64,000 bases of DNA from Thiohalorhabdus denitrificans. GTDB lineage: Bacteria > Pseudomonadota > Gammaproteobacteria > Thiohalorhabdales > Thiohalorhabdaceae. Below, in pieces: positions 1 to 64,000 of the stretch. Location of the stretch: positions 62,001 to 126,000 of the forward strand of contig NZ_LJCP01000009.1 in the NCBI RefSeq assembly GCF_001399755.1, given 5' to 3'. Made by a program: the position numbers and the translations under genes. Position 1 is the first letter of the stretch; the number at the start of each line of letters is the position of its first letter. The notes below the pieces were generated by a model. It made no database searches, was not told the DNA's origin, and was given only the letters and a program-made list of their open reading frames with translations.

Positions 1-333
1 CGCGCCGCCGCAGCGGTGGTGGACGGCAAGCGGGTGGCCGAGGGCGTGGAGGCCATGGTGGTGCCCGGCTCCGGCCTGGTGAAGGAGCAGGCCGAGAAGG
101 AAGGGTTGGACAAAGTGTTCACCGAGGCCGGCTTCGAATGGCGCGAGCCCGGCTGCTCCATGTGCCTGGCCATGAACGAAGACCGGCTTGCCCCCGGCGA
201 GCGCTGCGCTTCCACCTCCAACCGCAACTTCGAGGGCCGGCAGGGCCGGGGCGGGCGCACCCATCTGGTGAGCCCGGCCATGGCGGCCGCCGCCGCCATC
301 GCGGGGCATTTCGAGGACGTGCGCGAGGTCTGA
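1..333 (+). CDS. leuC: 3-isopropylmalate dehydratase large subunit, 3' part
   Basis: This is the C-terminal part of the large subunit of isopropylmalate isomerase, the second step of leucine synthesis; the reading frame is open from base 1, so the start lies upstream of the window. The visible 110 codons contain GCSMCLAMN, which carries two of the three cysteines that bind the 4Fe-4S cluster in the aconitase family, and the conserved [12 protein letters not shown] segment. The small subunit gene leuD follows after a 236-bp gap that holds an inverted-repeat element, so the usual tight leuCD coupling is broken here. The assignment is firm; only the truncation limits it. Confidence 0.97.
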
Positions 334-356
334 GCCGGTTTTAAAGGGGATTTGAT

Positions 357-541
357 CCGCAGAGACGCAAAGGACGCAGAGAAGGCAGACAAGCAAGGTG
401 GGCCGAGCCTTTTGTAGGCGAGGCTGAACCGCGACCTACGAAGCCTGATTGGTCAAGGTCGTGGCGTGGACGCCGCTTCTACAACGGTCCCTCAAGCCAG
501 GCTCGTTTTGTTCGTCCTCTGGGTTCCCCGCGTCTCTGCGG
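357..541. repeat. Inverted-repeat element between leuC and leuD (copy 1)
   Basis: The leuC-leuD gap is bounded by a perfect 12-bp inverted repeat, CCGCAGAGACGC at 357-368 and GCGTCTCTGCGG at 530-541. The left end continues as AAAGGACGCAGAG, a purine-rich extension. The interior of about 160 bp has no supported gene. The same ends recur around the leuD-leuB gap (1236-1403), which suggests a mobile or recombining non-coding element of the REP/MITE kind. That class is inference; no target-site duplication or transposase was seen. Confidence 0.7.
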
Positions 542-569
542 GCAACCTGCCGTCAAAGGGAGTACGACT

Positions 570-1217
570 GTGGAACCGTTTACCCGCATGAGGGGCCTGG
601 TGGCGCCGCTCGACCGCGCCAACGTGGACACCGACGCCATCATCCCCAAGCAGTTCCTGAAGTCCATCGAGCGCACCGGATTCGGCGTGAACCTGTTCGA
701 CGAGTGGCGCTACCTGGACGAGGGCGAGCCTGGCAAGGACAATAGCGCCCGCCCGGAAAATCCCGATTTCCTCCTCAACCAGGACCGCTACCGCGGCGCC
801 ACCGTGCTCCTGGCGCGGGAGAACTTCGGCTGCGGCAGCTCCCGCGAGCACGCCCCCTGGGCCCTGGCGGACTATGGCTTCCGCGTCATCATCGCGCCGA
901 GCTTCGCCGACATCTTCGCCAACAACTGCACCAAGAACGGCATCCTCACCATCACCCTGGAAGCCGATACGGTGGACCGCCTGTTCAAGGAGGTGGAGGC
1001 GCAGCCCGGCTATGAGCTGGACGTGGACCTGGAGGCCCAGACCGTCACCACCCCCTCGGGGGAGCGGGTCCCCTTCGAGGTGGACGAGCACAAGAAGCAC
1101 ATGCTCCTCAATGGCCTCGACGAGATCGGCCTCACCCTGGAGCGCGACGCCGCCATTGCCGCCTTCGAGGCGGAATACCGCAAGCGGGCTCCTTGGGTGT
1201 TCGAGGCACAAGGGTAG
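570..1217 (+). CDS. leuD: 3-isopropylmalate dehydratase small subunit
   Basis: LeuD is the swivelling-domain partner of LeuC in isopropylmalate isomerase. The 215-residue product has the usual length for the proteobacterial form. It shows the N-terminal signature [13 protein letters not shown] and the conserved [12 protein letters not shown] segment that contributes to substrate binding. The start chosen is GTG at 570, preceded by AAAGGGA at about 555-561; the next in-frame ATG would remove the conserved MEPF N-terminus. The gene lies between leuC and leuB, with an inverted-repeat element in each gap, so leuC, leuD and leuB are collinear but each is separated by about 200 bp. Confidence 0.97.
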
Positions 1218-1235
1218 GGCGGACCGCGGGTAGAA

Positions 1236-1403
1236 CCGCAGAGACGCAAAGGCCGCAGAGAACGACCAAAAACGCCTTGATGGTTGCCCGTAGCAGGAGC
1301 GGCGTCCCCGGCGCGACCTTGGTCCGACGGCCCGCACCGCTCCCACGGGAGACCGGCTTCCGTTCAATGGTATGCCTTCTCCGTGCCCTCTGCGTCTCCG
1401 CGG
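1236..1403. repeat. Inverted-repeat element between leuD and leuB (copy 2)
   Basis: This is the second copy of the element seen at 357-541. The left end is CCGCAGAGACGC at 1236-1247 followed by AAAGGCCGCAGAG. The right end, GCGTCTCCGCGG at 1392-1403, matches the inverted left end except for one base. The interior differs from copy 1, so only the ends are shared. It ends about 30 bp before the leuB start and leaves the leuB ribosome-binding site (AAGGAAAGG) outside. Confidence 0.7.
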
Positions 1404-1433
1404 TTGGAAGAATCGTATAAGGAAAGGAACCCC

Positions 1434-2519
1434 ATGACGCACAAGCTCGCCGTACTGCCGGGTGATGGCATCGGCCCTGACATCGTCCGCGAGGCCTGCA
1501 AGGTTCTGGAGGTGCTGCGCGCCGACTTCGGCCTGGACGTGGCCTGGGAGGAGGCCCCCGTGGGCGGCACCGCCTACGATCAGACCGGCCACCCCCTGCC
1601 CGACACCACTCTGGAGCTGGCCAAGAGCGCCGATGCGGTTCTGTTGGGCGCTGTGGGCGGCCCGCAATGGGATAACCTGGACTACACCCTGCGCCCTGAG
1701 CGGGTGGCCCTGCTTGGCCTGCGCAAGGAGCTGGACCTGTTCGCCAACCTGCGCCCGGCCAAGGTATTCCCCGAGCTGGTGGACGCCTCTGCCCTGCGCC
1801 CCGAGGTGGCGGAGGGCATCGATATCATGGTGGTGCGCGAGCTCACCAGCGGCATCTACTTCGGCGAACCCCGCGGGGTGGAAGAGCTCCCCGATGGCCG
1901 CCGCAAGGGCCTGAACTCCCTCGTCTATACCAGCGACGAGATCGAGCGCATCGCCCGGGTGGCCTTCGAAATCGCCCGCAAGCGCTCGGGGCGGGTATGC
2001 AGCGTCGACAAGGCCAATGTGCTCGAGGTTAGCCAGCTGTGGCGGGACGTGGTCAGCCACGTGGGGCAGCGGGAATTCCCGGACGTGGAGCTGTCTCATA
2101 TGTACGTGGATAACGCGGCCATGCAGCTCGTCCGGGACCCCAAGCAGTTCGATGTCATGGTAACCACCAATATGTTCGGCGACATCCTCTCCGATGAGGC
2201 CAGCATGCTCACCGGCTCCATCGGGCTGCTGCCGAGCGCCTCCCTGAGCGCCGAGGGCGCCGGCATGTACGAGCCCATCCACGGGTCCGCCCCAGATATC
2301 GCCGGCATTGGCAAGGCCAATCCGCTGGCCACCATCCTGTCGACGGCCATGATGCTCCGCTACAGCCTGGATGAGATCGAGCTGGCCGACCGGATTGAGC
2401 GGGCCGTGGGGCAAGTCCTCGCTGACGGGCTGCGCACCCCGGATATTGCGGGCGAGGGCGAGCGGGCCATCGGCACCGCCGAGATGGGCGACGCGGTGGT
2501 GGCGGCGCTGCGCGGCTAG
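1434..2519 (+). CDS. leuB: 3-isopropylmalate dehydrogenase
   Basis: LeuB oxidatively decarboxylates 3-isopropylmalate with NAD, the third leucine-pathway step. The product is 361 residues, normal for the family. It opens with the diagnostic [14 protein letters not shown], carries the metal and substrate segment [10 protein letters not shown], and has the dehydrogenase signature [19 protein letters not shown]. The ATG at 1434 is chosen because AAGGAAAGG lies just upstream and the protein then begins at the conserved first strand; the frame is open upstream to 1284, but that extension runs through the inverted-repeat element and has no conserved sequence. Confidence 0.98.
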
Positions 2520-2523
2520 GCAG

Positions 2524-2612
2524 CTACCTGAAGGAGCCCGCTTTAGCGGGCGATTAGGCGAAGGAAGCCCCGGGACCCGGCCAGGGATCGCCCACCGAAG
2601 TGGGCTCCTACC
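2524..2612. repeat. Paired REP-like palindromes (GGAGCCCGCTTTAGCGGGC family, copy A)
   Basis: The leuB-asd gap carries two facing palindromic units. The left unit, GGAGCCCGCTTTAGCGGGCG at about 2532-2551, contains a stem-loop; the right unit at about 2587-2611 is the related inverted unit ending in GGGCTCCTACC. Two further copies occur at 31342-31425 and 35029-35109. The arrangement of two head-to-head units with a short spacer is like the BIME/REP doublets described in many gammaproteobacteria. Confidence 0.75.
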
Positions 2613-2701
2613 AGCGGGGTCCGGAGGTTGAATTTCCGGGAATTTTGCGGCGCGGCCCCAGCAGGCCAGACAGTGGGCAATCAATTATAGGTACGGACGC
2701 A

Positions 2702-3829
2702 ATGGCGGCAGGCAGTGTGAAGCGGATCGGATTCGTGGGCTGGCGGGGCATGGTGGGCTCCGTGCTCATGCAGCGCATGCGGGAGGAGGGCGATTTCACC
2801 GGCATCGAGCCGGTGTTCTTCTCCACTTCCCAGGCCGGCCAGCCGGGGCCCGACGTGGGCGTGGAAGTGCCGGCGGTGCAGGACGCCACAGACCTCGACG
2901 CCCTGCGCGAAATGGACGCGGTGGTCACCACCCAGGGCGGCGACTACACCGAGGAGGTGTACGGGGCCCTGCGCGAATCCGGCTGGGACGGGTACTGGAT
3001 CGACGCCGCCTCCACCCTGCGCATGGCCGACGACAGCGTCATCATCCTCGACCCGGTGAACCGCGACCGCATCGACGCCGCCCTGGAGCAGGGCACCCGG
3101 ACCTTCGTCGGCGGGAACTGCACGGTGAGCCTCATGCTCATGGCCCTGGGCGGGCTTTTCCGCGAGGGGCTGGTGGAGTGGATGACGTCCATGACCTACC
3201 AGGCCGCCTCCGGCTCGGGGGCCAAGCACATGCGCGAGCTCATTACCCAGATGGGCGCCCTGCGCGACGCCGCCGGGGCCCGGCTGGACGACCCCGCCGC
3301 GGGCATCCTGGAGATCGACCGAGCGGTGACCGAGCGCATGCGCACCGGGGACTTCCCCGATGACAACTTCGGGGTGCCCCTGGCCGGCAGTCTCATTCCC
3401 TGGATCGACAAGCCCATGGACAACGGCCAGAGCAAGGAGGAGTGGAAGGGCTCCGAGGAGACCAACAAGATCCTCGGCCGTCAGGGGGCCCCGGTGCCCA
3501 TCGACGGCACCTGCGTGCGCATCGGCGCCATGCGCTCTCACGCCCAGGCCTTCACGATTAAGCTCACCCGCGACGTGCCCACCGACGAGGTGGAGGGCAT
3601 CATCGGCTCCGCCAACGACTGGGTGCGGGTGGTGCCCAACGAGAAGGATCCCAGCATGGAAGACCTGACGCCCGCGGCGGTGACCGGGACCCTCGAGGTC
3701 CCCGTGGGGCGCCTGCGCAAGATGCGCATGGGCGGCGAGTACCTGAACGCCTTCTCCGTGGGCGACCAGCTCCTGTGGGGCGCCGCCGAGCCGGTGCGGC
3801 GCATGCTGGGGATCCTCACCCACTCCTAG
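2702..3829 (+). CDS. asd: Aspartate-semialdehyde dehydrogenase
   Basis: Asd reduces aspartyl phosphate to aspartate semialdehyde with NADPH, at the branch point to lysine, diaminopimelate, methionine and threonine. The 375-residue product is the Gram-negative type: it begins [14 protein letters not shown] (nucleotide-binding loop) and has the catalytic cysteine at residue 140 in [10 protein letters not shown]. The ATG at 2702 is chosen because the family starts a few residues before the GWRGMVGS loop; upstream codons run into the repeat doublet. No strong ribosome-binding site is visible. A strong terminator follows the gene. The location beside leuB is common in gammaproteobacteria. Confidence 0.97.
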
Positions 3830-3864
3830 CGGCTCCCGGTCCCCGATCCGGGCCGGACTGACGA

Positions 3865-3894
3865 CCCCCGGGCGACGGCCCGGGGGCGTTTTGT
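3865..3894 (+). terminator. Rho-independent terminator after asd
   Basis: A perfect 9-bp GC stem (CCCCCGGGC at 3865-3873 with GCCCGGGGG at 3878-3886) closes a 4-base loop and is followed by a T-rich run at 3889-3894. It sits 35 bp after the asd stop, so it probably ends the leuCDB-asd transcript. Confidence 0.85.
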
Positions 3895-3932
3895 TATCGG
3901 AACCGGCGCTGCTGGGCGGCTGCTTTTTTCCC

Positions 3933-4016
3933 AGAGCTTGGTCCTAACAAAACCTTGTTAGGTAAATTTTCCTGGAAACCGGAGCAGGTTTCCCCGGTTT
4001 CCAAAACCCCAGCTCT
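3933..4016 (+). ncRNA. Candidate structured RNA (three-way junction) between asd and fimV
   Basis: Three complementary pairs nest as a three-way junction: AGAGCT (3933-3938) with AGCTCT (4011-4016) closes two hairpins, CCTAACAA/TTGTTAGG (3943-3950 with 3955-3962, loop AACC) and GGAAACCGG/CCGGTTTCC (3974-3982 with 3994-4002). The pairing is read directly from the sequence. No known riboswitch or small RNA was recognised, and the strand is assumed. It lies after the asd terminator and about 180 bp before the best fimV promoter candidate, so it could be a free-standing small RNA or part of a longer leader. Confidence 0.35.
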
Positions 4017-4193
4017 TATCCAGTGCGCCTGGCGCTCGGGCCGTTTTCTACCGGTTCCGGGCCCCATTCAAGTCGGACTGGAGGCGAGGGCCGAAAGGAT
4101 GACGCGGCATCCCGGACGGGCTGGCTGTTGCCCATCGGGGACGGACGACTGTCCTCGACAAATCGGGAAATCTTTGGTTTGTTGCTAGCTGCA

Positions 4194-4221
4194 TTGAAAA
4201 AGGGGCTGCATTCCACATAAT
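4194..4221 (+). promoter_or_regulatory. Candidate sigma-70 promoter of fimV
   Basis: TTGAAA (4194-4199) and CATAAT (4216-4221) each match five of six consensus bases, with a 16-bp spacer. The pair lies 76 bp before the fimV ATG in a locally AT-richer part of the 467-bp asd-fimV gap. Apart from the asd terminator and the candidate RNA at 3933-4016, I see nothing else supported in that gap; small ORFs there lack ribosome-binding sites. Confidence 0.4.
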
Positions 4222-4296
4222 CCCAATCGTCGAGTTGCTCGTAAGGGAGGGTTTGCGGTAAAAAAGGCCCCGTCAGGCCCGAACAGGAGACCCTTC

Positions 4297-7293
4297 ATGC
4301 CGAAATCCGCCCAGACAGGGCGCCTGCGCAGCCCATCTCGGGCCCGTGTGTCAGCCGCCGGGAAGGCCGGCCCCTTGGCCGGCCTTTTCCTGGGGCTGGT
4401 GGCCGTGTCCGAAACGGCGGTGGGTCTCGGGCTGGGAAAGCTCGAGGTCGAATCGAGGCTCGGCAGTCCCTTGCACGCGGAAGCGCCCGTCCACCTGAGC
4501 GGTCAGGAGTCCGCTACCTCTTTGGAAGTGGCCCTGGCGTCCGCCGAAGATTACCGGATGGTGGGCCAAACCCCGGCGCCGATCGTCCGGCAGCTGGAGG
4601 TGCGCCTGTTGGGCGGGGAGCCTCCGCGGATCGTCCTGCTCAGCTCTGAGCCCCTCCATGCCCCCCTTTTCGAGGTCATGGTCCGGATTGGTGACGGGGA
4701 CAACCAAGTCCTGAAGATGTTCACCGTGGCCCTGGACCCGGCCCGGGCGGCCCCGCCCGAGGCGAAGGCCTCCGCCTCCCAATCCGCTGGCTCGGGATCC
4801 TCAGGGGGCGCTGGTACGAAGCCTCGCCCCGCCACCGCTTCGGCGGCACGGGAAGTCTCCGCCCCCCGCGGTGGGGAGCCGGCCGTTGAGCGCCCCGCGG
4901 TGGAGGTGACTGAGGGGTGGGCCAAGCGCGACCGCTACGGTCCGGTGCGTCCCGGGGACACCCTGGCCACCGTCGTTCAACGGGTCCGTCAGGACGCCTC
5001 GGTGCCCATGGAGTCGGCGCTCGTAGCGGTCTGGAAGGATAATCCCGAGGCCTTCGTGGACGGCAACATGAACCTGCTCCGGCGGGGGGCGGTTCTGGAC
5101 CTCCCCGGAGAGGAACGCATCCGCCGCATCTCCGTGGAGGAGGCGGAGAGCCTGATCGCCGAGCAGCGCCGCGAGTGGGAAGAACGGGGGCAGCCGGGTG
5201 CCGATCCCAACCCCGGCCATGAGCGCTACCACCTCAAGGTGGGGCTGGACCGGGACGATAATGGAGCGCCCACCGCCTCCACGGAACCCGATTCCTCCGA
5301 GTCGGGGGATGACCCCGAGGAGGAAAAGAAGCCGGAAGAGGGAAAGGGGGAAGAAGAGCCCGAACAGGCTGAGCCGCCCGAGAAGGGGGAGGACTCCGAG
5401 GGCCCTGCGAAAGGGGAAGACCCCGAACAGGCGGAGTCTCCGGGGGAAGCAGAGGATCCCTCGGAGTCCGAGCCCGTCGCCGGGGATTCCCGGGACGGGG
5501 GCAGCCTCCAGGAGGCCGCCGTAGAGGCCGGCAAGGATATTGCCGGGGAAGGGGCCGCGGGCGAGCAGCCCGGGCTGGCGGTGGCCGAGGAGGTGCAGGC
5601 CGACCTGGAGGAGCTGCGCGGTTCCCTGGAGGACCGGCGCAGCTCCATGCAGACCACCATCGGCTCCTTGGAGGACCGTCTTACCTCCCTGAACGAGCGC
5701 CTGGACCAGCAGAGCGCCCTGATCGACAAGCAGAGCGAGACCATGTCCGCCATGGCCACTCGCCCGGCGGACGATGGCGGTATGCCGAGTCGTGACCGGT
5801 ACACCCTCTGGGGGCTGGCCGGGGTGAATCTGCTCATGCTCCTCGCCATCCTAGCCCTATGGCGGAAGGTGAGCGGAGGGCCAAGGGGCACCCCTCCGCC
5901 CTCCGGGGATGGGGGGCTGGATGGGTCCGACGGGGCCATGGAGGACCTCGATCCCTTGACCCGGGCCAACGCCCAGGCGGCAGCGGGGGAGCTCAAACAG
6001 GCCCGTTCCACCCTCTGGCAGGCGCTGGCCCTGGAGCCCCAGAACTGGGCCCTGTACGGGCGCCTCCTGGACCTTTACGAAGAGGAATGGGACGGAGACC
6101 AGTTCGAGGAGGTGGCCCGCCGCCTCTTCTCCCAGCTGGGGGATTCCCATCCGGATTGGCAGGAGGAGATCCGCTGGCGTGGTCGGCAGCTCAAGCCCGA
6201 GAGCACCCTGTTCGCCGGCCTGGGCCATTCCACTCCGGTCGCAGGGTCGGAGGCAGGCGGCGCGGCGAAGGGCGACGAAGGCCCTTCCTTCGACATGGAC
6301 GACTTCGATTTGGGTTTGTCCTCGGAGGCGGGGGCCGCGAACGAGTCTGCGCCGCCTTCCCCCGCGCCGACAACTGAACCGGAGTCCGGCGGGAATGCCG
6401 CTGCGGCGATGGGGGAGCCGGAGCCGGAAGATGACTTGGTCTTCAGCTTTGGGGACGAGCCCCAGGCCGAGGAGGAGCCGGTTCCCGCCCCGGATAAAGG
6501 GACCACGGGGGTGGCTTCCGCCGAAGCGGCGGGCACCTCTCTGGAGGAGGACCTGAGTCTGTCCCTGGATGGGGACGCTACGGAGCCCTCCTCCGCCTCC
6601 AACGGTCACGAATCGGGTACCGGGGAGGCCGGGGAGCATGCCGATCTGGCCCTGAATATGGACACCGGGGGCGGGTCGGACGAGCTTACCGCCGACCTCT
6701 CCGGGGCGTCGGCCCCGGTGGACTCTTCGGAGCCCACACCTTCGCGGGTGGGCTCCGGGGCAGCGGATGATGGCGGCAACGAGCTGGAATTCGATCTCGG
6801 CCTTGACGCCGGCAGCGAGGATTCCGGGTCGGCCGGGGAAGAGGATCTGGAATGGGCCGCCCCGGAGGGCTCGACCGGGAACGGACCCGAGGTCGCGGAT
6901 GACGGCCTCGAATTCGACCTCGGGTCGCTTGAAGAGGAAGGCCCTGCCCCTTCCCCCTCGGCCCCGGAGGCCACCGCGCCCAATGACGGCGCGGATGACC
7001 TGGACCTTTCGCTGTCCGATCTGTCCGGGGAAGGGCCGTCCGGCGGGGCTCAGGACGAGTCCTGGCTGGATCTCGATGCCTCCGGCGGCAACGAGGCCGG
7101 CGGAAGCGGTCCCGTTCCCGGCGAAGGCGGGGAGCCGGATGACAATGAGCTCGATATCAAGCTGGACCTCGCCCGCGCGTGGATCGATATGGGCGACCCC
7201 GAGTCGGCCCGGGGCCTGCTCCAGGAGGTGGAATCCCAGGGGGAGACGGAGCAGCAGGAGCGTGCGCGCCAGCTCCTGGCCTCCTTGTCCTGA
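4297..7293 (+). CDS. fimV: FimV-type polar hub protein
   Basis: FimV family proteins are inner-membrane proteins that bind peptidoglycan and organise cell-pole assemblies such as type IV pili. The 998-residue product has a signal-like hydrophobic stretch at about 25-45. The FimV N-terminal domain (VESRLGSPLHAEAPVHLSG) follows, with a LysM-like segment at about 209-270 (YGPVRPGDTLATVV). A coiled-coil-like region precedes a single membrane segment at about 502-523. The cytoplasmic part starts with a TPR-like section, runs into a long acidic linker with repeated ELEFDLG-like motifs, and ends in the FimV C-terminal domain (NELDIKLDLARAWIDMGD). It stands between asd and truA as in many gammaproteobacteria. 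The assignment is firm. Confidence 0.93.
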   Translation: MPKSAQTGRLRSPSRARVSAAGKAGPLAGLFLGLVAVSETAVGLGLGKLEVESRLGSPLHAEAPVHLSGQESATSLEVALASAEDYRMVGQTPAPIVRQLEVRLLGGEPPRIVLLSSEPLHAPLFEVMVRIGDGDNQVLKMFTVALDPARAAPPEAKASASQSAGSGSSGGAGTKPRPATASAAREVSAPRGGEPAVERPAVEVTEGWAKRDRYGPVRPGDTLATVVQRVRQDASVPMESALVAVWKDNPEAFVDGNMNLLRRGAVLDLPGEERIRRISVEEAESLIAEQRREWEERGQPGADPNPGHERYHLKVGLDRDDNGAPTASTEPDSSESGDDPEEEKKPEEGKGEEEPEQAEPPEKGEDSEGPAKGEDPEQAESPGEAEDPSESEPVAGDSRDGGSLQEAAVEAGKDIAGEGAAGEQPGLAVAEEVQADLEELRGSLEDRRSSMQTTIGSLEDRLTSLNERLDQQSALIDKQSETMSAMATRPADDGGMPSRDRYTLWGLAGVNLLMLLAILALWRKVSGGPRGTPPPSGDGGLDGSDGAMEDLDPLTRANAQAAAGELKQARSTLWQALALEPQNWALYGRLLDLYEEEWDGDQFEEVARRLFSQLGDSHPDWQEEIRWRGRQLKPESTLFAGLGHSTPVAGSEAGGAAKGDEGPSFDMDDFDLGLSSEAGAANESAPPSPAPTTEPESGGNAAAAMGEPEPEDDLVFSFGDEPQAEEEPVPAPDKGTTGVASAEAAGTSLEEDLSLSLDGDATEPSSASNGHESGTGEAGEHADLALNMDTGGGSDELTADLSGASAPVDSSEPTPSRVGSGAADDGGNELEFDLGLDAGSEDSGSAGEEDLEWAAPEGSTGNGPEVADDGLEFDLGSLEEEGPAPSPSAPEATAPNDGADDLDLSLSDLSGEGPSGGAQDESWLDLDASGGNEAGGSGPVPGEGGEPDDNELDIKLDLARAWIDMGDPESARGLLQEVESQGETEQQERARQLLASLS

Positions 7294-7312
7294 GGTCGAC
7301 CGAACCCTGCCA

Positions 7313-7346
7313 GCGGCGCCCCGTTCCGGCGGGGCGCCGCTTTTTT
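7313..7346 (+). terminator. Rho-independent terminator after fimV
   Basis: A perfect 10-bp stem GCGGCGCCCC (7313-7322) with GGGGCGCCGC (7331-7340) encloses an 8-base loop and is followed directly by six T residues (7341-7346). It lies 19 bp after the fimV stop and separates fimV from the downstream EcfT-truA-trp genes. Confidence 0.92.
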
Positions 7347-7367
7347 GGGTGAGGGGGGTGGTGCGTC

Positions 7368-8117
7368 ATGGGTGATCGTGGCGCCGCCAACGGCAACGAG
7401 GGCCTGCATGCGGGCGGCAAAGTCCTGGCCGTCCTCCTGCTGGCCCTCGGGCTGACCCTGGGCGGGGGCCTGGCCGAGGTGCTGGCTACGGCGTTGCCCG
7501 TGGCCCTGGCCCTGCTCCGCTCTCCCGGTGCCGGAGGGGCTTTCCTCCTCCTGCTGCGGCGGCTCCGGGTGGTCTTCCTCTTCATCCTGATCCTGCACGG
7601 CTGGTTCTCGCCCGGCGTCCCGCTCTTTACCGAGCTGGGCGCATGGTCCCCCAGCCGGGCGGGGTTGGTGGAAGGGGTGCGGCTGGTGGGGGTGGTGGGA
7701 TTGATGGCGGCCATGGTGGCCGCCCTAGTCCGGACCACCCCGGTTCCCGAGCTTGCCGGTGGGGTGGCCTGGGTCCTCCGGCCCCTGGGGCACCTGGGGG
7801 TGCCGGTGGAGCGGTTCGGCCGGCTGCTGGCCTGGACGGTGGAGCGGGTGGAGCCTGTGCGGCGGGAAACGGGCGCGGTGCGTCAGGTCCTGCGGCTGCG
7901 CCGCCCCTCCGGCCGGGGCCTGGCCGCCAGGCTCGGCCAGGAGGCGGCTGCGGCCCGGGTGGTTCTACGGCGCGCCCGCGAGGCCGCCGACCGCAACGCG
8001 GAGGCCCTGTACCTGCGCCGGGCCGGCGGCGTTCGTCCCCCCGGCGCCCCGGACCGGTACGATTGGGGCCTGATGGTCGCCGCCGGGACTTGGGGCCTAC
8101 TGATGGCGGCGCTCTGA
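7368..8117 (+). CDS. EcfT/CbiQ-like membrane protein
   Basis: The 249-residue product has four to five strongly hydrophobic segments, the first at about 17-50, and then a basic, helical C-terminal half. The segment RTTPVPELAGGVAWVLRPLG resembles the EcfT/CbiQ family, the transmembrane coupling component of energy-coupling-factor vitamin and metal transporters, where a 'T..P.EL..' stretch precedes an 'RPL' coupling helix. No ATPase or substrate-binding S-component gene is nearby, so any transport role would need partners elsewhere. The gene is 18 bp upstream of truA and begins a probable transcription unit after the fimV terminator. The family call is moderate and the substrate unknown. Confidence 0.6.
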   Translation: MGDRGAANGNEGLHAGGKVLAVLLLALGLTLGGGLAEVLATALPVALALLRSPGAGGAFLLLLRRLRVVFLFILILHGWFSPGVPLFTELGAWSPSRAGLVEGVRLVGVVGLMAAMVAALVRTTPVPELAGGVAWVLRPLGHLGVPVERFGRLLAWTVERVEPVRRETGAVRQVLRLRRPSGRGLAARLGQEAAAARVVLRRAREAADRNAEALYLRRAGGVRPPGAPDRYDWGLMVAAGTWGLLMAAL

Positions 8118-8135
8118 CCGGAACGGGGAGACCGA

Positions 8136-8939
8136 ATGCCACGGCGCATCGCCCTTCTGCTGGAGTTCGACGGGGCCCGCTTCCACGGCTGGCAGCGTCA
8201 GGCCAATGCCGTCAGCGTCCAGGAGACCCTGGAGTCGGCCCTGTCGCGGGTAGCCGATGGGCCCTTGCGTACCGTCGCCGCCGGGCGGACGGATTCCGGC
8301 GTGCACGCCCTGGGCATGGTCGCCCACTTTGATCCACCGGTGGAGCGGCCGCCCCGGGCCTGGGTGCAGGGGGCCAACGCCCACCTGCCGCCAGGGGCGG
8401 CGGTGGTGGAGGCGGCGCCCGTGGAGGCCGAGTTCGACGCCCGGCGCAAGGCCACTGCCCGTACCTATCTGTACCGGCTGCTCGCCCGGCCGGCCCGCCC
8501 GGGCCTGGAGCACGGCCGGGTAACCTGGGTGCGCGGCCCGCTGGACGTCGAGGCCATGGCCGCGGGGGCGCGCCACCTGGAGGGGAGGCACGATTTCTCC
8601 GCCTTCCGCGCTTCCGGCTGCCAGGCGGCCCACCCGGTGCGCGAGGTACAGCGCATCGCGGTCCGCGCCCTCGGCGAGGAGGTCCAGGTGGCGGTGCGCG
8701 CCGACGCATTCCTGTACAATATGGTGCGCATCATGGTCGGGTCCCTGGTCGAAGTGGGGCTGGGTCGGCGGGAACCGGCGTGGATCGGAGAGGTCCTGGT
8801 AGGGGGCGACCGGGATCTTGCCGGCCCGACGGCCCGCCCGGAAGGCCTGTATTTCGCCGCCGTCCACTATCCCCCCGAGTGGGGGGCGCCGGCGCCGCCG
8901 ACACGGGGGCCGGGCGGCTTCGAACCGAGGAATTTCTGA
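8136..8939 (+). CDS. truA: tRNA pseudouridine(38-40) synthase
   Basis: TruA converts uridines 38-40 of the tRNA anticodon arm to pseudouridine. The 267-residue product has the catalytic aspartate at residue 53 within AAGRTDSGVHALGMVAHFD, the family signature, and the C-terminal FLYNMVRIMVGSLVEVG motif that packs on the RNA. The ATG at 8136 gives the normal N-terminus RIALLLEFDGARFHGWQRQ. It follows the EcfT-like gene by 18 bp and precedes trpF by 9 bp, the common fimV-truA-trpF order of gammaproteobacteria, implying cotranscription. Confidence 0.97.
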   Translation: MPRRIALLLEFDGARFHGWQRQANAVSVQETLESALSRVADGPLRTVAAGRTDSGVHALGMVAHFDPPVERPPRAWVQGANAHLPPGAAVVEAAPVEAEFDARRKATARTYLYRLLARPARPGLEHGRVTWVRGPLDVEAMAAGARHLEGRHDFSAFRASGCQAAHPVREVQRIAVRALGEEVQVAVRADAFLYNMVRIMVGSLVEVGLGRREPAWIGEVLVGGDRDLAGPTARPEGLYFAAVHYPPEWGAPAPPTRGPGGFEPRNF

Positions 8940-8948
8940 GCGAGCGCC

Positions 8949-9575
8949 GTGGCCCGAACGCGCGTCAAGATCTGCGGGATCACCCGCCCGGAGGACGGCC
9001 GGATGGCCGCAGCGGCGGGCGCCGATGCCATCGGGCTGGTGTTCCATCCCGACAGCCCGCGGGCGGTGAGCCCGGAGCGGGCGGCGGAGATCTGCGCGGC
9101 GCTGCCGCCCTTCGTCACCGCCGTGGGCCTGTTCGTGGATCCCGCCCGCGAGCAGGTGGAGCGGACCCTGGCGGCTTGCCCCCTGGACCTCCTGCAGTTT
9201 CACGGCGGCGAGGCGCCGGAGTTCTGCGCCGCCTTCGGCCGACGCTACCTCAAGGCGGTGCGGGTGGGGGCGGAGACGGACCTGGCCGCGGCGGCGGCGC
9301 GCTACGGGGCCGATCGCCTGCTGCTGGACGCCTACGTCCCCGGGCAGGCCGGCGGCACCGGGCGCAGCTTCAACTGGGCGCTGATCCCCGCCGATCTCGC
9401 TTCCAGGGTGGTCCTGGCCGGTGGGCTGGATGCGGAGAACGTGGGCGAGGCGGTTCGGGCCGTGGGGCCTTATGCAGTGGATGCGAGCAGCGGTGTCGAG
9501 GAGGGACCGGGGGTCAAGTCGGCCGCCCGGGTGAAGGCCTTCATACAGGGAGTCCGGGATGCGGACCGAGGATAA
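8949..9575 (+). CDS. trpF: Phosphoribosylanthranilate isomerase
   Basis: TrpF catalyses the Amadori rearrangement of phosphoribosylanthranilate in tryptophan synthesis. The 208-residue TIM-barrel product starts [22 protein letters not shown], with the conserved catalytic cysteine in KICGIT, and ends with the phosphate-binding strand region [13 protein letters not shown]. The start is GTG at 8949; no ATG fits the conserved N-terminus. The gene overlaps trpB by 17 bp, which suggests translational coupling. It is the separate, monofunctional form and not fused to trpC. Confidence 0.97.
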
Positions 9576-10758
9576 TTTGCCGGACAGCAACGGCCATTTC
9601 GGCATCTACGGGGGGCGTTTCGTCTCCGAAACGCTCATGGCGCCCATCCTCGAGCTGGACCGGGCCTACAGCGAGCTGCGTGAGGATGCCGCGTTCCAGG
9701 CCGAGCTGGCCGACGAGCTGCGCGATTATGTGGGCCGGCCCACCCCCATCTACGAGGCCAAGCGGCTCTCCCGGGAAACCGGCGGTGCGCGGATCTTCCT
9801 GAAGCGCGAGGACCTGACCCACACCGGCGCGCACAAGATCAATAACACCATCGGCCAGGGGCTGCTCGCCCGCCACATGGGCAAACAGCGCATCATCGCC
9901 GAGACCGGGGCGGGGCAGCACGGCGTGGCCACCGCCACCGTGGCCGCCCGCCTCGGTCTGGAGTGCGTGATCTACATGGGCGCCGAGGACATGCGGCGCC
10001 AGGCCATGAACGTCTACCGCATGCGGCTGCTGGGGGCGGAGGTGCGCGCCGTGGAGGCGGGCTCGCGCACCCTCAAGGACGCCATGAACGAGGCTATGCG
10101 CGACTGGGTCACCAACGTCGCCGATACCTTCTACGTCATCGGTACCGTGGCCGGCCCTCATCCCTATCCCCTGCTCGTGCGCGACTTCCAGGCGGTGCTC
10201 GGCCGCGAGGCCCGGGGGCAGATCCAGGACAAGCTGTGCCGCCTGCCCGATGCCCTGGTGGCCTGCGTGGGCGGCGGAAGCAACGCCATGGGCCTGTTCT
10301 ACCCGTTTCTGGACGACGAGCAGGTGGCCATGGTGGGCGTGGAAGCCGGCGGCTACGGCCTGGCCACCGGCCACCACGCCGCGCCCCTGACCGGCGGCAC
10401 CCCCGGGATCCTGCACGGCTCGCGCAGCTACCTCATGCAGGACGACCACGGCCAGATCCTGGCCACCCATTCCATCTCCGCCGGCCTGGACTACCCCGGC
10501 GTGGGGCCCGAGCACAGCCACCTCAAGGACCTGGGGCGGGTCGCCTACGAGACCGTGGACGACGACGAGGCCCTGGCCGCCTTCAAGCAGCTCACCGCCA
10601 CCGAGGGCATCCTGCCCGCCCTGGAGTCCTCCCATGCCGTGGCCGCCGGGATGCGCCTGGCGCGCACCCTGGACCCCGAGCAGGCGGTGCTGGTGAACCT
10701 CTCCGGACGGGGCGACAAGGACATCCACACGGTGGCGGAAACGGAAGAATTGTCGTGA
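9559..10758 (+). CDS. trpB: Tryptophan synthase beta chain
   Basis: TrpB condenses indole with serine using pyridoxal phosphate. The 399-residue product shows the cofactor lysine at residue 93 in HTGAHKINN, the [10 protein letters not shown] loop, and the phosphate-binding glycine-rich [12 protein letters not shown]. It is the standard TrpB1 type. Its start lies inside the end of trpF, and its stop TGA overlaps the trpA GTG start by four bases (GTGA), so trpF-trpB-trpA are coupled through translation. Confidence 0.98.
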
Positions 10759-11582
10759 ATCGCATCGATACCACCTTCGCCCGGCTGCGCCGGGAAGGCC
10801 GCAAGGGGCTGGTGACGTTCCTCACCGCCGGGGACCCCGTTCCCGAGCAGACCGTGCCCCTGCTGCACACCCTGGTGGCTTCCGGCGTGGACGTGCTCGA
10901 GCTGGGGGTGCCGTTCACCGACCCGCTGGCGGACGGTCCGGTGATCCAGCGCGCCTCCGAGCGGGCGCTGGCCCATGACGTCAGCCTGGAGGACGTCCTG
11001 GAGATGGTCCGCGCCTTCCGGGCCGACGACCCCCATACCCCTGTGGTGCTCATGGGCTACGCCAACCCGGTGGAGCGCATGGGCCCGGCCCCCTTTGCGG
11101 AGCGGGCCGCCGAGGTGGGGGTGGACGGGCTGCTTACCGTGGACATGCCGCCGGAGGAGGCCGCTGAGTGGACGCGGCCCCTGCCCGGGGCCGGCGTTGC
11201 GCCCATCATGCTGGTGGCGCCCACCACCGCCGAGGAGCGGCTGGCGAAGACCGTGGAGCTGGCCGAGGGCTTCATCTACTACGTCTCCATGACCGGCGTA
11301 ACCGGCGGCGGGGGGCTGGACGTGGCCTCCGTGCAGGAGCACGTGGAACCCATCCGCGCCCGCACCGACCTGCCCGTGGCGGTGGGCTTCGGGGTGCGGG
11401 ACGCCGACTCCGCCGCCGCGGTGGCCGAGGCGGCCGACGCGGTGGTGGTGGGAAGCGCCCTGATCCGTACCGTGGAGGCGCACGTGGAGCATGCGGACGC
11501 CGGGGCCCTGCGGGAGGCGCTGGCGGCCCAGGTGGCCGACCTCCGCCGCGGGGTGGACCGCCACCAGACCGCTTCGAACTGA
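10755..11582 (+). CDS. trpA: Tryptophan synthase alpha chain
   Basis: TrpA cleaves indole-3-glycerol phosphate and channels indole to TrpB. The 275-residue product has the signature [18 protein letters not shown] with the catalytic aspartate, the [10 protein letters not shown] loop and the phosphate-binding GFGV segment. The start is GTG at 10755, overlapping the trpB stop; the frame is open further upstream only because it shadows trpB. A 158-bp gap follows before accD, and I see no clear terminator in it. Confidence 0.97.
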
Positions 11583-11740
11583 GCGCCGGAGGCTGGGCCC
11601 GCAACCGAGCTTCGGCGAACCAGGCAGCAGGTGGGGCGGTGCGGAACGCCCTCCACCACAAGTATCGTCGGCCCATTGAGCCGGCGGGTGCGCCAGGCGC
11701 GCCCGGGCCGTGGCCGCCAAAGGGGAAGGACGGTCGTACC

Positions 11741-12604
11741 ATGAGCTGGTTTCAGAAGATCATGCCCCCCAAGATCAAGGAAAAGCAGAGCAAGGGGGGA
11801 ACCACGCCGGAGGGCCTGTGGGACAAGTGCCCGAGCTGCCAGGCCATTCTCTACCGCAAGGACCTGGAGCGCGCCTACCAGGTCTGCCCGAAATGCGACC
11901 ACCACCACCGCCTGAGCGCCCGCCGGCGGCTGGATTTTTTCCTGGATCCGGACGGTCGCGAGGAGATCGGGGTCGGGCTGACCGCCAACGATCCCCTGCG
12001 CTTCCGGGACTCCAAGAAATACCGCGACCGCCTGGCCCAGGCCCAGAAGCAGACCGGGGAGAAGGACGCCCTGGTGGCGATGCGCGGCACCCTGCTGGGG
12101 CAGGGGGTGGTGGGCTCCGCCTTCGATTTCCAGTTCATGGGCGGCTCCATGGGGTCCGTGGTGGGCGAGCGGTTCGTGCGGGCGGTGGACCGGGCCCGCG
12201 AGGACCGGGTGCCCCTGGTGAACTTCTCCGCCAGCGGCGGGGCGCGCATGCAGGAGGGGCTTTTCTCCCTGATGCAGATGAGCAAGACCTCCGCCGCCCT
12301 GGCCAAGCTGGACGACGCGGGGCTGCCCTTTGTCTCCGTGCTCACCGATCCCACCATGGGCGGGGTCTCCGCCAGCCTGGCCATGCTTGGGGACGTGATC
12401 GTGGCCGAGCCCAAGGCCCTGATCGGCTTCGCCGGTCCCCGGGTGATCCAGCAGACCGTGCAGGAGACCCTTCCCGAGGGCTTCCAGGAGGCGGAGTTCC
12501 TCCAGGACCACGGCGCGGTGGACTTCATCGTCGACCGCCGTGAGATGCGGGAGGCCATCGCCGACCTCCTGGCCACCCTCAATCATCTGCCCGCCACCGG
12601 CTGA
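11741..12604 (+). CDS. accD: Acetyl-CoA carboxylase carboxyltransferase subunit beta
   Basis: AccD forms, with AccA, the carboxyltransferase that makes malonyl-CoA for fatty-acid synthesis. The 287-residue product has the N-terminal four-cysteine zinc ribbon (CPSCQ ... CPKCD at about residues 27-52) and the crotonase-fold core with [19 protein letters not shown] and [18 protein letters not shown]. The ATG at 11741 is preceded by GGGGAAGGA. The downstream folC gene starts 19 bp later, the widespread accD-folC-dedD-cvpA-purF arrangement. Confidence 0.97.
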
Positions 12605-12623
12605 GGCGGGAAGCGCGCCGACC

Positions 12624-13934
12624 GTGGCGGAATCCCCGGAGCTCCGGGCCTGGCTGGAGCGGATAGAAGCCGGCCATCCCGCCGACATCGCCCTTGGTCT
12701 CGACCGGGTCGGCGCCGTGGCGGAGCGGCTGGGCCTGCTCCCGGCGCCCGTGCCGGTGGTGCTGGTAGGGGGGACCAACGGCAAGGGGTCGGTGGTGGCC
12801 TTCCTGGAGGCCGCCCTCCGGGAGGCCGGCCACCGCGTGGGCGCGTACACCTCGCCCCATTTTTTCCGCTTCAACGAACGCATCCGGATCGGGGGCCGAC
12901 CCGCCGCCGATGCCACGCTCCTTTCTGCCTTCGAGGCGGTGGAGGCGGCGCGCGGCAATACCCCCCTTACCTATTTCGAGTTCACCACCCTGGTCGCCAT
13001 GAGCGCTTTCCGGGAGGTGGTGGACATCGCCGTGCTGGAGGTTGGGCTGGGAGGGCGCCTGGATGCCGTCAACCTCTGGGACCCCCTCCTCAGCGTGGTG
13101 ACCTCCATCGACCTCGACCATCAGGCCTTCCTTGGTGGTGACCGGGAGACCATCGGCGCCGAGAAGGCGGGAATCTTCCGTCCCGGTGTGCCGGCTGTCT
13201 GCGGGGACCCCCGGCCACCGCGGTCCCTGCTGGAGGCCGCCGGTGAGGATCTCTGGGTCCAGGGCCGGGACTTCACGGCCACCCCCGGAGAGGCGGGCGA
13301 GTGGCAGTGGGTCGGGTCCGGGCGGACCCTGGGCCCGCTTCCCGGTCCGCGTCTGGCCGGGGCGTACCAGCTCCGCAATGCCGCCACCGCCGTGGCCGCC
13401 GGCCTCCGCCTTCCCGAGCCCTTCGGCCTTGATGAGGTCCATTGGCGGGCCGCCCTGCCGCGGGTTGCCCTTCCTGGCAGGGGGCAGCAGGTGCCGGGGC
13501 CCATTCCCGTTTGGCTGGACGTCGCGCACAATCCGGCCGCCGCCCGGGGGCTCGCCGATCTGTTGCAGGGGAACCCGGCCTCCGGACGCACCCTGGCGGT
13601 GTTCGGCGCCATGCAGGACAAGGACGCCCGCGGCGTGGCGGACTCCATGGCCGCTGTCATCGACCGGTGGTACCCTTGCAATATGCCCGCGGAGCGCGGC
13701 ATGGCGGGGGAGGAGCTGGCCCGGACCCCGCCGATCTCAACCATGGAGTGCCGGGGGCCGTTCCCGGATCCCGCCGCCGCCCTGGAGGCGGCCCGTGGGG
13801 ACGCGCGGCCGGGCCGCGACCGGATCGTGGTTTTCGGCAGCTTTTTGATGGTGGCTGCCGCCCTGGAGGCGTTGGAGGAGGCGTTCGCCCGGGAAGGGCG
13901 GGAGCCGCCCCCGGAGGAGGGGTTGCTGCAATGA
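12624..13934 (+). CDS. folC: Bifunctional folylpolyglutamate/dihydrofolate synthase
   Basis: FolC adds glutamate to dihydropteroate and to folates. The 436-residue product has the Mur-ligase-type P-loop GTNGKGSVVAFLEAALREAGH, the TSPHFFRFNERI segment and the LEVGLGGRLDAVN motif. GTG at 12624 is taken as start because it opens the conserved helix ELRAWLERIE, with GGGAAG upstream; the frame is open further back only through accD. Its stop overlaps the next start (ATGA), so folC and the SPOR-domain gene are coupled. Confidence 0.95.
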   Translation: MAESPELRAWLERIEAGHPADIALGLDRVGAVAERLGLLPAPVPVVLVGGTNGKGSVVAFLEAALREAGHRVGAYTSPHFFRFNERIRIGGRPAADATLLSAFEAVEAARGNTPLTYFEFTTLVAMSAFREVVDIAVLEVGLGGRLDAVNLWDPLLSVVTSIDLDHQAFLGGDRETIGAEKAGIFRPGVPAVCGDPRPPRSLLEAAGEDLWVQGRDFTATPGEAGEWQWVGSGRTLGPLPGPRLAGAYQLRNAATAVAAGLRLPEPFGLDEVHWRAALPRVALPGRGQQVPGPIPVWLDVAHNPAAARGLADLLQGNPASGRTLAVFGAMQDKDARGVADSMAAVIDRWYPCNMPAERGMAGEELARTPPISTMECRGPFPDPAAALEAARGDARPGRDRIVVFGSFLMVAAALEALEEAFAREGREPPPEEGLLQ

Positions 13935-14740
13935 GCGCAGGGCGTGCACGAGGCTCGGAAGAGGGCGGGAAAGGATCCCGTTTCTATAAGGTCGTCGGCG
14001 GCATGGTGGTCGCATTGGTGGTGGCGGTGGTCGTCCTGCCCCTCTGGTTCGGCGGCGGGCAGACGAACCAGGGCCGGGTGGTGGAGATCCAGCCGGGGGG
14101 GACCGATTCCGACGGGGGCGAGGCGCCCGGTTCCGGTGAGGATACCGGCCCGTCTGCAGGTGATGCGGTAACCCATCCCCTGGAAGAGGGCGGGGACGCC
14201 GAGGAGGAAGGCCAGGAGAAATGGTGGCGGCGCACGGTGGATGGAGGCGAGGCTGCCTCCGACGACCCCTCAGCTGCCGCCGCGGAGCAAGTCCTGCCGG
14301 ACCAGGGGAAGGCAGGTTCCGGGGGCGACCGGAGCCAAGTGCAGGCCCCCGAGGAGGCGGAGGCCGAATCCGTCGATCCGTCCGAGCCGGAGGAGCCCGA
14401 AGAAACGGCCGATCCGCCGGCGGAGCAGACCGCCGCCAGGGAGAGCGGCGGGGAGGCTGGGGCGCAGGCCCCCGGAATGCCTGATGCCCCGTTCTGGGGT
14501 GTGATGGTGGGCTCCTTCCAGGACCCCGGCAACGCCAAAGGGCTCCGGGACCGCCTCCAGGAGCAGGGCTACGAGGTGTCCGTGGTACCCACGAAGGTGA
14601 AGGGGCGGCAGTGGCACCGCGTGATCGTGGGCAGCGGGGAGAGCCGCGAAGCCGTCCAGGATTTGGTGCCGTCCCTGGAGGAGACGGGCTTCGAGAACCT
14701 CCTCGTCATCGAAATCGAGGAAGGCCCGGCCTCCTCGTAA
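13931..14740 (+). CDS. SPOR-domain membrane protein (DedD-like)
   Basis: SPOR proteins bind denuded septal peptidoglycan and act in cell division. The 269-residue product has a short basic N-terminus, one membrane segment at about 20-42 (VVGGMVVALVVAVVVLPLWF), a long acidic, proline-rich periplasmic linker, and a C-terminal SPOR domain at about 190-265 (VMVGSFQDPGNAKGLRDRL). This layout and the position between folC and cvpA match DedD. The start ATG overlaps the folC stop by four bases. The symbol dedD is likely but was left out because the linker is not diagnostic. Confidence 0.9.
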   Translation: MSAGRARGSEEGGKGSRFYKVVGGMVVALVVAVVVLPLWFGGGQTNQGRVVEIQPGGTDSDGGEAPGSGEDTGPSAGDAVTHPLEEGGDAEEEGQEKWWRRTVDGGEAASDDPSAAAAEQVLPDQGKAGSGGDRSQVQAPEEAEAESVDPSEPEEPEETADPPAEQTAARESGGEAGAQAPGMPDAPFWGVMVGSFQDPGNAKGLRDRLQEQGYEVSVVPTKVKGRQWHRVIVGSGESREAVQDLVPSLEETGFENLLVIEIEEGPASS

Positions 14741-14783
14741 ACCTCCTTCCACCGAAAACCGTCGAGCAAAGGACCGCTTTCCC

Positions 14784-15383
14784 GTGACCCTCCTGGACGT
14801 CCTCTGGCTGGTGATCATCGGGGTCTCCGCGGCCATCAGCCTGTGGCGCGGGTTCGTAAAGGAGGTGTTCTCCCTGGCCGCCTGGGTCCTGGCGGTGGTG
14901 GTGGCGGCCCGGCTCGGCTCGCCTTTGGCCCGGGCCCTCGGAGAAAGCATCGCCGATCCCCAGGTGCGTGCCGTCACCGCGTTCTTGCTGTTATTCTTCC
15001 TCACCCTGCTGGCGGCCTCCCTGGTGGGGGTCTTCGCCTACCGGCTGGTACACTCCGCGGGCCTCAAGCCCACGGACCGAACCCTGGGACTGTTTTTCGG
15101 GCTGCTGCGGGGAGTCGTGGTGGTAGGTGTTGTGGTCCTAGTGGTGCGGGGTACGCCGCTGGGCGAATCGCCCGTGTATGAGCAGGCCTACCTGCGCCCG
15201 GGGCTGGATCCGGTGGCGGATTTCCTGCACCGCCTCCTGCCGGCGGAGTATGGGGCCTACTTCGATGCCGGCATGCTGCCCCTGGAAGAGCTCCAGGAAC
15301 GGGCCCGGGACGTGGGGAAGGACGCCCTGGACCGGGAAGGCCTGGAACGCGTAATCGAAAACAGTCTGGAAAGCGGTGAGTGA
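14784..15383 (+). CDS. cvpA: CvpA family membrane protein
   Basis: CvpA is a small inner-membrane protein named for colicin V production; in other bacteria it is linked to envelope homeostasis. The 199-residue product has four hydrophobic segments, starting LDVLWLVIIGVSAAISLWRG, the conserved RG-F-KE loop (WRGFVKEVFSL), and the DRTLGLFFGLLRG motif typical of the family. The start is GTG at 14784. It overlaps the start of purF by eight bases, the classical cvpA-purF pair. Confidence 0.95.
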   Translation: MTLLDVLWLVIIGVSAAISLWRGFVKEVFSLAAWVLAVVVAARLGSPLARALGESIADPQVRAVTAFLLLFFLTLLAASLVGVFAYRLVHSAGLKPTDRTLGLFFGLLRGVVVVGVVVLVVRGTPLGESPVYEQAYLRPGLDPVADFLHRLLPAEYGAYFDAGMLPLEELQERARDVGKDALDREGLERVIENSLESGE

Positions 15384-16812
15384 CTACATGAACCACGCGG
15401 TGACCATCGACGACGACGCCTTCCACCACGAGTGCGGCGTCTGCGGGGTCTTCGGCCACGAAGAGGCGGCCAACCTCACCTACCTGGGGCTCTACGCCCT
15501 GCAGCACCGGGGCCAGGAGGCCGCCGGCGTCACCTCCTGCGACGGCACGCTGTTCCACACCCACCGCGGCATGGGCCGGGTGGCGGACGTCTTTGGCGCC
15601 GAGGACATGGACCGCCTCAAGGGGCGTCACGCTATCGGCCACGTGCGCTACTCCACCTCCGGGGCCTCCGTGGAGCGCAACGCCCAGCCGCTGGTAATCG
15701 ATTACCAGCACGGCGGCCTGGGCATGGCCCACAACGGCAATCTGGTGAACGCCGCCCAGCTCCGCCAGGACCTGGAGCGCCAGGGCTCCATCTTCCAGAC
15801 CGAGATGGATACCGAGGTGATCATCCACCTGGTGGCCCGGGCCCTGGGGACCAGCGTGGAGGAACGGCTTGCCAACGCCCTGCGCGAGGTGCGCGGTGCC
15901 TACACCCTGGTGGCCCTGACCGAATCCCGGCTGGTAGGGGCCCGTGACCCTCTGGGCTTCCGCCCGCTGGTCCTCGGCGAGATCGACGGCGCCTATGTGC
16001 TCGCTTCCGAGACCTGCGCCCTGGACCTGATCGGCGCCGAGCTGATCCGCGACATCGAGCCCGGGGAGATGGTGGTGATCACCCGGGACGGCGTCCGGTC
16101 CCTCTTCCCCTTCGAGCCGCAGCCGCGCCGTATGTGCGTGTTCGAGTACATGTACTTCGCCCGGCCCGACAGCACCCTCGACGGCATCAACGTCTACAAC
16201 GCCCGCAAGGCCATCGGCCGGGAGCTGGCCCGCGAGCACCCGGTGGAGGCGGACGTGGTGGTGCCGGTGCCCGACTCCGGGGTGGCCGCCGCCATGGGCT
16301 ACGCGGAGGAATCCGGTTTGCCGCTGGAGCTGGGCCTGATCCGCAACCACTACGTGGGCCGCACCTTCATCGAGCCCAAGCAGGCCATCCGCCACTTCGG
16401 CGTGAAGGTGAAGCTCAACGCCGTGCGCGATGTCCTGAAGGGCAAGCGGGTAATCCTGGTGGACGACTCCATCGTCCGGGGCACCACCAGCGCCAAGATC
16501 GTGGGCATGGTGAAGGCCGCCGGGGCCGAGGAAGTACATATGCGCATCAGCGCGCCGCCCACCATCGGCCCCTGCCACTACGGCATCGACACCCCCGACC
16601 GCGACCAGCTCATCGCCGCCACCCATACCCAGGAGCAGATCCGTTCCAGCCTGGGCTGCGAGACGCTGGCCTATCTGAGCCTGGACGGGCTCTACCGCGG
16701 GATGGGCGGCCGCGCCCCGGGCTACTGCGACGCCTGCTTCTCCGACGACTATCCGGTGGCCCCCGAGGGGAAGGTCCAGCAGATGAGCCTGCTGCGAGAG
16801 GAGGCGGGATGA
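15376..16812 (+). CDS. purF: Amidophosphoribosyltransferase, propeptide and Fe-S type
   Basis: PurF makes phosphoribosylamine from PRPP and glutamine, the first committed purine step. The 478-residue product is unlike E. coli PurF in its ends. The catalytic cysteine appears to be residue 20 after a short propeptide (HHE before CGVCGVFG). Cysteines 254, 400, 451 and 454 fall in RMCVFEY, GPCHYG and YCDACF, the places that bind a 4Fe-4S cluster in the Bacillus subtilis enzyme, with the first pair spaced 146 residues as there. The PRPP loop VILVDDSIVRGTT is intact. GTG at 15376 is used; ATG at 15388 is an alternative. The metZ start overlaps its stop. Confidence 0.96.
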   Translation: MSDYMNHAVTIDDDAFHHECGVCGVFGHEEAANLTYLGLYALQHRGQEAAGVTSCDGTLFHTHRGMGRVADVFGAEDMDRLKGRHAIGHVRYSTSGASVERNAQPLVIDYQHGGLGMAHNGNLVNAAQLRQDLERQGSIFQTEMDTEVIIHLVARALGTSVEERLANALREVRGAYTLVALTESRLVGARDPLGFRPLVLGEIDGAYVLASETCALDLIGAELIRDIEPGEMVVITRDGVRSLFPFEPQPRRMCVFEYMYFARPDSTLDGINVYNARKAIGRELAREHPVEADVVVPVPDSGVAAAMGYAEESGLPLELGLIRNHYVGRTFIEPKQAIRHFGVKVKLNAVRDVLKGKRVILVDDSIVRGTTSAKIVGMVKAAGAEEVHMRISAPPTIGPCHYGIDTPDRDQLIAATHTQEQIRSSLGCETLAYLSLDGLYRGMGGRAPGYCDACFSDDYPVAPEGKVQQMSLLREEAG

Positions 16813-17999
16813 GCGAGGAGGACGCCCATTTCGAAACCCGCGGTATCCGAACGGGCATCCACCGCACCGGGGAGAAGGAGCACAGCGAGGCCCTGTTCCC
16901 CACCTCAAGCTTCGTCTTCGACAGCGCCGAAGAGGCAGCCGCCCGCTTCGCCGGGGAGAGCCCGGGCAACATCTACTCTCGCTTCACCAACCCCACGGTG
17001 CGCGCCTTCGAGGAGCGCCTGGCCAGCCTCGAGGGCGGTGAGCGAGGCGTCGCCTTCGCCTCCGGTATGGGCGCCATTACCGCCACCCTTATGGGCCTGC
17101 TCAACGCCGGCGACCACGTGGTGGCCTCCAACAGTTTGTTCGGCTCCACCACCGGCCTTCTCAACAACATCTTCTCTCGTTTCGGGGTGACCACCACCTT
17201 CGTCGACCCCGCGGACGGGGAGGCCTGGTCGGCGGCGGTTACCGAGCAGACCCGGCTGTTCTTCCTGGAGACCCCCTCCAACCCGGGCATGGCGGTGGCC
17301 GACATCGCCGACCTGGCCGGGCGCGCCCACGAGGCCGGTGCCTGGCTGGTGGTGGACAACTGCTTCTGCACTCCCGCTCTGCAGCGCCCCCTGGCGCTGG
17401 GCGCCGATCTGGTGATCCACTCCGCCACCAAGTACCTGGACGGCCAGGGCCGGTGCGTGGGAGGCGCCGTGGTGGGTCCCGAGGCGCTGGCCGGGGACAA
17501 GGTCTTCCCCATCCTGCGCACCGCCGGCATCACCATGAGCCCCTTCAACGCCTGGGTCTTCCTCAAGGGTCTGGAGACCCTGTCCCTGCGCATGGAACGC
17601 CACTGCGACAACGCCGAGCAGGTGGCCGGCTACCTGGCCGAACGCCTGGGCGCCGAGCGGGTCCGCTACCCGGGCCTGCCCAACCATCCCGGCCACGAGC
17701 TGGCCAGGCGTCAGCAGGACCGCTTCGGCGGCCTGCTGGCCTTCGATCTGCCGGGCGGTCGTGAGGACGCCTTCCGCTTCATCAACGCCCTGAAGATTCC
17801 CTCCATTACCGCCAACCTCGGCGACACCAAGACCACCGTCACCCATCCCGCCAGCACCACCCACGCCCGGGTTTCCGAGGCCGAGCGCCAGGCCGGAGGC
17901 GTTACCGAAGGCCTGGTACGGATCTCCGTGGGCCTGGAGAACGCCGAGGACCTGAAGGCCGACCTGGAGCAGGCGCTGGCGGCTGCCCGGCTGCTCTGA
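16809..17999 (+). CDS. metZ: O-succinylhomoserine sulfhydrylase
   Basis: MetZ uses pyridoxal phosphate to form homocysteine directly from O-succinylhomoserine and sulfide. The 396-residue product has the cofactor lysine at residue 208 in HSATKYLDGQG, the FLETPSNPG loop and the IYSRFTNPTV segment of the Cys/Met PLP family. MetZ rather than MetB or MetC is chosen from the N-terminal pattern (TRGIRTG) and the purF-metZ neighbourhood seen in pseudomonads and relatives; the exact acyl substrate is inferred. The ATG overlaps the purF stop by four bases. The following 144 bp are GC-rich with no clear gene. Confidence 0.92.
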   Translation: MSEEDAHFETRGIRTGIHRTGEKEHSEALFPTSSFVFDSAEEAAARFAGESPGNIYSRFTNPTVRAFEERLASLEGGERGVAFASGMGAITATLMGLLNAGDHVVASNSLFGSTTGLLNNIFSRFGVTTTFVDPADGEAWSAAVTEQTRLFFLETPSNPGMAVADIADLAGRAHEAGAWLVVDNCFCTPALQRPLALGADLVIHSATKYLDGQGRCVGGAVVGPEALAGDKVFPILRTAGITMSPFNAWVFLKGLETLSLRMERHCDNAEQVAGYLAERLGAERVRYPGLPNHPGHELARRQQDRFGGLLAFDLPGGREDAFRFINALKIPSITANLGDTKTTVTHPASTTHARVSEAERQAGGVTEGLVRISVGLENAEDLKADLEQALAAARLL

Positions 18000-18143
18000 A
18001 CCCTTCAATGGCCGTACGGTACCGGCCCCGCTAATCTCCCATACGGGGCCTAGAGGAAGAGTGCCGGGGGTGCCCCCGGTACCGACCGGGACCCCGCCCG
18101 CATCGGGAGAGGGGGCCGTCCCGTTGAGGCTTGGGGAGGCACT

Positions 18144-19466
18144 TTGACCTGGTCAAACCGAATGCGTGCCGATGCTGAGGCGGCCCTGAGCGCCGCTCTG
18201 GCCACAGCCGATCCCGCACGGGGTGTTGCCGAGTGGCTGCGGGACCATCCCAGGGCCGGCCCGGGGCGCCGCGTGGTGGTGGCCATGGGGAAGGCGGCCT
18301 GTGCCATGGCAGCGGGGGCGGTGGCGGAAGGGGGCGTGGATCCCGCGGATGTCCTGGTGATCACCAAGGACGGCCACGGTGCGCGCTGCCCGGAAGGTGC
18401 CCGGTTCCTCGAGGCGGGCCATCCACGGCCCGATGGACGGTCCCTGGCGGCGGGGGCGGCCATCCTGGAATGGGTGGTGGGCCTTGGTGCCCGGGACGAG
18501 CTGCTCCTGCTGGTGTCGGGAGGAGCCTCCGCCCTGGCCGATGCCCTCCCGCCCGGCATCCCCCCGGGGGACTGGTACGCCGCCAACGAGGCGCTGGTCG
18601 GGGCGGGTTTGCCCATCGAGGCCATCAACGCCGTGCGCAAGCACTGCTCCCAGCTCAAAGGGGGGCAGCTGGCCCGTGCTGCCGCCCCTGCCCGGGTCAC
18701 AGCTCTCCTTCTGTCCGATGTGATCGGGGATGATCCCGCCGTGATCGGCTCCGGGCCCGCCGCCCCCGACCCCTCCACCTTCGACGACGCCCTGGCCGCC
18801 CTGCACGGCCTCTCGGGCATCCCGGACTCCCTCCGCGCCCACCTGGAAGCGGGGCGAGGCGGGCATCGGGCCGAGACGCCGGTGGAGCTGCCCAACAGCC
18901 GAAACGTGGTGGTGGGAAGCAACCGGCAAGCCCTGGAATCGGCGGCCGAGGCCCTTCGGGAGCGGGGCTATGGGGCCCTGATCCTTACCGGCCGCCTCCA
19001 GGGCGAGGCCCGGGAAGTTGCCCGGGCGGTGGGGGCGGTGGCCCTGGAGGCGGCCGCCACCGCGGTCCCGGCCCCGCCCCCCGTGGCGCTGCTGTGGGGC
19101 GGAGAGACCACGGTCACCCTGGGACCCGAATCGGGGGAGGGGGGGCGCAACCAGGAGATGGCCCTGGCCATGGGCGAGGACCTGGCCGGGACCGAAGGGG
19201 TGGGGGTCCTGTGCGCGGGGACGGACGGCACCGACGGTCCCACCGACGCGGCGGGAGGATGGGTGGACGGGACCACCTGGGATCGGGCTCGGGAGGCGGG
19301 GTGGTCCATACGTGGTTCGCTGGCGGGCCACGACAGCGGCTCCCTGCTGGAGGCCCTGGGGGACCGGGTAGTGACGGGCCCGACGGGGACCAACGTGATG
19401 GACCTCTGCCTGGCGTTGGTGTCCCCCAAGCGGCCCTGGACACAGTCGGACAGTTCGGCAAACTAG
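18144..19466 (+). CDS. Glycerate 2-kinase, MOFRL family
   Basis: This 440-residue protein belongs to the GckA/TtuD family, which phosphorylates glycerate to 2-phosphoglycerate in the serine or glyoxylate-derived route. It shows the N-terminal domain with VAMGKAACAMAAGAV and LLVSGGASALADALPPGI, the NAVRKHCSQLKGGQLA loop, and a C-terminal MOFRL domain (VALLWGGETTVTL, GGRNQEMALAM, GTDGTDGPTDAAGG). TTG at 18144 follows GGGGAGG at 18133-18139 at short spacing; ATG at 18162 is the alternative. Substrate specificity among glycerate or hydroxypyruvate-related compounds cannot be settled from sequence. Confidence 0.9.
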   Translation: MTWSNRMRADAEAALSAALATADPARGVAEWLRDHPRAGPGRRVVVAMGKAACAMAAGAVAEGGVDPADVLVITKDGHGARCPEGARFLEAGHPRPDGRSLAAGAAILEWVVGLGARDELLLLVSGGASALADALPPGIPPGDWYAANEALVGAGLPIEAINAVRKHCSQLKGGQLARAAAPARVTALLLSDVIGDDPAVIGSGPAAPDPSTFDDALAALHGLSGIPDSLRAHLEAGRGGHRAETPVELPNSRNVVVGSNRQALESAAEALRERGYGALILTGRLQGEAREVARAVGAVALEAAATAVPAPPPVALLWGGETTVTLGPESGEGGRNQEMALAMGEDLAGTEGVGVLCAGTDGTDGPTDAAGGWVDGTTWDRAREAGWSIRGSLAGHDSGSLLEALGDRVVTGPTGTNVMDLCLALVSPKRPWTQSDSSAN

Positions 19467-19511
19467 GGCGCCAGGATGGCTGAAACGCGGATTGTCCCAA
19501 AGGAGAGGAAC

Positions 19512-20096
19512 ATGGCGTGTACCGGGCGGTGGATCATCGTGCTGCTGTTGGCCGGGCTGTTGGCCGGGTGTGGCGGGACCGATTTCCGGGCCCAGCCGGT
19601 ACCCGACAGTGTGCCGGACAACTGGCGCGGTATCGTGAACGAGGCCAACAAGGACCCCTGGACGGTCCTGGGCTTCGGGCGCTCGGCGGAGGAGGGCGGC
19701 AGTCCGCTTTCCGGACGGAGCGGGGCCGATAGCAGGGCGCGGGACGATCTCGCCAGCCGCATGGCGGAGCGCCTGGACCATCTCCAAAGCCGCCTCGGGG
19801 AGGCCATGGCCTCGGAAGAGCAGGGCGAGGGACTGGAATCCTCGGATGTGGAGGCCATGCTGAAGCGGGCCGGGGATATCGCCATGAACCAATCCCACAT
19901 CCCCCGCCGGCATCGCAACGAAAGCGGCACCTGGCAGGCGCTGGCCGTGGCGGACCTGGAGAAGGGGCTGCGCGAGGTTGCCTCCCGCCGGGACCTTTCG
20001 CAGGGCGTGCAGGAGAAGCTCATGAAGGAGGCGCGGAAGGCCCTGGGGAGCCGCAAAGGGGGCCAGGAAGGATCCGAATCGGGGGAGGCGGGCTAG
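19512..20096 (+). CDS. Uncharacterised lipoprotein
   Basis: The 194-residue product has a lipoprotein signal with the lipobox LLAGC and the lipidated cysteine at residue 20. The mature part is hydrophilic and helix-rich (RMAERLDHLQSRLGEAM, EDIAMN-type repeats of charged residues) and ends in a lysine- and glycine-rich tail. ATG at 19512 is chosen because AGGAGAGG precedes it and the signal then has normal length; an upstream ATG at 19476 would add 12 charged residues before the signal. I recognise no family. It follows the glycerate kinase by 45 bp and could be cotranscribed. Confidence 0.75.
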   Translation: MACTGRWIIVLLLAGLLAGCGGTDFRAQPVPDSVPDNWRGIVNEANKDPWTVLGFGRSAEEGGSPLSGRSGADSRARDDLASRMAERLDHLQSRLGEAMASEEQGEGLESSDVEAMLKRAGDIAMNQSHIPRRHRNESGTWQALAVADLEKGLREVASRRDLSQGVQEKLMKEARKALGSRKGGQEGSESGEAG

Positions 20097-20161
20097 GAGC
20101 CCCACTCCAGGGCGGCTTTCCCGGTCTTGGTCCAGGGCCGGGAAGTTGGTAGCGTGAAGCC

Positions 20162-20539
20162 ATGAAGCTCGATCCTGGGGGCCGGCGCCCTCCCTCGGAG
20201 GCGGGGGGCGCCTTCCTGGCCCAGCCCTCCGCTCCCCTCTGGAAGCGGGTTCCTGCCCGGGATCCCGAAGGCCGTCCCCTGGCCGATTTCATGATGATCA
20301 TCCCGGGGCTGCGCGACCGGCCCGAGCCCGCCCTGCGCGCCACCGTTGCCGAGATCGAGGCCGTTTTCGCGGCCTACCGGCCCGTGGTGGTCTTCGCCGA
20401 CCTGAACCTACGCCTCAACCTCCTCTGGGTCTCCCTTCGTCCCGCCCCGGGCATGTGCCTGGAGGTGGCCGCGGCCATCAAGAGCCGGGTCCCGGAGGCC
20501 CTGCTGGTGGCCAACCGCCGGGAGGCCATGGGGCGTTAG
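20162..20539 (+). CDS. Uncharacterised 125-residue protein
   Basis: The ORF encodes a soluble 125-residue protein with a flexible proline- and glycine-rich start and a predicted alpha/beta core (PLADFMMIIPGL, VVVFADLNLRLNLLWVSLRP, EVAAAIKSRVPEALLVA). The alternation of strand and helix and the even codon-position pattern support a real gene. I do not recognise the family with confidence. Its TAG stop overlaps the TAA stop of the convergent lapA-like gene by two bases. A GGGAAG motif lies upstream at somewhat long spacing. Confidence 0.65.
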   Translation: MKLDPGGRRPPSEAGGAFLAQPSAPLWKRVPARDPEGRPLADFMMIIPGLRDRPEPALRATVAEIEAVFAAYRPVVVFADLNLRLNLLWVSLRPAPGMCLEVAAAIKSRVPEALLVANRREAMGR

Positions 20540-20757
20540 CTCCAGATCCGCTTCTGCTTGCGCCCGCGGTGGGCGAGCTGGGCCCGGCCCAGCCAGCCGA
20601 TGGCGACCCCCACCAGAAGCACCATGAGCACCAGCAGCCCGCGCGACAAAGTGAACTCCCAGATCAGGAAGTTGATGTCGACGATGGTGGTGTTCTGCAG
20701 CACGAAGATCAGCACCAGCACCAGGAGGACAATGGCCAGTAGCAGCTTGTAGTGCAT
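20536..20757 (-). CDS. LapA domain (DUF1049) membrane protein
   Basis: The 73-residue protein has two membrane segments, LLLAIVLLVLVLIFVLQNT and LLVLMVLLVGVAIGWLG, separated by the short loop TTIVDINFLIWEF, and a basic C-terminal tail. This is the LapA/DUF1049 pattern (LapA/YciS in E. coli, paired with LapB in control of lipopolysaccharide assembly). No lapB is adjacent here, so the role is uncertain. The ATG at 20757 is used because the upstream open frame has no conserved sequence. It converges with the uncharacterised gene at 20162-20539. Confidence 0.85.
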   Translation of the reverse strand: MHYKLLLAIVLLVLVLIFVLQNTTIVDINFLIWEFTLSRGLLVLMVLLVGVAIGWLGRAQLAHRGRKQKRIWS

Positions 20758-20896
20758 CGCGCGCCTCGGCTTGGGTAGGGGTCCGCTGAATGGGCGTCCG
20801 CATCCGGCCCCAGGCGAACCGGGGGATTGCCAAGTATGGAAGCATCGCAGGGCCGGGGCCGGCAAGAGGCGGGAAGGGAACGGGTTTCGGAGCTCC

Positions 20897-21757
20897 CTAG
20901 CCGCCGTTGGGCCGATCGCGGAAGCGCATGGACAGGTCGAGGCTGGTGAGGTCCCGGGTGAGGGCCCCGGAGCTGATGGCGTGCACGCCGGTTTCCGCCA
21001 CCTCCCGGACGTTGGCCAGGTCAATGTTGCCGCTGGCCTCCAGGAAGCAGCCGCCGTTATTGTTGGAGACGGCCCGGTTCAGGTCGTCCAGGGAGAAGTT
21101 GTCCAGCAGCACCGCGTCCACTCCGGCGGCCAGGGCGGTCCGGAATTCCTCCAGATCCTCCACCTCCACCTGGATCCCCACCGTGTGGGGGGCCGCCTCC
21201 CGCGCCGCGCGCACCGCCGGTTCCAGCCCGCCCGCCCAGGCGAGGTGGTTCTCCTTGAGCAGCACGCCGTCGAACAGACCGTGGCGGTGGTTGTGGCCGC
21301 CGCCCACGCGCACGGCGTACTTCTGCGCCCCGCGCAGGCCGGGGAGGGTCTTGCGGGTGTCCACGATCCGCACCCCGGTTCCGGCCACCGCCTCCACCAT
21401 CTCGGTGGTGGCGGTGGCGGTTCCGGAAAGCGTCTGCAGGAAGTTTAGAGCGGTACGCTCCCCGGTAAGCAGCGGCCGGGCGGGACCGCGCAAGCTGGCG
21501 ACCTCGGCATCCACCTCCAACCGCTCGCCCTCCCCGGCATGCCACCGGATCGCGATCCGGGAATCGAGCTGGTGGAAGGCCTCCTCCACGAAGGGGCGCC
21601 CGCACAGGATGCCCTTCTCGCGGGCCACAATGACCGCTTCCGCGTCCCGGTCCGCGGGGACCGCCGCGAGGCTGAGGTCGCCGGGGCCGATGTCCTCGGC
21701 GAGGGCGCGGGCCACCGTCTCCTGAACCCCTGCCAGGGGAAGGGGAATGGTGCTCAT
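20897..21757 (-). CDS. nadC: Nicotinate-nucleotide diphosphorylase (carboxylating)
   Basis: NadC converts quinolinate and PRPP to nicotinate mononucleotide in NAD synthesis. The 286-residue product shows the EDIGPGDLS start, the NFLQTLSGTAT segment, the RKTLPGLRGAQKYAV motif with active-site basic residues, and the GGGHNHR loop. The ATG at 21757 has AAGGAGG just upstream; the upstream open frame to a TTG at 21853 runs into the end of valS and has no family similarity. It follows valS on the same strand by 76 bp. Confidence 0.97.
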   Translation of the reverse strand: MSTIPLPLAGVQETVARALAEDIGPGDLSLAAVPADRDAEAVIVAREKGILCGRPFVEEAFHQLDSRIAIRWHAGEGERLEVDAEVASLRGPARPLLTGERTALNFLQTLSGTATATTEMVEAVAGTGVRIVDTRKTLPGLRGAQKYAVRVGGGHNHRHGLFDGVLLKENHLAWAGGLEPAVRAAREAAPHTVGIQVEVEDLEEFRTALAAGVDAVLLDNFSLDDLNRAVSNNNGGCFLEASGNIDLANVREVAETGVHAISSGALTRDLTSLDLSMRFRDRPNGG

Positions 21758-21833
21758 CAAGGCCTCCTTGCGGCCCCTCGGCCGGCTCGCTGCGCCTTCT
21801 GTTGTGGCTCTGCGGTTCCCAAGCCGCCTTCTT

Positions 21834-24764
21834 TCATCCCTGAAGTGCGGCAAGCCGCTCGCGCTGGTCCCGGAGCTGTTGTTGCCGGGATTCGAACTCC
21901 GCCAGCTTCTCGCGCTCTTTGTCCACCACGTCCTCCGGGGCCTTGTCGCGGAAGCTGGGGTTGTCCAGCTTCTTGCGGCTGCGCTCCAGGTCGGCGTCCA
22001 CCTTCTCCAGCTCCTTGTCCAGGCGCTGGATCTCGGCCTCCACGTCGATAAGGCCTTCCAGGGGTACCAGCACCTGGAGGTCGCCGGCCAGGCCGGTGGC
22101 GGATTGTGGCGGCTCCTCGCCTTCCGGCACCCAATCCAGGGATTCGGGCCGGGTCAGCGCATCGATGAAGATCCGGTGCTCCTCCACCCGCTGCCGGTCG
22201 CGCTCCCCACCGCTGCGCAGGAGCAGGGGAATGGCCTGGTTCGGGTTGATGTTCATCTCGCCGCGAATGGAGCGCACTGCACCCACGAAGGCCTCCAGCC
22301 ACTCGAACTCGGCCTCCGCGTCCGAATCCATGCGGCCCTCGTCCGCCTCAGGGTAGGGCTGGCGCATGATGGTCTCGCCCTCCCGGCCCGCCAGGGGGGC
22401 CACCTTCTGCCAGATCTCCTCGGTGATGAAGGGCATGAAGGGGTGCAGCAGGCGGAGGCTAGCCTCCAGGACTCGGATCATGGTGCGCCGGGCGCTCTCG
22501 GCCGCCTCGCGGTCGTCACCGTTCAGGGCGGGCTTCACCAGCTCCAGGTACCAGTCGCAGTAGCTGTGCCAGATGAAGTCGTAGGCGGCGTGGGCGGCGT
22601 CATTGAAGCGGTAGGCGGCCATGGCCTCGGCCACCTCCGCCTCGGTGCGCTGCAGGCGGGAGACGATCCAGCGGTCCGCCCAACCGGGCGCGGTATCCGC
22701 CGCGGGCGGCTCGGTGACGTTCATCAGGTTGAAGCGGGCAGCGTTCCAGAGCTTGGTGCAGAAGTTGCGGTAGCCCTCGATGCGGCCCAGGTCGAACTTG
22801 ATGTCGCGGCCCATGGTGGCCAGCGAGGCGAAGGTGAAGCGCAGGGCGTCGGCGCCGAAGGCGGGGATGCCGTCGGGGAACTCCTTGCGGGTCATCTTCT
22901 CGATGGCCTTGGCCTTGGCCGGCTGCATCATGGCGCTGGTGCGCTTCTCCACCAGCGCCTCCAGGTCGATGCCGTCGATGAGGTCCAGGGGGTCGAGGAC
23001 GTTGCCCTTGGACTTGCTCATCTTGTTGCCCTCGGAGTCGCGCACCAGGCCGTGCACGTACACTTCCTCGAAGGGCACGTCGTCCATGAACTTCAGCCCC
23101 ATCATGATCATGCGGGCCACCCAGAAGAAGATGATGTCGAAGCCGGTGACCAGCACGGAGGTGGGGTAGAAGGTTGCCAGCTCCTTGGTGTCCTCCGGCC
23201 AGCCCAGGGTGGAGAAGGGCCACAGCGCCGAGGAGAACCAGGTGTCCAGGACGTCCGGATCCTGGATCAGGTGGCGACCGCCGCAGTGGGGGCAGTCCTC
23301 CGGTCGGTCCTGGCCGTCCTCCGGCACCAAGGGGGTGGCCTCCGTGCCCACGCTGACGTGCTCGACCTGGTCCAGGACCTCCTTGAGGTCGAAATCGTGG
23401 TACTTGAGCCAGGCCGGGGAGGCCGGACCCACCTTGACCCCGTCCAGCTCCAGGTCGTGGGCGGCCAGCTTCAGGTGGTTCTCGTCGCAGTCGGCGCAGT
23501 ACCAAACCGGCACCCGGTGGCCCCACCAGATCTGGCGGGAGATGCACCAGTCCTCCAGGTTGTGCATCCACTCGAAATAGGTCTTGGCCCAGTTCTCGGG
23601 CACGAAGCGGATGTCGCCGGTCTCCACCGCCTCGATGGCGGGTTTGGCCAGTGGGCCCACCTTCACGAACCACTGGTCGGTGAGGAAGGGCTCGATGACC
23701 GTCCCCGAACGATCGCCGCGGGGCACCATGAGGTTGTGGTCCTCCACCGCCTCCATCAGGCCCTGTCCCTCCAGGTCCGCCACCACCCGCTCCCGGGCCT
23801 CGTAGCGGTCCAGGCCGCGGTAGGCAGGCGGGGCGTTGTGATTGATGCGGGCGTCGTCGGTGAGGATGTTGAGCATGGGCAGGTCATGGCGCCGGCCCAT
23901 CTCGTAGTCGTTGAAGTCGTGGGCCGGGGTAATCTTCACGCAACCGCTGCCGAACTCGGGGTCCACGTACTCGTCGGCGATCACCGGGATCTCCCGCTCC
24001 GCCAGGGGCAGGCGGATGGTCTTGCCGATGAGGTGGGTGTAGCGCTCGTCCTCGGGGTGCACCGCCACGGCCTGGTCGCCGAGCATGGTCTCCGGGCGGG
24101 TGGTGGCCACGGTGACGTGGCCCGAGCCGTCGGCCAGGGGGTAGCGGAAGTGCCAGAGGTGGCCGGGCTCCTCCTCGGACTCCACCTCCAGGTCGGAGAT
24201 GGCGGTGTGCAGCACGGGGTCCCAGTTCACCAGGCGCTGACCGCGGTAGATGAGCCCCTCGCGGTACAGGCGCACGAAGACCTCGTTCACCGCGCGGGAC
24301 AGGCCCTCGTCCATGGTGAAGCGCTCGCGCGACCAGTCGGCGCTGGCGCCCATGCGCCGCAGCTGCTGGGTGATGACGTTGCCGGAGGTCTCCTTCCATT
24401 CCCAGACACGCTCCACGAAGGCCTGCCGGCCCAGGTCATGGCGGGTCTGTCCCTCCTGCTCCAGCTGGCGCTCCACCACCATCTGGGTGGCGATGCCGGC
24501 GTGGTCGGAGCCCGGCTGCCACAGGGTGCGGTGGCCGCGCATGCGGTGATAGCGGGTCAGGGCATCCATGAGGGTGTCCTGGAAGGCGTGCCCCATGTGC
24601 AGCGTGCCGGTGACGTTGGGCGGCGGGATCATGATGGCGAAGGGCGGCGCCTCCGCCCCCAGGTCGGGGCTGAAGTAGCCGCTGGCCTCCCAGTGGGTGT
24701 ACCACCGGGTCTCCACCTCCTTGGGGTCGTAGGTCTTGGGCAGGGAATCGGATGGCTGCGTCAT
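21834..24764 (-). CDS. valS: Valine--tRNA ligase
   Basis: ValS charges tRNA-Val. The 976-residue class I synthetase begins [19 protein letters not shown] and has the HIGH-type motif in [10 protein letters not shown] and the KMSKS loop in [17 protein letters not shown]. The editing domain occupies the middle, and the C-terminal coiled-coil arm is rich in charged residues ([19 protein letters not shown]). Cysteine pairs YCADC and CPHCGG lie between. The gene is the last of the pepA-holC-[PopZ-like]-valS group but is separated from the PopZ-like gene by a terminator, so it probably has its own promoter in the 87 bp before the ATG. Confidence 0.98.
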
Positions 24765-24851
24765 GAAATCCTCGTCTGGGCGCCCACGCCAGTGAATGCG
24801 GGTTGCGGTCCGGGCCGGGAAGGCGGTACCCGGGAACCGGACGGAGAAACC

Positions 24852-24883
24852 AAAAAGCCCCCGATCCGGCGGATCGAGGGGCT
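24852..24883 (-). terminator. Rho-independent terminator after the PopZ-like gene
   Basis: Read on the minus strand, a stem of about 12 bp (AGCCCC[T]CGATCC paired with GGATCGGGGGCT, loop GCC) is followed by five T residues (plus-strand A run 24852-24856). It lies about 30 bp after the stop of the PopZ-like gene and before valS. Confidence 0.85.
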
Positions 24884-24912
24884 GAAAAGCCGTTCAGGGG
24901 GGCGGTTCGGCC

Positions 24913-25869
24913 CTATTCCCCCCGCTTGATGCGCTCGATCTCCGCCTCGGCCAGTTCGCGCAGCAGCTCGGGAAGCCGCTGCTGCAGATAGCCCTCCAGG
25001 GCCTCCCGAATCTTGGGCTCCAGGGCCGTGGCCAGGGCCGAATCCAGGTCGGCGGTGGCCTTGGCTACCTGCTCGCTTAAGGTCTGCTCCACCGTTTCCC
25101 GCAGCGCGGCCTCATCCACCTCCGGCGCGGTAGGGGCCGCCGGGGAAGGCTCGGAGGCGGGGGCAGCCGCTCCCGAGGCCGGTGCGGCCGCCTCCGGGGC
25201 GGGAGATTCCGGAGGCTCGGGGGCGGGCTCCTCGGGGAGGTCCAGGTCGCCTACCTCGGTTGCCGGTCCCGGAGCGATGGGGGAGGGCTCGTCAGCGGGG
25301 CTTCCGGCGGCCTCCGTCGCCGTCTCACCGCCGAACGGGGCTGTGCCGGCGGTGTCCAGGGACGGGGCTTCCGGGGCGGGCGCGCTGGGCTCCTCGTCGA
25401 GGGGAAACGCCGGGCCCTTGGCGGCGGCCTCGGCCCCGGCGGGATCGCGCTCGGGACCGGAGGGGTCCGGTTCCTGCTGGTCCGAACCCGCGGAGCCCCA
25501 GTCCTCGAACATGCCGTCGATCTGGGAGGTCGCTGACGAGGCGGCGGGGGTCTGTTCCTCCTGGCCGTCGAGCTGGAGATCCTCCAGGCCGCCGATATCG
25601 CCCTGGGAGTCCTCCTCCCCGGACGGGGCGGAGGGCTCGGTGGTCGAAGGGGGTGGGTCCTCCTCCACCACCTCGGTGAGCAGGAGCTCCTCGCCGTCGT
25701 CCTGATCCTGTCGGGATCCGGGCTCGGCGGGGGGGTTCGGGGGTTCGGACTGGTCCTCCTCCAGGATGCTGCGGAGGCTGGTCAGGATCTCGTCCATGCT
25801 GATGTCCGAGTCGGCACCCTGACCCGGGTGCTCGGGAGAAGCCGATTGGTTGCGTTCTTGATCCGCCAT
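24913..25869 (-). CDS. PopZ-like (DUF2497) protein
   Basis: The 318-residue product has three parts. Residues 21-38, SDISMDEILTSLRSILEE, match the N-terminal helix motif of the DUF2497/PopZ family (pattern MEEIL-SIR-II-ED). Residues 39-249 are a linker dominated by Glu, Asp, Pro, Ala, Gly and Ser with almost no aromatics. Residues 250-318 form a helical block ending in LPELLRELAEAEIERIKRG, resembling the PopZ oligomerisation end (LP-LVE-LV-AEIERI). PopZ is the alphaproteobacterial pole organiser. In Caulobacter the linker is far shorter (about 80 residues). As I recall, alphaproteobacterial popZ also lies beside valS. The family call rests on the two conserved ends; a pole role here is inference. 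Confidence 0.75.
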   Translation of the reverse strand: MADQERNQSASPEHPGQGADSDISMDEILTSLRSILEEDQSEPPNPPAEPGSRQDQDDGEELLLTEVVEEDPPPSTTEPSAPSGEEDSQGDIGGLEDLQLDGQEEQTPAASSATSQIDGMFEDWGSAGSDQQEPDPSGPERDPAGAEAAAKGPAFPLDEEPSAPAPEAPSLDTAGTAPFGGETATEAAGSPADEPSPIAPGPATEVGDLDLPEEPAPEPPESPAPEAAAPASGAAAPASEPSPAAPTAPEVDEAALRETVEQTLSEQVAKATADLDSALATALEPKIREALEGYLQQRLPELLRELAEAEIERIKRGE

Positions 25870-25936
25870 GCTCGATTCCTTGGAACCGCGATCCGGGAAG
25901 TGGGGGGATCAGTATCGGGCCGGCAAACGCCGGCTG

Positions 25937-26377
25937 TCAATTGACCCGCAGGTCGTGGGTGTGCAGCTCGAAGCCGCTCTCCCGGTAGGCCTTGTAGCGG
26001 CTCCGCGCCGCCTCGCGGCCCGCGGAGTCGGGGGGGACGAACTCCGCGACCCGCTGGAAGCCGGACAGGCATTCCATAGGGGGTGGGCTCGCGCAGACCA
26101 GGACCTGGGCCCCGCCGGGATCGGCGCAGTCCGAGGCCAGGACCACCGGCTCCGGGGCCTCCGGGTCCCGGTGCTCCAGGCGGGCGTGGGGGACGAAGCT
26201 GCCCGCCCGGTAGGTCCACAGGCGGGTATCCAGGTCGCTCAACAGGGCCTCGGAGGTCGCCAAAACCAGTACCCCGTAGCCCGATGCGTACGCCTTGCCG
26301 GCCACCATGCAGGCGGCGCGTGGTACGGCGTCGCCGTCTTCTCCGCCGAGGCGGAAGAAGTCCACGCGGGTGGTCAT
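25937..26377 (-). CDS. holC: DNA polymerase III chi subunit
   Basis: HolC (chi) links the clamp loader of DNA polymerase III to single-strand-binding protein. The 146-residue product begins RVDFFRLGGEDGDAVPRAAC and has the LDTRLWTYRAGSFVPHARL core and the ERFQRVAEFVP-type region typical of the family. The ATG overlaps the pepA stop by four bases, the standard pepA-holC coupling of proteobacteria. The PopZ-like gene begins 67 bp downstream. Confidence 0.92.
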   Translation of the reverse strand: MTTRVDFFRLGGEDGDAVPRAACMVAGKAYASGYGVLVLATSEALLSDLDTRLWTYRAGSFVPHARLEHRDPEAPEPVVLASDCADPGGAQVLVCASPPPMECLSGFQRVAEFVPPDSAGREAARSRYKAYRESGFELHTHDLRVN

Positions 26378-27864
26378 CCGGCGGCGCGCTCCACCAAGTA
26401 CTGGCTGATCATGCGGACCGGATGGCCCGTGGCGGACTTGTCGTCGCCGCTCTTCCAGGCCACCCCCGCGATGTCCACGTGGGCCCACTCGTAGTCCTCG
26501 GTGAACCGGGACAGGAAGCAGCCGGCGGTGATGGTCCCCGCTTCCCGGCCGCCTACGTTCTTCATGTCGGCGAAGTTGCTCTTGAGCTGTTCCTGGTAGT
26601 CGTCCCAGAGGGGCAGCTGCCATCCCCGCTCGCCCGTCTCGTCGCCGGCGTCCATGAGCTCGCGGACCAGGCGGTCGTTGTTGCCCATCAGCCCGGCGGC
26701 GTTCTTGCCCAGGGCCACCAGGCAGGCACCGGTGAGGGTCGCCATGTCGATCACCACCCGCGGGTCGTAGCGCTGGATCCAGGTCAGGGCGTCGGCCAGG
26801 ACCAGGCGGCCCTCCGCGTCGGTGTTGATGACCTCGATGGTCTGGCCGGACTTGGAGGTGAGGATGTCGCCGGGGCGATAGGCCTGCCCATCCGGCAGGT
26901 TCTCCGCCGCCGCCGCCACCCCCACCACGTTGATGGGCAGCTGCAGCTCGGCGATGGTACGCATGATGCCGAACACCCCGGCGGCGCCGCACATATCGTA
27001 CTTCATCTCGTCCATGGCCGCGGCGGGCTTGATGGAGATGCCGCCGGAATCGAAGGAGATCCCCTTGCCCACCAGGACGTAGGGCTTGTCGCCCTTGGCC
27101 CCGCCCTGGTACTCCATGGCCATCAGTCGGGGCGGGTTCACCGAGCCCTTGCCCACCGCCAGGAAGGCCCCCATGCCCTCCTTTTCCAGCTGCTTTTCGT
27201 CGAGCACGGTGAGCCCCAGGTCCCACTCCTTGGCGAGCTCCTCGGCGTGCTCGGCCAGATAGGCGGGCGTGGCCACGTTGGGCGGCTGGTTGGCCAGGTC
27301 GCGGGCCTCCATGACCCCATTGGCGTAGGCGAGGCCCCGGTCCACGGCCACCTGGCCGTCACGGAGGTCGCTGCGGCGGGGTACGCAGAAGGTCAGCCGC
27401 CGCAGGGGGCGGCGGGGCTTATCCGTCTTCGACTTGTACTGGTCGAAGCGGTAGAGGGCCAGGGCCCCGGATTCCGTGGCGGCCCGCACCTTCCACTCGA
27501 TCTCCCGGCCCTTGACGTGGAGCTCGGGGAAGTAGACCACCGCCTCCATGGAGCCGGTGCCGTCCAGGTGCTTGACCAGCGCCTCCACCGTCTCCCGGTA
27601 GCGCTTGTCGTCGAGGTCGCGCTCCTTGCCCATGCCCACGAGAAGGACGCGATCCGGTAGGATATTGGGCAGGTTGTGGAGCATGAGGAACTGCCCCTGG
27701 CGCCCCTCCAGGTCTCCGCGGCGAAGGAGCTTGGTCAGATAGCCGTCCGTGGCCCGGTCGATGTCACGGGCTGCCGGGGATAGCCGCCGGGGCTCGAAAA
27801 CGCCCACCACCACGCAGGCGGTTCGCTGTTTCTCGGGGCTGCCGCTCTTGATGAAGACTTCCAT
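26374..27864 (-). CDS. pepA: Leucyl aminopeptidase
   Basis: PepA is a hexameric, two-metal M17 aminopeptidase that removes N-terminal residues; in E. coli it also binds DNA in Xer recombination. The 496-residue product carries the metal and catalytic segments VGKGISFDSGGISIKP, KYDMCGAAGV and the signature NTDAEGRLVLADAL. The N-terminal macro-like domain spans about 1-160. The ATG at 27864 gives a normal start (MEVFIKSGSPEKQRT). It heads the pepA-holC unit and is divergent from lptF, a conserved gammaproteobacterial arrangement. Confidence 0.97.
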   Translation of the reverse strand: MEVFIKSGSPEKQRTACVVVGVFEPRRLSPAARDIDRATDGYLTKLLRRGDLEGRQGQFLMLHNLPNILPDRVLLVGMGKERDLDDKRYRETVEALVKHLDGTGSMEAVVYFPELHVKGREIEWKVRAATESGALALYRFDQYKSKTDKPRRPLRRLTFCVPRRSDLRDGQVAVDRGLAYANGVMEARDLANQPPNVATPAYLAEHAEELAKEWDLGLTVLDEKQLEKEGMGAFLAVGKGSVNPPRLMAMEYQGGAKGDKPYVLVGKGISFDSGGISIKPAAAMDEMKYDMCGAAGVFGIMRTIAELQLPINVVGVAAAAENLPDGQAYRPGDILTSKSGQTIEVINTDAEGRLVLADALTWIQRYDPRVVIDMATLTGACLVALGKNAAGLMGNNDRLVRELMDAGDETGERGWQLPLWDDYQEQLKSNFADMKNVGGREAGTITAGCFLSRFTEDYEWAHVDIAGVAWKSGDDKSATGHPVRMISQYLVERAAG

Positions 27865-28189
27865 CGCCTGACTCCTTCGCTGACCCGGAAGGATGGCAAG
27901 GGGCTTCCTTCCCCGTCTCCGGGTGGGACGGGCCTTTTCGGGAAAATTGGAGATTTCAGTTTATCTTCCCTGAAAAGACCGGTAAAGGTCTGTTTTGTTG
28001 AATTCTGTCCAGTAATCCGGCGGTTGAGCCATTGCGCATGTCCCGGTCCTCATTTTCGGCTATTAACCCTTTCGTCACTGGGGTTGTTCCGCAGCTCCTC
28101 TCTGGCCCTTTCGCGGGGGTTTCGGCTCCGCCACGGCGGGGCGTGGGGTTCGTCCCGGCCGGTAAGGTGGCGATGGAAGGGTCCAGGCC
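27865..28189. other. Divergent intergenic region between pepA and lptF
   Basis: This 325-bp gap separates the divergent pepA and lptF genes. Around 27940-28070 it is clearly AT-richer than its surroundings. It holds a pepA promoter candidate (27958-27986, listed separately) and a small hairpin, AGACC/GGTCT at 27976-27980 and 27987-27991. On the plus strand TATTAA at 28061-28066 could be an lptF -10 element, but I found no matching -35. No gene is supported inside. Confidence 0.5.
27958..27986 (-). promoter_or_regulatory. Candidate pepA promoter
   Basis: On the minus strand TTTACC (plus 27981-27986) and TAAACT (plus 27958-27963) each match four of six consensus bases with an ideal 17-bp spacer. 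The pair lies about 94 bp upstream of the pepA ATG in the AT-rich part of the divergent gap. It is a modest match only. Confidence 0.3.
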
Positions 28190-29326
28190 ATGAAGGTGCT
28201 CCACCGCTACGTGGGGCTGGAGGTGGTGGGGCGGGCCGTCCTGATCCTCGCCCTGGTGACCTTCCTGATGTTGCTGGCCAAGGGCCTGGATTTCCTGAAG
28301 GACATGGCCCAGGGGGAGCTCCCCGGAGAGGCCATCCTGGCCCTGCTGGGGCTGGCGGTGCCCAAGATCCTGAGCCTGGCCCTGCCGCTGGCCCTCTTCT
28401 TCGGTCTCCTGACCACCATCTCCCGGTTGTGTATGGACAGCGAGATGGACGCCCTGGGTGCGGCGGGGGTGGGTCTGTACAACCTGCTGCCCCTCGTGGT
28501 GGTCATCGCCCTGGTCGGCGCCGTGCTGGAATCGGCGTTGACCCTGTGGGCCGAGCCGGCCGGGGAGGCCCGTCTGGAGCGGGCCACCGCCGAGTTCCAG
28601 CGTCAGGCCCTGACCAGCCTGGTGCGGCCCGCGGAGTTCAATGAGTTCCCCGGGGGCCGCGTGCTCTACTTCGATCACCGTGGGCAGGACGGCCACATGC
28701 GGCCGGTGTTCTTCCACGACGGCGATGCCGAGCCCGCCGCCACGATCACGGCCAAGCGGGGAGAGCTCCGCTATCAGGAGGACGGCCGGGTGGAGGCCGT
28801 CTTCCGCGACGGGCTGCGCTTCCAGGCCAGTCTTGCGGGGGAGGGCTACGGCCGGGTCATGCATTTCGAGCGCTACCGGGTGCGCAAGTCGCTGGCCGAG
28901 GTGGAGACCGGGGACCTGGACCGGGAGGCCATGCCGACCCCGGCGCTGCTCACCGCCTCCCGGGAGGGAGAGGACGCCATCCCCAACCGCACCGAACTGT
29001 TCCGGCGCCTGGCGCTTCCGCTCAGCCTGCCCATTCTCCTGCTGCTGGCCCTGCCCCTTGGGGTGGAGAACCGCCGGCAGGGACGCTCCTTCGGCGTGCT
29101 CTGGGGAGCCATGCTGGTGCTCGCCTACCACAACGGCCTGATCGTCGTTGAGGAGTGGGCGGGCCGGGGCGAGGTGCCGCCCCACTGGCTGCTCTGGGCT
29201 ATGCCGGTGCCGGCCCTCCTCCTGGCGCTCCACATGCTTCGGCAGCGGGTCCATTCCCGTCCGCTGCTGCCCTCGCCGGGCGGGCTGCTGCCCGGGCGTC
29301 GGCGGGCCGGGAAGGACGCCCCATGA
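28190..29326 (+). CDS. lptF: LPS export ABC transporter permease LptF
   Basis: LptF and LptG form the inner-membrane channel of the Lpt machine that extracts lipopolysaccharide. The 378-residue product has the YjgP/YjgQ layout: three N-terminal membrane segments (first at about 12-33), a periplasmic beta-jellyroll around residues 130-270 (with RVLYFDHRGQDGHMRPVFF), and three C-terminal membrane segments. It starts MKVLHRYVGLEVVGRAVLIL. It overlaps lptG by four bases (ATGA) and is divergent from pepA, as in E. coli, which separates it from LptG-like paralogues. Confidence 0.95.
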   Translation: MKVLHRYVGLEVVGRAVLILALVTFLMLLAKGLDFLKDMAQGELPGEAILALLGLAVPKILSLALPLALFFGLLTTISRLCMDSEMDALGAAGVGLYNLLPLVVVIALVGAVLESALTLWAEPAGEARLERATAEFQRQALTSLVRPAEFNEFPGGRVLYFDHRGQDGHMRPVFFHDGDAEPAATITAKRGELRYQEDGRVEAVFRDGLRFQASLAGEGYGRVMHFERYRVRKSLAEVETGDLDREAMPTPALLTASREGEDAIPNRTELFRRLALPLSLPILLLLALPLGVENRRQGRSFGVLWGAMLVLAYHNGLIVVEEWAGRGEVPPHWLLWAMPVPALLLALHMLRQRVHSRPLLPSPGGLLPGRRRAGKDAP

Positions 29327-30390
29327 AGACCGTAGACCGCTTCCTCCTGGTCGGTTTCTTCGGCCGCACCGGGCTGATGCTGTTCCTTCTCACGGGCATC
29401 TATCTGCTCTCGGAGACCCTGAACTACAGCGGCAAGCTGGGCGAGGGCGGGTTCGGGGTGGTGGAGCTACTCGTCTACCTGGCCATGCGGGTGCCGGGGA
29501 TCCTGGTGGAGATGGCCCCCTTCGGGGTGCTCCTGGGGACGCTGGTACTGCTCAGCGAGCTGGCGCGCAACGCCGAGCTCACCGCCCTCCGGGCCGGTGG
29601 CATGAGCCTGCCCCGGGTGGCCCGCCCCCTGCTGCTGGGGGGTGCGGTGGTGGCGGCGGTGACCTTCGTGCTGAACGACAGCGTGGCGGGTCAGCTTACC
29701 TACATGGCCGACCGCTACGTGGACGAGCAGGTGAAGGGCTCCCGGCAGGGGCGTTGGCTCCCCGGGGGTGGGGTCTGGTTCCAGGACGGCCGCTGGGTGG
29801 TCTCCGCCTCCCGGGTGGCCCGGTCCGGGCAGGAGCTGCGCCGGGTGCGGATCTTCCAGCGCGACGAGGGCGGCATGCTCGAGACCATGGTGGAGGCCCG
29901 GACCATGGTGCACGAGGACGGCGGCTGGCGGCTGCACCAGGCCCGGGGCGTCTCCACGGAGGAGCTCGCCCCGAGGCTGCAAGAGGCGGGGGTGATGCCC
30001 TTCCGCATCCAGCCCTCGGTGCTTGCCGATCTCGGCAAGACCCCGGAGCGCATGCCGTTCACGGACCTCTGGGCCTACGTGGGCGATCTGAGGGATCAGG
30101 GCCAGCCGGTGCGGGGGCTCGCCTTCAGCCTGTGGCAGAAGATCACCATGCCCCTGGCCGCTTTGGTTATGGTGCTGGTGGCCACCCCCTTCGTGACCGT
30201 GAACACGCGGGGCGGCGGCCGGGTGGGCCGGCTGCTGGCGGGCATCGCCCTGGGGTTCGCCTTCCACGCCAGCAACGTGCTCACCGGCCAGCTCAGCGCG
30301 GCCGGTGCCCTGCCCGCCGTGGTGGCGGCCTGGCTGCCGGTGGCCGTCTTCGGCCTGGCCGGCGGGGTGCTGCTCTATCGGGCGCGCTGA
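29323..30390 (+). CDS. lptG: LPS export ABC transporter permease LptG
   Basis: This is the second Lpt channel subunit. The 355-residue product begins VDRFLLVGFFGRTGLMLFLL and has the family's ELTALRAGGMSLPRVARPLL segment, including the coupling helix that meets the LptB ATPase. The periplasmic jellyroll spans about 115-240, followed by three membrane segments with the conserved LWQKITMPLAALVMVLVATPF. It is translationally coupled to lptF. Its stop overlaps the convergent RDD gene by 16 bp. lptB, lptA and lptC are not in the window. Confidence 0.95.
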   Translation: MKTVDRFLLVGFFGRTGLMLFLLTGIYLLSETLNYSGKLGEGGFGVVELLVYLAMRVPGILVEMAPFGVLLGTLVLLSELARNAELTALRAGGMSLPRVARPLLLGGAVVAAVTFVLNDSVAGQLTYMADRYVDEQVKGSRQGRWLPGGGVWFQDGRWVVSASRVARSGQELRRVRIFQRDEGGMLETMVEARTMVHEDGGWRLHQARGVSTEELAPRLQEAGVMPFRIQPSVLADLGKTPERMPFTDLWAYVGDLRDQGQPVRGLAFSLWQKITMPLAALVMVLVATPFVTVNTRGGGRVGRLLAGIALGFAFHASNVLTGQLSAAGALPAVVAAWLPVAVFGLAGGVLLYRAR

Positions 30391-30842
30391 GCGTCCTTGG
30401 GCAGGCGCTGCAGGCGGGTTCCCGAGAGGCGGCCGTGCCAGGTGCGGCCCTGCGGGTCCGCCAGGGACCACAGGACTCCCAGCCCGGCGGCCAGCCAGGA
30501 GGGCAGGGCAGCCAGGAAGCGCACCAGGGCGCGGTCCGGGGGCACGGGCTCTCCGTCCTCGGTTACTATGCGGATCTTCCAGGCCCGCATCCCGATGGTC
30601 TGGCCGCCCCGGGTCCAGGAGAGCAGGAAGTAGCCCAGAGGCAGAAGGACCCAGGTAGTGAGCAGCAGCGCCCGGCCGGCGGGTCCGGGGCCGCGCAGCT
30701 CCTCGGTGGTTCCCCCCATGAGCAGGGTGAACAGGATGCCGGCCCCGAGGATCAGGCCGAGGCAGATGAGGGCGTCGTACAGGGCGGCCCCCAGGCGGCG
30801 CAGCAGGGACACGCGGGAGTCGAGGCTGGGCGCGGTGGGCAT
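30375..30842 (-). CDS. RDD family membrane protein
   Basis: The 155-residue product is a small RDD-type membrane protein with the family N-terminal pattern LLRRLGAALYDALICLGLIL (RRLGA-YD) and the loop GGQTIGMRAWKIRIV. Three to four hydrophobic segments are visible. RDD proteins have been proposed as transporters or accessory membrane proteins, but no function is known for this one. The ATG at 30842 has GGAGGA directly upstream; the longer frame reaching 31367 crosses the divergent zincin gene and is not conserved. Confidence 0.88.
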   Translation of the reverse strand: MPTAPSLDSRVSLLRRLGAALYDALICLGLILGAGILFTLLMGGTTEELRGPGPAGRALLLTTWVLLPLGYFLLSWTRGGQTIGMRAWKIRIVTEDGEPVPPDRALVRFLAALPSWLAAGLGVLWSLADPQGRTWHGRLSGTRLQRLPKDAQRAR

Positions 30843-30899
30843 GGCTCCTCCGGTTCGGCCGGGTTTCCGTATCAGGGGCATTGAGTCTACCATCCGCTC

Positions 30900-31310
30900 A
30901 TGGGTACGAAGAGCGACGACATGGACGGGTTCGCCGAGCAGGTGGAGACGGCCATCACGGAGCTGCCGCCGGAATTCCGGGGGGCGGTGGAGAACGTGGC
31001 CATCCTGGTGGAGGAGGAGGCCGACCCGGAAACCAGCCGGGAGATGGAGCTCGGCCATCCGCTGGAACTGCTGGGCCTGTACCGCGGGCTGCCCCTGCCG
31101 GAGCGGGGCAGCCACTACGCCGGCGCCGAGCCCGACCAGGTCTTCCTCTATCGGCGGGCCATCCTGTTGTATTCGCGGGATCACGGGCTGGAGGTGGCCG
31201 ACTGCGTGCGCAACACCCTGATCCACGAGCTCGGCCACTACCTGGGCTACGACGACGACGATCTGCACCGCATCGAATACGGCGAGCCCCCGGAAGGGGG
31301 CCCGGATTGA
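30900..31310 (+). CDS. Minimal zincin-type metallopeptidase family protein
   Basis: The 136-residue product has the zinc-binding motif HELGH at about residues 109-113 in NTLIHELGHYLGYDDDD, preceded by the FLYRRAILLYSRD strand, as in the small 'metallopeptidase family' (DUF1025) group. Proteolytic activity has not been shown for most members. Residues 21-60 are acidic and helical. ATG at 30900 is used; ATG at 30921 is an alternative. The gene is divergent from the RDD gene and is followed by a REP-like doublet before smc. Confidence 0.85.
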   Translation: MGTKSDDMDGFAEQVETAITELPPEFRGAVENVAILVEEEADPETSREMELGHPLELLGLYRGLPLPERGSHYAGAEPDQVFLYRRAILLYSRDHGLEVADCVRNTLIHELGHYLGYDDDDLHRIEYGEPPEGGPD

Positions 31311-31341
31311 GGCGCAAGGCAAATCCCGGTCCGGCCCGCTC

Positions 31342-31425
31342 GTAGGAGCCCGCTTCAGCGGGCGCACCCCAAAGCAGCCAGCGCGCGACCGATATGCGTA
31401 CCGCTCGCTGACGCGAGCTCCTGCA
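31342..31425. repeat. Paired REP-like palindromes (copy B)
   Basis: The zincin-smc gap contains GTAGGAGCCCGCTTCAGCGG at 31342 onward and a facing, more diverged unit, CGCTCGCTGACGCGAGCTCC, near 31402-31421. The left unit is close to copies A and C; the right unit keeps the stem but has a different stem sequence. It lies entirely between genes and ends about 50 bp before the smc ATG. Confidence 0.7.
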
Positions 31426-31474
31426 GGTTCTGCACGGGCAATCCGTATCCCAAAAAGGAGGGGCCTCCCCGCCC

Positions 31475-34400
31475 ATGAAGCTGCGGCGCATCAAGCTATC
31501 GGGCTTCAAGTCCTTCGTGGACCCCACCACCATCCCCCTGCCGTCCCACATCACCTCCGTGGTGGGGCCCAACGGCTGCGGGAAATCCAACATCGTCGAC
31601 GCCGTGCGCTGGGTCCTTGGCGAAGGCTCCGCCAAGCACCTGCGCGGCGGCCACATGACCGATTTCATCTTCAACGGCTCCGACAACCGGGCCCCGGTGA
31701 GCCGGGCCGTGGCGGAGCTGGTCTTCGATAACCGCGAGGGGGTCCTGGGTGGGCCCTACGCCGCCTACGACGAGATCAGCGTCAAGCGGGCGGTGGACCG
31801 GGACGGCAACTCCGAGTACTACCTCAACGGCAGCCGCTGCCGGCGCAAGGACATCACCGACCTGTTCCTGGGCACGGGCCTGGGGCCGCGGGCCTACGCC
31901 ATCATCGAGCAGGGCATGATCTCCCGCACCGTGGAGGCCCGTCCCGAGGAGCGCCGCTTCATGCTCGAGGAGGCCGCCGGCGTTACCCGCTACAAGGAGC
32001 GCCGCAAGGAGACCGTGCGGCGCATCGAGCAGACCCGCGAGAACCTGGACCGCGTGGAGGACCTGCGCGGCGAGCTGGCCGACCGCCTGGAGAAGCTCGG
32101 CGAGCAGGCCGAGGTGGCCAAGCGGTACAAGGCCCTGAAGCAGGAGCAGCGCGAGGTGGACCACCAGCTCCTGGGCGCCCGCTACCGGGACCAGCAGCGG
32201 GCCCTGGAGACCAAGCAGGGCGAGGTGCGCCACCTGGAAACCCAGCTGGAGGAAGCCCGCAGCCGGGTTACCGAGGCCGAAGCCGAGGCGGAGCGCCAGC
32301 GGGTGGCCTATGAGGAGGCCAACGAGGCGGTGAACGAGGCCCAGGGCCGCTACTACGCCCGCGAGTCGGAGATCGCCGCCCTGGAGCGGGAGCAGGACCA
32401 CGCCCGCCAGGAGCGCCAGCGCCTGGAGGAGGAGCGCGACGCCGCCGGCGGGGAGATCGCTGAGCTGGAGGAGCGCCTCGCCGAGCACCGCACGCGCATC
32501 GAGGAATCGGCCGGAGAGCAGGAGGGGCTCAACGAGGAGGTGGAGCGCCTGACCGAGCGCCACGAGCAGGCCGCCGAGACCCTGGAGGCGGCCCGGGAGC
32601 GCCTGCGCGCCGCGGAGGAGGCCGAACAGCAGGCCCGCGAGGCGGTCCAGGGCCCCGCCCAGGAGGCGCGCCTCCAGGAGGAGCGGGTCCAGCAGGCGGA
32701 GCGGCGCCTGGAGGCCATCGGCGAGCGCAAGGCCACCCGGGAGGGGGAGCGGGACGAGCTGGAGCGCCAGGCGGGAGAGGTGGACACGGAGAGCGCGGAG
32801 ACCGAGCGCGCGAGAGCCGAGGAGCGGCGTGACGGCCTCCGCGAGGCGCTGGAGGCCGTCGAGACGGCCCTGCGGGACCGGGAGCGGGAGCGCGACGATG
32901 CCGCCGAGGCGGTCAGCGAGCGGCGCCACGAACGCGAGCGGACCGCCGCGCAGCTGGAGTCCCTCCGGGCCCTGGAGCGCCGCGGCGAGGACCTGGATGC
33001 CGCGTCCCGGGAGCTGCTGGAGCGCGTGGACCACGACCGGGAGCGGCTGCTCGGCGGCCGCCTGCGAGTGGAGCCGGGCTGGGAGACCGCCGTGGAGGAG
33101 GTCCTGGCCGAGCGCCTGAACGCCTTGGTGGCGCAGGGCGCGGAATGGGAGGAGCTCCTGGACTGGATGCGGGAGCGGGAGGGCGGCCGGTTCCCGGCGG
33201 TGCGACCCACGGCGGAGGGGGGCGGCGTCGAGGCCGCCGGAACCCTGCTGGACCGGGTGGAATGCGAGGCCGGCCTGCGTCCGGTGGTGGCGGACTGGCT
33301 GGCCGGTGTGCACGCCGCCGAGGACCTGGATTCGGCTCTGGCGCGATCCGGGGACCTGCCCCCGGGGGCCTACTTCGTCACCCCCGCCGGCGATCGGGTG
33401 GGGCGCGACTGGGTGGTGGTCCACCGCGGCGAGCGCGACGCCAGCACTTCCTGGCTGCAGCGTCGCCGGGAGATCGAGGGCCTGGAGGAGCGCCTGGCAA
33501 CCGAGGAGGCCCGGGTCACCGAGGCGGAGGAGGGCCTGGAGGCGGCGAAGGGGGCCCACGAGGAGACCCGCGAGCGCCTGGAGGCGGCGCGCGCCGAGCT
33601 GGAGCAGGCGGAGGAGGCCGTCCGCGAGGCCCGAGAGGTGGAGAGCCGCCAGCGGGCCGAGGCTGACCGCCTTGCCGAGCGGCGCACGCACCTGAACGAG
33701 GAGCTGGCCCAGCTCGCCGAGGAGGCGGAGAGCGAGCGGCTGGCCCGGGAGGAGGCCACCGAGGCCGCCGCCACCGCCCGCGAGCAGGAGCGGGAACTGG
33801 GTGGCAACCTGGAGGAGGTGCAGCGGCAGCGCAACGAGGCCCAGGCCGCCGCGGCCGAGGCCGAGACCCGGGAGCGGGAGGCCCGCGAGGAACTGGGCCA
33901 GGTCCGCTCCCGCCTGCAGAGCCTGGAGGCGGCGCGCGCCGAGGCGGAGCGCCACACCCAGTGGGCCACCGAGGAGCTGGACAAGCGGCGTCGGCGCCTT
34001 GAGGAGCTGGAGGAACGCCTGGCGGAGCGCGGCGCGCCCGCCGAGGAGGTGCAGGAGCGCCTGGAGGCGGCCCTCGAGGCGCGCGCCGAGGCGGAGCGGG
34101 AGCTAGCCGAGCGGCGGAAGGTGGCCGAGGAGGCGCAGGGGGCCCTGAGCCGCGCCCAGGAGGCCCGCACCGAGGCGGAGGCCGAGGTGGAGCGGCGGCG
34201 CAACGCCCTGGAGGAGGAGCGCCAGAACCTCAACAAGGTCGAGGTGCGCCTGGAGGAGGCCGAGGCCCGCATCCAGGAGGCGGGCACCACGCCGCGGGAC
34301 TGCCTGGCCGCGCTGGCGGACGACGCCGACGCCAAGGCCCTGGAGCGGCGCCGCGGCGAGCTGCAGAAGGCCATCGACGCCCTGGGCACGGTCAACCTGG

Positions 34401-34996
34401 CCGCCATCGAGGAGCACGAGGAGGTGGAGCAGCGCAAGGCCCACCTGGACGAGCAGGCCGCCGACCTGGAGGAGGCCCTGCAGACCCTGGAGAGCGCCAT
34501 CCAGCGCATCGACGCGGAGACGCGGAACCGCTTCCGGGAGACCTTCGAGGCCGTGGACGCCAACTTCCGCACCCTGTTCCCCCGCCTGTTCGGGGGCGGG
34601 CGCGCCTACCTGGCCATGACCGACGAGGATCCCCTGGAGACCGGCGTGGACGTCATGGCCCAGCCCCCGGGCAAGAAGGTGGCCTCCATCAACCTGCTCT
34701 CCGGCGGCGAGAAGGCCCTGACGGCGGTGGCCCTCACCTTCGCCATGTTCCAGCTGAACCCGGCGCCCTTCTGCGTCCTCGACGAGGTGGACGCCCCGCT
34801 CGACGACGCCAATGTGGGCCGCTACGGCGACCTGCTGCGGGAGATGTCGGAGACCACCCAGTTCATCGTCATCTCCCACAACAAGATCACCATGCAGGCC
34901 TCCGACCAGCTGGTGGGCATCACCATGGCCGAGCCGGGCGTGAGCCGCATGGTGTCCGTGTCGGTGGAGGAGGGCGCGGAGCTGGCCCAGGCCTGA
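31475..34996 (+). CDS. smc: Chromosome segregation protein SMC
   Basis: SMC is the ATPase of the SMC-ScpAB condensin that compacts and segregates chromosomes. The 1173-residue product has the Walker A GPNGCGKSN at residues 31-39, long coiled coils either side of a central hinge (about 515-660), the ABC signature LLSGGEKALTAVAL near 1075 and Walker B FCVLDEVDAPLDDAN near 1098. AAAAGGAGG precedes the ATG. Many gammaproteobacteria use MukBEF instead; SMC here fits deeper-branching members. scpA and scpB are not in the window. A REP-like doublet lies on each side of the gene. Confidence 0.98.
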   Translation: MKLRRIKLSGFKSFVDPTTIPLPSHITSVVGPNGCGKSNIVDAVRWVLGEGSAKHLRGGHMTDFIFNGSDNRAPVSRAVAELVFDNREGVLGGPYAAYDEISVKRAVDRDGNSEYYLNGSRCRRKDITDLFLGTGLGPRAYAIIEQGMISRTVEARPEERRFMLEEAAGVTRYKERRKETVRRIEQTRENLDRVEDLRGELADRLEKLGEQAEVAKRYKALKQEQREVDHQLLGARYRDQQRALETKQGEVRHLETQLEEARSRVTEAEAEAERQRVAYEEANEAVNEAQGRYYARESEIAALEREQDHARQERQRLEEERDAAGGEIAELEERLAEHRTRIEESAGEQEGLNEEVERLTERHEQAAETLEAARERLRAAEEAEQQAREAVQGPAQEARLQEERVQQAERRLEAIGERKATREGERDELERQAGEVDTESAETERARAEERRDGLREALEAVETALRDRERERDDAAEAVSERRHERERTAAQLESLRALERRGEDLDAASRELLERVDHDRERLLGGRLRVEPGWETAVEEVLAERLNALVAQGAEWEELLDWMREREGGRFPAVRPTAEGGGVEAAGTLLDRVECEAGLRPVVADWLAGVHAAEDLDSALARSGDLPPGAYFVTPAGDRVGRDWVVVHRGERDASTSWLQRRREIEGLEERLATEEARVTEAEEGLEAAKGAHEETRERLEAARAELEQAEEAVREAREVESRQRAEADRLAERRTHLNEELAQLAEEAESERLAREEATEAAATAREQERELGGNLEEVQRQRNEAQAAAAEAETREREAREELGQVRSRLQSLEAARAEAERHTQWATEELDKRRRRLEELEERLAERGAPAEEVQERLEAALEARAEAERELAERRKVAEEAQGALSRAQEARTEAEAEVERRRNALEEERQNLNKVEVRLEEAEARIQEAGTTPRDCLAALADDADAKALERRRGELQKAIDALGTVNLAAIEEHEEVEQRKAHLDEQAADLEEALQTLESAIQRIDAETRNRFRETFEAVDANFRTLFPRLFGGGRAYLAMTDEDPLETGVDVMAQPPGKKVASINLLSGGEKALTAVALTFAMFQLNPAPFCVLDEVDAPLDDANVGRYGDLLREMSETTQFIVISHNKITMQASDQLVGITMAEPGVSRMVSVSVEEGAELAQA

Positions 34997-35028
34997 CGCC
35001 CCGGGCCAGGAGGCTGGAAAAGGTCCGG

Positions 35029-35109
35029 GTAGGAGCTCGCTTCAGCGGGCGATTGGGCAAGCGGGCACCGGTGCTCCGGAAGGAATCGCCCGCTAAAGCG
35101 GGCTCCTAC
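35029..35109. repeat. Paired REP-like palindromes (copy C)
   Basis: Between the convergent smc and norD genes are GTAGGAGCTCGCTTCAGCGG (35029 onward) and a facing unit at about 35084-35109, whose inner stem is CGCCCGCTAAAGCGGGC. The facing unit is almost the exact inverse of the left unit of copy A. The spacer is about 30 bp. Confidence 0.78.
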
Positions 35110-35133
35110 AAGTGCGCTCCTTTGGCCCGTTTT

Positions 35134-36984
35134 CTACTGCGTGAGCTGGGCGTAGAGCTGCGGCAGCCGGCGGGGCAGCTCCTCCGGCGTGCGGATCACC
35201 ACGAACCCCTGGCTGCCGAACAGGTGGGGCAGGTAGTCCTCGGCGTCGCGGTCGATGGTCACGCAGAAGGGCTGCAGGCCCGCCTCCCGCGCTTCCCGCA
35301 CCGCCATCCGGGTGTCCTCCACCCCGTAGCGGGCCTCGTACTGGTCCATGTCGTTGGGCTTGCCGTCGGTGAGCAGCAGCAACAAACGCTGCTCGGCGCT
35401 GCGCTTCCCCAGCAGGTGCGTGGCCTGCCGCAGGGCCGTGCCCATGCGCGTGTAGAACCCCGGCTTGATGGCGGCCAGCCGGCCGCGCACCCCCTCCCCG
35501 TACCGCTCCCCGAACTCCTTCAGGACGTGGAAGCGCACGTGCTCGCGCTTGCGCGACGAGAACCCGTACAGGGCGAAGGCATCGCCGGTGGCGGCCAGGG
35601 ACTCGGCGAAGAGGAACAGGCTGTCGCGGATGACGTCGATGACCCGGGCCTCGCTGTTCACCCAGGTATCGGTGGACAGGGAGAGGTCGGCGAGCAGCAG
35701 ACAGGCCAGCCGCCGGTCGCCGCCGCGCAGGTCCTGATACAGGGCGGGCTCGCCGCTGGCCTGTCCGGCTGCGCGTTCGGCGGCGAAACGCTCGTAGGCG
35801 TCGAGGTCGATCTCCGTGCCGTCGGGCTGGGCCTTGCGCCAGGTGCGCACGGGGTTCAGCTGCTGGAACTGGGCCCGCAGCCGTCGGGCGGTCCGGTGCA
35901 GGTGGTGGGGCAACGGGGTGGGCTCGGCCTCCAGCGCCACCATGGGCTGCAGCCGGCAGTGATCGGGCCGGTGGGTCCCCCGCCGGTAGTCCCATTCCGG
36001 CAGGAGGATGCCCGAGCCCAGGGGGGTGTCGTCGTTGGCCGCGCTCGGCAGATCGAGGTCGAAGCGCAGCCGAGAGGCGGAGCGGCGGTTGTCCCGGGCC
36101 AGGGAGAGCAGATCCAGGTCGTCGGCCGCCGACGCGGCGTTGTCCAGGTCCTCGTCCTCCTCGGTGGGGCGGTCCACGTTCAGGTACTCGGACCAGCTCA
36201 GGATGCTGTCGAAGGGGAACAGGAGCAGCCCGCTGTTCCGCTCGGGCATGGCCACCTGCTGGCCCCGGCGCCGCCGGCGGTCCTCCAGGGCCCGGGTCTC
36301 GCCCTCGCCCTCCGGGTCCGCCGGCTCGCCGTCGTCCCCCGCGGGCGCCCGCGGCTCGTCCCAGCGGGGCGGGTGCGGGTGCAGCCAGAGGGCCACGGGG
36401 TAGGGCGGGCGCCGGGCGGCGGGGAGGGCCAAGGGCTGGCGTGGGTCGATCAGGGCCTCCCGGACGGCCCGCTCGGCGGCCGCCTCGTCCGCGGGTAGGC
36501 GCTTTGGGTCGGGGCGCAGCGGCAGGTAGGCCTCCGCCAGGCGGGCGTAGCGCGCCCGCATCCCGGGCAGGCGCGCCAGCGCCCGGGCGGTCAGCCAGGG
36601 TCCGCGCTCCCAGCCCGACGGCCCCTCCGCCGTGCGGTCCAGCGCCGCCAGGGCGGCGACCCACAGGTACAGGTCGCGGTTGCGCTCCGCGTCGGGGAAG
36701 AGGTCGATGCGTTCCGGCAGGCGCAGCGCCTCGGCGTCCGCCCAGGCGCGCTCCACCCGGCGGTGGCTGCCCGCGATCCGCTGCAGGAGACTGCGCCGGG
36801 CGCCATGGGGCTCGGCCCCGGCGGCCTCGATGGACAGGCCGGGGTCCCCGCCCAGGGCGCGGAAGAGCAGGCCGAGGCGGGGGCGGAGCCCGTCCAGGGT
36901 GACCGCCGCCTCCGGGTAGGCGGTCCGTGCGGCGCCGCTGATCAGGCGGTCCCAGACCTTGCCGACTTCCTCTTCGGGATCCAT
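35134..36984 (-). CDS. norD: Nitric oxide reductase activation protein NorD
   Basis: NorD works with the AAA protein NorQ to assemble or activate nitric oxide reductase, probably inserting the non-heme iron of NorB. The 616-residue product is mostly helical and charged, with a C-terminal von Willebrand factor A domain from about residue 420. This carries the metal-site motif DLSLSTDT and then DGKPNDMDQYEARYG. The ATG at 36984 is chosen from the family start DPEEEVGKVWDRL; the frame upstream lies within the polyferredoxin gene on another frame. It is separated from norQ by two genes, unlike the compact norCBQD order of Paracoccus. Confidence 0.93.
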   Translation of the reverse strand: MDPEEEVGKVWDRLISGAARTAYPEAAVTLDGLRPRLGLLFRALGGDPGLSIEAAGAEPHGARRSLLQRIAGSHRRVERAWADAEALRLPERIDLFPDAERNRDLYLWVAALAALDRTAEGPSGWERGPWLTARALARLPGMRARYARLAEAYLPLRPDPKRLPADEAAAERAVREALIDPRQPLALPAARRPPYPVALWLHPHPPRWDEPRAPAGDDGEPADPEGEGETRALEDRRRRRGQQVAMPERNSGLLLFPFDSILSWSEYLNVDRPTEEDEDLDNAASAADDLDLLSLARDNRRSASRLRFDLDLPSAANDDTPLGSGILLPEWDYRRGTHRPDHCRLQPMVALEAEPTPLPHHLHRTARRLRAQFQQLNPVRTWRKAQPDGTEIDLDAYERFAAERAAGQASGEPALYQDLRGGDRRLACLLLADLSLSTDTWVNSEARVIDVIRDSLFLFAESLAATGDAFALYGFSSRKREHVRFHVLKEFGERYGEGVRGRLAAIKPGFYTRMGTALRQATHLLGKRSAEQRLLLLLTDGKPNDMDQYEARYGVEDTRMAVREAREAGLQPFCVTIDRDAEDYLPHLFGSQGFVVIRTPEELPRRLPQLYAQLTQ

Positions 36985-36992
36985 GGGCTTCC

Positions 36993-37985
36993 TCAGTCTT
37001 CGTAGACGATGCGCGGGCCCTCGGCGGTCCGGTCCGCGCGGAAGCAGTCCGGGGGTACCTCGGGGCGGTGGCCGAAGTCGTGGGCGGAGACGTCCAGGGC
37101 GCATTCCCCGTCCACCCAGCGCAGCAGGGATCCCTCCGGATTGTTCGCCTGGACGGTCTCGCAGGCAGTGATGCACTGGGCGCATTGGGTGCAGGCGAAC
37201 ATGTGGCGTTTGATGGTGCGGGGCTTCAGCCGCATGGGGCAGGCGTTGTCGCAGGCGGCGTTGCACGAGGCGCAGTCCGCTGCCCGCGCGCGGTCGAAGC
37301 CCACCACCATGGCCCGGCGGTTGGCCAGCCACACCAGGCTCTGGAACAGGCCCACCGCGCAGCCGTAGCGGCAGAAGAAGTGGCGCGCGGCGAGGAAATC
37401 GATCAGGAACAGGGTGGTGGCCACCCCGATAAAGAGGGCCTGGTTCCGGGTGAGCTCCGCGGTGACCAGGTTGCCGTAGACCGTGGCCGGGGGCAGCAGG
37501 TAGGTGAGCAGCACCACGGCCCACAGCAGGGCGAAGCCGGCGGCGGCCAGCAGGGTCACGGGCCACAATCGGCGGTCGCTCCGGCGCAGGCCGCCGTCGG
37601 CCCGGCGCGCGGGCAGGGGCTTGGGCTCCCAGAGGGAGGGCCGGCCGATGCTGCGCTCCATGAGGCCGTTGACGGTCTCCACCACCGAGAAGTGCGGGCA
37701 CAGCCAGCCGCAGTACAGGCGGCCCCACCGCCAAGCCACGAGCAGGAACAGGGCGGCCCCGCCGAACACCGGGAGGAAGAACCGCCAGAACAGGTTCCAG
37801 CCCGCCTCCAGGGCGCTCGCCTCGCCCGCCACGAAGGGGCCCAGCCCGAGGGTCCAGTCCTGGCCGAACAGGATGGCGTGGCCCAGGGTCAGGTCGATGC
37901 GGAAGAGGTCCAGTGGCGGGGCCAGTACGAACAGGGCGAAGAAGCCCAGCCGCGTCAGCCGCCTGCGGTCCTGTAGCGCGCCCAT
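36993..37985 (-). CDS. Membrane polyferredoxin (NapH/CcoG/NosR-like)
   Basis: The 330-residue product has about five membrane segments and two bacterial 4Fe-4S ferredoxin motifs near the C-terminus, CASCNAACDNACP and CTQCAQCITAC. It also has two membrane-associated cysteine pairs, CGWLCPH and CRYGCAVG, the hallmark of the NapH/CcoG/NosR electron-transfer family. It lacks the large flavin domain of NosR. Its place between norQ and norD suggests it supplies electrons or helps metal-centre maturation for nitric oxide reductase; that is inference. CcoG, a copper-reducing assembly factor for cbb3 oxidases, is the best alternative model. It ends 8 bp before norD. Confidence 0.85.
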   Translation of the reverse strand: MGALQDRRRLTRLGFFALFVLAPPLDLFRIDLTLGHAILFGQDWTLGLGPFVAGEASALEAGWNLFWRFFLPVFGGAALFLLVAWRWGRLYCGWLCPHFSVVETVNGLMERSIGRPSLWEPKPLPARRADGGLRRSDRRLWPVTLLAAAGFALLWAVVLLTYLLPPATVYGNLVTAELTRNQALFIGVATTLFLIDFLAARHFFCRYGCAVGLFQSLVWLANRRAMVVGFDRARAADCASCNAACDNACPMRLKPRTIKRHMFACTQCAQCITACETVQANNPEGSLLRWVDGECALDVSAHDFGHRPEVPPDCFRADRTAEGPRIVYED

Positions 37986-38002
37986 CGGGTTCCTCCCATA
38001 CG

Positions 38003-38020
38003 GGGTCCAGATCTGGACCC
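38003..38020. promoter_or_regulatory. Perfect 18-bp palindrome upstream of the polyferredoxin gene
   Basis: GGGTCCAGATCTGGACCC is a perfect 18-bp palindrome, 18 bp before the start codon of the polyferredoxin gene. It could be an operator or form a hairpin at the beginning of the transcript. I recognise no known binding protein for it. Confidence 0.5.
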
Positions 38021-38044
38021 AAGCATAATCCCGACCGTTCGGGT

Positions 38045-38070
38045 CGGGCGTTGACCGCGGTCAACGCCCG
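38045..38070. promoter_or_regulatory. Perfect 26-bp palindrome with FNR/DNR-like core
   Basis: This perfect 26-bp palindrome has the core TTGACCGCGGTCAA at 38051-38064. The core fits the FNR/CRP-superfamily arrangement TTGAC-N4-GTCAA, related to the TTGAT-N4-ATCAA of FNR and the nitric-oxide regulator DNR. It lies 72 bp upstream of the polyferredoxin-norD start, and a weak TATGCT -10 candidate (plus 38022-38027) sits 33 bp from its centre. An operator for polyferredoxin-norD is therefore plausible; a terminator is unlikely because no T run follows. Confidence 0.55.
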
Positions 38071-38076
38071 GTCGCG

Positions 38077-38481
38077 TCACTTCTCCCCGCAGCGCGGACC
38101 GATGAGGGGATAACGGAAGGGTTGGCCGGCCATGGCGCGGGTCAGGCCGATGACCCCGAACAGGATGAACATGGAGTGCACGCAGGTGATGTACAGGATC
38201 AGGAGCACCCAGGTGGCGGGCCGGTCGAAGCCGCCGACCCCGACGATGAGCAGGGCCGCCGCCCCGATCAGGATCCCCGCCCAGATGCTTGCCGCCACCG
38301 CCTGGCGCAGGTGGCAGGCAGCGAGGGGGGAGGCCGTGGGCCCTCGGGTGAGGAACAGCCACAGCAGGAGGCCGAAGCCGAGGACCGGGGCCGGCAGGAG
38401 GTTGACCAGGTAGAGGGCCTCGGCCCAGACGGCCAGGCGGCGGTCGCCGGGGGCGGAACGGTCAGTCGCCGAGGACTGCAT
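38077..38481 (-). CDS. DUF4870-like membrane protein in the nor cluster
   Basis: The 134-residue product has three to four membrane segments. It shares with the C-terminal half of the gene at 42413-43054 an HLRQA/NFQIS-type loop and the terminal motif QPFRYPL, which is the DUF4870 signature. No catalytic motif is visible. It overlaps norQ by 20 bp, so it is probably translated from the same message, and a role in nitric oxide reductase assembly is suggested by position alone. The ATG at 38481 is the first in frame. Confidence 0.78.
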   Translation of the reverse strand: MQSSATDRSAPGDRRLAVWAEALYLVNLLPAPVLGFGLLLWLFLTRGPTASPLAACHLRQAVAASIWAGILIGAAALLIVGVGGFDRPATWVLLILYITCVHSMFILFGVIGLTRAMAGQPFRYPLIGPRCGEK

Positions 38482-39271
38482 GCACCACCTCCATCAGGCC
38501 ATCCAGGGTCTCGGTGTCGTCGCTTAGGGGCTCCACCAGCGCGTTCTCGCAGGCGGCCACCGGGTCGAAGCCGTCGCGGATCAGGGTGGCGGCGTGGACC
38601 ACCAGGCGGGTTGAGGCGGCCTCCTCGATGTCGTGGTCCTCCAGGCGGCGCATGCGGTTGGCCAGTTCCACCAGCTGGTCGGCCCTCTCGGCGTCCAGGC
38701 CGGTCTCGGTGACCACGATGTCGCGCTCGGCGGCGGGCTCGGGGAAGTTGAAGCGCAGCCCCACGAACCGCTGGCGGGTGCTGGTCTTCATGCCCTTCAG
38801 CAGGTTCTGGTAGCCGGGATTGTAGGACACCACCAGCATGAACTCCGGAGGGGCCTGCAGGGTCTCGCCGGTGCGGTCGATGGGCAGGATGCGGCGGTCG
38901 TCGGAGAGGGGGTGGAGGACCACGGTGGTGTCCTTGCGGGCCTCCACGACCTCGTCCAGGTAGCAGATCCCGCCCTCGCGGACTGCGCGGGTCAGGGGGC
39001 CGTCCGACCAGTAGGTGGCACCGTCGCCGATCAGGTGGCGGCCCACTAGGTCGGCCGCGGACAGATCGTCGTGGCAGGCCACGGTGTACAGGGGCCGTCC
39101 CAGCTCCGCGGCCATGTGCTCCACGAAACGGGTCTTGCCGCAGCCCGTGGGTCCCTTGATGAGCACCGGGAGCTGGTTGCGGTGGGCGTGCCGGAACACC
39201 TCCGTCTCCCGCCCCTGGGGGCGGTAGAAGGGGGTGTCCGGGGTGGCAGCGGCGAAGGCTTGCGTAGCCAT
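38462..39271 (-). CDS. norQ: Nitric oxide reductase activation ATPase NorQ
   Basis: NorQ is a MoxR-type AAA ATPase that acts with NorD in maturation of the NorB iron site. The 269-residue product has Walker A GPTGCGKT at residues 40-47, Walker B in GGICYLDEVVEARKD, and sensor 1 in MLVVSYNPGYQ. The segment VACHDDLSAADLVGRHLIGDG is characteristic of NorQ and CbbQ; the nor neighbours decide for NorQ. norF lies 20 bp upstream and the DUF4870-like gene overlaps its end. Confidence 0.95.
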   Translation of the reverse strand: MATQAFAAATPDTPFYRPQGRETEVFRHAHRNQLPVLIKGPTGCGKTRFVEHMAAELGRPLYTVACHDDLSAADLVGRHLIGDGATYWSDGPLTRAVREGGICYLDEVVEARKDTTVVLHPLSDDRRILPIDRTGETLQAPPEFMLVVSYNPGYQNLLKGMKTSTRQRFVGLRFNFPEPAAERDIVVTETGLDAERADQLVELANRMRRLEDHDIEEAASTRLVVHAATLIRDGFDPVAACENALVEPLSDDTETLDGLMEVVHAVLGD

Positions 39272-39291
39272 TGGGATCCTCCGGGATCGGG

Positions 39292-39576
39292 TCAGCTTCC
39301 GGCCAGTAGGAAGGCGGTGGCGATCAGCCCGCCCACGGCCGCCAGCCAGGCGCCGAGCACCAGGCGCCAGAGCGGCCGCACGCGGGCGAGCTCCATGTAG
39401 CGCCAGGCGATCAGGCGCCCCTTGAGCAGGGCGATCCCCAGGGCGCCGAAGATCAGGACCGGGCCCTCGACACCGAACTCGCCGATGGCGTAGGTGGCCC
39501 CGGTTAGGGCCAGCAGGAGCAGCCAGGTGGCGGTGGCGGCGGGCTCCGGGACGGTGGAACGGGCGAATCGGTTCAT
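39292..39576 (-). CDS. norF: NorF / cytochrome c oxidase subunit IV-like protein
   Basis: The 94-residue product has three membrane segments and the arrangement of the prokaryotic COX4 family (LLLLALTGATYAIGE, then GALGIALLKGRLIAWRYMEL). In Paracoccus, NorF is a small accessory membrane protein needed for full nitric oxide reductase activity. The gene begins 4 bp after the norE stop, giving the paired norEF. The symbol rests on position and size, as sequence conservation of NorF is low. Confidence 0.82.
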   Translation of the reverse strand: MNRFARSTVPEPAATATWLLLLALTGATYAIGEFGVEGPVLIFGALGIALLKGRLIAWRYMELARVRPLWRLVLGAWLAAVGGLIATAFLLAGS

Positions 39577-39580
39577 GGCG

Positions 39581-40171
39581 CTACCGCATCACGTAGACGA
39601 GGGGGAACAGGATCAGCCACACCAGATCCACCATGTGCCAGTAGGCGGCCCCCGTCTCCACGCCCGTGTGCTCGGCGGCGGTGTAGGCCCCGGCGCGGGC
39701 CTTGGCGGCCACCGCCGCCAGGATCACCATGCCCATGATCACGTGCATGAAGTGGAAGCCGGTCAGCGACAGGTAGAACATGTAGAAGGTGTTGGTGGAA
39801 AGTCGGATGCCTTCCCCGTAGTGGTGGACCAGCTCGGCGCCCTTCACCAGCAGGAAGGCCCCGCCTGTGGCCAGCGCCGCCAGCAGCCAGCGCTGGCAGG
39901 CGGCGGCGCCGCCGCGGCGGATGGCGCCGACCGCCCGCACCGCGAAGTAGCTTCCGGTGAGCAGCAGAGCGGTGTTGATCAGCCCGCCCGTGCGGTCGAG
40001 GTTCGCCTGGTACTGGTTGAACAGCGCCGGGTTGCCCGCGCGGGCGAAGGCGTAGGCGGCGAAGAAGACCCCGAATACCAACAGCTCGGCCAGGATGAAC
40101 ACCCACATGGCCAGGTCGCCGGGCGGGTAACGGCGCAGGCCGGCGGCCACGGGTTGCGGATCGGTGCGCAT
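39581..40171 (-). CDS. norE: NorE, cytochrome c oxidase subunit III-like protein
   Basis: The 196-residue product has five membrane segments of the heme-copper oxidase subunit III fold: LAMWVFILAELLVFGVFFAAY, then TNTFYMFYLSLTGFHFMHVIMG and YWHMVDLVWLILFPLVYVMR. NorE is an accessory protein for cytochrome-c-dependent nitric oxide reductase. The ATG at 40171 is preferred because the extension to 40231 reads into the inverted repeat upstream. It is separated from norB by 195 bp of structured, non-coding sequence. Confidence 0.92.
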   Translation of the reverse strand: MRTDPQPVAAGLRRYPPGDLAMWVFILAELLVFGVFFAAYAFARAGNPALFNQYQANLDRTGGLINTALLLTGSYFAVRAVGAIRRGGAAACQRWLLAALATGGAFLLVKGAELVHHYGEGIRLSTNTFYMFYLSLTGFHFMHVIMGMVILAAVAAKARAGAYTAAEHTGVETGAAYWHMVDLVWLILFPLVYVMR

Positions 40172-40187
40172 GGGCGCTTTCCCTGTG

Positions 40188-40314
40188 GGATCCACCGCGG
40201 AGCCGCAGGGACCCCGGCGGGGTCCGGCCACGGGGTGGGCCGAAATCGCCGCTCGGGGGGGAAGGGCGGACCGTTGCGGCCTCGCCGGGGTCCCTGCGGC
40301 TTCGCGGTGGATCC
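40188..40314. repeat. 35-bp near-perfect inverted repeat between norB and norE
   Basis: The 35 bases at 40188-40222 (starting GGATCCACCGCGG) are matched by the inverse of 40280-40314 (ending GCGGTGGATCC) at 33 of 35 positions, with a 57-bp spacer. As RNA it would form a very stable stem upstream of norE. No other copy was noticed in the window. It may be an inserted element or a processing and stability structure in the nor message. Confidence 0.8.
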
Positions 40315-40330
40315 GTCCTAAGAAGGGCCC

Positions 40331-40350
40331 GGAGGGGCACGGGCCCCTCC
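40331..40350 (-). terminator. GC hairpin just after norB
   Basis: GGAGGGGC (40331-40338) and GCCCCTCC (40343-40350) form a perfect 8-bp stem with a 4-base loop, 17 bp after the norB stop. On the minus strand only a weak run (CCCTTCTTA) follows, so complete termination is doubtful; partial attenuation between norCB and norEF is more likely. Confidence 0.4.
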
Positions 40351-40366
40351 AGGCGTCGCGGCGGTC

Positions 40367-42341
<1,975 letters not shown>

Positions 42342-42412
42342 TTCAATCAACTTTCCGGCGGCACGGACCGGGGAGGCTGATGGAGAAGGGGATTCCGGGG
42401 GCCGTACGGGGG

Positions 42413-43054
42413 TCAGGTAAGGAGGCGGATGGTCAGCGGGTAGCGGAAGGGTTGGTGGCGGTGGGCGCGCAGGGCGGCGTAGAGCACCAGGATGGTATCG
42501 AGGAAGAACAGGCCCAGGATGACGGGGTAGGCCACCGACGGGCTGGCCATGGCCAGGGCGGCCAGGGCGTAGAGGGTTATGCTGATCTGGAAGTTCACCG
42601 CCTCGCGGCCCTCCCGGTCCACCTCGGGAGCCACACCGCGGCGTCCCAGCCAGGCGAACAGGGTACCGAGGAGGTTGCCGAGGGGAACGAAAAGGCCGGC
42701 GAAGGCGGCGAGGTGCACCAGGGCGGCCCATTTGCCCACGTCCGCCCGGGGGTCCGATGGGGTCTGCGACTCCATGGCCGCAGGGTCCAGGGGCCGTGGT
42801 TCCTCCGGATGTGCCGGCCCCTCTTCCGGCTCGGGGTGTAGCTCACCGGAATAGTCCTGTTCCAGGATGGAGTGGGCGCGGGCCGCGTGGGCCTCGGGGA
42901 CCTGGACCTTGATCCCGCCGAGGGCCACGCCGTAGAGCCAGTCCGTCTGGATCAGATGGTCGTCGGCGATCTCGGCTGGAATGCCCTCCGCTTCGAGGCG
43001 CCCCTTGGCGATATGGGCGAGGGCCTGGTTATCGAAGGTGGCAATGGTGATCAC
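42413..43054 (-). CDS. DUF2007-DUF4870 fusion membrane protein
   Basis: Residues 1-65 resemble the DUF2007 'putative signal transducing protein' fold (FDNQALAHIAKGRLEAEGIPA, then GGIKVQVPEAHAARAHSIL). An acidic linker leads to a DUF4870-type membrane domain with three to four hydrophobic segments and the end motif QPFRYPLTIRLL. GTG at 43054 is preferred because GGGAG precedes it at good spacing; ATG at 43078 is the alternative. It is upstream of norC on the same strand with a separate promoter region between. Function unknown; it may sense a condition related to denitrification. Confidence 0.8.
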   Translation of the reverse strand: MITIATFDNQALAHIAKGRLEAEGIPAEIADDHLIQTDWLYGVALGGIKVQVPEAHAARAHSILEQDYSGELHPEPEEGPAHPEEPRPLDPAAMESQTPSDPRADVGKWAALVHLAAFAGLFVPLGNLLGTLFAWLGRRGVAPEVDREGREAVNFQISITLYALAALAMASPSVAYPVILGLFFLDTILVLYAALRAHRHQPFRYPLTIRLLT

Positions 43055-43134
43055 GTGGAGCACTCCCGGCAGGGCCATGGGTAAGCGGATCGCGGTTATG
43101 CGGGCCGCGGGGGAGGGCCGCCCCGCCGTTAGCT

Positions 43135-44232
43135 ATGGACTCCGGACGCGGGCGGGCGTTCGCCGGTGGCTGGCGCGGGTCGGCGGCGAGGGCGGAGGTG
43201 GGTAGCCAGGTCTGGCCCCTGGGCCTCAGCCTGGCCGTCTTCGGCCTGGCTACCTTGGTGATAGCCGTGGTCGGCGTGCGCCTGGCGAGCCTCGCCGACC
43301 GCTTGGCGGACCGCACCGGCCTCGGCGAGGCCTTCGTCGGGGCGGTGTTCCTCGGGGCCAGCACCTCCTTGCCGGGGATTATCGCATCGGTAACCGCGGC
43401 GGCAAACGGCTACCCCTCCCTGGCCATGTCCAACGCCCTCGGCGGCATCGCCGTCCAGACCGCCTTCCTGGCCGTCGCCGACCTGGCCTACCGGCGGGCC
43501 AATCTGGAGCACGCCGCCGCCTCCCTCCCCAACATGATGTGGGGCATACTGCTGGTCATCCTCCTCGGCGGCCTGCTGGTGGCCGTACTGGGCCCGGAGG
43601 CGAGCATCCTGGGCGTGCATCCCGTCAGCCCCGTCCTGCTGGTGGCCTATGGATACGGCGCCCATCTGGTGGCCGAGAGCCGGGAGGAGCCCATGTGGCA
43701 CCCCCGCCAGACCGCCGCTACCCGCACCGATCAGCCCAACGCGGAAAACCTGGAGCGCGGTTCCCTGGTCGGCCTGTGGGCCGCCTTTTTGGCGGCCGCC
43801 TTGGTGGTCTCCGTGGCCGGCTGGGGGGTGACCCGCGCCGGAGAGTCCCTGTCGGAGCTGACGGGCATCAGTCAGAGCGTGGTGGGGGCCCTGATGGTGG
43901 CGGTGGCCACCAGCCTGCCGGAGCTGGTGACCTCGGTGGCGGCGGTGCGGCGAGGCGCCCTCACCCTGGCGGTGGGGGGCGTGCTGGGGGGCAACGCCTT
44001 TGATACCCTCTTCGCGGCCGTCGCGGACATGGCCTACCGCGAAGGCTCCATCTACCACGCCATGGGGCCCCGTGAGCCGGCCCTGGCCGCCCTGACCGTG
44101 CTCATGGCCGGGGTGCTGGTGCTCGGGCTGCTGCGCCGCGAGCGCCAGGGCCCGGGGCGGATCGGCTTCGAGAGCGTGGTGGTGCTGTCCCTGTACCTGC
44201 TGGGGGCCCTGATACTGGGCGCCGGGGCCTAG
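43135..44232 (+). CDS. Sodium/calcium exchanger-family (CaCA) membrane protein
   Basis: The 365-residue product has ten to eleven membrane segments in two halves. Each half carries an alpha-repeat typical of cation/Ca2+ exchangers: GEAFVGAVFLGASTSLPGII with SNALGGIAVQT, and VVGALMVAVATSLPELVTS with GGVLGGNAFDTLF. A hydrophilic loop at about 180-205 separates them. The transported ions are not certain. ATG at 43135 is used without a clear ribosome-binding site; a GTG near 43199 is possible. It is divergent from the DUF2007-DUF4870 gene. Confidence 0.88.
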   Translation: MDSGRGRAFAGGWRGSAARAEVGSQVWPLGLSLAVFGLATLVIAVVGVRLASLADRLADRTGLGEAFVGAVFLGASTSLPGIIASVTAAANGYPSLAMSNALGGIAVQTAFLAVADLAYRRANLEHAAASLPNMMWGILLVILLGGLLVAVLGPEASILGVHPVSPVLLVAYGYGAHLVAESREEPMWHPRQTAATRTDQPNAENLERGSLVGLWAAFLAAALVVSVAGWGVTRAGESLSELTGISQSVVGALMVAVATSLPELVTSVAAVRRGALTLAVGGVLGGNAFDTLFAAVADMAYREGSIYHAMGPREPALAALTVLMAGVLVLGLLRRERQGPGRIGFESVVVLSLYLLGALILGAGA

Positions 44233-44286
44233 CCCGGCTCCGGCCGGCCCCCATCACCTTTCCCCGTCCGCCACAGGAAGGATCCC

Positions 44287-44880
44287 ATGGAAAAGCCGTA
44301 CTCCCAGGCCTGCGAAAACAACAAGGACCCGATTCTGGAGGTGCTTGCGGAGGTCTTCCGGGAGGCGGGGCCCATCCTGGAGATCGGCAGCGGTACCGGC
44401 CAGCACGCGGTGCACTTCGGGCGCCACCTGCCCCACCTCACTTGGCAGCCCACCGACGTTGCGGACAACCTGCCGGGGATCCGGGCCTGGCTGGCGGAGG
44501 CGGGCCCGCCCAACGTGCGCGCGCCCCTGGTGCTCGATCTGGACGCGGAGCCGTGGCCGGTGGGGGAGGCGGATGGGGTGTTCTCCGCCAACACCGTCCA
44601 CATCGTGAGCTGGCCGCAGGTGGAGCAAATGTTCGCGGGGGTTGCGGGGATTCTCGGGGAGGGGGCCGCCTTCTGCCTGTACGGCCCCTTTGCCTACGGC
44701 GGCGAGCACACCAGCGACAGTAACGCTCGCTTCGACGCCATGCTCCGCCAGCGGGACCCGGCGAGCGGCATCCGGGACCTGCGGGACCTGGAAACCCTGG
44801 GCCGGCGGGTGGGGCTGCGTCTGGAGGCGGATTACGCCATGCCGGCCAACAACCGGACCCTGGTGTGGCGGCGGGTCTAG
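44287..44880 (+). CDS. DUF938 SAM-dependent methyltransferase-like protein
   Basis: The 197-residue product has the SAM-binding glycine-rich motif ILEIGSGTGQHAVHFGRHLP and the DUF938 signatures KPYSQACENNKDPILEVL and NTVHIVSWPQVE. The substrate of this family is unknown. AGGAAGG is just upstream of the ATG. It follows the CaCA gene by 54 bp and converges with the outer-membrane protein gene; a long inverted repeat fills the gap between them. Confidence 0.92.
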   Translation: MEKPYSQACENNKDPILEVLAEVFREAGPILEIGSGTGQHAVHFGRHLPHLTWQPTDVADNLPGIRAWLAEAGPPNVRAPLVLDLDAEPWPVGEADGVFSANTVHIVSWPQVEQMFAGVAGILGEGAAFCLYGPFAYGGEHTSDSNARFDAMLRQRDPASGIRDLRDLETLGRRVGLRLEADYAMPANNRTLVWRRV

Positions 44881-44915
44881 TGCCCGTTGCGGGAATGCCC
44901 AGCCAAGGTAAACGC

Positions 44916-45006
44916 CCGGGAGGCGGGGCAAGGTTGGAGGGCGACTGAAGGGATGCCCGCAGGGCAGGGAACCCTTGGAGCCCGGAAGCCTTGCCCCGCC
45001 TCCCGG
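44916..45006. repeat. Perfect 18-bp inverted repeat with 55-base loop between convergent genes
   Basis: CCGGGAGGCGGGGCAAGG (44916-44933) is perfectly inverted at 44989-45006. A smaller hairpin (GCCC-GCA-GGGC) lies within the loop. It sits between the convergent DUF938 and outer-membrane protein genes. No T run follows on either strand, so it is not a standard terminator; it may be a mobile repeat or a message-end structure. Confidence 0.8.
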
Positions 45007-45052
45007 ACTACCACCGGAATTGTTGACAGGAATTCCCGGGACGGGGCCCCGG

Positions 45053-45673
45053 CTACCAGTTGTAGCCGAGGGACATGGACAGCTCGATGATGCCGTTGTC
45101 CTCGCGGATCTCCGTGCCGGCCTTGCCGATGTACTTCAGCTCCAGGGCAAAGGCGGTGTTCTGCGCGTCGCCGTTGATGATGCCCATGCCCACCTGCCAG
45201 AAGGTCTCCTGGACGCTGTCCGTCTCGCCGGCGGCGGTGTCCCCCTCGGCGGTCAGGCGTCCGCCGCCCGCCAGGAAGTAGGGCACCTCGTTGCGGTCGT
45301 TGGCGGGCATGCCGTAGTAGAGGTCCACCCCCACGCGGTCGAGCACCAGCTCGTCGGTGAAGGATCGGTCATCGGCGGCCACCGGGGAGGAGACGTCCAG
45401 GGTGCTGTGCATCCAGTTGACGCCGAGACCGAGGCGGTTGCTCTCGGGGGAGCCGCCGAAGTACTTGATGGTGGCGCCGTAGGACCAATCCTGGTCGGGC
45501 AGCTCGTTGCGCTGGCCGAGCCAGAAGTCGTAGCCCGCCACGGCGGCGGTGTGGAGGATGGAGCCGCCGCCTCCCCGCCGATCCTGCGCCCAAGCGTCCG
45601 GGGTCAGCGGGAGGGACAGGCACAGGGCCGCCATGGCGAGGGCCGGAAGCCGGAACCGGATCGCCCGCGTCAT
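45053..45673 (-). CDS. Predicted outer-membrane beta-barrel protein
   Basis: The 206-residue product has a cleavable signal peptide (cleavage near AWA-QD at residue 29) and a mature part of alternating amphipathic strands (YDFWLGQ, WSYGATIKYFGG, RLGLGVNWMHS, DRVGVDLYYGM, AFALELKYIG). It ends in LGYNW, with the C-terminal aromatic residue typical of outer-membrane barrels. No enzyme motif was recognised. The ATG at 45673 overlaps the stop of the upstream BCAM0308-family gene by four bases, so the two are coupled. Confidence 0.8.
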   Translation of the reverse strand: MTRAIRFRLPALAMAALCLSLPLTPDAWAQDRRGGGGSILHTAAVAGYDFWLGQRNELPDQDWSYGATIKYFGGSPESNRLGLGVNWMHSTLDVSSPVAADDRSFTDELVLDRVGVDLYYGMPANDRNEVPYFLAGGGRLTAEGDTAAGETDSVQETFWQVGMGIINGDAQNTAFALELKYIGKAGTEIREDNGIIELSMSLGYNW

Positions 45674-46173
45674 CGGTCCCGTCGCCAATGGGCCAGGACG
45701 TATTTGTCTTCGCTCGGGTACTTGATGTCCAGATCCCCCTTGTGCGCCCGATGGATGGCGTCGGCGATGCCGCGCGCCAGATGCTCATAGGTGGTCCGGA
45801 TTATAACGGAACCGTCATCCTCTTTTCGAATCTCCATGATCCGTTCGAGAGGGCGCCGGGCGACCTCGCGCTTCTCCACGTTCTCGATGAGGTTCCGGAT
45901 GTCCTCCCAGTGCTCCTGGAGGAAGTCCCCCTCCAGGGTGATCATGCCCCCCGTGTAATCCTCCTTGATCCGGGAGCAGGCCGGGCAGGTCATGAGCTCG
46001 GCCTCTTCCGGCGGGTTCTTCATCCACTGGAAGATGCCGCCGTCGAACACCACGCCGCACTCCCGGCAGACGGCGGGCTGGCTGTACTTGGCCCGCATGA
46101 AATAGGGGTCGTTGCGGTGCTCCTGGATCATCTTGTCCAGACGGGAATGGTTCTTGCCGGTGTCTCCGTTCAT
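45670..46173 (-). CDS. BCAM0308 family zinc-ribbon protein
   Basis: The 167-residue soluble product has two cysteine pairs, CRECG and CPACSR, forming a probable zinc ribbon at about residues 35-70, and a long C-terminal part with GDFLQEHWEDIRNLIENVE. This matches the small BCAM0308 family, whose function is unknown. The ATG at 46173 has GGAGG upstream; the frame upstream to 46263 is not conserved. It is separated by a terminator from the two small genes upstream and is coupled to the outer-membrane protein gene. Confidence 0.82.
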   Translation of the reverse strand: MNGDTGKNHSRLDKMIQEHRNDPYFMRAKYSQPAVCRECGVVFDGGIFQWMKNPPEEAELMTCPACSRIKEDYTGGMITLEGDFLQEHWEDIRNLIENVEKREVARRPLERIMEIRKEDDGSVIIRTTYEHLARGIADAIHRAHKGDLDIKYPSEDKYVLAHWRRDR

Positions 46174-46280
46174 GCCGTTGCCTCCTTGGCGGTTCGGGCC
46201 TGGATCACGGAAAGCCCCGTTCACCCTACCCCAGCCGGAGGAAGGGGGGCAGTCGGGTCGCACCCCATGGCCCCCTCGGC

Positions 46281-46308
46281 AAAAAAAACCCGGAGCCGGG
46301 CCCCGGGT
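46281..46308 (-). terminator. Rho-independent terminator after the small-gene pair
   Basis: On the minus strand ACCCGG and CCGGGT form a stem with a GC-rich loop (GGCCCGGCT) followed by eight T residues (plus-strand A run 46281-46288). It ends the transcript of the genes at 46331-46834. Confidence 0.82.
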
Positions 46309-46330
46309 CTGTCGGCGGTGAGGAGAGGGG

Positions 46331-46597
46331 CTACATGCCTACCACCTCCTGACGGGTCAGCGTAACCTCCTCCGGAGAGGCCCGGCGGACCTTGTGCCAG
46401 TTCTGCGGGAACTCCAGCCGGTAGTGCTGCGGATAGTCGTAGGGTTGCACCCCCGCCTGCTCGAGGGCCTCGATGAGATCGTCGGCCTCGCCGTCCATCA
46501 GCTCGGCGTGGCTCTTGAGCTCGCTCAGCAGGAGGCTGGCCTCCTCGGGGTGCACGGCGATCTGGACCTGCTCCCGATCCTGGTTGGCGATACGCAT
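46331..46597 (-). CDS. Small uncharacterised protein (88 residues)
   Basis: The 88-residue acidic product is soluble, with a beta strand (QVQIAVHPEEA) then a helix (LLLSELKSHAELMDGEADDLIEALEQAG) and a tail with YDYPQHYRLEFPQNWHKV. I do not recognise the family. It lies 3 bp after the stop of the 77-residue gene, and a terminator follows at 46281-46308, so the two form one transcript. The ATG has GAGGACTGA upstream. Confidence 0.72.
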   Translation of the reverse strand: MRIANQDREQVQIAVHPEEASLLLSELKSHAELMDGEADDLIEALEQAGVQPYDYPQHYRLEFPQNWHKVRRASPEEVTLTRQEVVGM

Positions 46598-46600
46598 GGC

Positions 46601-46834
46601 TCAGTCCTCCACGCTCGGCTGCTTCGGTGCCTGCTCGTCGAAGGCGTGCGGAGGCTGGCGGAAGTTGTCGCGCATGCCGAACTTTGCTTCCCGCAGCAGG
46701 TAGCCCAGATCGAGGATGGAGCGCGACATCTTCGCCGCCTTGCCCATCACCGGGTCCGCCAGGTCTTCGACCTCGTTTTTATCAAAGGTGAGGATGTAGT
46801 CACCGTGTCCTTCGCTGGAGTGCTGCACGTCCAT
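46601..46834 (-). CDS. Small uncharacterised protein (77 residues)
   Basis: The 77-residue product is soluble and charged (DYILTFDKNEVEDLADPVMG, then KMSRSILDLGYLLREAKFGM). I recognise no family. It opens a two-gene unit with the 88-residue gene. Its upstream region (46835-46950) carries a 9-bp inverted repeat in an AT-richer stretch, which probably contains the promoter. The tight spacing and own terminator support both small genes being real. Confidence 0.7.
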   Translation of the reverse strand: MDVQHSSEGHGDYILTFDKNEVEDLADPVMGKAAKMSRSILDLGYLLREAKFGMRDNFRQPPHAFDEQAPKQPSVED

Positions 46835-46846
46835 TGGTTACCCCCA

Positions 46847-46897
46847 TCGGGTACGTGTATGGATCTCGGACAACCTACTTATTTGATCCGTACCCGA
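46847..46897. promoter_or_regulatory. Inverted repeat upstream of the small-gene pair
   Basis: TCGGGTACG (46847-46855) is perfectly inverted at 46889-46897 (CGTACCCGA), with 33 bases between, in an AT-richer segment 13 to 63 bp before the ATG at 46834. It could be a paired operator or a leader stem-loop. The AAATAAGT stretch between the arms (minus strand) could contain a -10 element; no matching -35 is clear. Confidence 0.45.
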
Positions 46898-46950
46898 CGC
46901 TGGAGGTTCAATCGCCGCGTTTCAAGGACAGGGTTCCGGGGAGGGTCCGG

Positions 46951-47751
46951 CTAGCGGCGCTGGTCGGCGGGGACGTGGCTCTTCAGCTCGGCCAGCATGG
47001 GCCGATGGACACGGGGGGACGCGGCGAGGATGTTGCCGCTGGTGAAGAAGTCGTCGCCGCCCTCGAAGTCCGTTACGATGCCCCCCGCCTCGCGGACGAT
47101 CAGGGCGCCCGCCGCCATGTCCCAGGGGTTGAGCTTGAACTCCCAGAAGCCGTCGTAGCGCCCGCAGGCGGTGTAGGCTAGGTCCAGGGCCGCCGAGCCC
47201 CAGCGCCGGATGCCGCTGGTGTGGCGGACATAGGCGCGGAAGGTGTCCAGGTAGGCCTCCATGAGCTCCGGATACTTGAAGGGGAAGCCGGTGGCCAGCA
47301 CGGTGCCGTCCAGCCCCTTGCGCTCGGGCATGCGGATGCGGCGCTCGTTCAGCTGGGCGCCCGCGCCCCGGGAGGCCACGAACAGGTCGTTCTTCACCGG
47401 GTCGTAGATGACGGCCTGGTCCAGCTTGCCGTCCTCCTCCAGGGCGATGGACACCGCGAAGTGCGGCAGGCCCTGGAGGAAGTTGGTGGTGCCGTCCAGT
47501 GGGTCGATGATCCAGCGGTAGCGGGAGCCCTCCCGGTGGACGCCTCCCTCCTCGCCGACGATGGCGTGGTCGGGGTAGGCCTTGTGGAGGGCGTTGACGA
47601 TGGTCTCCTCCGCGGCCCGGTCCACCTGGGTGACGAAATCGTGGGGACCCTTGGTGTCGACGGTCAGCTCGTCGAGGCGGTCAAAAGCGCGCACGATCAG
47701 GTCCCCGGCGGAGCGGGCGGCGCGGACGGCGGTAGTCAGCATGGGATGCAT
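46951..47751 (-). CDS. suhB: Inositol monophosphatase family protein SuhB
   Basis: SuhB hydrolyses inositol-1-phosphate in vitro and in E. coli acts with Nus factors in rRNA transcription. The 266-residue product has the metal-binding motifs VGEEGG and WIIDPLDGTTNFLQGLPHFAVS, and the C-terminal WEFKLNPWDMAAGALIVREAGG. The ATG at 47751 gives the normal start MHPMLTTAVRAARSAGD; the longer open frame shadows trmJ. It is divergent from trmJ, the order suhB-trmJ-cysE-iscR common in gammaproteobacteria. Confidence 0.96.
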   Translation of the reverse strand: MHPMLTTAVRAARSAGDLIVRAFDRLDELTVDTKGPHDFVTQVDRAAEETIVNALHKAYPDHAIVGEEGGVHREGSRYRWIIDPLDGTTNFLQGLPHFAVSIALEEDGKLDQAVIYDPVKNDLFVASRGAGAQLNERRIRMPERKGLDGTVLATGFPFKYPELMEAYLDTFRAYVRHTSGIRRWGSAALDLAYTACGRYDGFWEFKLNPWDMAAGALIVREAGGIVTDFEGGDDFFTSGNILAASPRVHRPMLAELKSHVPADQRR

Positions 47752-47856
47752 GGGAGTCCCCTCGGCTGCGGAACGGGCGGCTAACGGTAACCTCCCCTCA
47801 TCCCGCCATGCAACGCGCGGCGGGGGGAATGCGGGGAAGCGTAAGAGGATAGCAGG

Positions 47857-48636
47857 ATGTGCTTGGACAAGGTGGCCATCGTCTTGGTGGAGCCCAGCCA
47901 CCCGGGCAACATCGGCGCCGCGGCGCGGGCCATGAAGAACATGGGACTGGGTGACCTGCGCCTGGTACGCCCGGCGCGCTTCCCCGACGCCGAGGCCACG
48001 GCCCGCGCCTCGGGGGCCGACGACCTGCTGGCCGCCGCCTCCGTCCACCAGGATCTGGGGGCGGCCCTGGAGGATGTCGGTTGGGTGGCGGGGACCACCG
48101 CCCGTGGGAGGGAGCTCAGCATCCCCGTGCGCACCGCGCGCGCGGCCATGGACGAGCTCCTGGGTCAGGCGCGGGCCGGTCGGCGTGGGGCGTTGGTTTT
48201 CGGGCGGGAGCGCAGCGGGCTGACCAACGCCGAGCTGGACCGCTGCGACCGCCTGGTCCACATCCCCACGTCCGGGGAATACAGCAGCCTGAACCTCGCC
48301 CAGGCGGTCCAGATCCTGGCCTACGAGGCCCGGCTGGCAGCGAACGCCGAGGGCGAAGCGGTGTCCGACCCGGAGCACCTGCCCGCCGGCGGGGAGGTGC
48401 TTGCGGGCCTGTTCGAGCACCTGGAGCGGGTGGTCCGGGACGTGGGCTTCGTCAATCCCCAGAGCCCCAAGCGCACGGACCGGCGCATGCGTCGCCTCCT
48501 GCTGCGCGCCCGGCCCACGGAGACGGAGGTCCATTTCTTCCGCGGTTTCCTGAGCGCCATCGAGAAGCGGATCCACGGCCACCGGCCCCGGAAGAAGGCG
48601 GGGTTTTCTTCCGAGGAAAACGGTCGGGATTCTTGA
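47857..48636 (+). CDS. trmJ: tRNA (cytidine/uridine-2'-O-)-methyltransferase TrmJ
   Basis: TrmJ methylates the ribose at position 32 of tRNAs. The 259-residue SPOUT product starts IVLVEPSHPGNIGAAARAMKN, the family signature, and has the knot segment LVFGRERSGLTNAELDRCD with IPTSGEYSSLNLAQAV. The C-terminal region is basic (RPRKKAGFSSEEN). The cysE promoter candidate begins within its stop codon. Confidence 0.95.
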   Translation: MCLDKVAIVLVEPSHPGNIGAAARAMKNMGLGDLRLVRPARFPDAEATARASGADDLLAAASVHQDLGAALEDVGWVAGTTARGRELSIPVRTARAAMDELLGQARAGRRGALVFGRERSGLTNAELDRCDRLVHIPTSGEYSSLNLAQAVQILAYEARLAANAEGEAVSDPEHLPAGGEVLAGLFEHLERVVRDVGFVNPQSPKRTDRRMRRLLLRARPTETEVHFFRGFLSAIEKRIHGHRPRKKAGFSSEENGRDS

Positions 48637-48684
48637 CACGCTTACTTGGTCTTAGTAAAAAACCCCAATAACCGAGCAGGTATT
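48633..48684 (+). promoter_or_regulatory. Candidate cysE-iscR promoter with dyad
   Basis: TTGACA (48633-48638, a perfect -35) and TAAAAA (48656-48661) are separated by 17 bp. Just downstream lies an imperfect dyad AATAACC-GAGCA-GGTATT (48667-48684), ending 10 bp before the cysE ATG. Because iscR is downstream with no promoter seen in the 42-bp cysE-iscR gap, this dyad is a candidate site for IscR autoregulation; that is inference. Confidence 0.45.
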
Positions 48685-48694
48685 AACGGCGACC

Positions 48695-49486
48695 ATGGTT
48701 CAGTCCCTTTCCCGGGTCCTCCGGGAGCACACCGATATCGTCTTCGAGCGAGATCCGGCCGCCCGGACCCGGTGGGAGGTACTCACCACCTATCCCGGCG
48801 TGCACGCGGTGCTGATGTACCGGCTGGCCCATCGGCTGTGGTGCCGGCGGTGGCGCTGGCTGGCGCGGGTCCTGTCCCATGTCGCCCGCTTCCTGACCGG
48901 CATCGAGATCCATCCGGGGGCCGAGATCGGCCGTCGCTTCTTCATAGACCACGGCATGGGCGTGGTGATCGGCGAGACCGCCAAGGTGGGCGACGACGTC
49001 ACGCTCTACCACGGCGTCACCCTGGGCGGCACCACCTGGAAGCGGGAGCGGCGCCATCCCACCCTCGGCGATCAGGTGGTGGTGGGGGCGGGCGCCAAGA
49101 TCCTCGGGCCCATCGAGGTGGGCAGCTGCAGCCGCATCGGCTCCAACGCCGTGGTCATCAAGGACGTGCCGGAGAACGCCGTGGTGGTGGGAGTGCCCGG
49201 GCGGGTGGTGAACAAGGAGGGCGCCCGCACCAGCGAGGGCTTTGACCCCTACGGGCAGAAGGAGCACATGCCGGACCCGGTGGCCAAGGCCGTGGAGTGC
49301 ATCTCCGAGCATGTCCACGCCGTGGAGCGCCGGCTGGAGTCCCTGGAGCACGATCATCGCGCCGCCGTGCCCGCGGACAGCGAGGGCTGGAGCTGTCCCT
49401 TGGGCGAGGGGGACGAAAATGCGGGGGGCGAGGCGGGCGAGCCGGCCTCGGCAACGGACACCGCCCGGGAGCAGGAGGACCGCTAG
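48695..49486 (+). CDS. cysE: Serine O-acetyltransferase
   Basis: CysE acetylates serine for cysteine synthesis. The 263-residue product has the N-terminal helical domain and a left-handed beta-helix with [39 protein letters not shown] in hexapeptide repeats, including the catalytic histidines and the [16 protein letters not shown] loop. The C-terminal part beyond about 215 is longer than in E. coli and acidic. It precedes iscR by 42 bp, the common cysE-iscR link between cysteine and Fe-S metabolism. Confidence 0.96.
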
Positions 49487-49528
49487 CCGGGCGGCCAACA
49501 AGGCGCAACAGCCTGTAAGGAGTGGATT

Positions 49529-49999
49529 GTGCGACTGACGACCAAGGGGCGTTACGCGGTAACGGCCATGGTGGACTTGGCCCTGCACGGCCAGGACGGC
49601 CCCGTGGCCCTCGCCGACATCGCCGAACGGCAGATGATCTCCCTGTCCTACCTGGAGCAGCTGTTCGGCCGCCTGCGCCGTACCGGCCTGGTGGAGAGTG
49701 TCCGGGGCCCCGGCGGCGGCTACCTGCTCGCCCGGCCCATGAACGAGACCACCGTCTCCGACATCATCCTGGCCGTGGACGAGCCCATCTCCGCCACCCA
49801 GTGCGGCGGCAACGAGGGCAAGATGTGCAAGGGCAACGAGCACTGCCTGACCCACTGGCTGTGGATGCGGCTGGGGGATCACATCTACGACTTCCTGGTG
49901 GCCGTGACCCTCGACCAGCTGGTGGAGGAGAATAAGGGGCGCACCAGCGTGGTGGAGGGGCCTGCCGGGACCCACATCAAGGCCCAGGCGCGGAGCTGA
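49529..49999 (+). CDS. iscR: Fe-S cluster regulator IscR
   Basis: IscR is an Rrf2-family repressor that senses cellular Fe-S status. The 156-residue product begins [19 protein letters not shown], has the winged helix with [21 protein letters not shown], and the cluster cysteines at residues 92, 100 and 106 ([15 protein letters not shown]). This 8- and 6-residue spacing differs slightly from E. coli (92, 98, 104). The start is GTG at 49529 with AAGGAG upstream. The cysteine desulfurase gene begins 1 bp after its stop. Confidence 0.96.
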
Positions 50000-50000
50000 G

Positions 50001-51161
50001 TTGGGCGCCTACCTCGACCATAACGCCACCACCCCGCCCGACCCCGCCGTCCGGGAGGTGGTGGCCGACGGCCTTGCCGCGGGGTGGGGCAACCCCTCCT
50101 CCGTGCACGCTTGGGGCCGTCGGGCCCGCTCGCGCCTGGAGGAGGCCCGCGAGCGGGTGGCGGCGCTGGCGGGCTGCGCCCCCCGGGAGGTGACCTTCAC
50201 CGGCGGGGCCACCGAGGCCAACAACGCGGTACTCAAGGGTTTCGCCGCGCGGGATCGCGGTGCCCGGACCCTGCTCGTGGGGGCCACTGAACACCCCTCC
50301 GTGCTGGAAACCGCCCGCTACCTCCGGGAGCAGGGCCAGCCGGTGGCCGAGGTCCCGGCGGACGGGGATGGCCGCATTACGCCCGAGGCCCTGCGGGACA
50401 GCCTGGAAGCGAACCAGCCGGTGGGCCTGGTCTCGGTGATGTGGGCCAACAACGAGACCGGTACCCTCCAGCCCATCCCCGAGCTGGCGGCGGCGTGCGC
50501 GGAGCACGGCGTACCCCTGCACACGGACGCCGTCCAGGCCGCCGGCAAGGCGCCGCTGGACTTCGCCGGCTCCGGGGCCGCCGCCATGAGCCTTTCGGCG
50601 CACAAGATCGGCGGCCCGCCCGGCGTGGGCGCCCTGGTACGGGATGCCCGCCGGCTGCCCCTCGATCCCCTCCTGCACGGCGGGGGACACGAGCGGGAGC
50701 GCCGCGCCGGCACCGAGAACCTGGCGGGGATCGCCGGTTTCGGCAAGGCCGCCGAACTCGCCCGGGAGCGGCTGGCGGGCTTCCCGGAGCACGCCCGGGG
50801 CCTGCGGGACCGCCTGGAGGCGGGCCTGCGCGAGTCCGGCGTCGCCGTGGAGGTGGTATCGGAAGCGGCGGAACGCCTGCCCAACACCAGCTGTCTTCTC
50901 TTGCCGGGGGTGGAGGCGGAGACCCTGCTCATGAACATGGACCTGGCGGGGTTCGCCGTCTCCAGCGGCTCCGCCTGCGCCAGCGGCAGCCTGAAGCCCT
51001 CGCCGGTGCTGCTGGCCATGGGCATCCCGCCGGAGCGGGCGCGCAGCTCGCTCCGGGTAAGCTGCGGCTGGACCACCAGCCAAGCCGAGTTGGAGGAGTT
51101 TCTGGAGGTCCTGGTGCCCCTGGTGCGGCGCCTCCAGGAGCGGACGACCCATCCCGCCTGA
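50001..51161 (+). CDS. iscS: Cysteine desulfurase (IscS/NifS type)
   Basis: This PLP enzyme mobilises sulfur from cysteine as persulfide. The 386-residue product has the cofactor lysine at residue 202 in LSAHKIGGPPGVGAL and the persulfide cysteine at 326 in the long class I loop SSGSACASGSLKPSPVL. It starts at TTG 50001 (AYLDHNATTPPDPAV), with GGAG just upstream. It is shorter than E. coli IscS (404) and may serve tRNA thiolation with the nearby mnmA as well as Fe-S synthesis. No iscU follows: a 114-bp gap with hairpins leads to iscA. Confidence 0.93.
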   Translation: MGAYLDHNATTPPDPAVREVVADGLAAGWGNPSSVHAWGRRARSRLEEARERVAALAGCAPREVTFTGGATEANNAVLKGFAARDRGARTLLVGATEHPSVLETARYLREQGQPVAEVPADGDGRITPEALRDSLEANQPVGLVSVMWANNETGTLQPIPELAAACAEHGVPLHTDAVQAAGKAPLDFAGSGAAAMSLSAHKIGGPPGVGALVRDARRLPLDPLLHGGGHERERRAGTENLAGIAGFGKAAELARERLAGFPEHARGLRDRLEAGLRESGVAVEVVSEAAERLPNTSCLLLPGVEAETLLMNMDLAGFAVSSGSACASGSLKPSPVLLAMGIPPERARSSLRVSCGWTTSQAELEEFLEVLVPLVRRLQERTTHPA

Positions 51162-51191
51162 GGGCGGATGGCGAGCGGAGCTTGACCTAGC

Positions 51192-51240
51192 GGGGCGCAA
51201 GCCCCAAATCCTGATAGGCAGGGGGCCGCTTCCGGCCCCC
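51192..51240 (+). other. Two hairpins between iscS and iscA
   Basis: GGGGC-GCAA-GCCCC (51192-51205, a GNRA-type loop) and GGGGGCCG-CTTC-CGGCCCCC (51221-51240) are two compact perfect hairpins in the iscS-iscA gap. No T run follows either. They may protect or process the message between iscRS and iscA. Confidence 0.55.
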
Positions 51241-51275
51241 GCGAGCCATGCAACCCAATTGGACGGAGGAGCTCC

Positions 51276-51608
51276 ATGACCGCGTCCCTGACGATTACCG
51301 AGCGCGCCGCCGACCAGATCCAGAACCAGCTCGCCAAGCGCGGCAGCGGGATCGGGATCCGGGTCGGCGTCCGCAAGAGCGGCTGCTCCGGCTATATGTA
51401 CAATCTGGAATACGTGGACGAGCCCAAGGCGGAGGATCTGCTCTACGAGGCCCACGGCGCCAAGGTCTTCGTGGATCCGGAGGTGGTATCCCTGATCGAG
51501 GGCACCGAGATGGACTACGTGAACGAGGGCCTGCAGGCCATGTTCCGCTTCAACAACCCCAACGTGACCGCCGAGTGCGGCTGCGGGGAGAGCTTCAGCG
51601 TCGGCTGA
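51276..51608 (+). CDS. iscA: A-type Fe-S carrier IscA
   Basis: IscA-type proteins carry iron or Fe-S clusters to target proteins. The 110-residue product has the three conserved cysteines at residues 37 (KSGCSGYMY), 101 and 103 (AECGCGESF). GGAGGAGC lies before the ATG. It could also be called ErpA-like from sequence alone, but its place after iscRS favours IscA. The next gene, iscX, begins 38 bp downstream. Confidence 0.94.
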   Translation: MTASLTITERAADQIQNQLAKRGSGIGIRVGVRKSGCSGYMYNLEYVDEPKAEDLLYEAHGAKVFVDPEVVSLIEGTEMDYVNEGLQAMFRFNNPNVTAECGCGESFSVG

Positions 51609-51646
51609 GGGCCCGGGGTCCGTCCTCGTCGGGAAAGGAGCGCGCC

Positions 51647-51853
51647 ATGAAATGGACCGACACCCAGGATATCGCCGTGGAGCTGGCGGAGACCCAGCCC
51701 GATGTGGATCCCCAGTACATCACCTACGAGGAGCTTCGCGACCTGGTCACTCAGCTGGAGGGGTTCGACGACGATCCCAACCGGGTGGACGACCAGGAGC
51801 TCCAGGCCATCCAGCTCTCCTGGATCGACGAGGCGGCGCAGAACGAGCAGTGA
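51647..51853 (+). CDS. iscX: IscX-like small acidic protein
   Basis: IscX binds IscS and iron and tunes cluster assembly. The 68-residue acidic product has the family pattern KWTDTQDIAVELAE, DPQYITYEEL and LQAIQLSWIDE. GGGAAAGGAG precedes the ATG at 51647; the longer open frame from 51248 shadows iscA. It ends 10 bp before mnmA. iscX normally ends the isc operon after hscBA-fdx, which are missing here. Confidence 0.93.
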   Translation: MKWTDTQDIAVELAETQPDVDPQYITYEELRDLVTQLEGFDDDPNRVDDQELQAIQLSWIDEAAQNEQ

Positions 51854-51863
51854 GGAGGCGATC

Positions 51864-52946
51864 TTGAGCACAGCGGGCGCGCCATCCCGCGTGGTGGTGG
51901 CCATGTCCGGCGGCGTGGACTCCTCGGTAACCGCGGCCCTGCTCCTGGAGCAGGGCTTCGATGTTATCGGGGTGACCATGCGCCTGTGGGACGGCCCCGG
52001 CAACGAGGGCGGCTGCTGCAGCGTGGAGGACGCCGACGACGCGCGCCGGGTGGCCGACCGCCTGGGCATCCCGTTCTACGTCCTCAACTACGCCGAGCCC
52101 TTCCGCGAGAAGGTGGTGGACAACTTCGTGGACGAGTATCTGGCGGGCCGCACCCCCAACCCGTGCGCCCGCTGCAACCAGTTCATCAAGTTCGACCGGC
52201 TCCTCCAGCAGGTGCGCGACCTGGGCGCCGACTACTTGGCCACCGGCCACTACGCCCGCATCGACCGGGACGGCGAGCGCCCCCGGCTGCGCACCGGGCT
52301 CGACGGCGACAAGGACCAGTCCTACTTCCTCGCCGTGACCCCCGCCCCCGAGCTGGATTCCATCCTGTTCCCGGTGGGGGGGTACGATAAGCACCAGGTG
52401 CGCGAGCTCGCCGCCCGCTACGACCTGATCACCGCCGACAAGCCGGAGAGCCAGGACATCTGCTTCGTGTCCCGCTCGGCGGCCGAGTTCGTGGCCAGCC
52501 AGGGCGCCGGCCCCGGCCTGGAGCCGGGGGAGATCGTCGACCGGGCGGGCAATGTGCTCGGCGAGCACCGGGGCGCCGCCTACTACACGGTGGGCCAGCG
52601 CCGGGGCCTGCATCTGGCCGTGGGACGGCCCATGTACGTGGTGGAGGTGGACACGGCCGCCAACCGCGTGGTGGTGGGGGAGGCCGACGAGATCTTCCAT
52701 GCCGCCATGGAGGTGGAGGGGCTGAATTGGTTCGGTGACCCCCTGCCCGAAGGGGGCCGGGAGGCGGAGGTGAAGGTCCGCTACGCCGGCAAGCCGGTGG
52801 CCGCCCGGGTGGAGCCCCTGGAGGGAGACCGGGCGCGGGTGACCTTCGCCGAGCCCGTGCGGGCCGTCACCCCGGGTCAGGTGGCCGCCTTCTACAGCGG
52901 CGACGAGGTGCTCGGGGGCGGCTGGATCGCGGAGGCAGCGGCGTGA
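51864..52946 (+). CDS. mnmA: tRNA 2-thiouridine(34) synthase MnmA
   Basis: MnmA thiolates wobble uridine 34 of tRNAs for Lys, Glu and Gln with sulfur relayed from IscS. The 360-residue product has the PP-loop VVAMSGGVDSSVTAALL, the catalytic cysteine in NPCARCNQFIKF and the second in SQDICFV. TTG at 51864 is chosen because GAGGAGG lies just before it and the PP-loop begins soon after. It overlaps mtaB by four bases, tying tRNA thiolation and methylthiolation together. Confidence 0.95.
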   Translation: MSTAGAPSRVVVAMSGGVDSSVTAALLLEQGFDVIGVTMRLWDGPGNEGGCCSVEDADDARRVADRLGIPFYVLNYAEPFREKVVDNFVDEYLAGRTPNPCARCNQFIKFDRLLQQVRDLGADYLATGHYARIDRDGERPRLRTGLDGDKDQSYFLAVTPAPELDSILFPVGGYDKHQVRELAARYDLITADKPESQDICFVSRSAAEFVASQGAGPGLEPGEIVDRAGNVLGEHRGAAYYTVGQRRGLHLAVGRPMYVVEVDTAANRVVVGEADEIFHAAMEVEGLNWFGDPLPEGGREAEVKVRYAGKPVAARVEPLEGDRARVTFAEPVRAVTPGQVAAFYSGDEVLGGGWIAEAAA

Positions 52947-54331
52947 GCGGCGAAAGCGCCCCCCTGACCTTCGTGCGCCCGTCCCCGGAGGACGCGGCGG
53001 AGCCCCGGCCCGGCACCGGCAACGTGCGCCGGGTGGCCACCTCCACCATGGGCTGCAAGGTGAACCAGTTCGAGACGGAGGCCATCCGCCAGGCCCTGCG
53101 CGGCGCGGACTACGAGCTGGTGCCCTTCGAGGCGGAGGCGGACCTCTACCTGGTGAACACCTGCACGGTCACCCGCGAGGCGGACCGCCAGGCCCGCCAG
53201 CTGGTGCGCCGCGCCCTGCGCCGCAACCCGGACGCCTTCATGGTGGTGGCGGGCTGCTACGCCCAGCGCGACCCCGAGGCGGTGGCCGCCATCCCCGGCG
53301 TGGACCTGGTGCTCGGCAACGGCGAGAAGGTGGACGCCCACGGCCTCATCCCCGACCTGGAGGCGGGGGACCTGCCGCAGGTGATGGTGGGTGACCCGGG
53401 CGACGGCGCCGCCGTGCCCGAGGGCCTGCTGACCCGCTTCGAGTCGCGCACCCGGGGCTTCCTGCAGGTGCAGCAGGGCTGTGACCAGTCCTGCACCTTC
53501 TGCATCATCTCCAGCGTGCGCGGCGGCAGCCGCTCGGTGCCGGTGCGCCACGTGGTGCGCCAGGTGGACCGCTGGGCCCAGGTGGGCACCCGGGAGTTCG
53601 TGGTCACCGGCGTGGACGTGGGCTCCTACGGCGCCGACCTGGAGGGCGGGGCGGACCTGGCGGGGCTGCTGGCGGCGGTCGCCGAGCGGGAGGGCGACTT
53701 CCGGCTGCGACTGTCCTCCCTGGACCCCAGCCACATCACCGACGAACTGATCGACCTGTTCCGTGAGGAGCCCAAGCTCTGCCCGCACGTGCACCTCTCC
53801 CTGCAGCACGGCGACGCCAAGGTGCTCAAGCAGATGAAGCGCCGCTACGGCCCGGATCTGGTGCGCGAGCGCATGGCCGCCCTGCGCGAGGCGGCGCCGG
53901 ATCTGGTGCTGTCGGCGGACGTGCTGGTGGGCTTCCCCACCGAGACCGAGGCCGCCTTCGACAACGCCCTGGCGCTGGTGGAGGAGCTGGAGATCGCCTA
54001 TCCGCACGTGTTCCCCTTCTCGCCGCGCCCCGAGACCCCCGGCGGGCGGATCCCGGAAAGCAAGCAGGTGCCGGCCCCGGAGCGCAAGGCGCGGGCCGCG
54101 CGCATGCGCGAGCTGGGGGCGGAGATCCGGACGCGCGTGCTGGCCCGGGCGGTGGGCCGGCCCCAGCGGGTTCTGGTGGAGGAGCCCGACCGCCACCATC
54201 CGGGATGGATGCGTGGCCGGGCCGCCACCTACCTGCCGGTGTTGCTTCCGGAAGGCCGGGCCGAGCCCGGGGAGCTCGTGGAGTGCGTGCCGGAAAGGGT
54301 GGAGGAGGAAACCCTGGTGGCCCCGGGTTGA
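52943..54331 (+). CDS. mtaB: tRNA t6A37 methylthiotransferase MtaB
   Basis: MtaB is a radical-SAM enzyme that converts t6A37 of tRNA-Lys to ms2t6A. The 462-residue product has the N-terminal UPF0004 domain with cluster cysteines in [18 protein letters not shown] and VVAGCYAQ, the radical-SAM triad at residues 180, 184 and 187 (CDQSCTFC), and a C-terminal TRAM-like domain. The start is GTG at 52943, overlapping mnmA by four bases. The MtaB class rather than MiaB or RimO is chosen from MGCKVNQFE and [14 protein letters not shown]. Confidence 0.93.
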
Positions 54332-54434
54332 CCCTGCCGGGGCTCCGAATTGCCCACCCCCCGCGCCAGTGATAGTCTTGGCGCCTTCACCGAATACCCA
54401 GTTGATGCAACCGAAAAACCCGACGGGAGAAGGC

Positions 54435-54866
54435 ATGGCCACCGAGCAGACCCTTTCCATCATCAAGCCGGACGCCGTAGGCAAGAACGTGATCGGGGAG
54501 ATCCTCTCCCGCTTCGAGAGCAACGGCCTGCGCGTGAAGGCCATGAAGATGGTCCGCCTGACCACCGAGCAGGCCAAGGCCTTCTACGCCGTCCATGCCG
54601 ACAAGCCCTTCTACAACGACTTGGTGGAGTTCATGATCTCCGGCCCGGTGGTGGTTTCCGTGCTGGAGGGCGACAACGCCATCGCCAAGAACCGCGAGCT
54701 GATGGGCGCCACCAACCCCAAGGAAGCGGACGCCGGAACCATCCGGGCGGACTACGCCACCAGCATCGACGCCAACGCGGTGCACGGCTCCGACAGCCCC
54801 GAGACGGCGGCCGAGGAAGTGGCTTTCTTCTTCAACCACCTGGAAGTGTTCGACCGCGACGCATGA
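54435..54866 (+). CDS. ndk: Nucleoside diphosphate kinase
   Basis: Ndk balances nucleoside triphosphates. The 143-residue product has the [18 protein letters not shown] start and the catalytic histidine in [23 protein letters not shown] lies before the ATG at 54435. Its stop overlaps the rlmN start by four bases, the conserved ndk-rlmN-pilW order of gammaproteobacteria. Confidence 0.98.
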
Positions 54867-55972
54867 CCGCCACCGAGACCGTCAAGCAGGGCCCATCCCG
54901 GCGGCCGCCAACCGGCGGCCCGGTGGATCTCGTCGGCCTGGACCGCACTGGCCTGGAGGCCTTCTTCACCGAGTTGGGGGAGAAGCGCTTCCGGGCCCGG
55001 CAGGTGATGCAGTGGCTCCACCAGCGGGGCGTCTCGGACTTCGAGGCGATGACCGATCTCGGCAAGGGCCTGCGCGCCCGGCTGGGTGAGCAGGCCCGGG
55101 TGCTGGAGCCGGCGGTCCTGTCCGAGCAGCGCTCGGCCGACGGCACCATCAAGTGGCTGCTGGGCCTGGAGGACGGCAACGCGGTGGAGACCGTGTTCAT
55201 CCCCGACGACGATCGCGGCACCCTGTGCATCTCCTCCCAGGCCGGCTGCCCGCTGGACTGCAAGTTCTGCGCAACGGGATACGGCGGTTTCCAGCGGAAC
55301 CTGGCCCCGGGGGAGATCATCAGCCAGGTGCGCCATGCCCGGTCGGTAGTGGGCGACCGGCTCACCAACATCGTGTTCATGGGCATGGGCGAGCCGTTGC
55401 TCAACTACGACGCCGTTCTGCGTGCCATCCACCTGCTCATGGACGATTACGCCTACGGCCTGAGCCGCCGGCGCATCACGGTGTCCACGGTGGGGGTGGT
55501 GCCCAAGATCGCGGAGCTCGGCCGGGACACACCGGTGAACCTGGCCATTTCCCTGCACGCCGTCAGCGATGAGGTGCGGGACCGGATCGTGCCCATCAAC
55601 CGCACCTATCCCCTGGAGCGCCTGCTCCAGGCGTGCCGGGACTATCCGCTTCCGGCGACCCGCCGGATCACCTTCGAGTACGTCATGCTCGACGGAGTCA
55701 ACGACTCCCCCGCCGAGGCCCGCCGGCTGGTGGACCTGCTCGCCGGGATCCCCGCCAAGGTGAACCTCATCCCCTTCAATCCGTTCCCCCAGGCGGAGTT
55801 CCAGCGCTCTTCCCGGGAGGCCATCGACCGCTTCCGGGACATCCTTCTCGAGCGCGGCATGGTGGCGGTGACCCGCACCCCGCGCGGCGACGACATCGAT
55901 GCCGCCTGCGGCCAGCTCCAGGGCCGGGACCGCGACGGTGGCGACTCCTCCCTGGGCGCCGAGGGGGCGTGA
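54863..55972 (+). CDS. rlmN: Dual-specificity RNA methyltransferase RlmN
   Basis: RlmN is a radical-SAM enzyme that methylates A2503 of 23S rRNA and A37 of some tRNAs. The 369-residue product has the radical-SAM cysteines at 129, 133 and 136 ([11 protein letters not shown]), the [13 protein letters not shown] segment, and a conserved C-terminal ISSACGQL-like region ([12 protein letters not shown]) with the methyl-carrying cysteine. ATG at 54863 overlaps the ndk stop. The pilW start follows by one base. Confidence 0.96.
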
Positions 55973-55973
55973 A

Positions 55974-56786
55974 TTGATCCAGCTCGCCATGCGCGCTGCC
56001 CTCTACCCCACGGCCGTCGCCCTGCTTGCCCTGCTGCTTTCCGGTTGTGCCACCACCTCCTCGCGGGATTCAGGGCCGGAGGGGGAGCGCACCCGCAGCG
56101 AGATCTACCTGGAGCTGGGCATCGCCTACCTGCGGGACGGGCGGCCCCGTGACGCCCTGCGCAAGCTCGAGGACGCCCGCTCCCTGAACGACGACGACGC
56201 CCGCATCTATAACGGCCTAGCGCTGACCTACCAGAACCTCGGGTTCGACGACAAGGCCGAGGAGGCCTTCGAGGAGGCCGTCGACCTGGCTCCGGAGGAC
56301 CCCCAGGTCCGCAACAACTACGGCGCCTTCCTGGCCCGCCTGGGGTCCTACGAACGGGCGGAGGAACAGTTCGAGGTGGCGCTCCAGGACCCTCTGTATT
56401 CCACGCCGGAAAACGCGTACTACAATCTCGGCTGGCTGGCCCGCGAGCAGGAGGATGCCGACCGGGCCGAGCGGATGCTGCGCACCGCCCTGCGCCTGCG
56501 GGCCGACTATCCGGCGGCCCGGATGGCTCTTGCGCGGCTGCTGCGGGAGCAGGGGGACCAAGAGCGAGCCCGGGAAGAGGTGGAGGAGCTCCTGGAACGG
56601 CGTCCCGAGCATCCCCGGGGCCACCTGCTGGCCGCCGAGCTGGCCCGGGAACGTGGCGACGAGGAACAGGCCGCGGAACACCTGAGGCGGGTGCTGGAGA
56701 TCGCGCCGGATAGCGGCGTGGCCGAAGAGGCGCGCACCCGCCTCGAGCGTATGGGTGCCCTGGGCGACCGGGCCCGGGCTCGCTAA
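55974..56786 (+). CDS. pilW: Type IV pilus biogenesis lipoprotein PilW/PilF (TPR)
   Basis: PilF/PilW is an outer-membrane lipoprotein pilotin with TPR repeats that assembles the PilQ secretin. The 270-residue product has a lipobox LLSGC with the lipid cysteine at residue 25 and about six TPR units (SEIYLELGIAYLRDGRPRDAL, IYNGLALTYQNLGFDDKAEE, NNYGAFLARLGSYERAEEQF). The TTG at 55974 follows GAGGGGG at good spacing; ATG at 55989 is an alternative. Together with fimV it implies type IV pili encoded elsewhere in the genome. Confidence 0.9.
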   Translation: MIQLAMRAALYPTAVALLALLLSGCATTSSRDSGPEGERTRSEIYLELGIAYLRDGRPRDALRKLEDARSLNDDDARIYNGLALTYQNLGFDDKAEEAFEEAVDLAPEDPQVRNNYGAFLARLGSYERAEEQFEVALQDPLYSTPENAYYNLGWLAREQEDADRAERMLRTALRLRADYPAARMALARLLREQGDQERAREEVEELLERRPEHPRGHLLAAELARERGDEEQAAEHLRRVLEIAPDSGVAEEARTRLERMGALGDRARAR

Positions 56787-56808
56787 AAAAAGGGGGCAAG
56801 GAGGGGGA

Positions 56809-57981
56809 ATGGCGAGCGAGGAGACGGAACAGGAAGCTTCGGGGTTCGGCGAGCAGCTCCGCCGGGCCCGGGAGACGGCGGGACGGACCCAGGCCGATAT
56901 GGCCGAGGAGCTCCGCCTCACCGTGGAGCATATCCAGGCCCTGGAGGCGGAGGATTTCAGCCGCCTCCCGGGGGAAGCCTACATCCGTGGCTACCTGCGC
57001 AGCTACGCCGCCGTTGTGGGCCTGTCGCCCGACTCGGTGATCCAGGCCTTCGAGGCCCGTCAGGCCGGAGGGGACGCGCCCAGGGCGGAGAACGACACAC
57101 CGATCATCCCGGAGCCCGAGCGGCCCATGATCGAGCACCCCTGGCGGGTGGTCTCCGTGAGCTTCCTGCTCCTGCTGCTGGTTGGGGGTACCACCTTCTG
57201 GTTCGTGGGGGACGGCATGGAGCCCGCCGAGGTCATGGACACCGACCCTGCGGAAGAGCAGGTGGCCGGAGCCGGGGAGGCCGCCTCCGGCCCGCCGGGG
57301 CCGCAAACCTCGGGCGAGGACGGCGAGGCGGAAACGCCCGCGGCGCAGGACCAGGCCGTGGCCGAGCGGGCCCCGGACGCCGCACCTCCTTCAAAGGAGG
57401 AGCTGCAGCGGGTGCTCGACGAGGAGGGATCCCGGGACTCCACCCCGGAAGGGCAAGGACCAGCCGAGGTCGCGAAGCCGGAGAGCGCTTCCGGCCCGCC
57501 GGAAGACTCCCGCTCCGCCGAGGTGGCCTCACGCGACGGGGATCCGCGCTTCCGGCGGTTGGACATGGAGGAGCCGGAGTCGCCGAGGCTGCCGCAGGAC
57601 ATGCAGCGGCTGCGGGTGCACACCTGGGCGGACAGCTGGATGGAGATCAAGGACGCCGAGGAGAACCTGCTCCTGCGGCGCCTGGTGGAGGCCGACGAAA
57701 ACGTGCGTCTGTACGGCAAGGCGCCCTTCCAGTTAAAGGTGGGGAATGCGGCGGGGGTGCAGCTGTATTTCGACGGCGCCCCCCTGGCTCCCTTGGGCCG
57801 GCCGGGACAGGTGGTGACCACCCAGGTGGACGCCTCCTCGGCCACCATCCCCGAGTCCGAGGTGGGGCCGCCCCCGACCCTGGGAGAAGCGGATGACGGC
57901 GCGGGAACCGGTGGCCGGGGTGGCCCGGGCACCGGGAGCGGCGGGGCCGAGGCCCGGACATTCGCCGCTCCGGAGAATTAG
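56809..57981 (+). CDS. rodZ: Cytoskeletal protein RodZ
   Basis: RodZ links MreB to the cell-wall elongation machinery. The 390-residue product has a helix-turn-helix domain at about 15-90 (FGEQLRRARETAGRTQADMAEE). A membrane segment lies at about 108-132 (VVSVSFLLLLLVGGTTFWFV), followed by a long acidic and proline-rich periplasmic linker. The C-terminal DUF4115 domain has TWADSWMEIKDAEENLLLRR. A GGAGGGGG site precedes the ATG at 56809. It lies between pilW and ispG as in other gammaproteobacteria. Confidence 0.94.
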   Translation: MASEETEQEASGFGEQLRRARETAGRTQADMAEELRLTVEHIQALEAEDFSRLPGEAYIRGYLRSYAAVVGLSPDSVIQAFEARQAGGDAPRAENDTPIIPEPERPMIEHPWRVVSVSFLLLLLVGGTTFWFVGDGMEPAEVMDTDPAEEQVAGAGEAASGPPGPQTSGEDGEAETPAAQDQAVAERAPDAAPPSKEELQRVLDEEGSRDSTPEGQGPAEVAKPESASGPPEDSRSAEVASRDGDPRFRRLDMEEPESPRLPQDMQRLRVHTWADSWMEIKDAEENLLLRRLVEADENVRLYGKAPFQLKVGNAAGVQLYFDGAPLAPLGRPGQVVTTQVDASSATIPESEVGPPPTLGEADDGAGTGGRGGPGTGSGGAEARTFAAPEN

Positions 57982-58068
57982 CGGGGCCCGCCGGGATCGC
58001 GGGCCGGCCGGCGGAGTGGCCAGTAGCCCGGTCGGCCCCGGAATTTCGGGTTCATGGTGCATAAACAG

Positions 58069-58089
58069 CTCCGGACGGCCTGTCCGGAG
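58069..58089 (+). other. Hairpin in the ispG leader
   Basis: CTCCGGAC (58069-58076) and GTCCGGAG (58082-58089) form a perfect 8-bp stem with a 5-base loop ending 15 bp before the ispG ATG, close to its ribosome-binding site. It could modulate ispG translation; no T run follows. Confidence 0.45.
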
Positions 58090-58104
58090 AGGGAGCGTAT
58101 AGGT

Positions 58105-59232
58105 ATGTGGGGGATTCATCGCAGGAAGACGCGGCAGATCCACGTGGGCTCGGTGCCCATCGGCGGCGACGCGCCTATCGCGGTGCAGACTATGACCAAC
58201 ACCGACACCTGCGACGTGGAGGCCACCGTCGGCCAGATCGAGCAGGTGGCGGCCGCCGGTGCCGACATCGTCCGGGTCTCCGTGCCCGACAAGGACGCCG
58301 CCGAGGCCTTCGCCAAGATCCGCGCTCGTGTCCCCGATGTCCCCCTAATCGCCGACATCCACTTCGACTACCGGATCGCCCTCAAGGTGGCCGATATGGG
58401 GGTGGACTGCCTGCGCATCAATCCCGGCAACATCGGCAAGCGCGACCGGGTGGCGGCGGTGGTGGACGCCGCCAAGCACAACGGCATCCCCATCCGGGTG
58501 GGGGTCAATGCGGGGTCGCTGGAGAAGCATCTCCTGGAGAAGTACAGCGAGCCCAACGCCGACGCCATGGCGGAGTCGGCCCTGCGCCACCTGGAGATCC
58601 TGGAGTCCCACGACTTCCAGGACACCAAGATCAGCCTCAAGGCCTCGGACGTCTTCCTGGCCGTGGAGGCCTACCGCAAGCTCGCCACGCAAGTGGACTA
58701 CCCCTTCCACCTGGGGATCACCGAGGCCGGCAGCCTGCGCATGGGCACGGTGCGGTCCTCGGTGGGGCTGGGCATGCTGCTGGCCGACGGCATCGGCGAC
58801 ACCCTGCGGGTGTCCCTGGCCGCCGACCCGGTGGAGGAAGTGAAGGTGGGCTTCGACATCCTCAAGAGCCTGCACCTGCGCCACCGCGGCGTGAACATCA
58901 TCGCCTGCCCGAGCTGCTCGCGGCAGGAGTTCAACGTCATCGACACGGTGAACGAGCTGGAGGCCCGGCTGGAGGACGTCAACGAGAACCTCAACGTCTC
59001 CATCATCGGCTGCGTGGTGAACGGCGTGGGCGAGGCCAAGGAGGCCGACGTGGGCGTCACCGGCGGCGGCAAGAACCTGGTCTACATCGACGGCGAGCCC
59101 AGCTACAAGGTGGACAACGAGACCCTGGTGGACCGCGTGGAGCGCTCCGTGCGCGATTACGTGGCCAACCAGCGCCAGGAAGGTGAGGGCGAGGACGGCG
59201 CCTCCGCGTCGCCCGTGGAGGGCAGTGCCTAG
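58105..59232 (+). CDS. ispG: 4-hydroxy-3-methylbut-2-enyl-diphosphate synthase
   Basis: IspG carries out the sixth step of the MEP isoprenoid pathway using a 4Fe-4S cluster. The 375-residue product has the TIM-barrel start [23 protein letters not shown] and the cluster cysteines in [12 protein letters not shown] and [18 protein letters not shown]. The ATG at 58105 is chosen for the family N-terminus; ribosome-binding signal is weak (GGGAGCG). It overlaps hisS by one base. Confidence 0.97.
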
Positions 59233-60488
59233 TGGCCGAGAAGATCCGCCCCGTCCGGGGGATGAACGACATCCTTCCGGATGAAGCCGCCGCCTGGCAG
59301 CACCTGGAAACCGAGGCCCGCCGCGTCCTCGAGGCGTACGGCTACCGCGAGATCCGGTTCCCGCACGTGGAGCGGCTGGAGCTGTTCGCCCGTTCCATCG
59401 GTGAGGACACGGACATCGTCGAGAAGGAGATGTACACCTTCGAGGACACCGGCGGCGAGATCCTCGCGCTGCGGCCCGAGGGCACCGCTGGCTGCGTGCG
59501 CGCCGGGATCACCAACGGCCTGTTCCGCGGCCAGACCCACCGGCTCTATTACCTGGGCCCCATGTTCCGTCACGAGCGCCCGCAGAAGGGCCGCTACCGG
59601 CAGTTCCACCAGGTGGGCGTGGAGGCCTTCGGCCCGGCCACGCCCGACCTGGACGTGGAACAGATCCTCATGGCCCGTCGCCTGCTCCAGGACCTGGGCG
59701 TGGAAGGGCTTACCCTCCATCTCAACTCCCTGGGCAAGCCGGCGGACCGCCGTGTCTACCGGGAGGAGCTGGTGGGCTTCCTGGAGGCGCGCCGGGACAG
59801 CCTGTGCGAGACCTGCCAGGAGCGCATCCAGCGCAGCCCCATGCGGGTTCTGGACTGCAAGGTGCCCACCTGCCAGGAGGCGGTGGCCGAGGCCCCCGAG
59901 ATCACCGATTTCCTGGGGGAGGAGAGCCGGGCCCACTTCGACCGGCTCCGCGCGCTGCTGGACGCGGCCGGGGTGCCCTACGAGCTCAATCCGCGCCTGG
60001 TGCGGGGCCTCGACTACTACACCGATACCGTCTACGAGTGGACCAGCGACCAGCTGGGCTCGCAGGCCACCGTGGTGGCCGGCGGCCGCTACGACGGTCT
60101 GGTGGAGGAGATCGGCGGACCCTCCACCCCGGCGGTGGGCTTCGCGCTCGGCATCGAGCGCCTGCTGGCGCTCGTGGCCCCCGAGCGGGTGCCGGAGCCC
60201 CATCCCTCCGTGTTCATCGCCCCCCTGGACGCCGCGGTGGAAACCGACGCCATGGCCCTGGCCGAGTCGCTGCGCGACCGGGGGGTCTCCGCCTGGTACC
60301 ACTGCGGCGGGGGGAGCCTGAAGAGCCAGCTCAAGAAGGCCGACCGCTCCGGGGCCCGCCTGGCCCTGGTCCTGGGCGAGCAGGAGCAGGCCGAGGGCAC
60401 CGTGCTGGTGCGCGATCTGGCCTCCGGGGAGCAGGAGGCCCTCGCCCGGCGCGAGGTGGAGGATCATGTCGTCCACCGCAGCAGCTAG
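59232..60488 (+). CDS. hisS: Histidine--tRNA ligase
   Basis: HisS charges tRNA-His. The 418-residue class II synthetase has PVRGMNDILPDEAAAW, motif 2 RHERPQKGRYRQFHQVG, and the histidine-binding LVRGLDYYTDTVYEW. The C-terminal anticodon-binding domain covers about 330-418. The GTG start at 59232 overlaps the ispG stop. The downstream ABC ATPase begins 23 bp inside its end, unlike the usual hisS-yfgM junction. Confidence 0.97.
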   Translation: MAEKIRPVRGMNDILPDEAAAWQHLETEARRVLEAYGYREIRFPHVERLELFARSIGEDTDIVEKEMYTFEDTGGEILALRPEGTAGCVRAGITNGLFRGQTHRLYYLGPMFRHERPQKGRYRQFHQVGVEAFGPATPDLDVEQILMARRLLQDLGVEGLTLHLNSLGKPADRRVYREELVGFLEARRDSLCETCQERIQRSPMRVLDCKVPTCQEAVAEAPEITDFLGEESRAHFDRLRALLDAAGVPYELNPRLVRGLDYYTDTVYEWTSDQLGSQATVVAGGRYDGLVEEIGGPSTPAVGFALGIERLLALVAPERVPEPHPSVFIAPLDAAVETDAMALAESLRDRGVSAWYHCGGGSLKSQLKKADRSGARLALVLGEQEQAEGTVLVRDLASGEQEALARREVEDHVVHRSS

Positions 60489-61482
60489 TCGGGCCGCTAG
60501 CGGGGACCCGGTCCTGGCCCTCGACGGCCTGACCGTCAGCCTCGATTCCGCCGGGCGCCGCATCCCGGTGGACAACGTCTCCCTGGAGATGCGCCCCGGG
60601 GAGACCCTGTGCGTGGTCGGGGAGTCGGGCTGCGGCAAGTCCATGACGGCCCTGGCCTGCATGGGCCTGCTGCCGGAGGTGGCCCGGGTCCGGAGCGGGC
60701 ACATCCGCTTCCAGGGCCGGGACCTGTCGGGGGCGGATGCCCGAACCTGGCGGCGCCTACGCGGCGACGCCATGGCCATGATCTTCCAGGAGCCCATGAC
60801 CAGCCTGAATCCGGTTTTCCGGGTGGGTCGGCAGGTGGCCGAGCCCCTGCGGGTCCATCGTGGCCTGGGCAAGCGGGAGGCCCTGCGCCGCGCCGGGGAC
60901 CTCCTCGAGCAGGTTGGGATCCCCGACCCGGGCGAGCGGCTGCGGGCGTACCCCGACGAGCTCTCCGGCGGCCAGCGCCAGCGGGTGATGATCGCCATGG
61001 CGCTGGCTTGCGACCCGAACCTGCTCATCGCCGACGAGCCCACCACCGCCCTGGACGTCACCATCCAGGCCCACATCCTCGAGCTGCTGGCCGACCTGCA
61101 GCGGGACCGGGGCATGGGGCTCATGTTCATCACCCACGACTTCGGGGTGGCGGAGGAGATCGCCGACCACATCGCCGTCATGTACGCCGGCCAGATCGTG
61201 GAGTACGGCCCCGCCGCTCAGGTGCTCAATAGCCCGCGCCACCCCTATACCGCCGGGCTCATGGAGGCCATCCCCGGACAGGAGGAGCCCCACGGGGCCC
61301 TGCCGGCCCTGGCCGGCAGGGTGCCCGAGCTGGGCCACTGGCCCCCCTACTGCCGCTTCGCGGAGCGGTGCCCGCTGGCCCGCGCGCGCTGCCGGGCCGG
61401 GCCCGTGACCCTGGAGGGCGGGGGCGGCCACCTCAGCCGCTGCCTGTTCTCCGACGAGGTCAGCCCGGAGATCTGGCATTGA
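60466..61482 (+). CDS. Peptide-type ABC transporter ATP-binding protein (OppD/DppD family)
   Basis: The 338-residue product has Walker A GESGCGKS, the Q-loop in AMIFQEPMTSLNP, the signature LSGGQRQRVMIAMA, Walker B LLIADEPTTALDVT and the switch histidine in FITHDFG. The C-terminal extension with cysteines (PYCRFAERCPLARARCRAG) is typical of oligopeptide and nickel/peptide OppD-type ATPases. It overlaps the hisS end by 23 bp and the next ATPase by four. No permease or binding-protein gene is nearby, so the substrate is unknown. Confidence 0.93.
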   Translation: MSSTAAASRAASGDPVLALDGLTVSLDSAGRRIPVDNVSLEMRPGETLCVVGESGCGKSMTALACMGLLPEVARVRSGHIRFQGRDLSGADARTWRRLRGDAMAMIFQEPMTSLNPVFRVGRQVAEPLRVHRGLGKREALRRAGDLLEQVGIPDPGERLRAYPDELSGGQRQRVMIAMALACDPNLLIADEPTTALDVTIQAHILELLADLQRDRGMGLMFITHDFGVAEEIADHIAVMYAGQIVEYGPAAQVLNSPRHPYTAGLMEAIPGQEEPHGALPALAGRVPELGHWPPYCRFAERCPLARARCRAGPVTLEGGGGHLSRCLFSDEVSPEIWH

Positions 61483-62426
61483 CGGGGCTTCTGGAGCTGG
61501 AGGGCCTGTCCAAGTCCTTCACCCAGCGCGGGCCCTGGGGTCGGGGTGGGACCACCTTCTGGGCCGTGCGCGACGTCCATCTCACCGTGGCTCCCGGCGA
61601 GACCGTGGGGCTGGTGGGGGAGTCGGGATGCGGCAAGTCCACCCTGGCGCGCATGGCCATGCGGCTCATGGAGCCCGATGGCGGCACCATCCGCTTCGCG
61701 GGCGAGGACATCACCCGCGCCGGGCGCAGCGGGCTGCAGCGCGCCCGGCGCGACCTGCAGATCGTCTTCCAGGACCCCTACGCCAGCCTCAACCCGCGCA
61801 TGAGGGTGGGCCGGATCGTGGAGGAGGGCCTGAAGGTGCACGGCATCGGCGACGCCGCGGAACGGCGCCGTCGTGTGACCGAGGTGCTGGAGCGCTGCGG
61901 GCTCGGCGGGGAGGCCGCGGCCAAGTTCCCCCACCAGTTCTCCGGCGGCCAGCGCCAGCGCATCGGCATCGCCCGGGCGCTGGTCATGGAGCCGCGCCTG
62001 ATGGTCTGCGACGAGCCGGTCTCCGCCCTGGACGTGTCCATCCAGGCGCAGATCCTCAATCTGCTCAAGGACCTGCAACGGGACTTCGGCCTCGCCTATC
62101 TGTTCATCAGCCACGACCTGCGGGTGGTGCGTTACCTGAGCGATCGGGTGGTGGTCATGTACGGAGGCCGGGTGGTGGAGGAGGGGCCCACCGAGACGCT
62201 GTTCGAACGCCCCGCCCACCCGTACACTCGGGGCCTGCTGGCGGCGATCCCCGGCGCCCACCGCGAACGGGAGCGCCGCATCCCCGCAGGGGCCGTGCGC
62301 GAGCAAGTCGGCGAGTGCCCCTTCTACAGCCGCTGCCCCGAAGCGCAGGACGCCTGCGCGGAATGGCCCTTCCAGGGCTACGACCTGGGGCAGGGGCAGG
62401 TGGCCGCCTGCCGGCGGGCCCGCTGA
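61479..62426 (+). CDS. Peptide-type ABC transporter ATP-binding protein (OppF/DppF family)
   Basis: The 315-residue product is the partner ATPase: Walker A GESGCGKS, IVFQDPYASLNPRMRVG, signature FSGGQRQRIGIARAL, Walker B LMVCDEPVSALDVS, and the C-terminal OppF-type tail with cysteines. TTG at 61479 overlaps the upstream stop by four bases; no better start fits. The two ATPases form a two-gene insertion between hisS and yfgM. Their permeases must be encoded elsewhere if they form a transporter. Confidence 0.92.
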   Translation: MTGLLELEGLSKSFTQRGPWGRGGTTFWAVRDVHLTVAPGETVGLVGESGCGKSTLARMAMRLMEPDGGTIRFAGEDITRAGRSGLQRARRDLQIVFQDPYASLNPRMRVGRIVEEGLKVHGIGDAAERRRRVTEVLERCGLGGEAAAKFPHQFSGGQRQRIGIARALVMEPRLMVCDEPVSALDVSIQAQILNLLKDLQRDFGLAYLFISHDLRVVRYLSDRVVVMYGGRVVEEGPTETLFERPAHPYTRGLLAAIPGAHRERERRIPAGAVREQVGECPFYSRCPEAQDACAEWPFQGYDLGQGQVAACRRAR

Positions 62427-62467
62427 GACGACGGCGATACCGTACCGAACACCTCCGGGAGGAAGCG

Positions 62468-63139
62468 TTGGAAGAGAACCTGGATCTCGAGGAAGGGCGT
62501 CGCAAGGAGGCCCTCAAGGAGTTCGCCCACCGGCATCGGTGGGGGCTCATCGCCCTGGCCGTCGCCGTGGCCGTGGGGGTCGGTGCCGGGTACGGCTACT
62601 ACCGGCACCAGAACGCCCAGCTCCTCGCGGCCTCGGAGACCTACGGCTCGGCCGTGGAGGCCCTGCGGGCCGGCCGGGAGGGGGATGCCCGCCAGGCCCT
62701 CGGCGACCTGATCGCCGAATACGGGGATACCCCCTACGCCGCTTTCGGTCGGGTGTACCGGGCCCGCCTCGAGCACCGGGACGGCCAGAGCGAACAGGCC
62801 CTGGCGACTCTGGCGCCCCTCGCGGAGTCCGGCGGTAAGCCCGCCGAGGTTCGGCAGGTCGCTGTGGAGGAGCGCGCCCGCATCCAGTGGGACCGGGGGA
62901 ACCCCCAGGCGGCCCTCGACACCCTGGCCGCCCTGGAGGGGGAGGCCTTCCTGCCCAGCTATTTCCTCCTCAAGGGCGACCTGCTGGCCGCGCAGGGTGA
63001 CCACGAGGCGGCCGCCCGGGCCTATCGCGAGGCCCGCCTGCGACCGGGATCCGGCCCCCTGGGGGAGACCATCCAGGGCCGGCTGGAGCAGCTGCCGGGC
63101 GCGGCCGGCGCCGCCGGGACGGAGGAGGAGGCCGGATGA
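62468..63139 (+). CDS. yfgM: YfgM family TPR membrane protein
   Basis: YfgM is a membrane-anchored TPR protein associated with the SecYEG translocon and periplasmic chaperones. The 223-residue product has the EALKEFAHRHRWGLIALAVAVAVG anchor at about 15-38, preceded by acidic residues, and a periplasmic TPR-like region (YAAFGRVYRARLEHRDG, QAALDTLAALEGEAF). TTG at 62468 follows GGGAGGAAG. Its stop overlaps the bamB start by four bases. It normally follows hisS directly; here two ABC ATPases intervene. Confidence 0.9.
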   Translation: MEENLDLEEGRRKEALKEFAHRHRWGLIALAVAVAVGVGAGYGYYRHQNAQLLAASETYGSAVEALRAGREGDARQALGDLIAEYGDTPYAAFGRVYRARLEHRDGQSEQALATLAPLAESGGKPAEVRQVAVEERARIQWDRGNPQAALDTLAALEGEAFLPSYFLLKGDLLAAQGDHEAAARAYREARLRPGSGPLGETIQGRLEQLPGAAGAAGTEEEAG

Positions 63140-64000
63140 GGGCAGCGCGCCTGTTCCCCGGGCTGGCCCTGGCCTTCGCACTGGCCCTGGCCCCGCCGAC
63201 CGCATCGGGGCAGGAGCAGGAGGGGGCCGCCCCGACCGGCCTGACGCCCTACCGCTCCTGGGCCATGCCCCTGTTCAAGGACTGGAGCGTACGGCCCTAC
63301 GCCGCCGCCCGGATGGCCGCGGCGGACGGCCTGGCCTTCATCGGCACCCGGGAGGGGCGCCTGTACGCGGTGGACGCCGAATCGGGCGGGATCCGCTGGG
63401 TGCGCGACCTCGGCGGCCGCGTCGCCGGCGGGACCACCCTGGGCGGGGACAACGAACGGGTGTACGTGGGCACCGACGAGGGCAAGGTCTGGGGGCTGCG
63501 CGCCGAGGACGGGGAAACCGTGTGGCGGACCGAGGTCTCCTCGGAGGTCATCACGGCCCCCCGGGTGGCCTCGGGGATGGTGTTCCTGCGCACCGCCGAC
63601 GATTACCTGTGGGCCCTGCGCGCCGCGGACGGCGGCACGCGGTGGTCCTACAACGTGGAGGGCCGCAGCCTCGCCCTGCGCGGCGGGGCCCGCCCCGCCT
63701 ACCGGGACGGGCTGGTCTTCACCGGCTTCTCCACCGGCGAGCTGGTGGCCCTGGAGGCCGGCGGGGGCCGGCCGAGCTGGCGGGAGCGCATCGCCACCTC
63801 CACCGGGCGCACGGAGCTGGAGCGCATGGTGGACGTGGATACGGCCCCGGTGGTGCGGGACGGCACGGTCTACACGGCCGCCTACCACGGCGCCGTGGTG
63901 GCCCTGGAGGCCGACAGCGGCCAGCAGCTCTGGCAGCGGAAGTTCTCCGTGTTCAACGACTTGGTGGTGGACGGCGAATCCGTGTTCATTACCACCGCCG
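63136..64000 (+). CDS. bamB: Outer-membrane assembly factor BamB, 5' part
   Basis: BamB is the beta-propeller component of the BAM outer-membrane assembly complex. The frame is open to the end of the window. The visible 288 codons have a signal peptide and PQQ-type repeats (GLAFIGTREGRLYAVDAESG, RVYVGTDEGKVWGLRAEDGE, GLVFTGFSTGELVALEAGG). Unlike E. coli BamB it has no cysteine in the signal region (cleavage probably near TASG-QEQ), so it would be soluble in the periplasm and not a lipoprotein. der normally follows, outside the window. Confidence 0.93.
   Translation, partial: MRAARLFPGLALAFALALAPPTASGQEQEGAAPTGLTPYRSWAMPLFKDWSVRPYAAARMAAADGLAFIGTREGRLYAVDAESGGIRWVRDLGGRVAGGTTLGGDNERVYVGTDEGKVWGLRAEDGETVWRTEVSSEVITAPRVASGMVFLRTADDYLWALRAADGGTRWSYNVEGRSLALRGGARPAYRDGLVFTGFSTGELVALEAGGGRPSWRERIATSTGRTELERMVDVDTAPVVRDGTVYTAAYHGAVVALEADSGQQLWQRKFSVFNDLVVDGESVFITTA

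Follow-up and report, generated by a model that had tools for sequence, protein, structure and literature searches.

The gene that lies between holC and valS in the window, i.e., the whole 64,000-nucleotide stretch of Thiohalorhabdus denitrificans DNA analysed here, encodes a genuine relative of the PopZ family, as is supported by the resemblance of both ends of its product to those of PopZ. No bacterial condensate or polar hub has been studied better than PopZ, which organises the cell poles of Caulobacter. In a recent paper it is stated to be found only in alphaproteobacteria (PMC9512792), and among the titles and abstracts recovered by searches of the open literature none reports PopZ for gammaproteobacteria or Magnetococcales. 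With its occurrence in a gammaproteobacterial genus, a known kind of protein gains a member from another class. The gene and the parts of its product are the following:

24913..25869, minus strand: popZ-like coding sequence, 318 aa (open reading frame; homologues in both congeners; hhalign matches to alphaproteobacterial PopZ at both ends)
25750..25800, minus strand: N-terminal helix H1 (SMDEILTSLRSILEEDQ, residues 24-40; NCBIfam PopZ_fam at a sub-threshold E of 7.9e-5, hhalign, AlphaFold2)
25657..25695, minus strand: short conserved motif ELLLTEVVEE (most positions invariant in the genus; aligned in the joined family alignment)
25114..25746, minus strand: disordered Glu/Pro/Ala-rich linker, residues 42-252 (composition; pLDDT; nothing in common with other PopZ linkers according to hhalign)
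24916..25113, minus strand: predicted C-terminal helical oligomerisation region, DUF2497-like, residues 253-318 (sub-threshold Pfam DUF2497 match, hhalign, AlphaFold2)

The open reading frame (25869..24913) starts with ATG, and its coordinates, strand and length, as well as its location between holC and valS, are as claimed in the earlier note. The N-terminal helix motif (SDISMDEILTSLRSILEE) and the C-terminal end (AEIERIKRG) pointed out there were found at residues 21-38 and 309-317, respectively, while the linker, described as Glu/Pro-rich, of about 210 residues and with hardly any aromatics, comprises 211 aa with 24% D+E, 19% P, a net charge of -47 and 4 aromatic residues. Homologues between the same flanking genes, 51% and 41% identical to the window protein, are present in the two remaining genomes of the genus (3/3 carry the gene; one of the two congeners is a MAG, with the match on contig JAHEOG010000118.1), and conservation is concentrated at the ends, in the first ~70 and the last ~65 residues. 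Homologues in both congeners, identical neighbours and end-weighted identity indicate that the reading frame is a gene and not a product of chance.

The AlphaFold2 model of the protein, obtained with a two-sequence input, bears out the expected helices at both ends: helix 25-40 has a pLDDT of about 82, and a single long helix, 253-316, has a pLDDT of 90-97. Between them lies the acidic, proline-rich linker, which is disordered, with block pLDDT values mostly of 39-55. The counterpart of H1 in Caulobacter PopZ is the client-binding region. The C-terminus of Caulobacter PopZ is predicted to form three helices, in contrast to the one long helix in this two-sequence model.

In single-sequence scans, the protein matched Pfam DUF2497 with 18.3 bits (E 0.0032, residues 253-316; curated cut-off 27 bits) and NCBIfam PopZ_fam with 24 bits (residues 24-74; curated cut-off 125 bits). 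Neither score reaches its cut-off, and taken literally the refuting condition of the earlier note, the lack of any profile match above threshold, would thus apply, but these are the sole Pfam and NCBIfam matches of the protein at E up to 10. Automatic annotation would miss such a gene, since the thresholds, which were tuned on alphaproteobacterial PopZ and concern detection rather than biology, are set too high for a relative this distant.

The comparison of profiles is more informative. The profile of the three congeners, aligned by hhalign to that of 25 alphaproteobacterial PopZ sequences, gave a probability of 93, E 3.7e-7 and a score of 44.2 for the N-terminal block, and a probability of 96, E 1.5e-9 and a score of 55.0 over 60 columns for the C-terminal block; the two matches are collinear, and each end is supported independently. 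The top scores of 150 column-shuffle controls were 30.4 and 25.2, and those of reversed profiles 13.0 and 15.3, for the N- and C-terminal block, respectively, and the PopZ architecture proposed in the earlier note is supported. The 26-residue H1 of the genus alone matched alphaproteobacterial H1 with E 7.5e-11, with controls far below. In a search of 177,635 PDB sequences with the three-congener profile, the best match and the only one with E below 0.1 (E 0.049) was 6xry, the Caulobacter polar organizing protein Z. A rival explanation, that the protein is low-complexity, acidic and unrelated, with PopZ-like ends due to chance or to helix-rich composition, would be in line with single-sequence scores under the curated cut-offs and with the fact that weaker comparisons can give non-specific matches between C-terminal amphipathic helices, as seen in reversed controls. 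We consider this explanation very improbable and already contradicted, as real scores far exceed those of shuffled and reversed controls at both ends, and the motif order and the neighbour gene agree as well.

The features shared by the window protein and alphaproteobacterial PopZ include the SM(E/D)EILxS(I/L)R helix, of which the window protein carries the SM(E/D)EILxSxR signature according to both hhalign and AlphaFold2, the LTxVV motif (ELLLTEVVEE being the counterpart of alphaproteobacterial DVLELTxVV), the acidic, proline-rich disordered linker, and the LPxLhxxLhxxEIER(I/V)xRG helices of the DUF2497-type C-terminal region, for which a profile-profile match and pLDDT values above 90 coincide. 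The identity over the joined conserved blocks is about 30%. The genes share a position directly upstream of valS, but the upstream neighbour of the window gene is holC, unlike that of alphaproteobacterial popZ.

The phylum-wide search also revealed PopZ-like proteins in a third class of Pseudomonadota, probably Magnetococcia. They are of about 500-990 aa and are encoded between a dacC-like gene and valS (loci L040, L043, L049, L052, and L053), and the joined profile matches 30 of 31 genomes of this class. They resemble the window protein in the PSMEEILASLEDLLDGE helix at the N-terminus, the LDLSGMEV motif, a similar C-terminus (LPxLLEExIREELERIKGG) and the presence of valS immediately downstream, although their H1 contains LEDL where alphaproteobacteria and the window genus have R. 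The genus profile matched that of the third class with E 1.1e-7 for H1 and E 3.5e-10 for the C-terminal region. Separate short proteins of 124-144 aa with tandem PopZ-type C-terminal regions, and with neither H1 nor linker, are encoded in two third-class loci (L058:5333-5764 and L042:5829-6200). Additionally, diverged PopZ-like proteins, mostly of one family (f214) and probably alphaproteobacterial, were found in loci L046, L047, L050, L051, L054, and L055; they carry the N-terminal sequence IEDVLSSIRRLVSE and the C-terminal sequence LRELVREIVREELQGxLGERITRNVRKLVRREI, and valS is not their direct neighbour where checked. Rhodobacter sphaeroides has no PopZ (PMC6414705).

The linker of the window protein is more than twice as long as that of Caulobacter PopZ (78 aa; PMC9512792), as the earlier note had it. 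However, in 25 alphaproteobacterial PopZ proteins the linker, delimited in the same way, has 67-204 aa. The 211 aa of the window protein lie only just above this range and well under the 384-827 aa of the acidic and often repetitive third-class linkers, and therefore a long linker is not unusual in itself. In composition the linker of the window protein is close to the Caulobacterales means of 29% acidic residues and 23% Pro (PMC9512792).

The genes and expression signals that surround popZ in the window are as follows:

21834..24764, minus strand: valS, valyl-tRNA synthetase, the linkage partner of popZ (open reading frame, tblastn, tree)
24858..24880, minus strand: putative intrinsic terminator in the popZ-valS interval (10-bp stem, CTTTTT tail)
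25911..25940, minus strand: putative sigma-70-type promoter TTGACA-N18-GATACT (1 found in the scan vs. 0.1 expected)
25937..26377, minus strand: holC, DNA polymerase III chi (PF04364, E 1e-31)
26374..27864, minus strand: pepA, leucyl aminopeptidase (open reading frame; tblastn matches at the same position in other gammaproteobacteria)

In all three congeners valS is directly downstream of the popZ-like gene. The popZ-valS neighbourhood of alphaproteobacteria, mentioned in the earlier note, is correct: among the 30 best popZ loci of that class (in a short stretch around each), valS follows directly downstream in 21. Adjacency to valS is a usual, not an obligatory, feature of popZ. With alphaproteobacteria, the third class and the window genus, popZ directly upstream of valS is found in three classes. 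The ValS of the window itself has, at residues about 424-498, an insertion that is absent from most other gammaproteobacterial ValS proteins and that was aligned through in one piece only with that of genome G063 (68% identical).

The -35 box of the promoter overlaps the holC stop codon, and in the three species both hexamers and the 18-nt spacing are identical, while the spacer sequence has diverged. The terminator proposed in the earlier note corresponds to a real hairpin (24880-24858), although about one hairpin of this type is expected by chance in the scanned region. In 3/3 species the popZ-valS interval has, in the same location, a hairpin with a T run behind it. The conserved promoter and hairpin suggest that popZ is probably a transcription unit of its own, whose regulation may differ from that of holC and valS. 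Mis-assigned alphaproteobacterial DNA, considered as a source of the gene, was ruled out, since the gene order of the window is gammaproteobacterial, with fimV present and lptF/lptG divergent from pepA-holC. Elsewhere in the window (about 38077-42040, minus strand), a gene for a CbbQ/NirQ/NorQ-type AAA ATPase lies beside an apparent nitric oxide reductase region, which suggests a denitrifier.

Among 369 gammaproteobacterial genomes, only the three congeners matched the joined profile (E 1.6e-13 to 2e-14). The next value was 0.0035, and the weak matches in 21 other genomes (E 0.0035-0.045) were taken as chance on the strength of their E-values, being about ten orders of magnitude off. Matches to DUF2497 outside the genus (loci L002 and L008) proved to be unrelated genes by the context of their reading frames.

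The gap between holC and valS is, nevertheless, often occupied in other gammaproteobacteria. Of the 47 other families in which holC and valS are linked, 25 have a reading frame with an (I/L)PxLxx(V/I) motif there; among gaps above 300 nt, these make up 25 of 27. The earlier note was right that an extra gene interrupts the pepA-holC-valS order, but given this survey the interruption is not peculiar to the window lineage. Examples of gaps with a small acidic unannotated gene are loci L112, L116, L119, L131, L147, L163, and L182. The gap genes are like the window popZ in position, strand, acidic linker and C-terminal amphipathic helices ending near LPEI; their IPxLxxVVxPG motif is comparable to LLLTEVVEE, and some families carry an H1-like helix (e.g., RLDDVLATLEEMLDG). 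Their products differ in being usually far shorter (84-200 aa) and in often missing H1, and their similarity to PopZ is seen by profile comparison only. Ten gap proteins have no Pfam or NCBIfam match above cut-off; for two of the gap proteins, DUF2497 is the top, insignificant Pfam match (E 0.023 and 0.029).

An alphaproteobacterium-heavy H1 HMM found nothing significant among these gap genes, and the informative comparison is that with third-class H1. The N-terminal helix of the gap genes of one order (that with RLDDVLATLEEMLDG) matched it with a probability of 89, E 2.6e-6 and a score of 23.2, whereas shuffles reached at most 11.8. For pooled gap genes, the probability was 87 (E 3.8e-6) for H1 against PopZ H1 and 80 (E 1.4e-5) for the C-terminal region; no shuffle reached either and the reversed controls were low, but the figures are optimistic, as H1 members were chosen by eye and six C-termini without the LP motif were dropped. 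In an unselected scan of gap-gene N-terminal regions, 4 of 18 families were significant, with a combined p of 2.7e-4 vs. 0.07 for the reversed control. The match of the gap-gene C-terminal profile to the genus (probability 54) was equalled by its reversed control and is not counted, and earlier comparisons of the gap-gene C-block with the genus alone were not specific. On balance, these profile similarities incline us to see the gap genes as diverged PopZ orthologues.

The uniqueness of a profile-recognisable PopZ to the window genus among the 369 sampled gammaproteobacterial genomes, and the closer match of its H1 to alphaproteobacterial than to third-class H1, could point to horizontal transfer from an alphaproteobacterium (or magnetococcus), with insertion in front of the native valS, either at random or through recombination at that gene. 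In the ValS tree (66 rows, N-terminal half of ValS), however, a 100/100 branch separates the genus, other gammaproteobacteria and the third class from alphaproteobacteria; the ValS of the genus is not alphaproteobacterial, and therefore the popZ-valS pair was not transferred together from an alphaproteobacterium. In the PopZ tree, which is based on 84 columns and has moderate support, a branch (89/92) sets all 24 rows from alphaproteobacteria apart from the genus. Moreover, a transferred gene would have landed only by coincidence at exactly the position, next to valS, that popZ holds elsewhere, and in many other gammaproteobacteria the same gap is filled by diverged candidates. Transfer is, in our opinion, unlikely. 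Both trees, together with the popZ-valS linkage in three classes, favour vertical inheritance of the PopZ of the genus rather than its recent acquisition, with loss or strong divergence elsewhere. Of the two possibilities raised in the earlier note, an independent or an ancestral pole-organising system, the latter fits better, and the shared valS neighbour suggests that the polar scaffold is older than the split of alpha- and gammaproteobacteria. A reasonably probable broader reading is that PopZ is ancestral to Pseudomonadota, with a rapidly evolving orthologue persisting unrecognised between holC and valS in about half of gammaproteobacterial families, and that the window genus has the ancestral form.

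We think it likely that the window protein is a true scaffold of the PopZ family, which goes back to a common ancestor with alphaproteobacteria and, probably, Magnetococcia, and that it acts as in Caulobacter. The usual polar organiser of gammaproteobacteria is FimV/HubP, and the window encodes it as well:

4297-7293, plus strand: FimV/HubP gene (FimV_N E 8e-17; FimV_Cterm 69.6 bits)

FimV/HubP is a large membrane protein with a FimV N-terminal domain and TPR, and has no sequence relation to PopZ; the genome carries genes for two proposed polar organisers. The main polar landmark here may not be PopZ, or the two systems may share the pole. A hallmark of PopZ is a polar condensate that excludes ribosomes. 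In PopZ, C-terminal helices self-associate, the acidic linker tunes this association and H1 binds clients (PMC9512792, PMC5182065). By analogy with the Caulobacter protein, the C-terminal helices of the window PopZ would self-associate into a network, which would stay fluid and outside the nucleoid owing to the highly acidic, proline-rich linker and would therefore gather at the cell ends, and the N-terminal helix would be displayed for clients, most plausibly the partition proteins ParB/ParA. The genome encodes ParB (E 7e-61). Rhizobial PopZ, however, does not fasten ParB (PMC5182065), and clients need not be conserved. We infer oligomerisation, condensation, polar position and clients from this analogy, with a polar, client-recruiting condensate as the most likely role.

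A PopZ homologue with no polar role, e.g., a disordered scaffold for HolC/replication or stress, with the pole organised by FimV/HubP, would suit the presence of the latter in the same window, the location of the gene next to holC and valS, and the variation of PopZ partners among alphaproteobacteria (PMC5182065). It appears rather improbable, as conservation in the protein is highest at the two functional ends, the gene has a putative promoter and terminator of its own, and its neighbour is the same as in alphaproteobacteria where PopZ is polar.

Given a clear PopZ in a gammaproteobacterial genus and the linkage to valS in three classes, PopZ is probably an ancestral trait rather than an invention of alphaproteobacteria. 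In many other gammaproteobacteria, an unannotated gene is a possible diverged counterpart of PopZ, and in a species encoding both PopZ and FimV/HubP the division of labour between them is open to testing.

Follow-up and report, generated by a model that had tools for sequence, protein, structure and literature searches.

A candidate message boundary between norCB and norEFQD: a single-copy inverted repeat beside a hairpin that recurs after norB across Proteobacteria

In the puf operon of Rhodobacter, an intercistronic stem-loop between the subunit genes of an energy-converting complex sets the ratio of the subunits. NorCB, which converts toxic NO into N2O, is a respiratory-chain enzyme, and such an enzyme probably has to be abundant, whereas few copies of its chaperones should suffice. 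Among the latter, NorQ and NorD are essential for iron insertion, according to PMC9976466. In operons whose segments decay differentially, such as malE-malF, the 3' ends of the stabilised segments carry, according to PMC5927463, stable hairpins that lack a uridine tract, 17 of 26 of which lie within the downstream coding sequence, and selective RNA processing and stabilization (SRPS) is described in PMC4423207 and PMC8219983.

Here, we describe the gap between norB and norE in a stretch of 64,000 nucleotides (the window, meaning the whole DNA analysed). The nor cluster is encoded entirely on the minus strand, where norC and norB come first and, past the gap, norE, norF, norQ, a DUF4870-like gene, a gene for a ferredoxin-type membrane protein and norD follow; a scan of positions 39900-40600 found no sigma-70-like promoter on either strand, a context compatible with co-transcription. 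The named genes are:

41779..42204, minus strand: norC, cytochrome c subunit (PF00034)
40367..41767, minus strand: norB, catalytic subunit of cytochrome-c-type NO reductase (PF00115)
39581..40171, minus strand: norE, COX3-like accessory protein (PF00510)
39292..39576, minus strand: norF-like small membrane protein (PF03626, COX4_pro)
38462..39271, minus strand: norQ, MoxR-type AAA+ ATPase (PF07728 and PF08406, CbbQ/NirQ/NorQ C-terminal)
35134..37014, minus strand: norD-like protein with a VWA domain (PF00092)

The two additional genes that separate norQ from norD are 38077-38481, with a weak DUF4870 match below the cut-off of that family, and 36993-37985, whose product is a ferredoxin-type membrane protein resembling NapH/CcoG. 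An FNR/NNR-like site, ATGATCCTGATCAA, lies at 42328-42341, some 125 nt upstream of norC. It is one mismatch away from TTGATNNNNATCAA, which we take to be the FNR/NNR motif; the window holds eight matches to TTGATNNNNATCAA at up to two mismatches, against 3.2 expected.

The norB-norE gap measures 195 nt. Read in the nor sense, the norB stop codon is followed by 12 nt, a 12-bp hairpin (40354-40327), another 12 nt, the 35-bp hairpin (40314-40188) and finally 16 nt including an AGGG, after which the norE ATG begins at 40171. This AGGG (40184-40181) begins after 3 nt past the end of the 35-bp repeat and is probably the norE ribosome-binding site. The elements of the gap are:

40327..40354, minus strand: 12-bp hairpin after the norB stop, a perfect stem with a 4-nt loop
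40280..40314, minus strand: 5' arm (nor sense) of the 35-bp inverted repeat
40223..40279, minus strand: 57-nt spacer of the 35-bp repeat, which forms small hairpins of its own on folding
40188..40222, minus strand: 3' arm (nor sense) of the 35-bp repeat, ending 16 nt 5' of the norE ATG

The two arms are complementary at 33 of their 35 positions (94%). Under ungapped scoring (+1/-2) the repeat reaches 29, compared with 20 for the runner-up in the window and 13-15 in ten first-order Markov simulations of the window. It is also the top inverted repeat among 709,539 bases of its own genome (the window and 34 further stretches, 35 records in all, about one quarter of the 2,869,005 bases), where it ranks first of 36 repeats scoring at least 15. 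Folded as nor-sense RNA, that is, from the minus strand, the 127-nt element has an energy of -98.4 kcal/mol (z about -9.4), which was equalled by 0 of 200 dinucleotide shuffles. The 221-nt stretch across the whole gap gave a z of -8.0, a stability that none of 200 shuffles reached, and the number of long-range pairs in the gap was matched in 8 of 1000 shuffles. For the small hairpin, which begins 12 nt past the norB stop, we obtained -27.6 kcal/mol and a z of -5.2. These results reproduce exactly the arms, the matches and the spacer given in an initial annotation of this DNA, bear out its claim that the stem is among the strongest RNA structures in the window, and agree with its placing of the repeat at the junction of norCB and norEFQD; the second hairpin that it saw just after norB is where it was reported, with a perfect stem of 12 bp and not 8 bp.

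The norB-norE repeat is genuine and unusual; it is present in a single copy, and structures of its kind are known. When a 26-base arm pattern was searched for in the same genome with up to three mismatches, only the two arms themselves matched, and a search of that genome with the gap at E ≤10 returned, besides the gap itself, only short and weak matches (best E 0.027). Comparison of the gap DNA with 185 genomes gave no match in the 184 others. The initial annotation had allowed for many copies elsewhere, which would make it a dispersed repeat; none was found beyond the two arms. We therefore rejected a dispersed repeat, whether REP/BIME or other, with one copy in the genome and matches in 0 of 184 other genomes. 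A mobile-element remnant (MITE or transposon) was rejected as well: terminal inverted repeats are present, but no target-site duplication of 2-10 bases flanks the repeat, and the genome contains no other copy within three mismatches.

Several of the 36 strong inverted repeats in the genome do fall into dispersed families, of which there are two: the first has GTAGGAGC-like ends and the second is composed of AACCGCCAAG units. The norB-norE repeat is a member of neither. Immediately downstream of norD, 35029-35054 and 35084-35109 form an inverted pair with GTAGGAGC ends; because such pairs recur elsewhere in the genome, they represent a dispersed family that is REP-like, REP being the name we presume to apply. 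The second family, AACCGCCAAG...CTTGGCGGTT, was seen in the same genome at L140:8795-9056 and L143:3160-4307, with some units closely spaced. The norB-norE repeat resembles the GTAGGAGC-ended repeats in being a spaced inverted pair outside coding sequence, but differs from them in its ends (GGATCC) and in its single copy.

We then compared the region past norB among nor loci. Over the 70 nt past the norB stop, the median folding z was -2.51, with 57 of 86 loci below -2, as against medians of 0.48 past norC (2/79 below -2), 0.39 past norE (0/53) and 0.18 past norQ (3/68); as the loci are related, these and the following counts are not independent and overstate the number of independent events. 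In a set widened by 29 loci from other Proteobacteria, 68 of 118 had a z below -2 over 80 nt, including 16 of the 29 added. The hairpin is present also where norQ or another gene comes next (z below -2 at 33/47 loci with norE, 20/41 with norQ and 15/30 with another gene downstream). A perfect stem of at least 7 bp with a loop of 3-12 nt follows norB in 74 of 115 loci, norC in 0 of 103, norE in 2 of 54 and norQ in 7 of 89. Since the region past norB is often non-coding, we added non-coding controls, in which such stems occurred at 10-17%: 10/97 and 13/97 upstream of norC, and 14/82 in other co-directional gaps of 70-260 nt between mechanically called ORFs elsewhere in the same loci. The excess after norB over these controls is thus about four- to six-fold. 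Loci counted among the 86 and the 115 had a matched norB end and sufficient window length, identical windows were counted once, our own window is included in both, and L088 was dropped from the z and stem counts as a copy of L070. Hairpin-less loci exist (41/115 lack a perfect 7-bp stem and 50/118 have a z of -2 or above). Across the many lineages in which the hairpin recurs, its sequence varies freely, and what recurs is its position.

Two congeners were examined, and norB-norE was found in only one of them (G001, locus L086). In its gap of 154 nt, norB is followed by a hairpin and then by another, interrupted stem, which likewise ends 16 nt before the ATG. By energy, this second stem was matched in 2 of 500 shuffles, for a stretch picked by eye after viewing, and by long-range pairs in 105 of 1000 shuffles, which is not significant. 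The two gaps are mostly different in sequence and align too poorly for pair counting, so we do not claim covariation for the 35-bp stem, which appears lineage specific, with a possible weak counterpart in the congener. Another locus, L008, has a very long hairpin of different sequence, with the arm AGGGCGAACACGCAGGTTCGCCCCTACA, in the 152-nt gap that separates norE from norB (norB match at 6001-7380, gap downstream of it); this hairpin has the look of a dispersed repeat at the same junction.

In ten loci with norB and norE overlapping, directly adjacent or almost so, the hairpin lies within the start of norE, at the following positions:

L011:1941-2011
L020:7399-7469
L039:7390-7462
L082:1937-2009
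L090:2017-2087
L181:1448-1521
L184:2017-2087
L186:2017-2089
L187:790-862
L188:1444-1521

The 5' arm of this hairpin consists of variable codons for the N-terminus, the 3' arm of those for a conserved LPGDFAI stretch. These loci, 10 of 20 candidates, were aligned (alignment A2); L182, L183 and L185 were left out as copies of L020, L011 and L039, respectively, L191 and L193 because norB is absent from the stretch, and L189, L190, L192, L194 and L195 because they have an ordinary gap. In A2, 88.4% of 190 cells pair, and both sides change in 4 of 19 pairs. The covariation score was 0.236, compared with 0.128 after shuffling (0/500 as high, in a test that leaves relatedness among the loci out of account) and at most 0.083 in slid controls. 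RNAalifold independently predicted nearly the same stem, with 15 pairs, three of them changed on both sides. On codon reading, the varying positions of the 3' arm are the third bases of Pro, Gly, Asp and Ala codons, which leaves the LPGDFAI protein motif unchanged while the RNA partner follows. This fits the pattern in E. coli given in PMC5927463, where protective hairpins lie within the downstream coding sequence and wobble positions are more conserved. The element that these comparisons mark as conserved is the small hairpin beside norB and not the 35-bp repeat. The idea in the initial annotation that a structure at this junction matters, which is of the same kind as the reading given below, thus gains from the recurring post-norB hairpin and from the covariation in one family, but its emphasis on the 35-bp stem fell on the wrong one of the two hairpins; of its suggestion to compare the gap among related nor clusters, what came out is that the small hairpin recurs and the 35-bp repeat itself appears lineage specific.

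We regard it as about an even call that the hairpins at the norB-norE junction constitute an intercistronic protective boundary that would part the norCB message from the norEFQD message post-transcriptionally. The long nor message would be cut, and the hairpins would protect the norCB fragment at its 3' end from 3'-5' exonucleases; the large hairpin could in addition guard the norEFQD fragment at its 5' end, leaving the ribosome-binding site free, and the norCB message would become more abundant than the accessory message. The large stem would then best be read as a second, lineage-specific reinforcement of the post-norB boundary. That the genes are transcribed together, that the message is cut, that the hairpins protect it and which part gains are all inferred. 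Two features of SRPS and protective hairpins are found here: stability far above chance at an internal operon boundary and the lack of a uridine tract.

The 35-bp repeat might instead be a neutral relic, either of a recent local inverted duplication or of a solitary mobile element, which would leave only the small norB hairpin functional. Its apparent lineage specificity and the mostly different congener gap favour this, and the near-identity of the arms (33/35) fits a young duplication; however, the genome holds no further copy within three mismatches, the target-site duplication sought is missing, and the repeat sits exactly where other lineages have hairpins and spares the norE ribosome-binding site, all of which makes such an origin, in our judgement, rather unlikely. 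Still less probable, though worth keeping in mind, is that the hairpins act in transcription, terminating it in part or pausing it after norB, so that the amount of read-through would set the expression of norEFQD. In some other loci the post-norB hairpin does have a T-rich tail, with at least five T in the eight bases past the stem (only 27 of 118 loci, 12 + 7 + 8), and intrinsic termination may take place there; in the window, however, neither stem has a T-run and the scan for terminator-like sites over 39900-40600 returned 0.

We consider it very improbable that the 35-bp repeat acts at the DNA level or through the opposite strand, be it as a binding site, a cruciform or an antisense-RNA hairpin. 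Both arm mismatches are A/C in the nor-sense RNA, where they give no sign of selection on that RNA, and become G/U wobbles in the plus-strand RNA, so that an antisense transcript would form a slightly more stable, uninterrupted stem (-108.9 versus -98.4 kcal/mol). However, two mismatches do not suffice for a decision, the promoter scan was empty on either strand, and Rfam gave no family above its gathering cut-off; the one match, PyrR206, scored 19.5 bits where 46 are required.

Returning to a protective boundary after norB, we tentatively propose, with slightly less than even confidence, that it is kept by position and not by sequence across Proteobacteria and has been re-invented repeatedly, as a terminator-like stem, as the giant double hairpin of the window or within the first norE codons, and that it sets the ratio of NorCB to its assembly and accessory proteins. 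This ratio would matter because surplus NO is toxic. Counting against a protective boundary after norB, a microarray study of Bradyrhizobium diazoefficiens (PMC6710368) gives inductions of 81.2 for norC, 71.2 for norB, 56.3 for norQ and 17.6 for norD, with no sharp step from norB to norQ; these values are fold changes, and the norB gap of that organism was not part of our comparison. A boundary hairpin after norB is described in no title or abstract beginning that we found among open-licence full texts. If the proposal holds, such a hairpin would be a simple way for denitrifiers to set the ratio of NorCB to its chaperones, and it yields predictions for any denitrifier with RNA-seq; the pattern at the end of norB across Proteobacteria seems worth proper study.

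Among known systems, the puf stem-loop of Rhodobacter differs from the present case in genes and sequence. A Gram-positive system, which was mapped experimentally, shares with it stem-loops 3' of particular genes in operons that encode multi-subunit complexes, here recognised in sequence alone. Compared with the malE-malF type described in PMC5927463, the giant stem is single copy, is not a REP sequence, is preceded by a smaller hairpin and is known solely from its sequence; the likeness consists in a stable hairpin without a uridine tract at an operon-internal boundary after the first genes and, in one related family, in a hairpin that lies within the downstream coding sequence.
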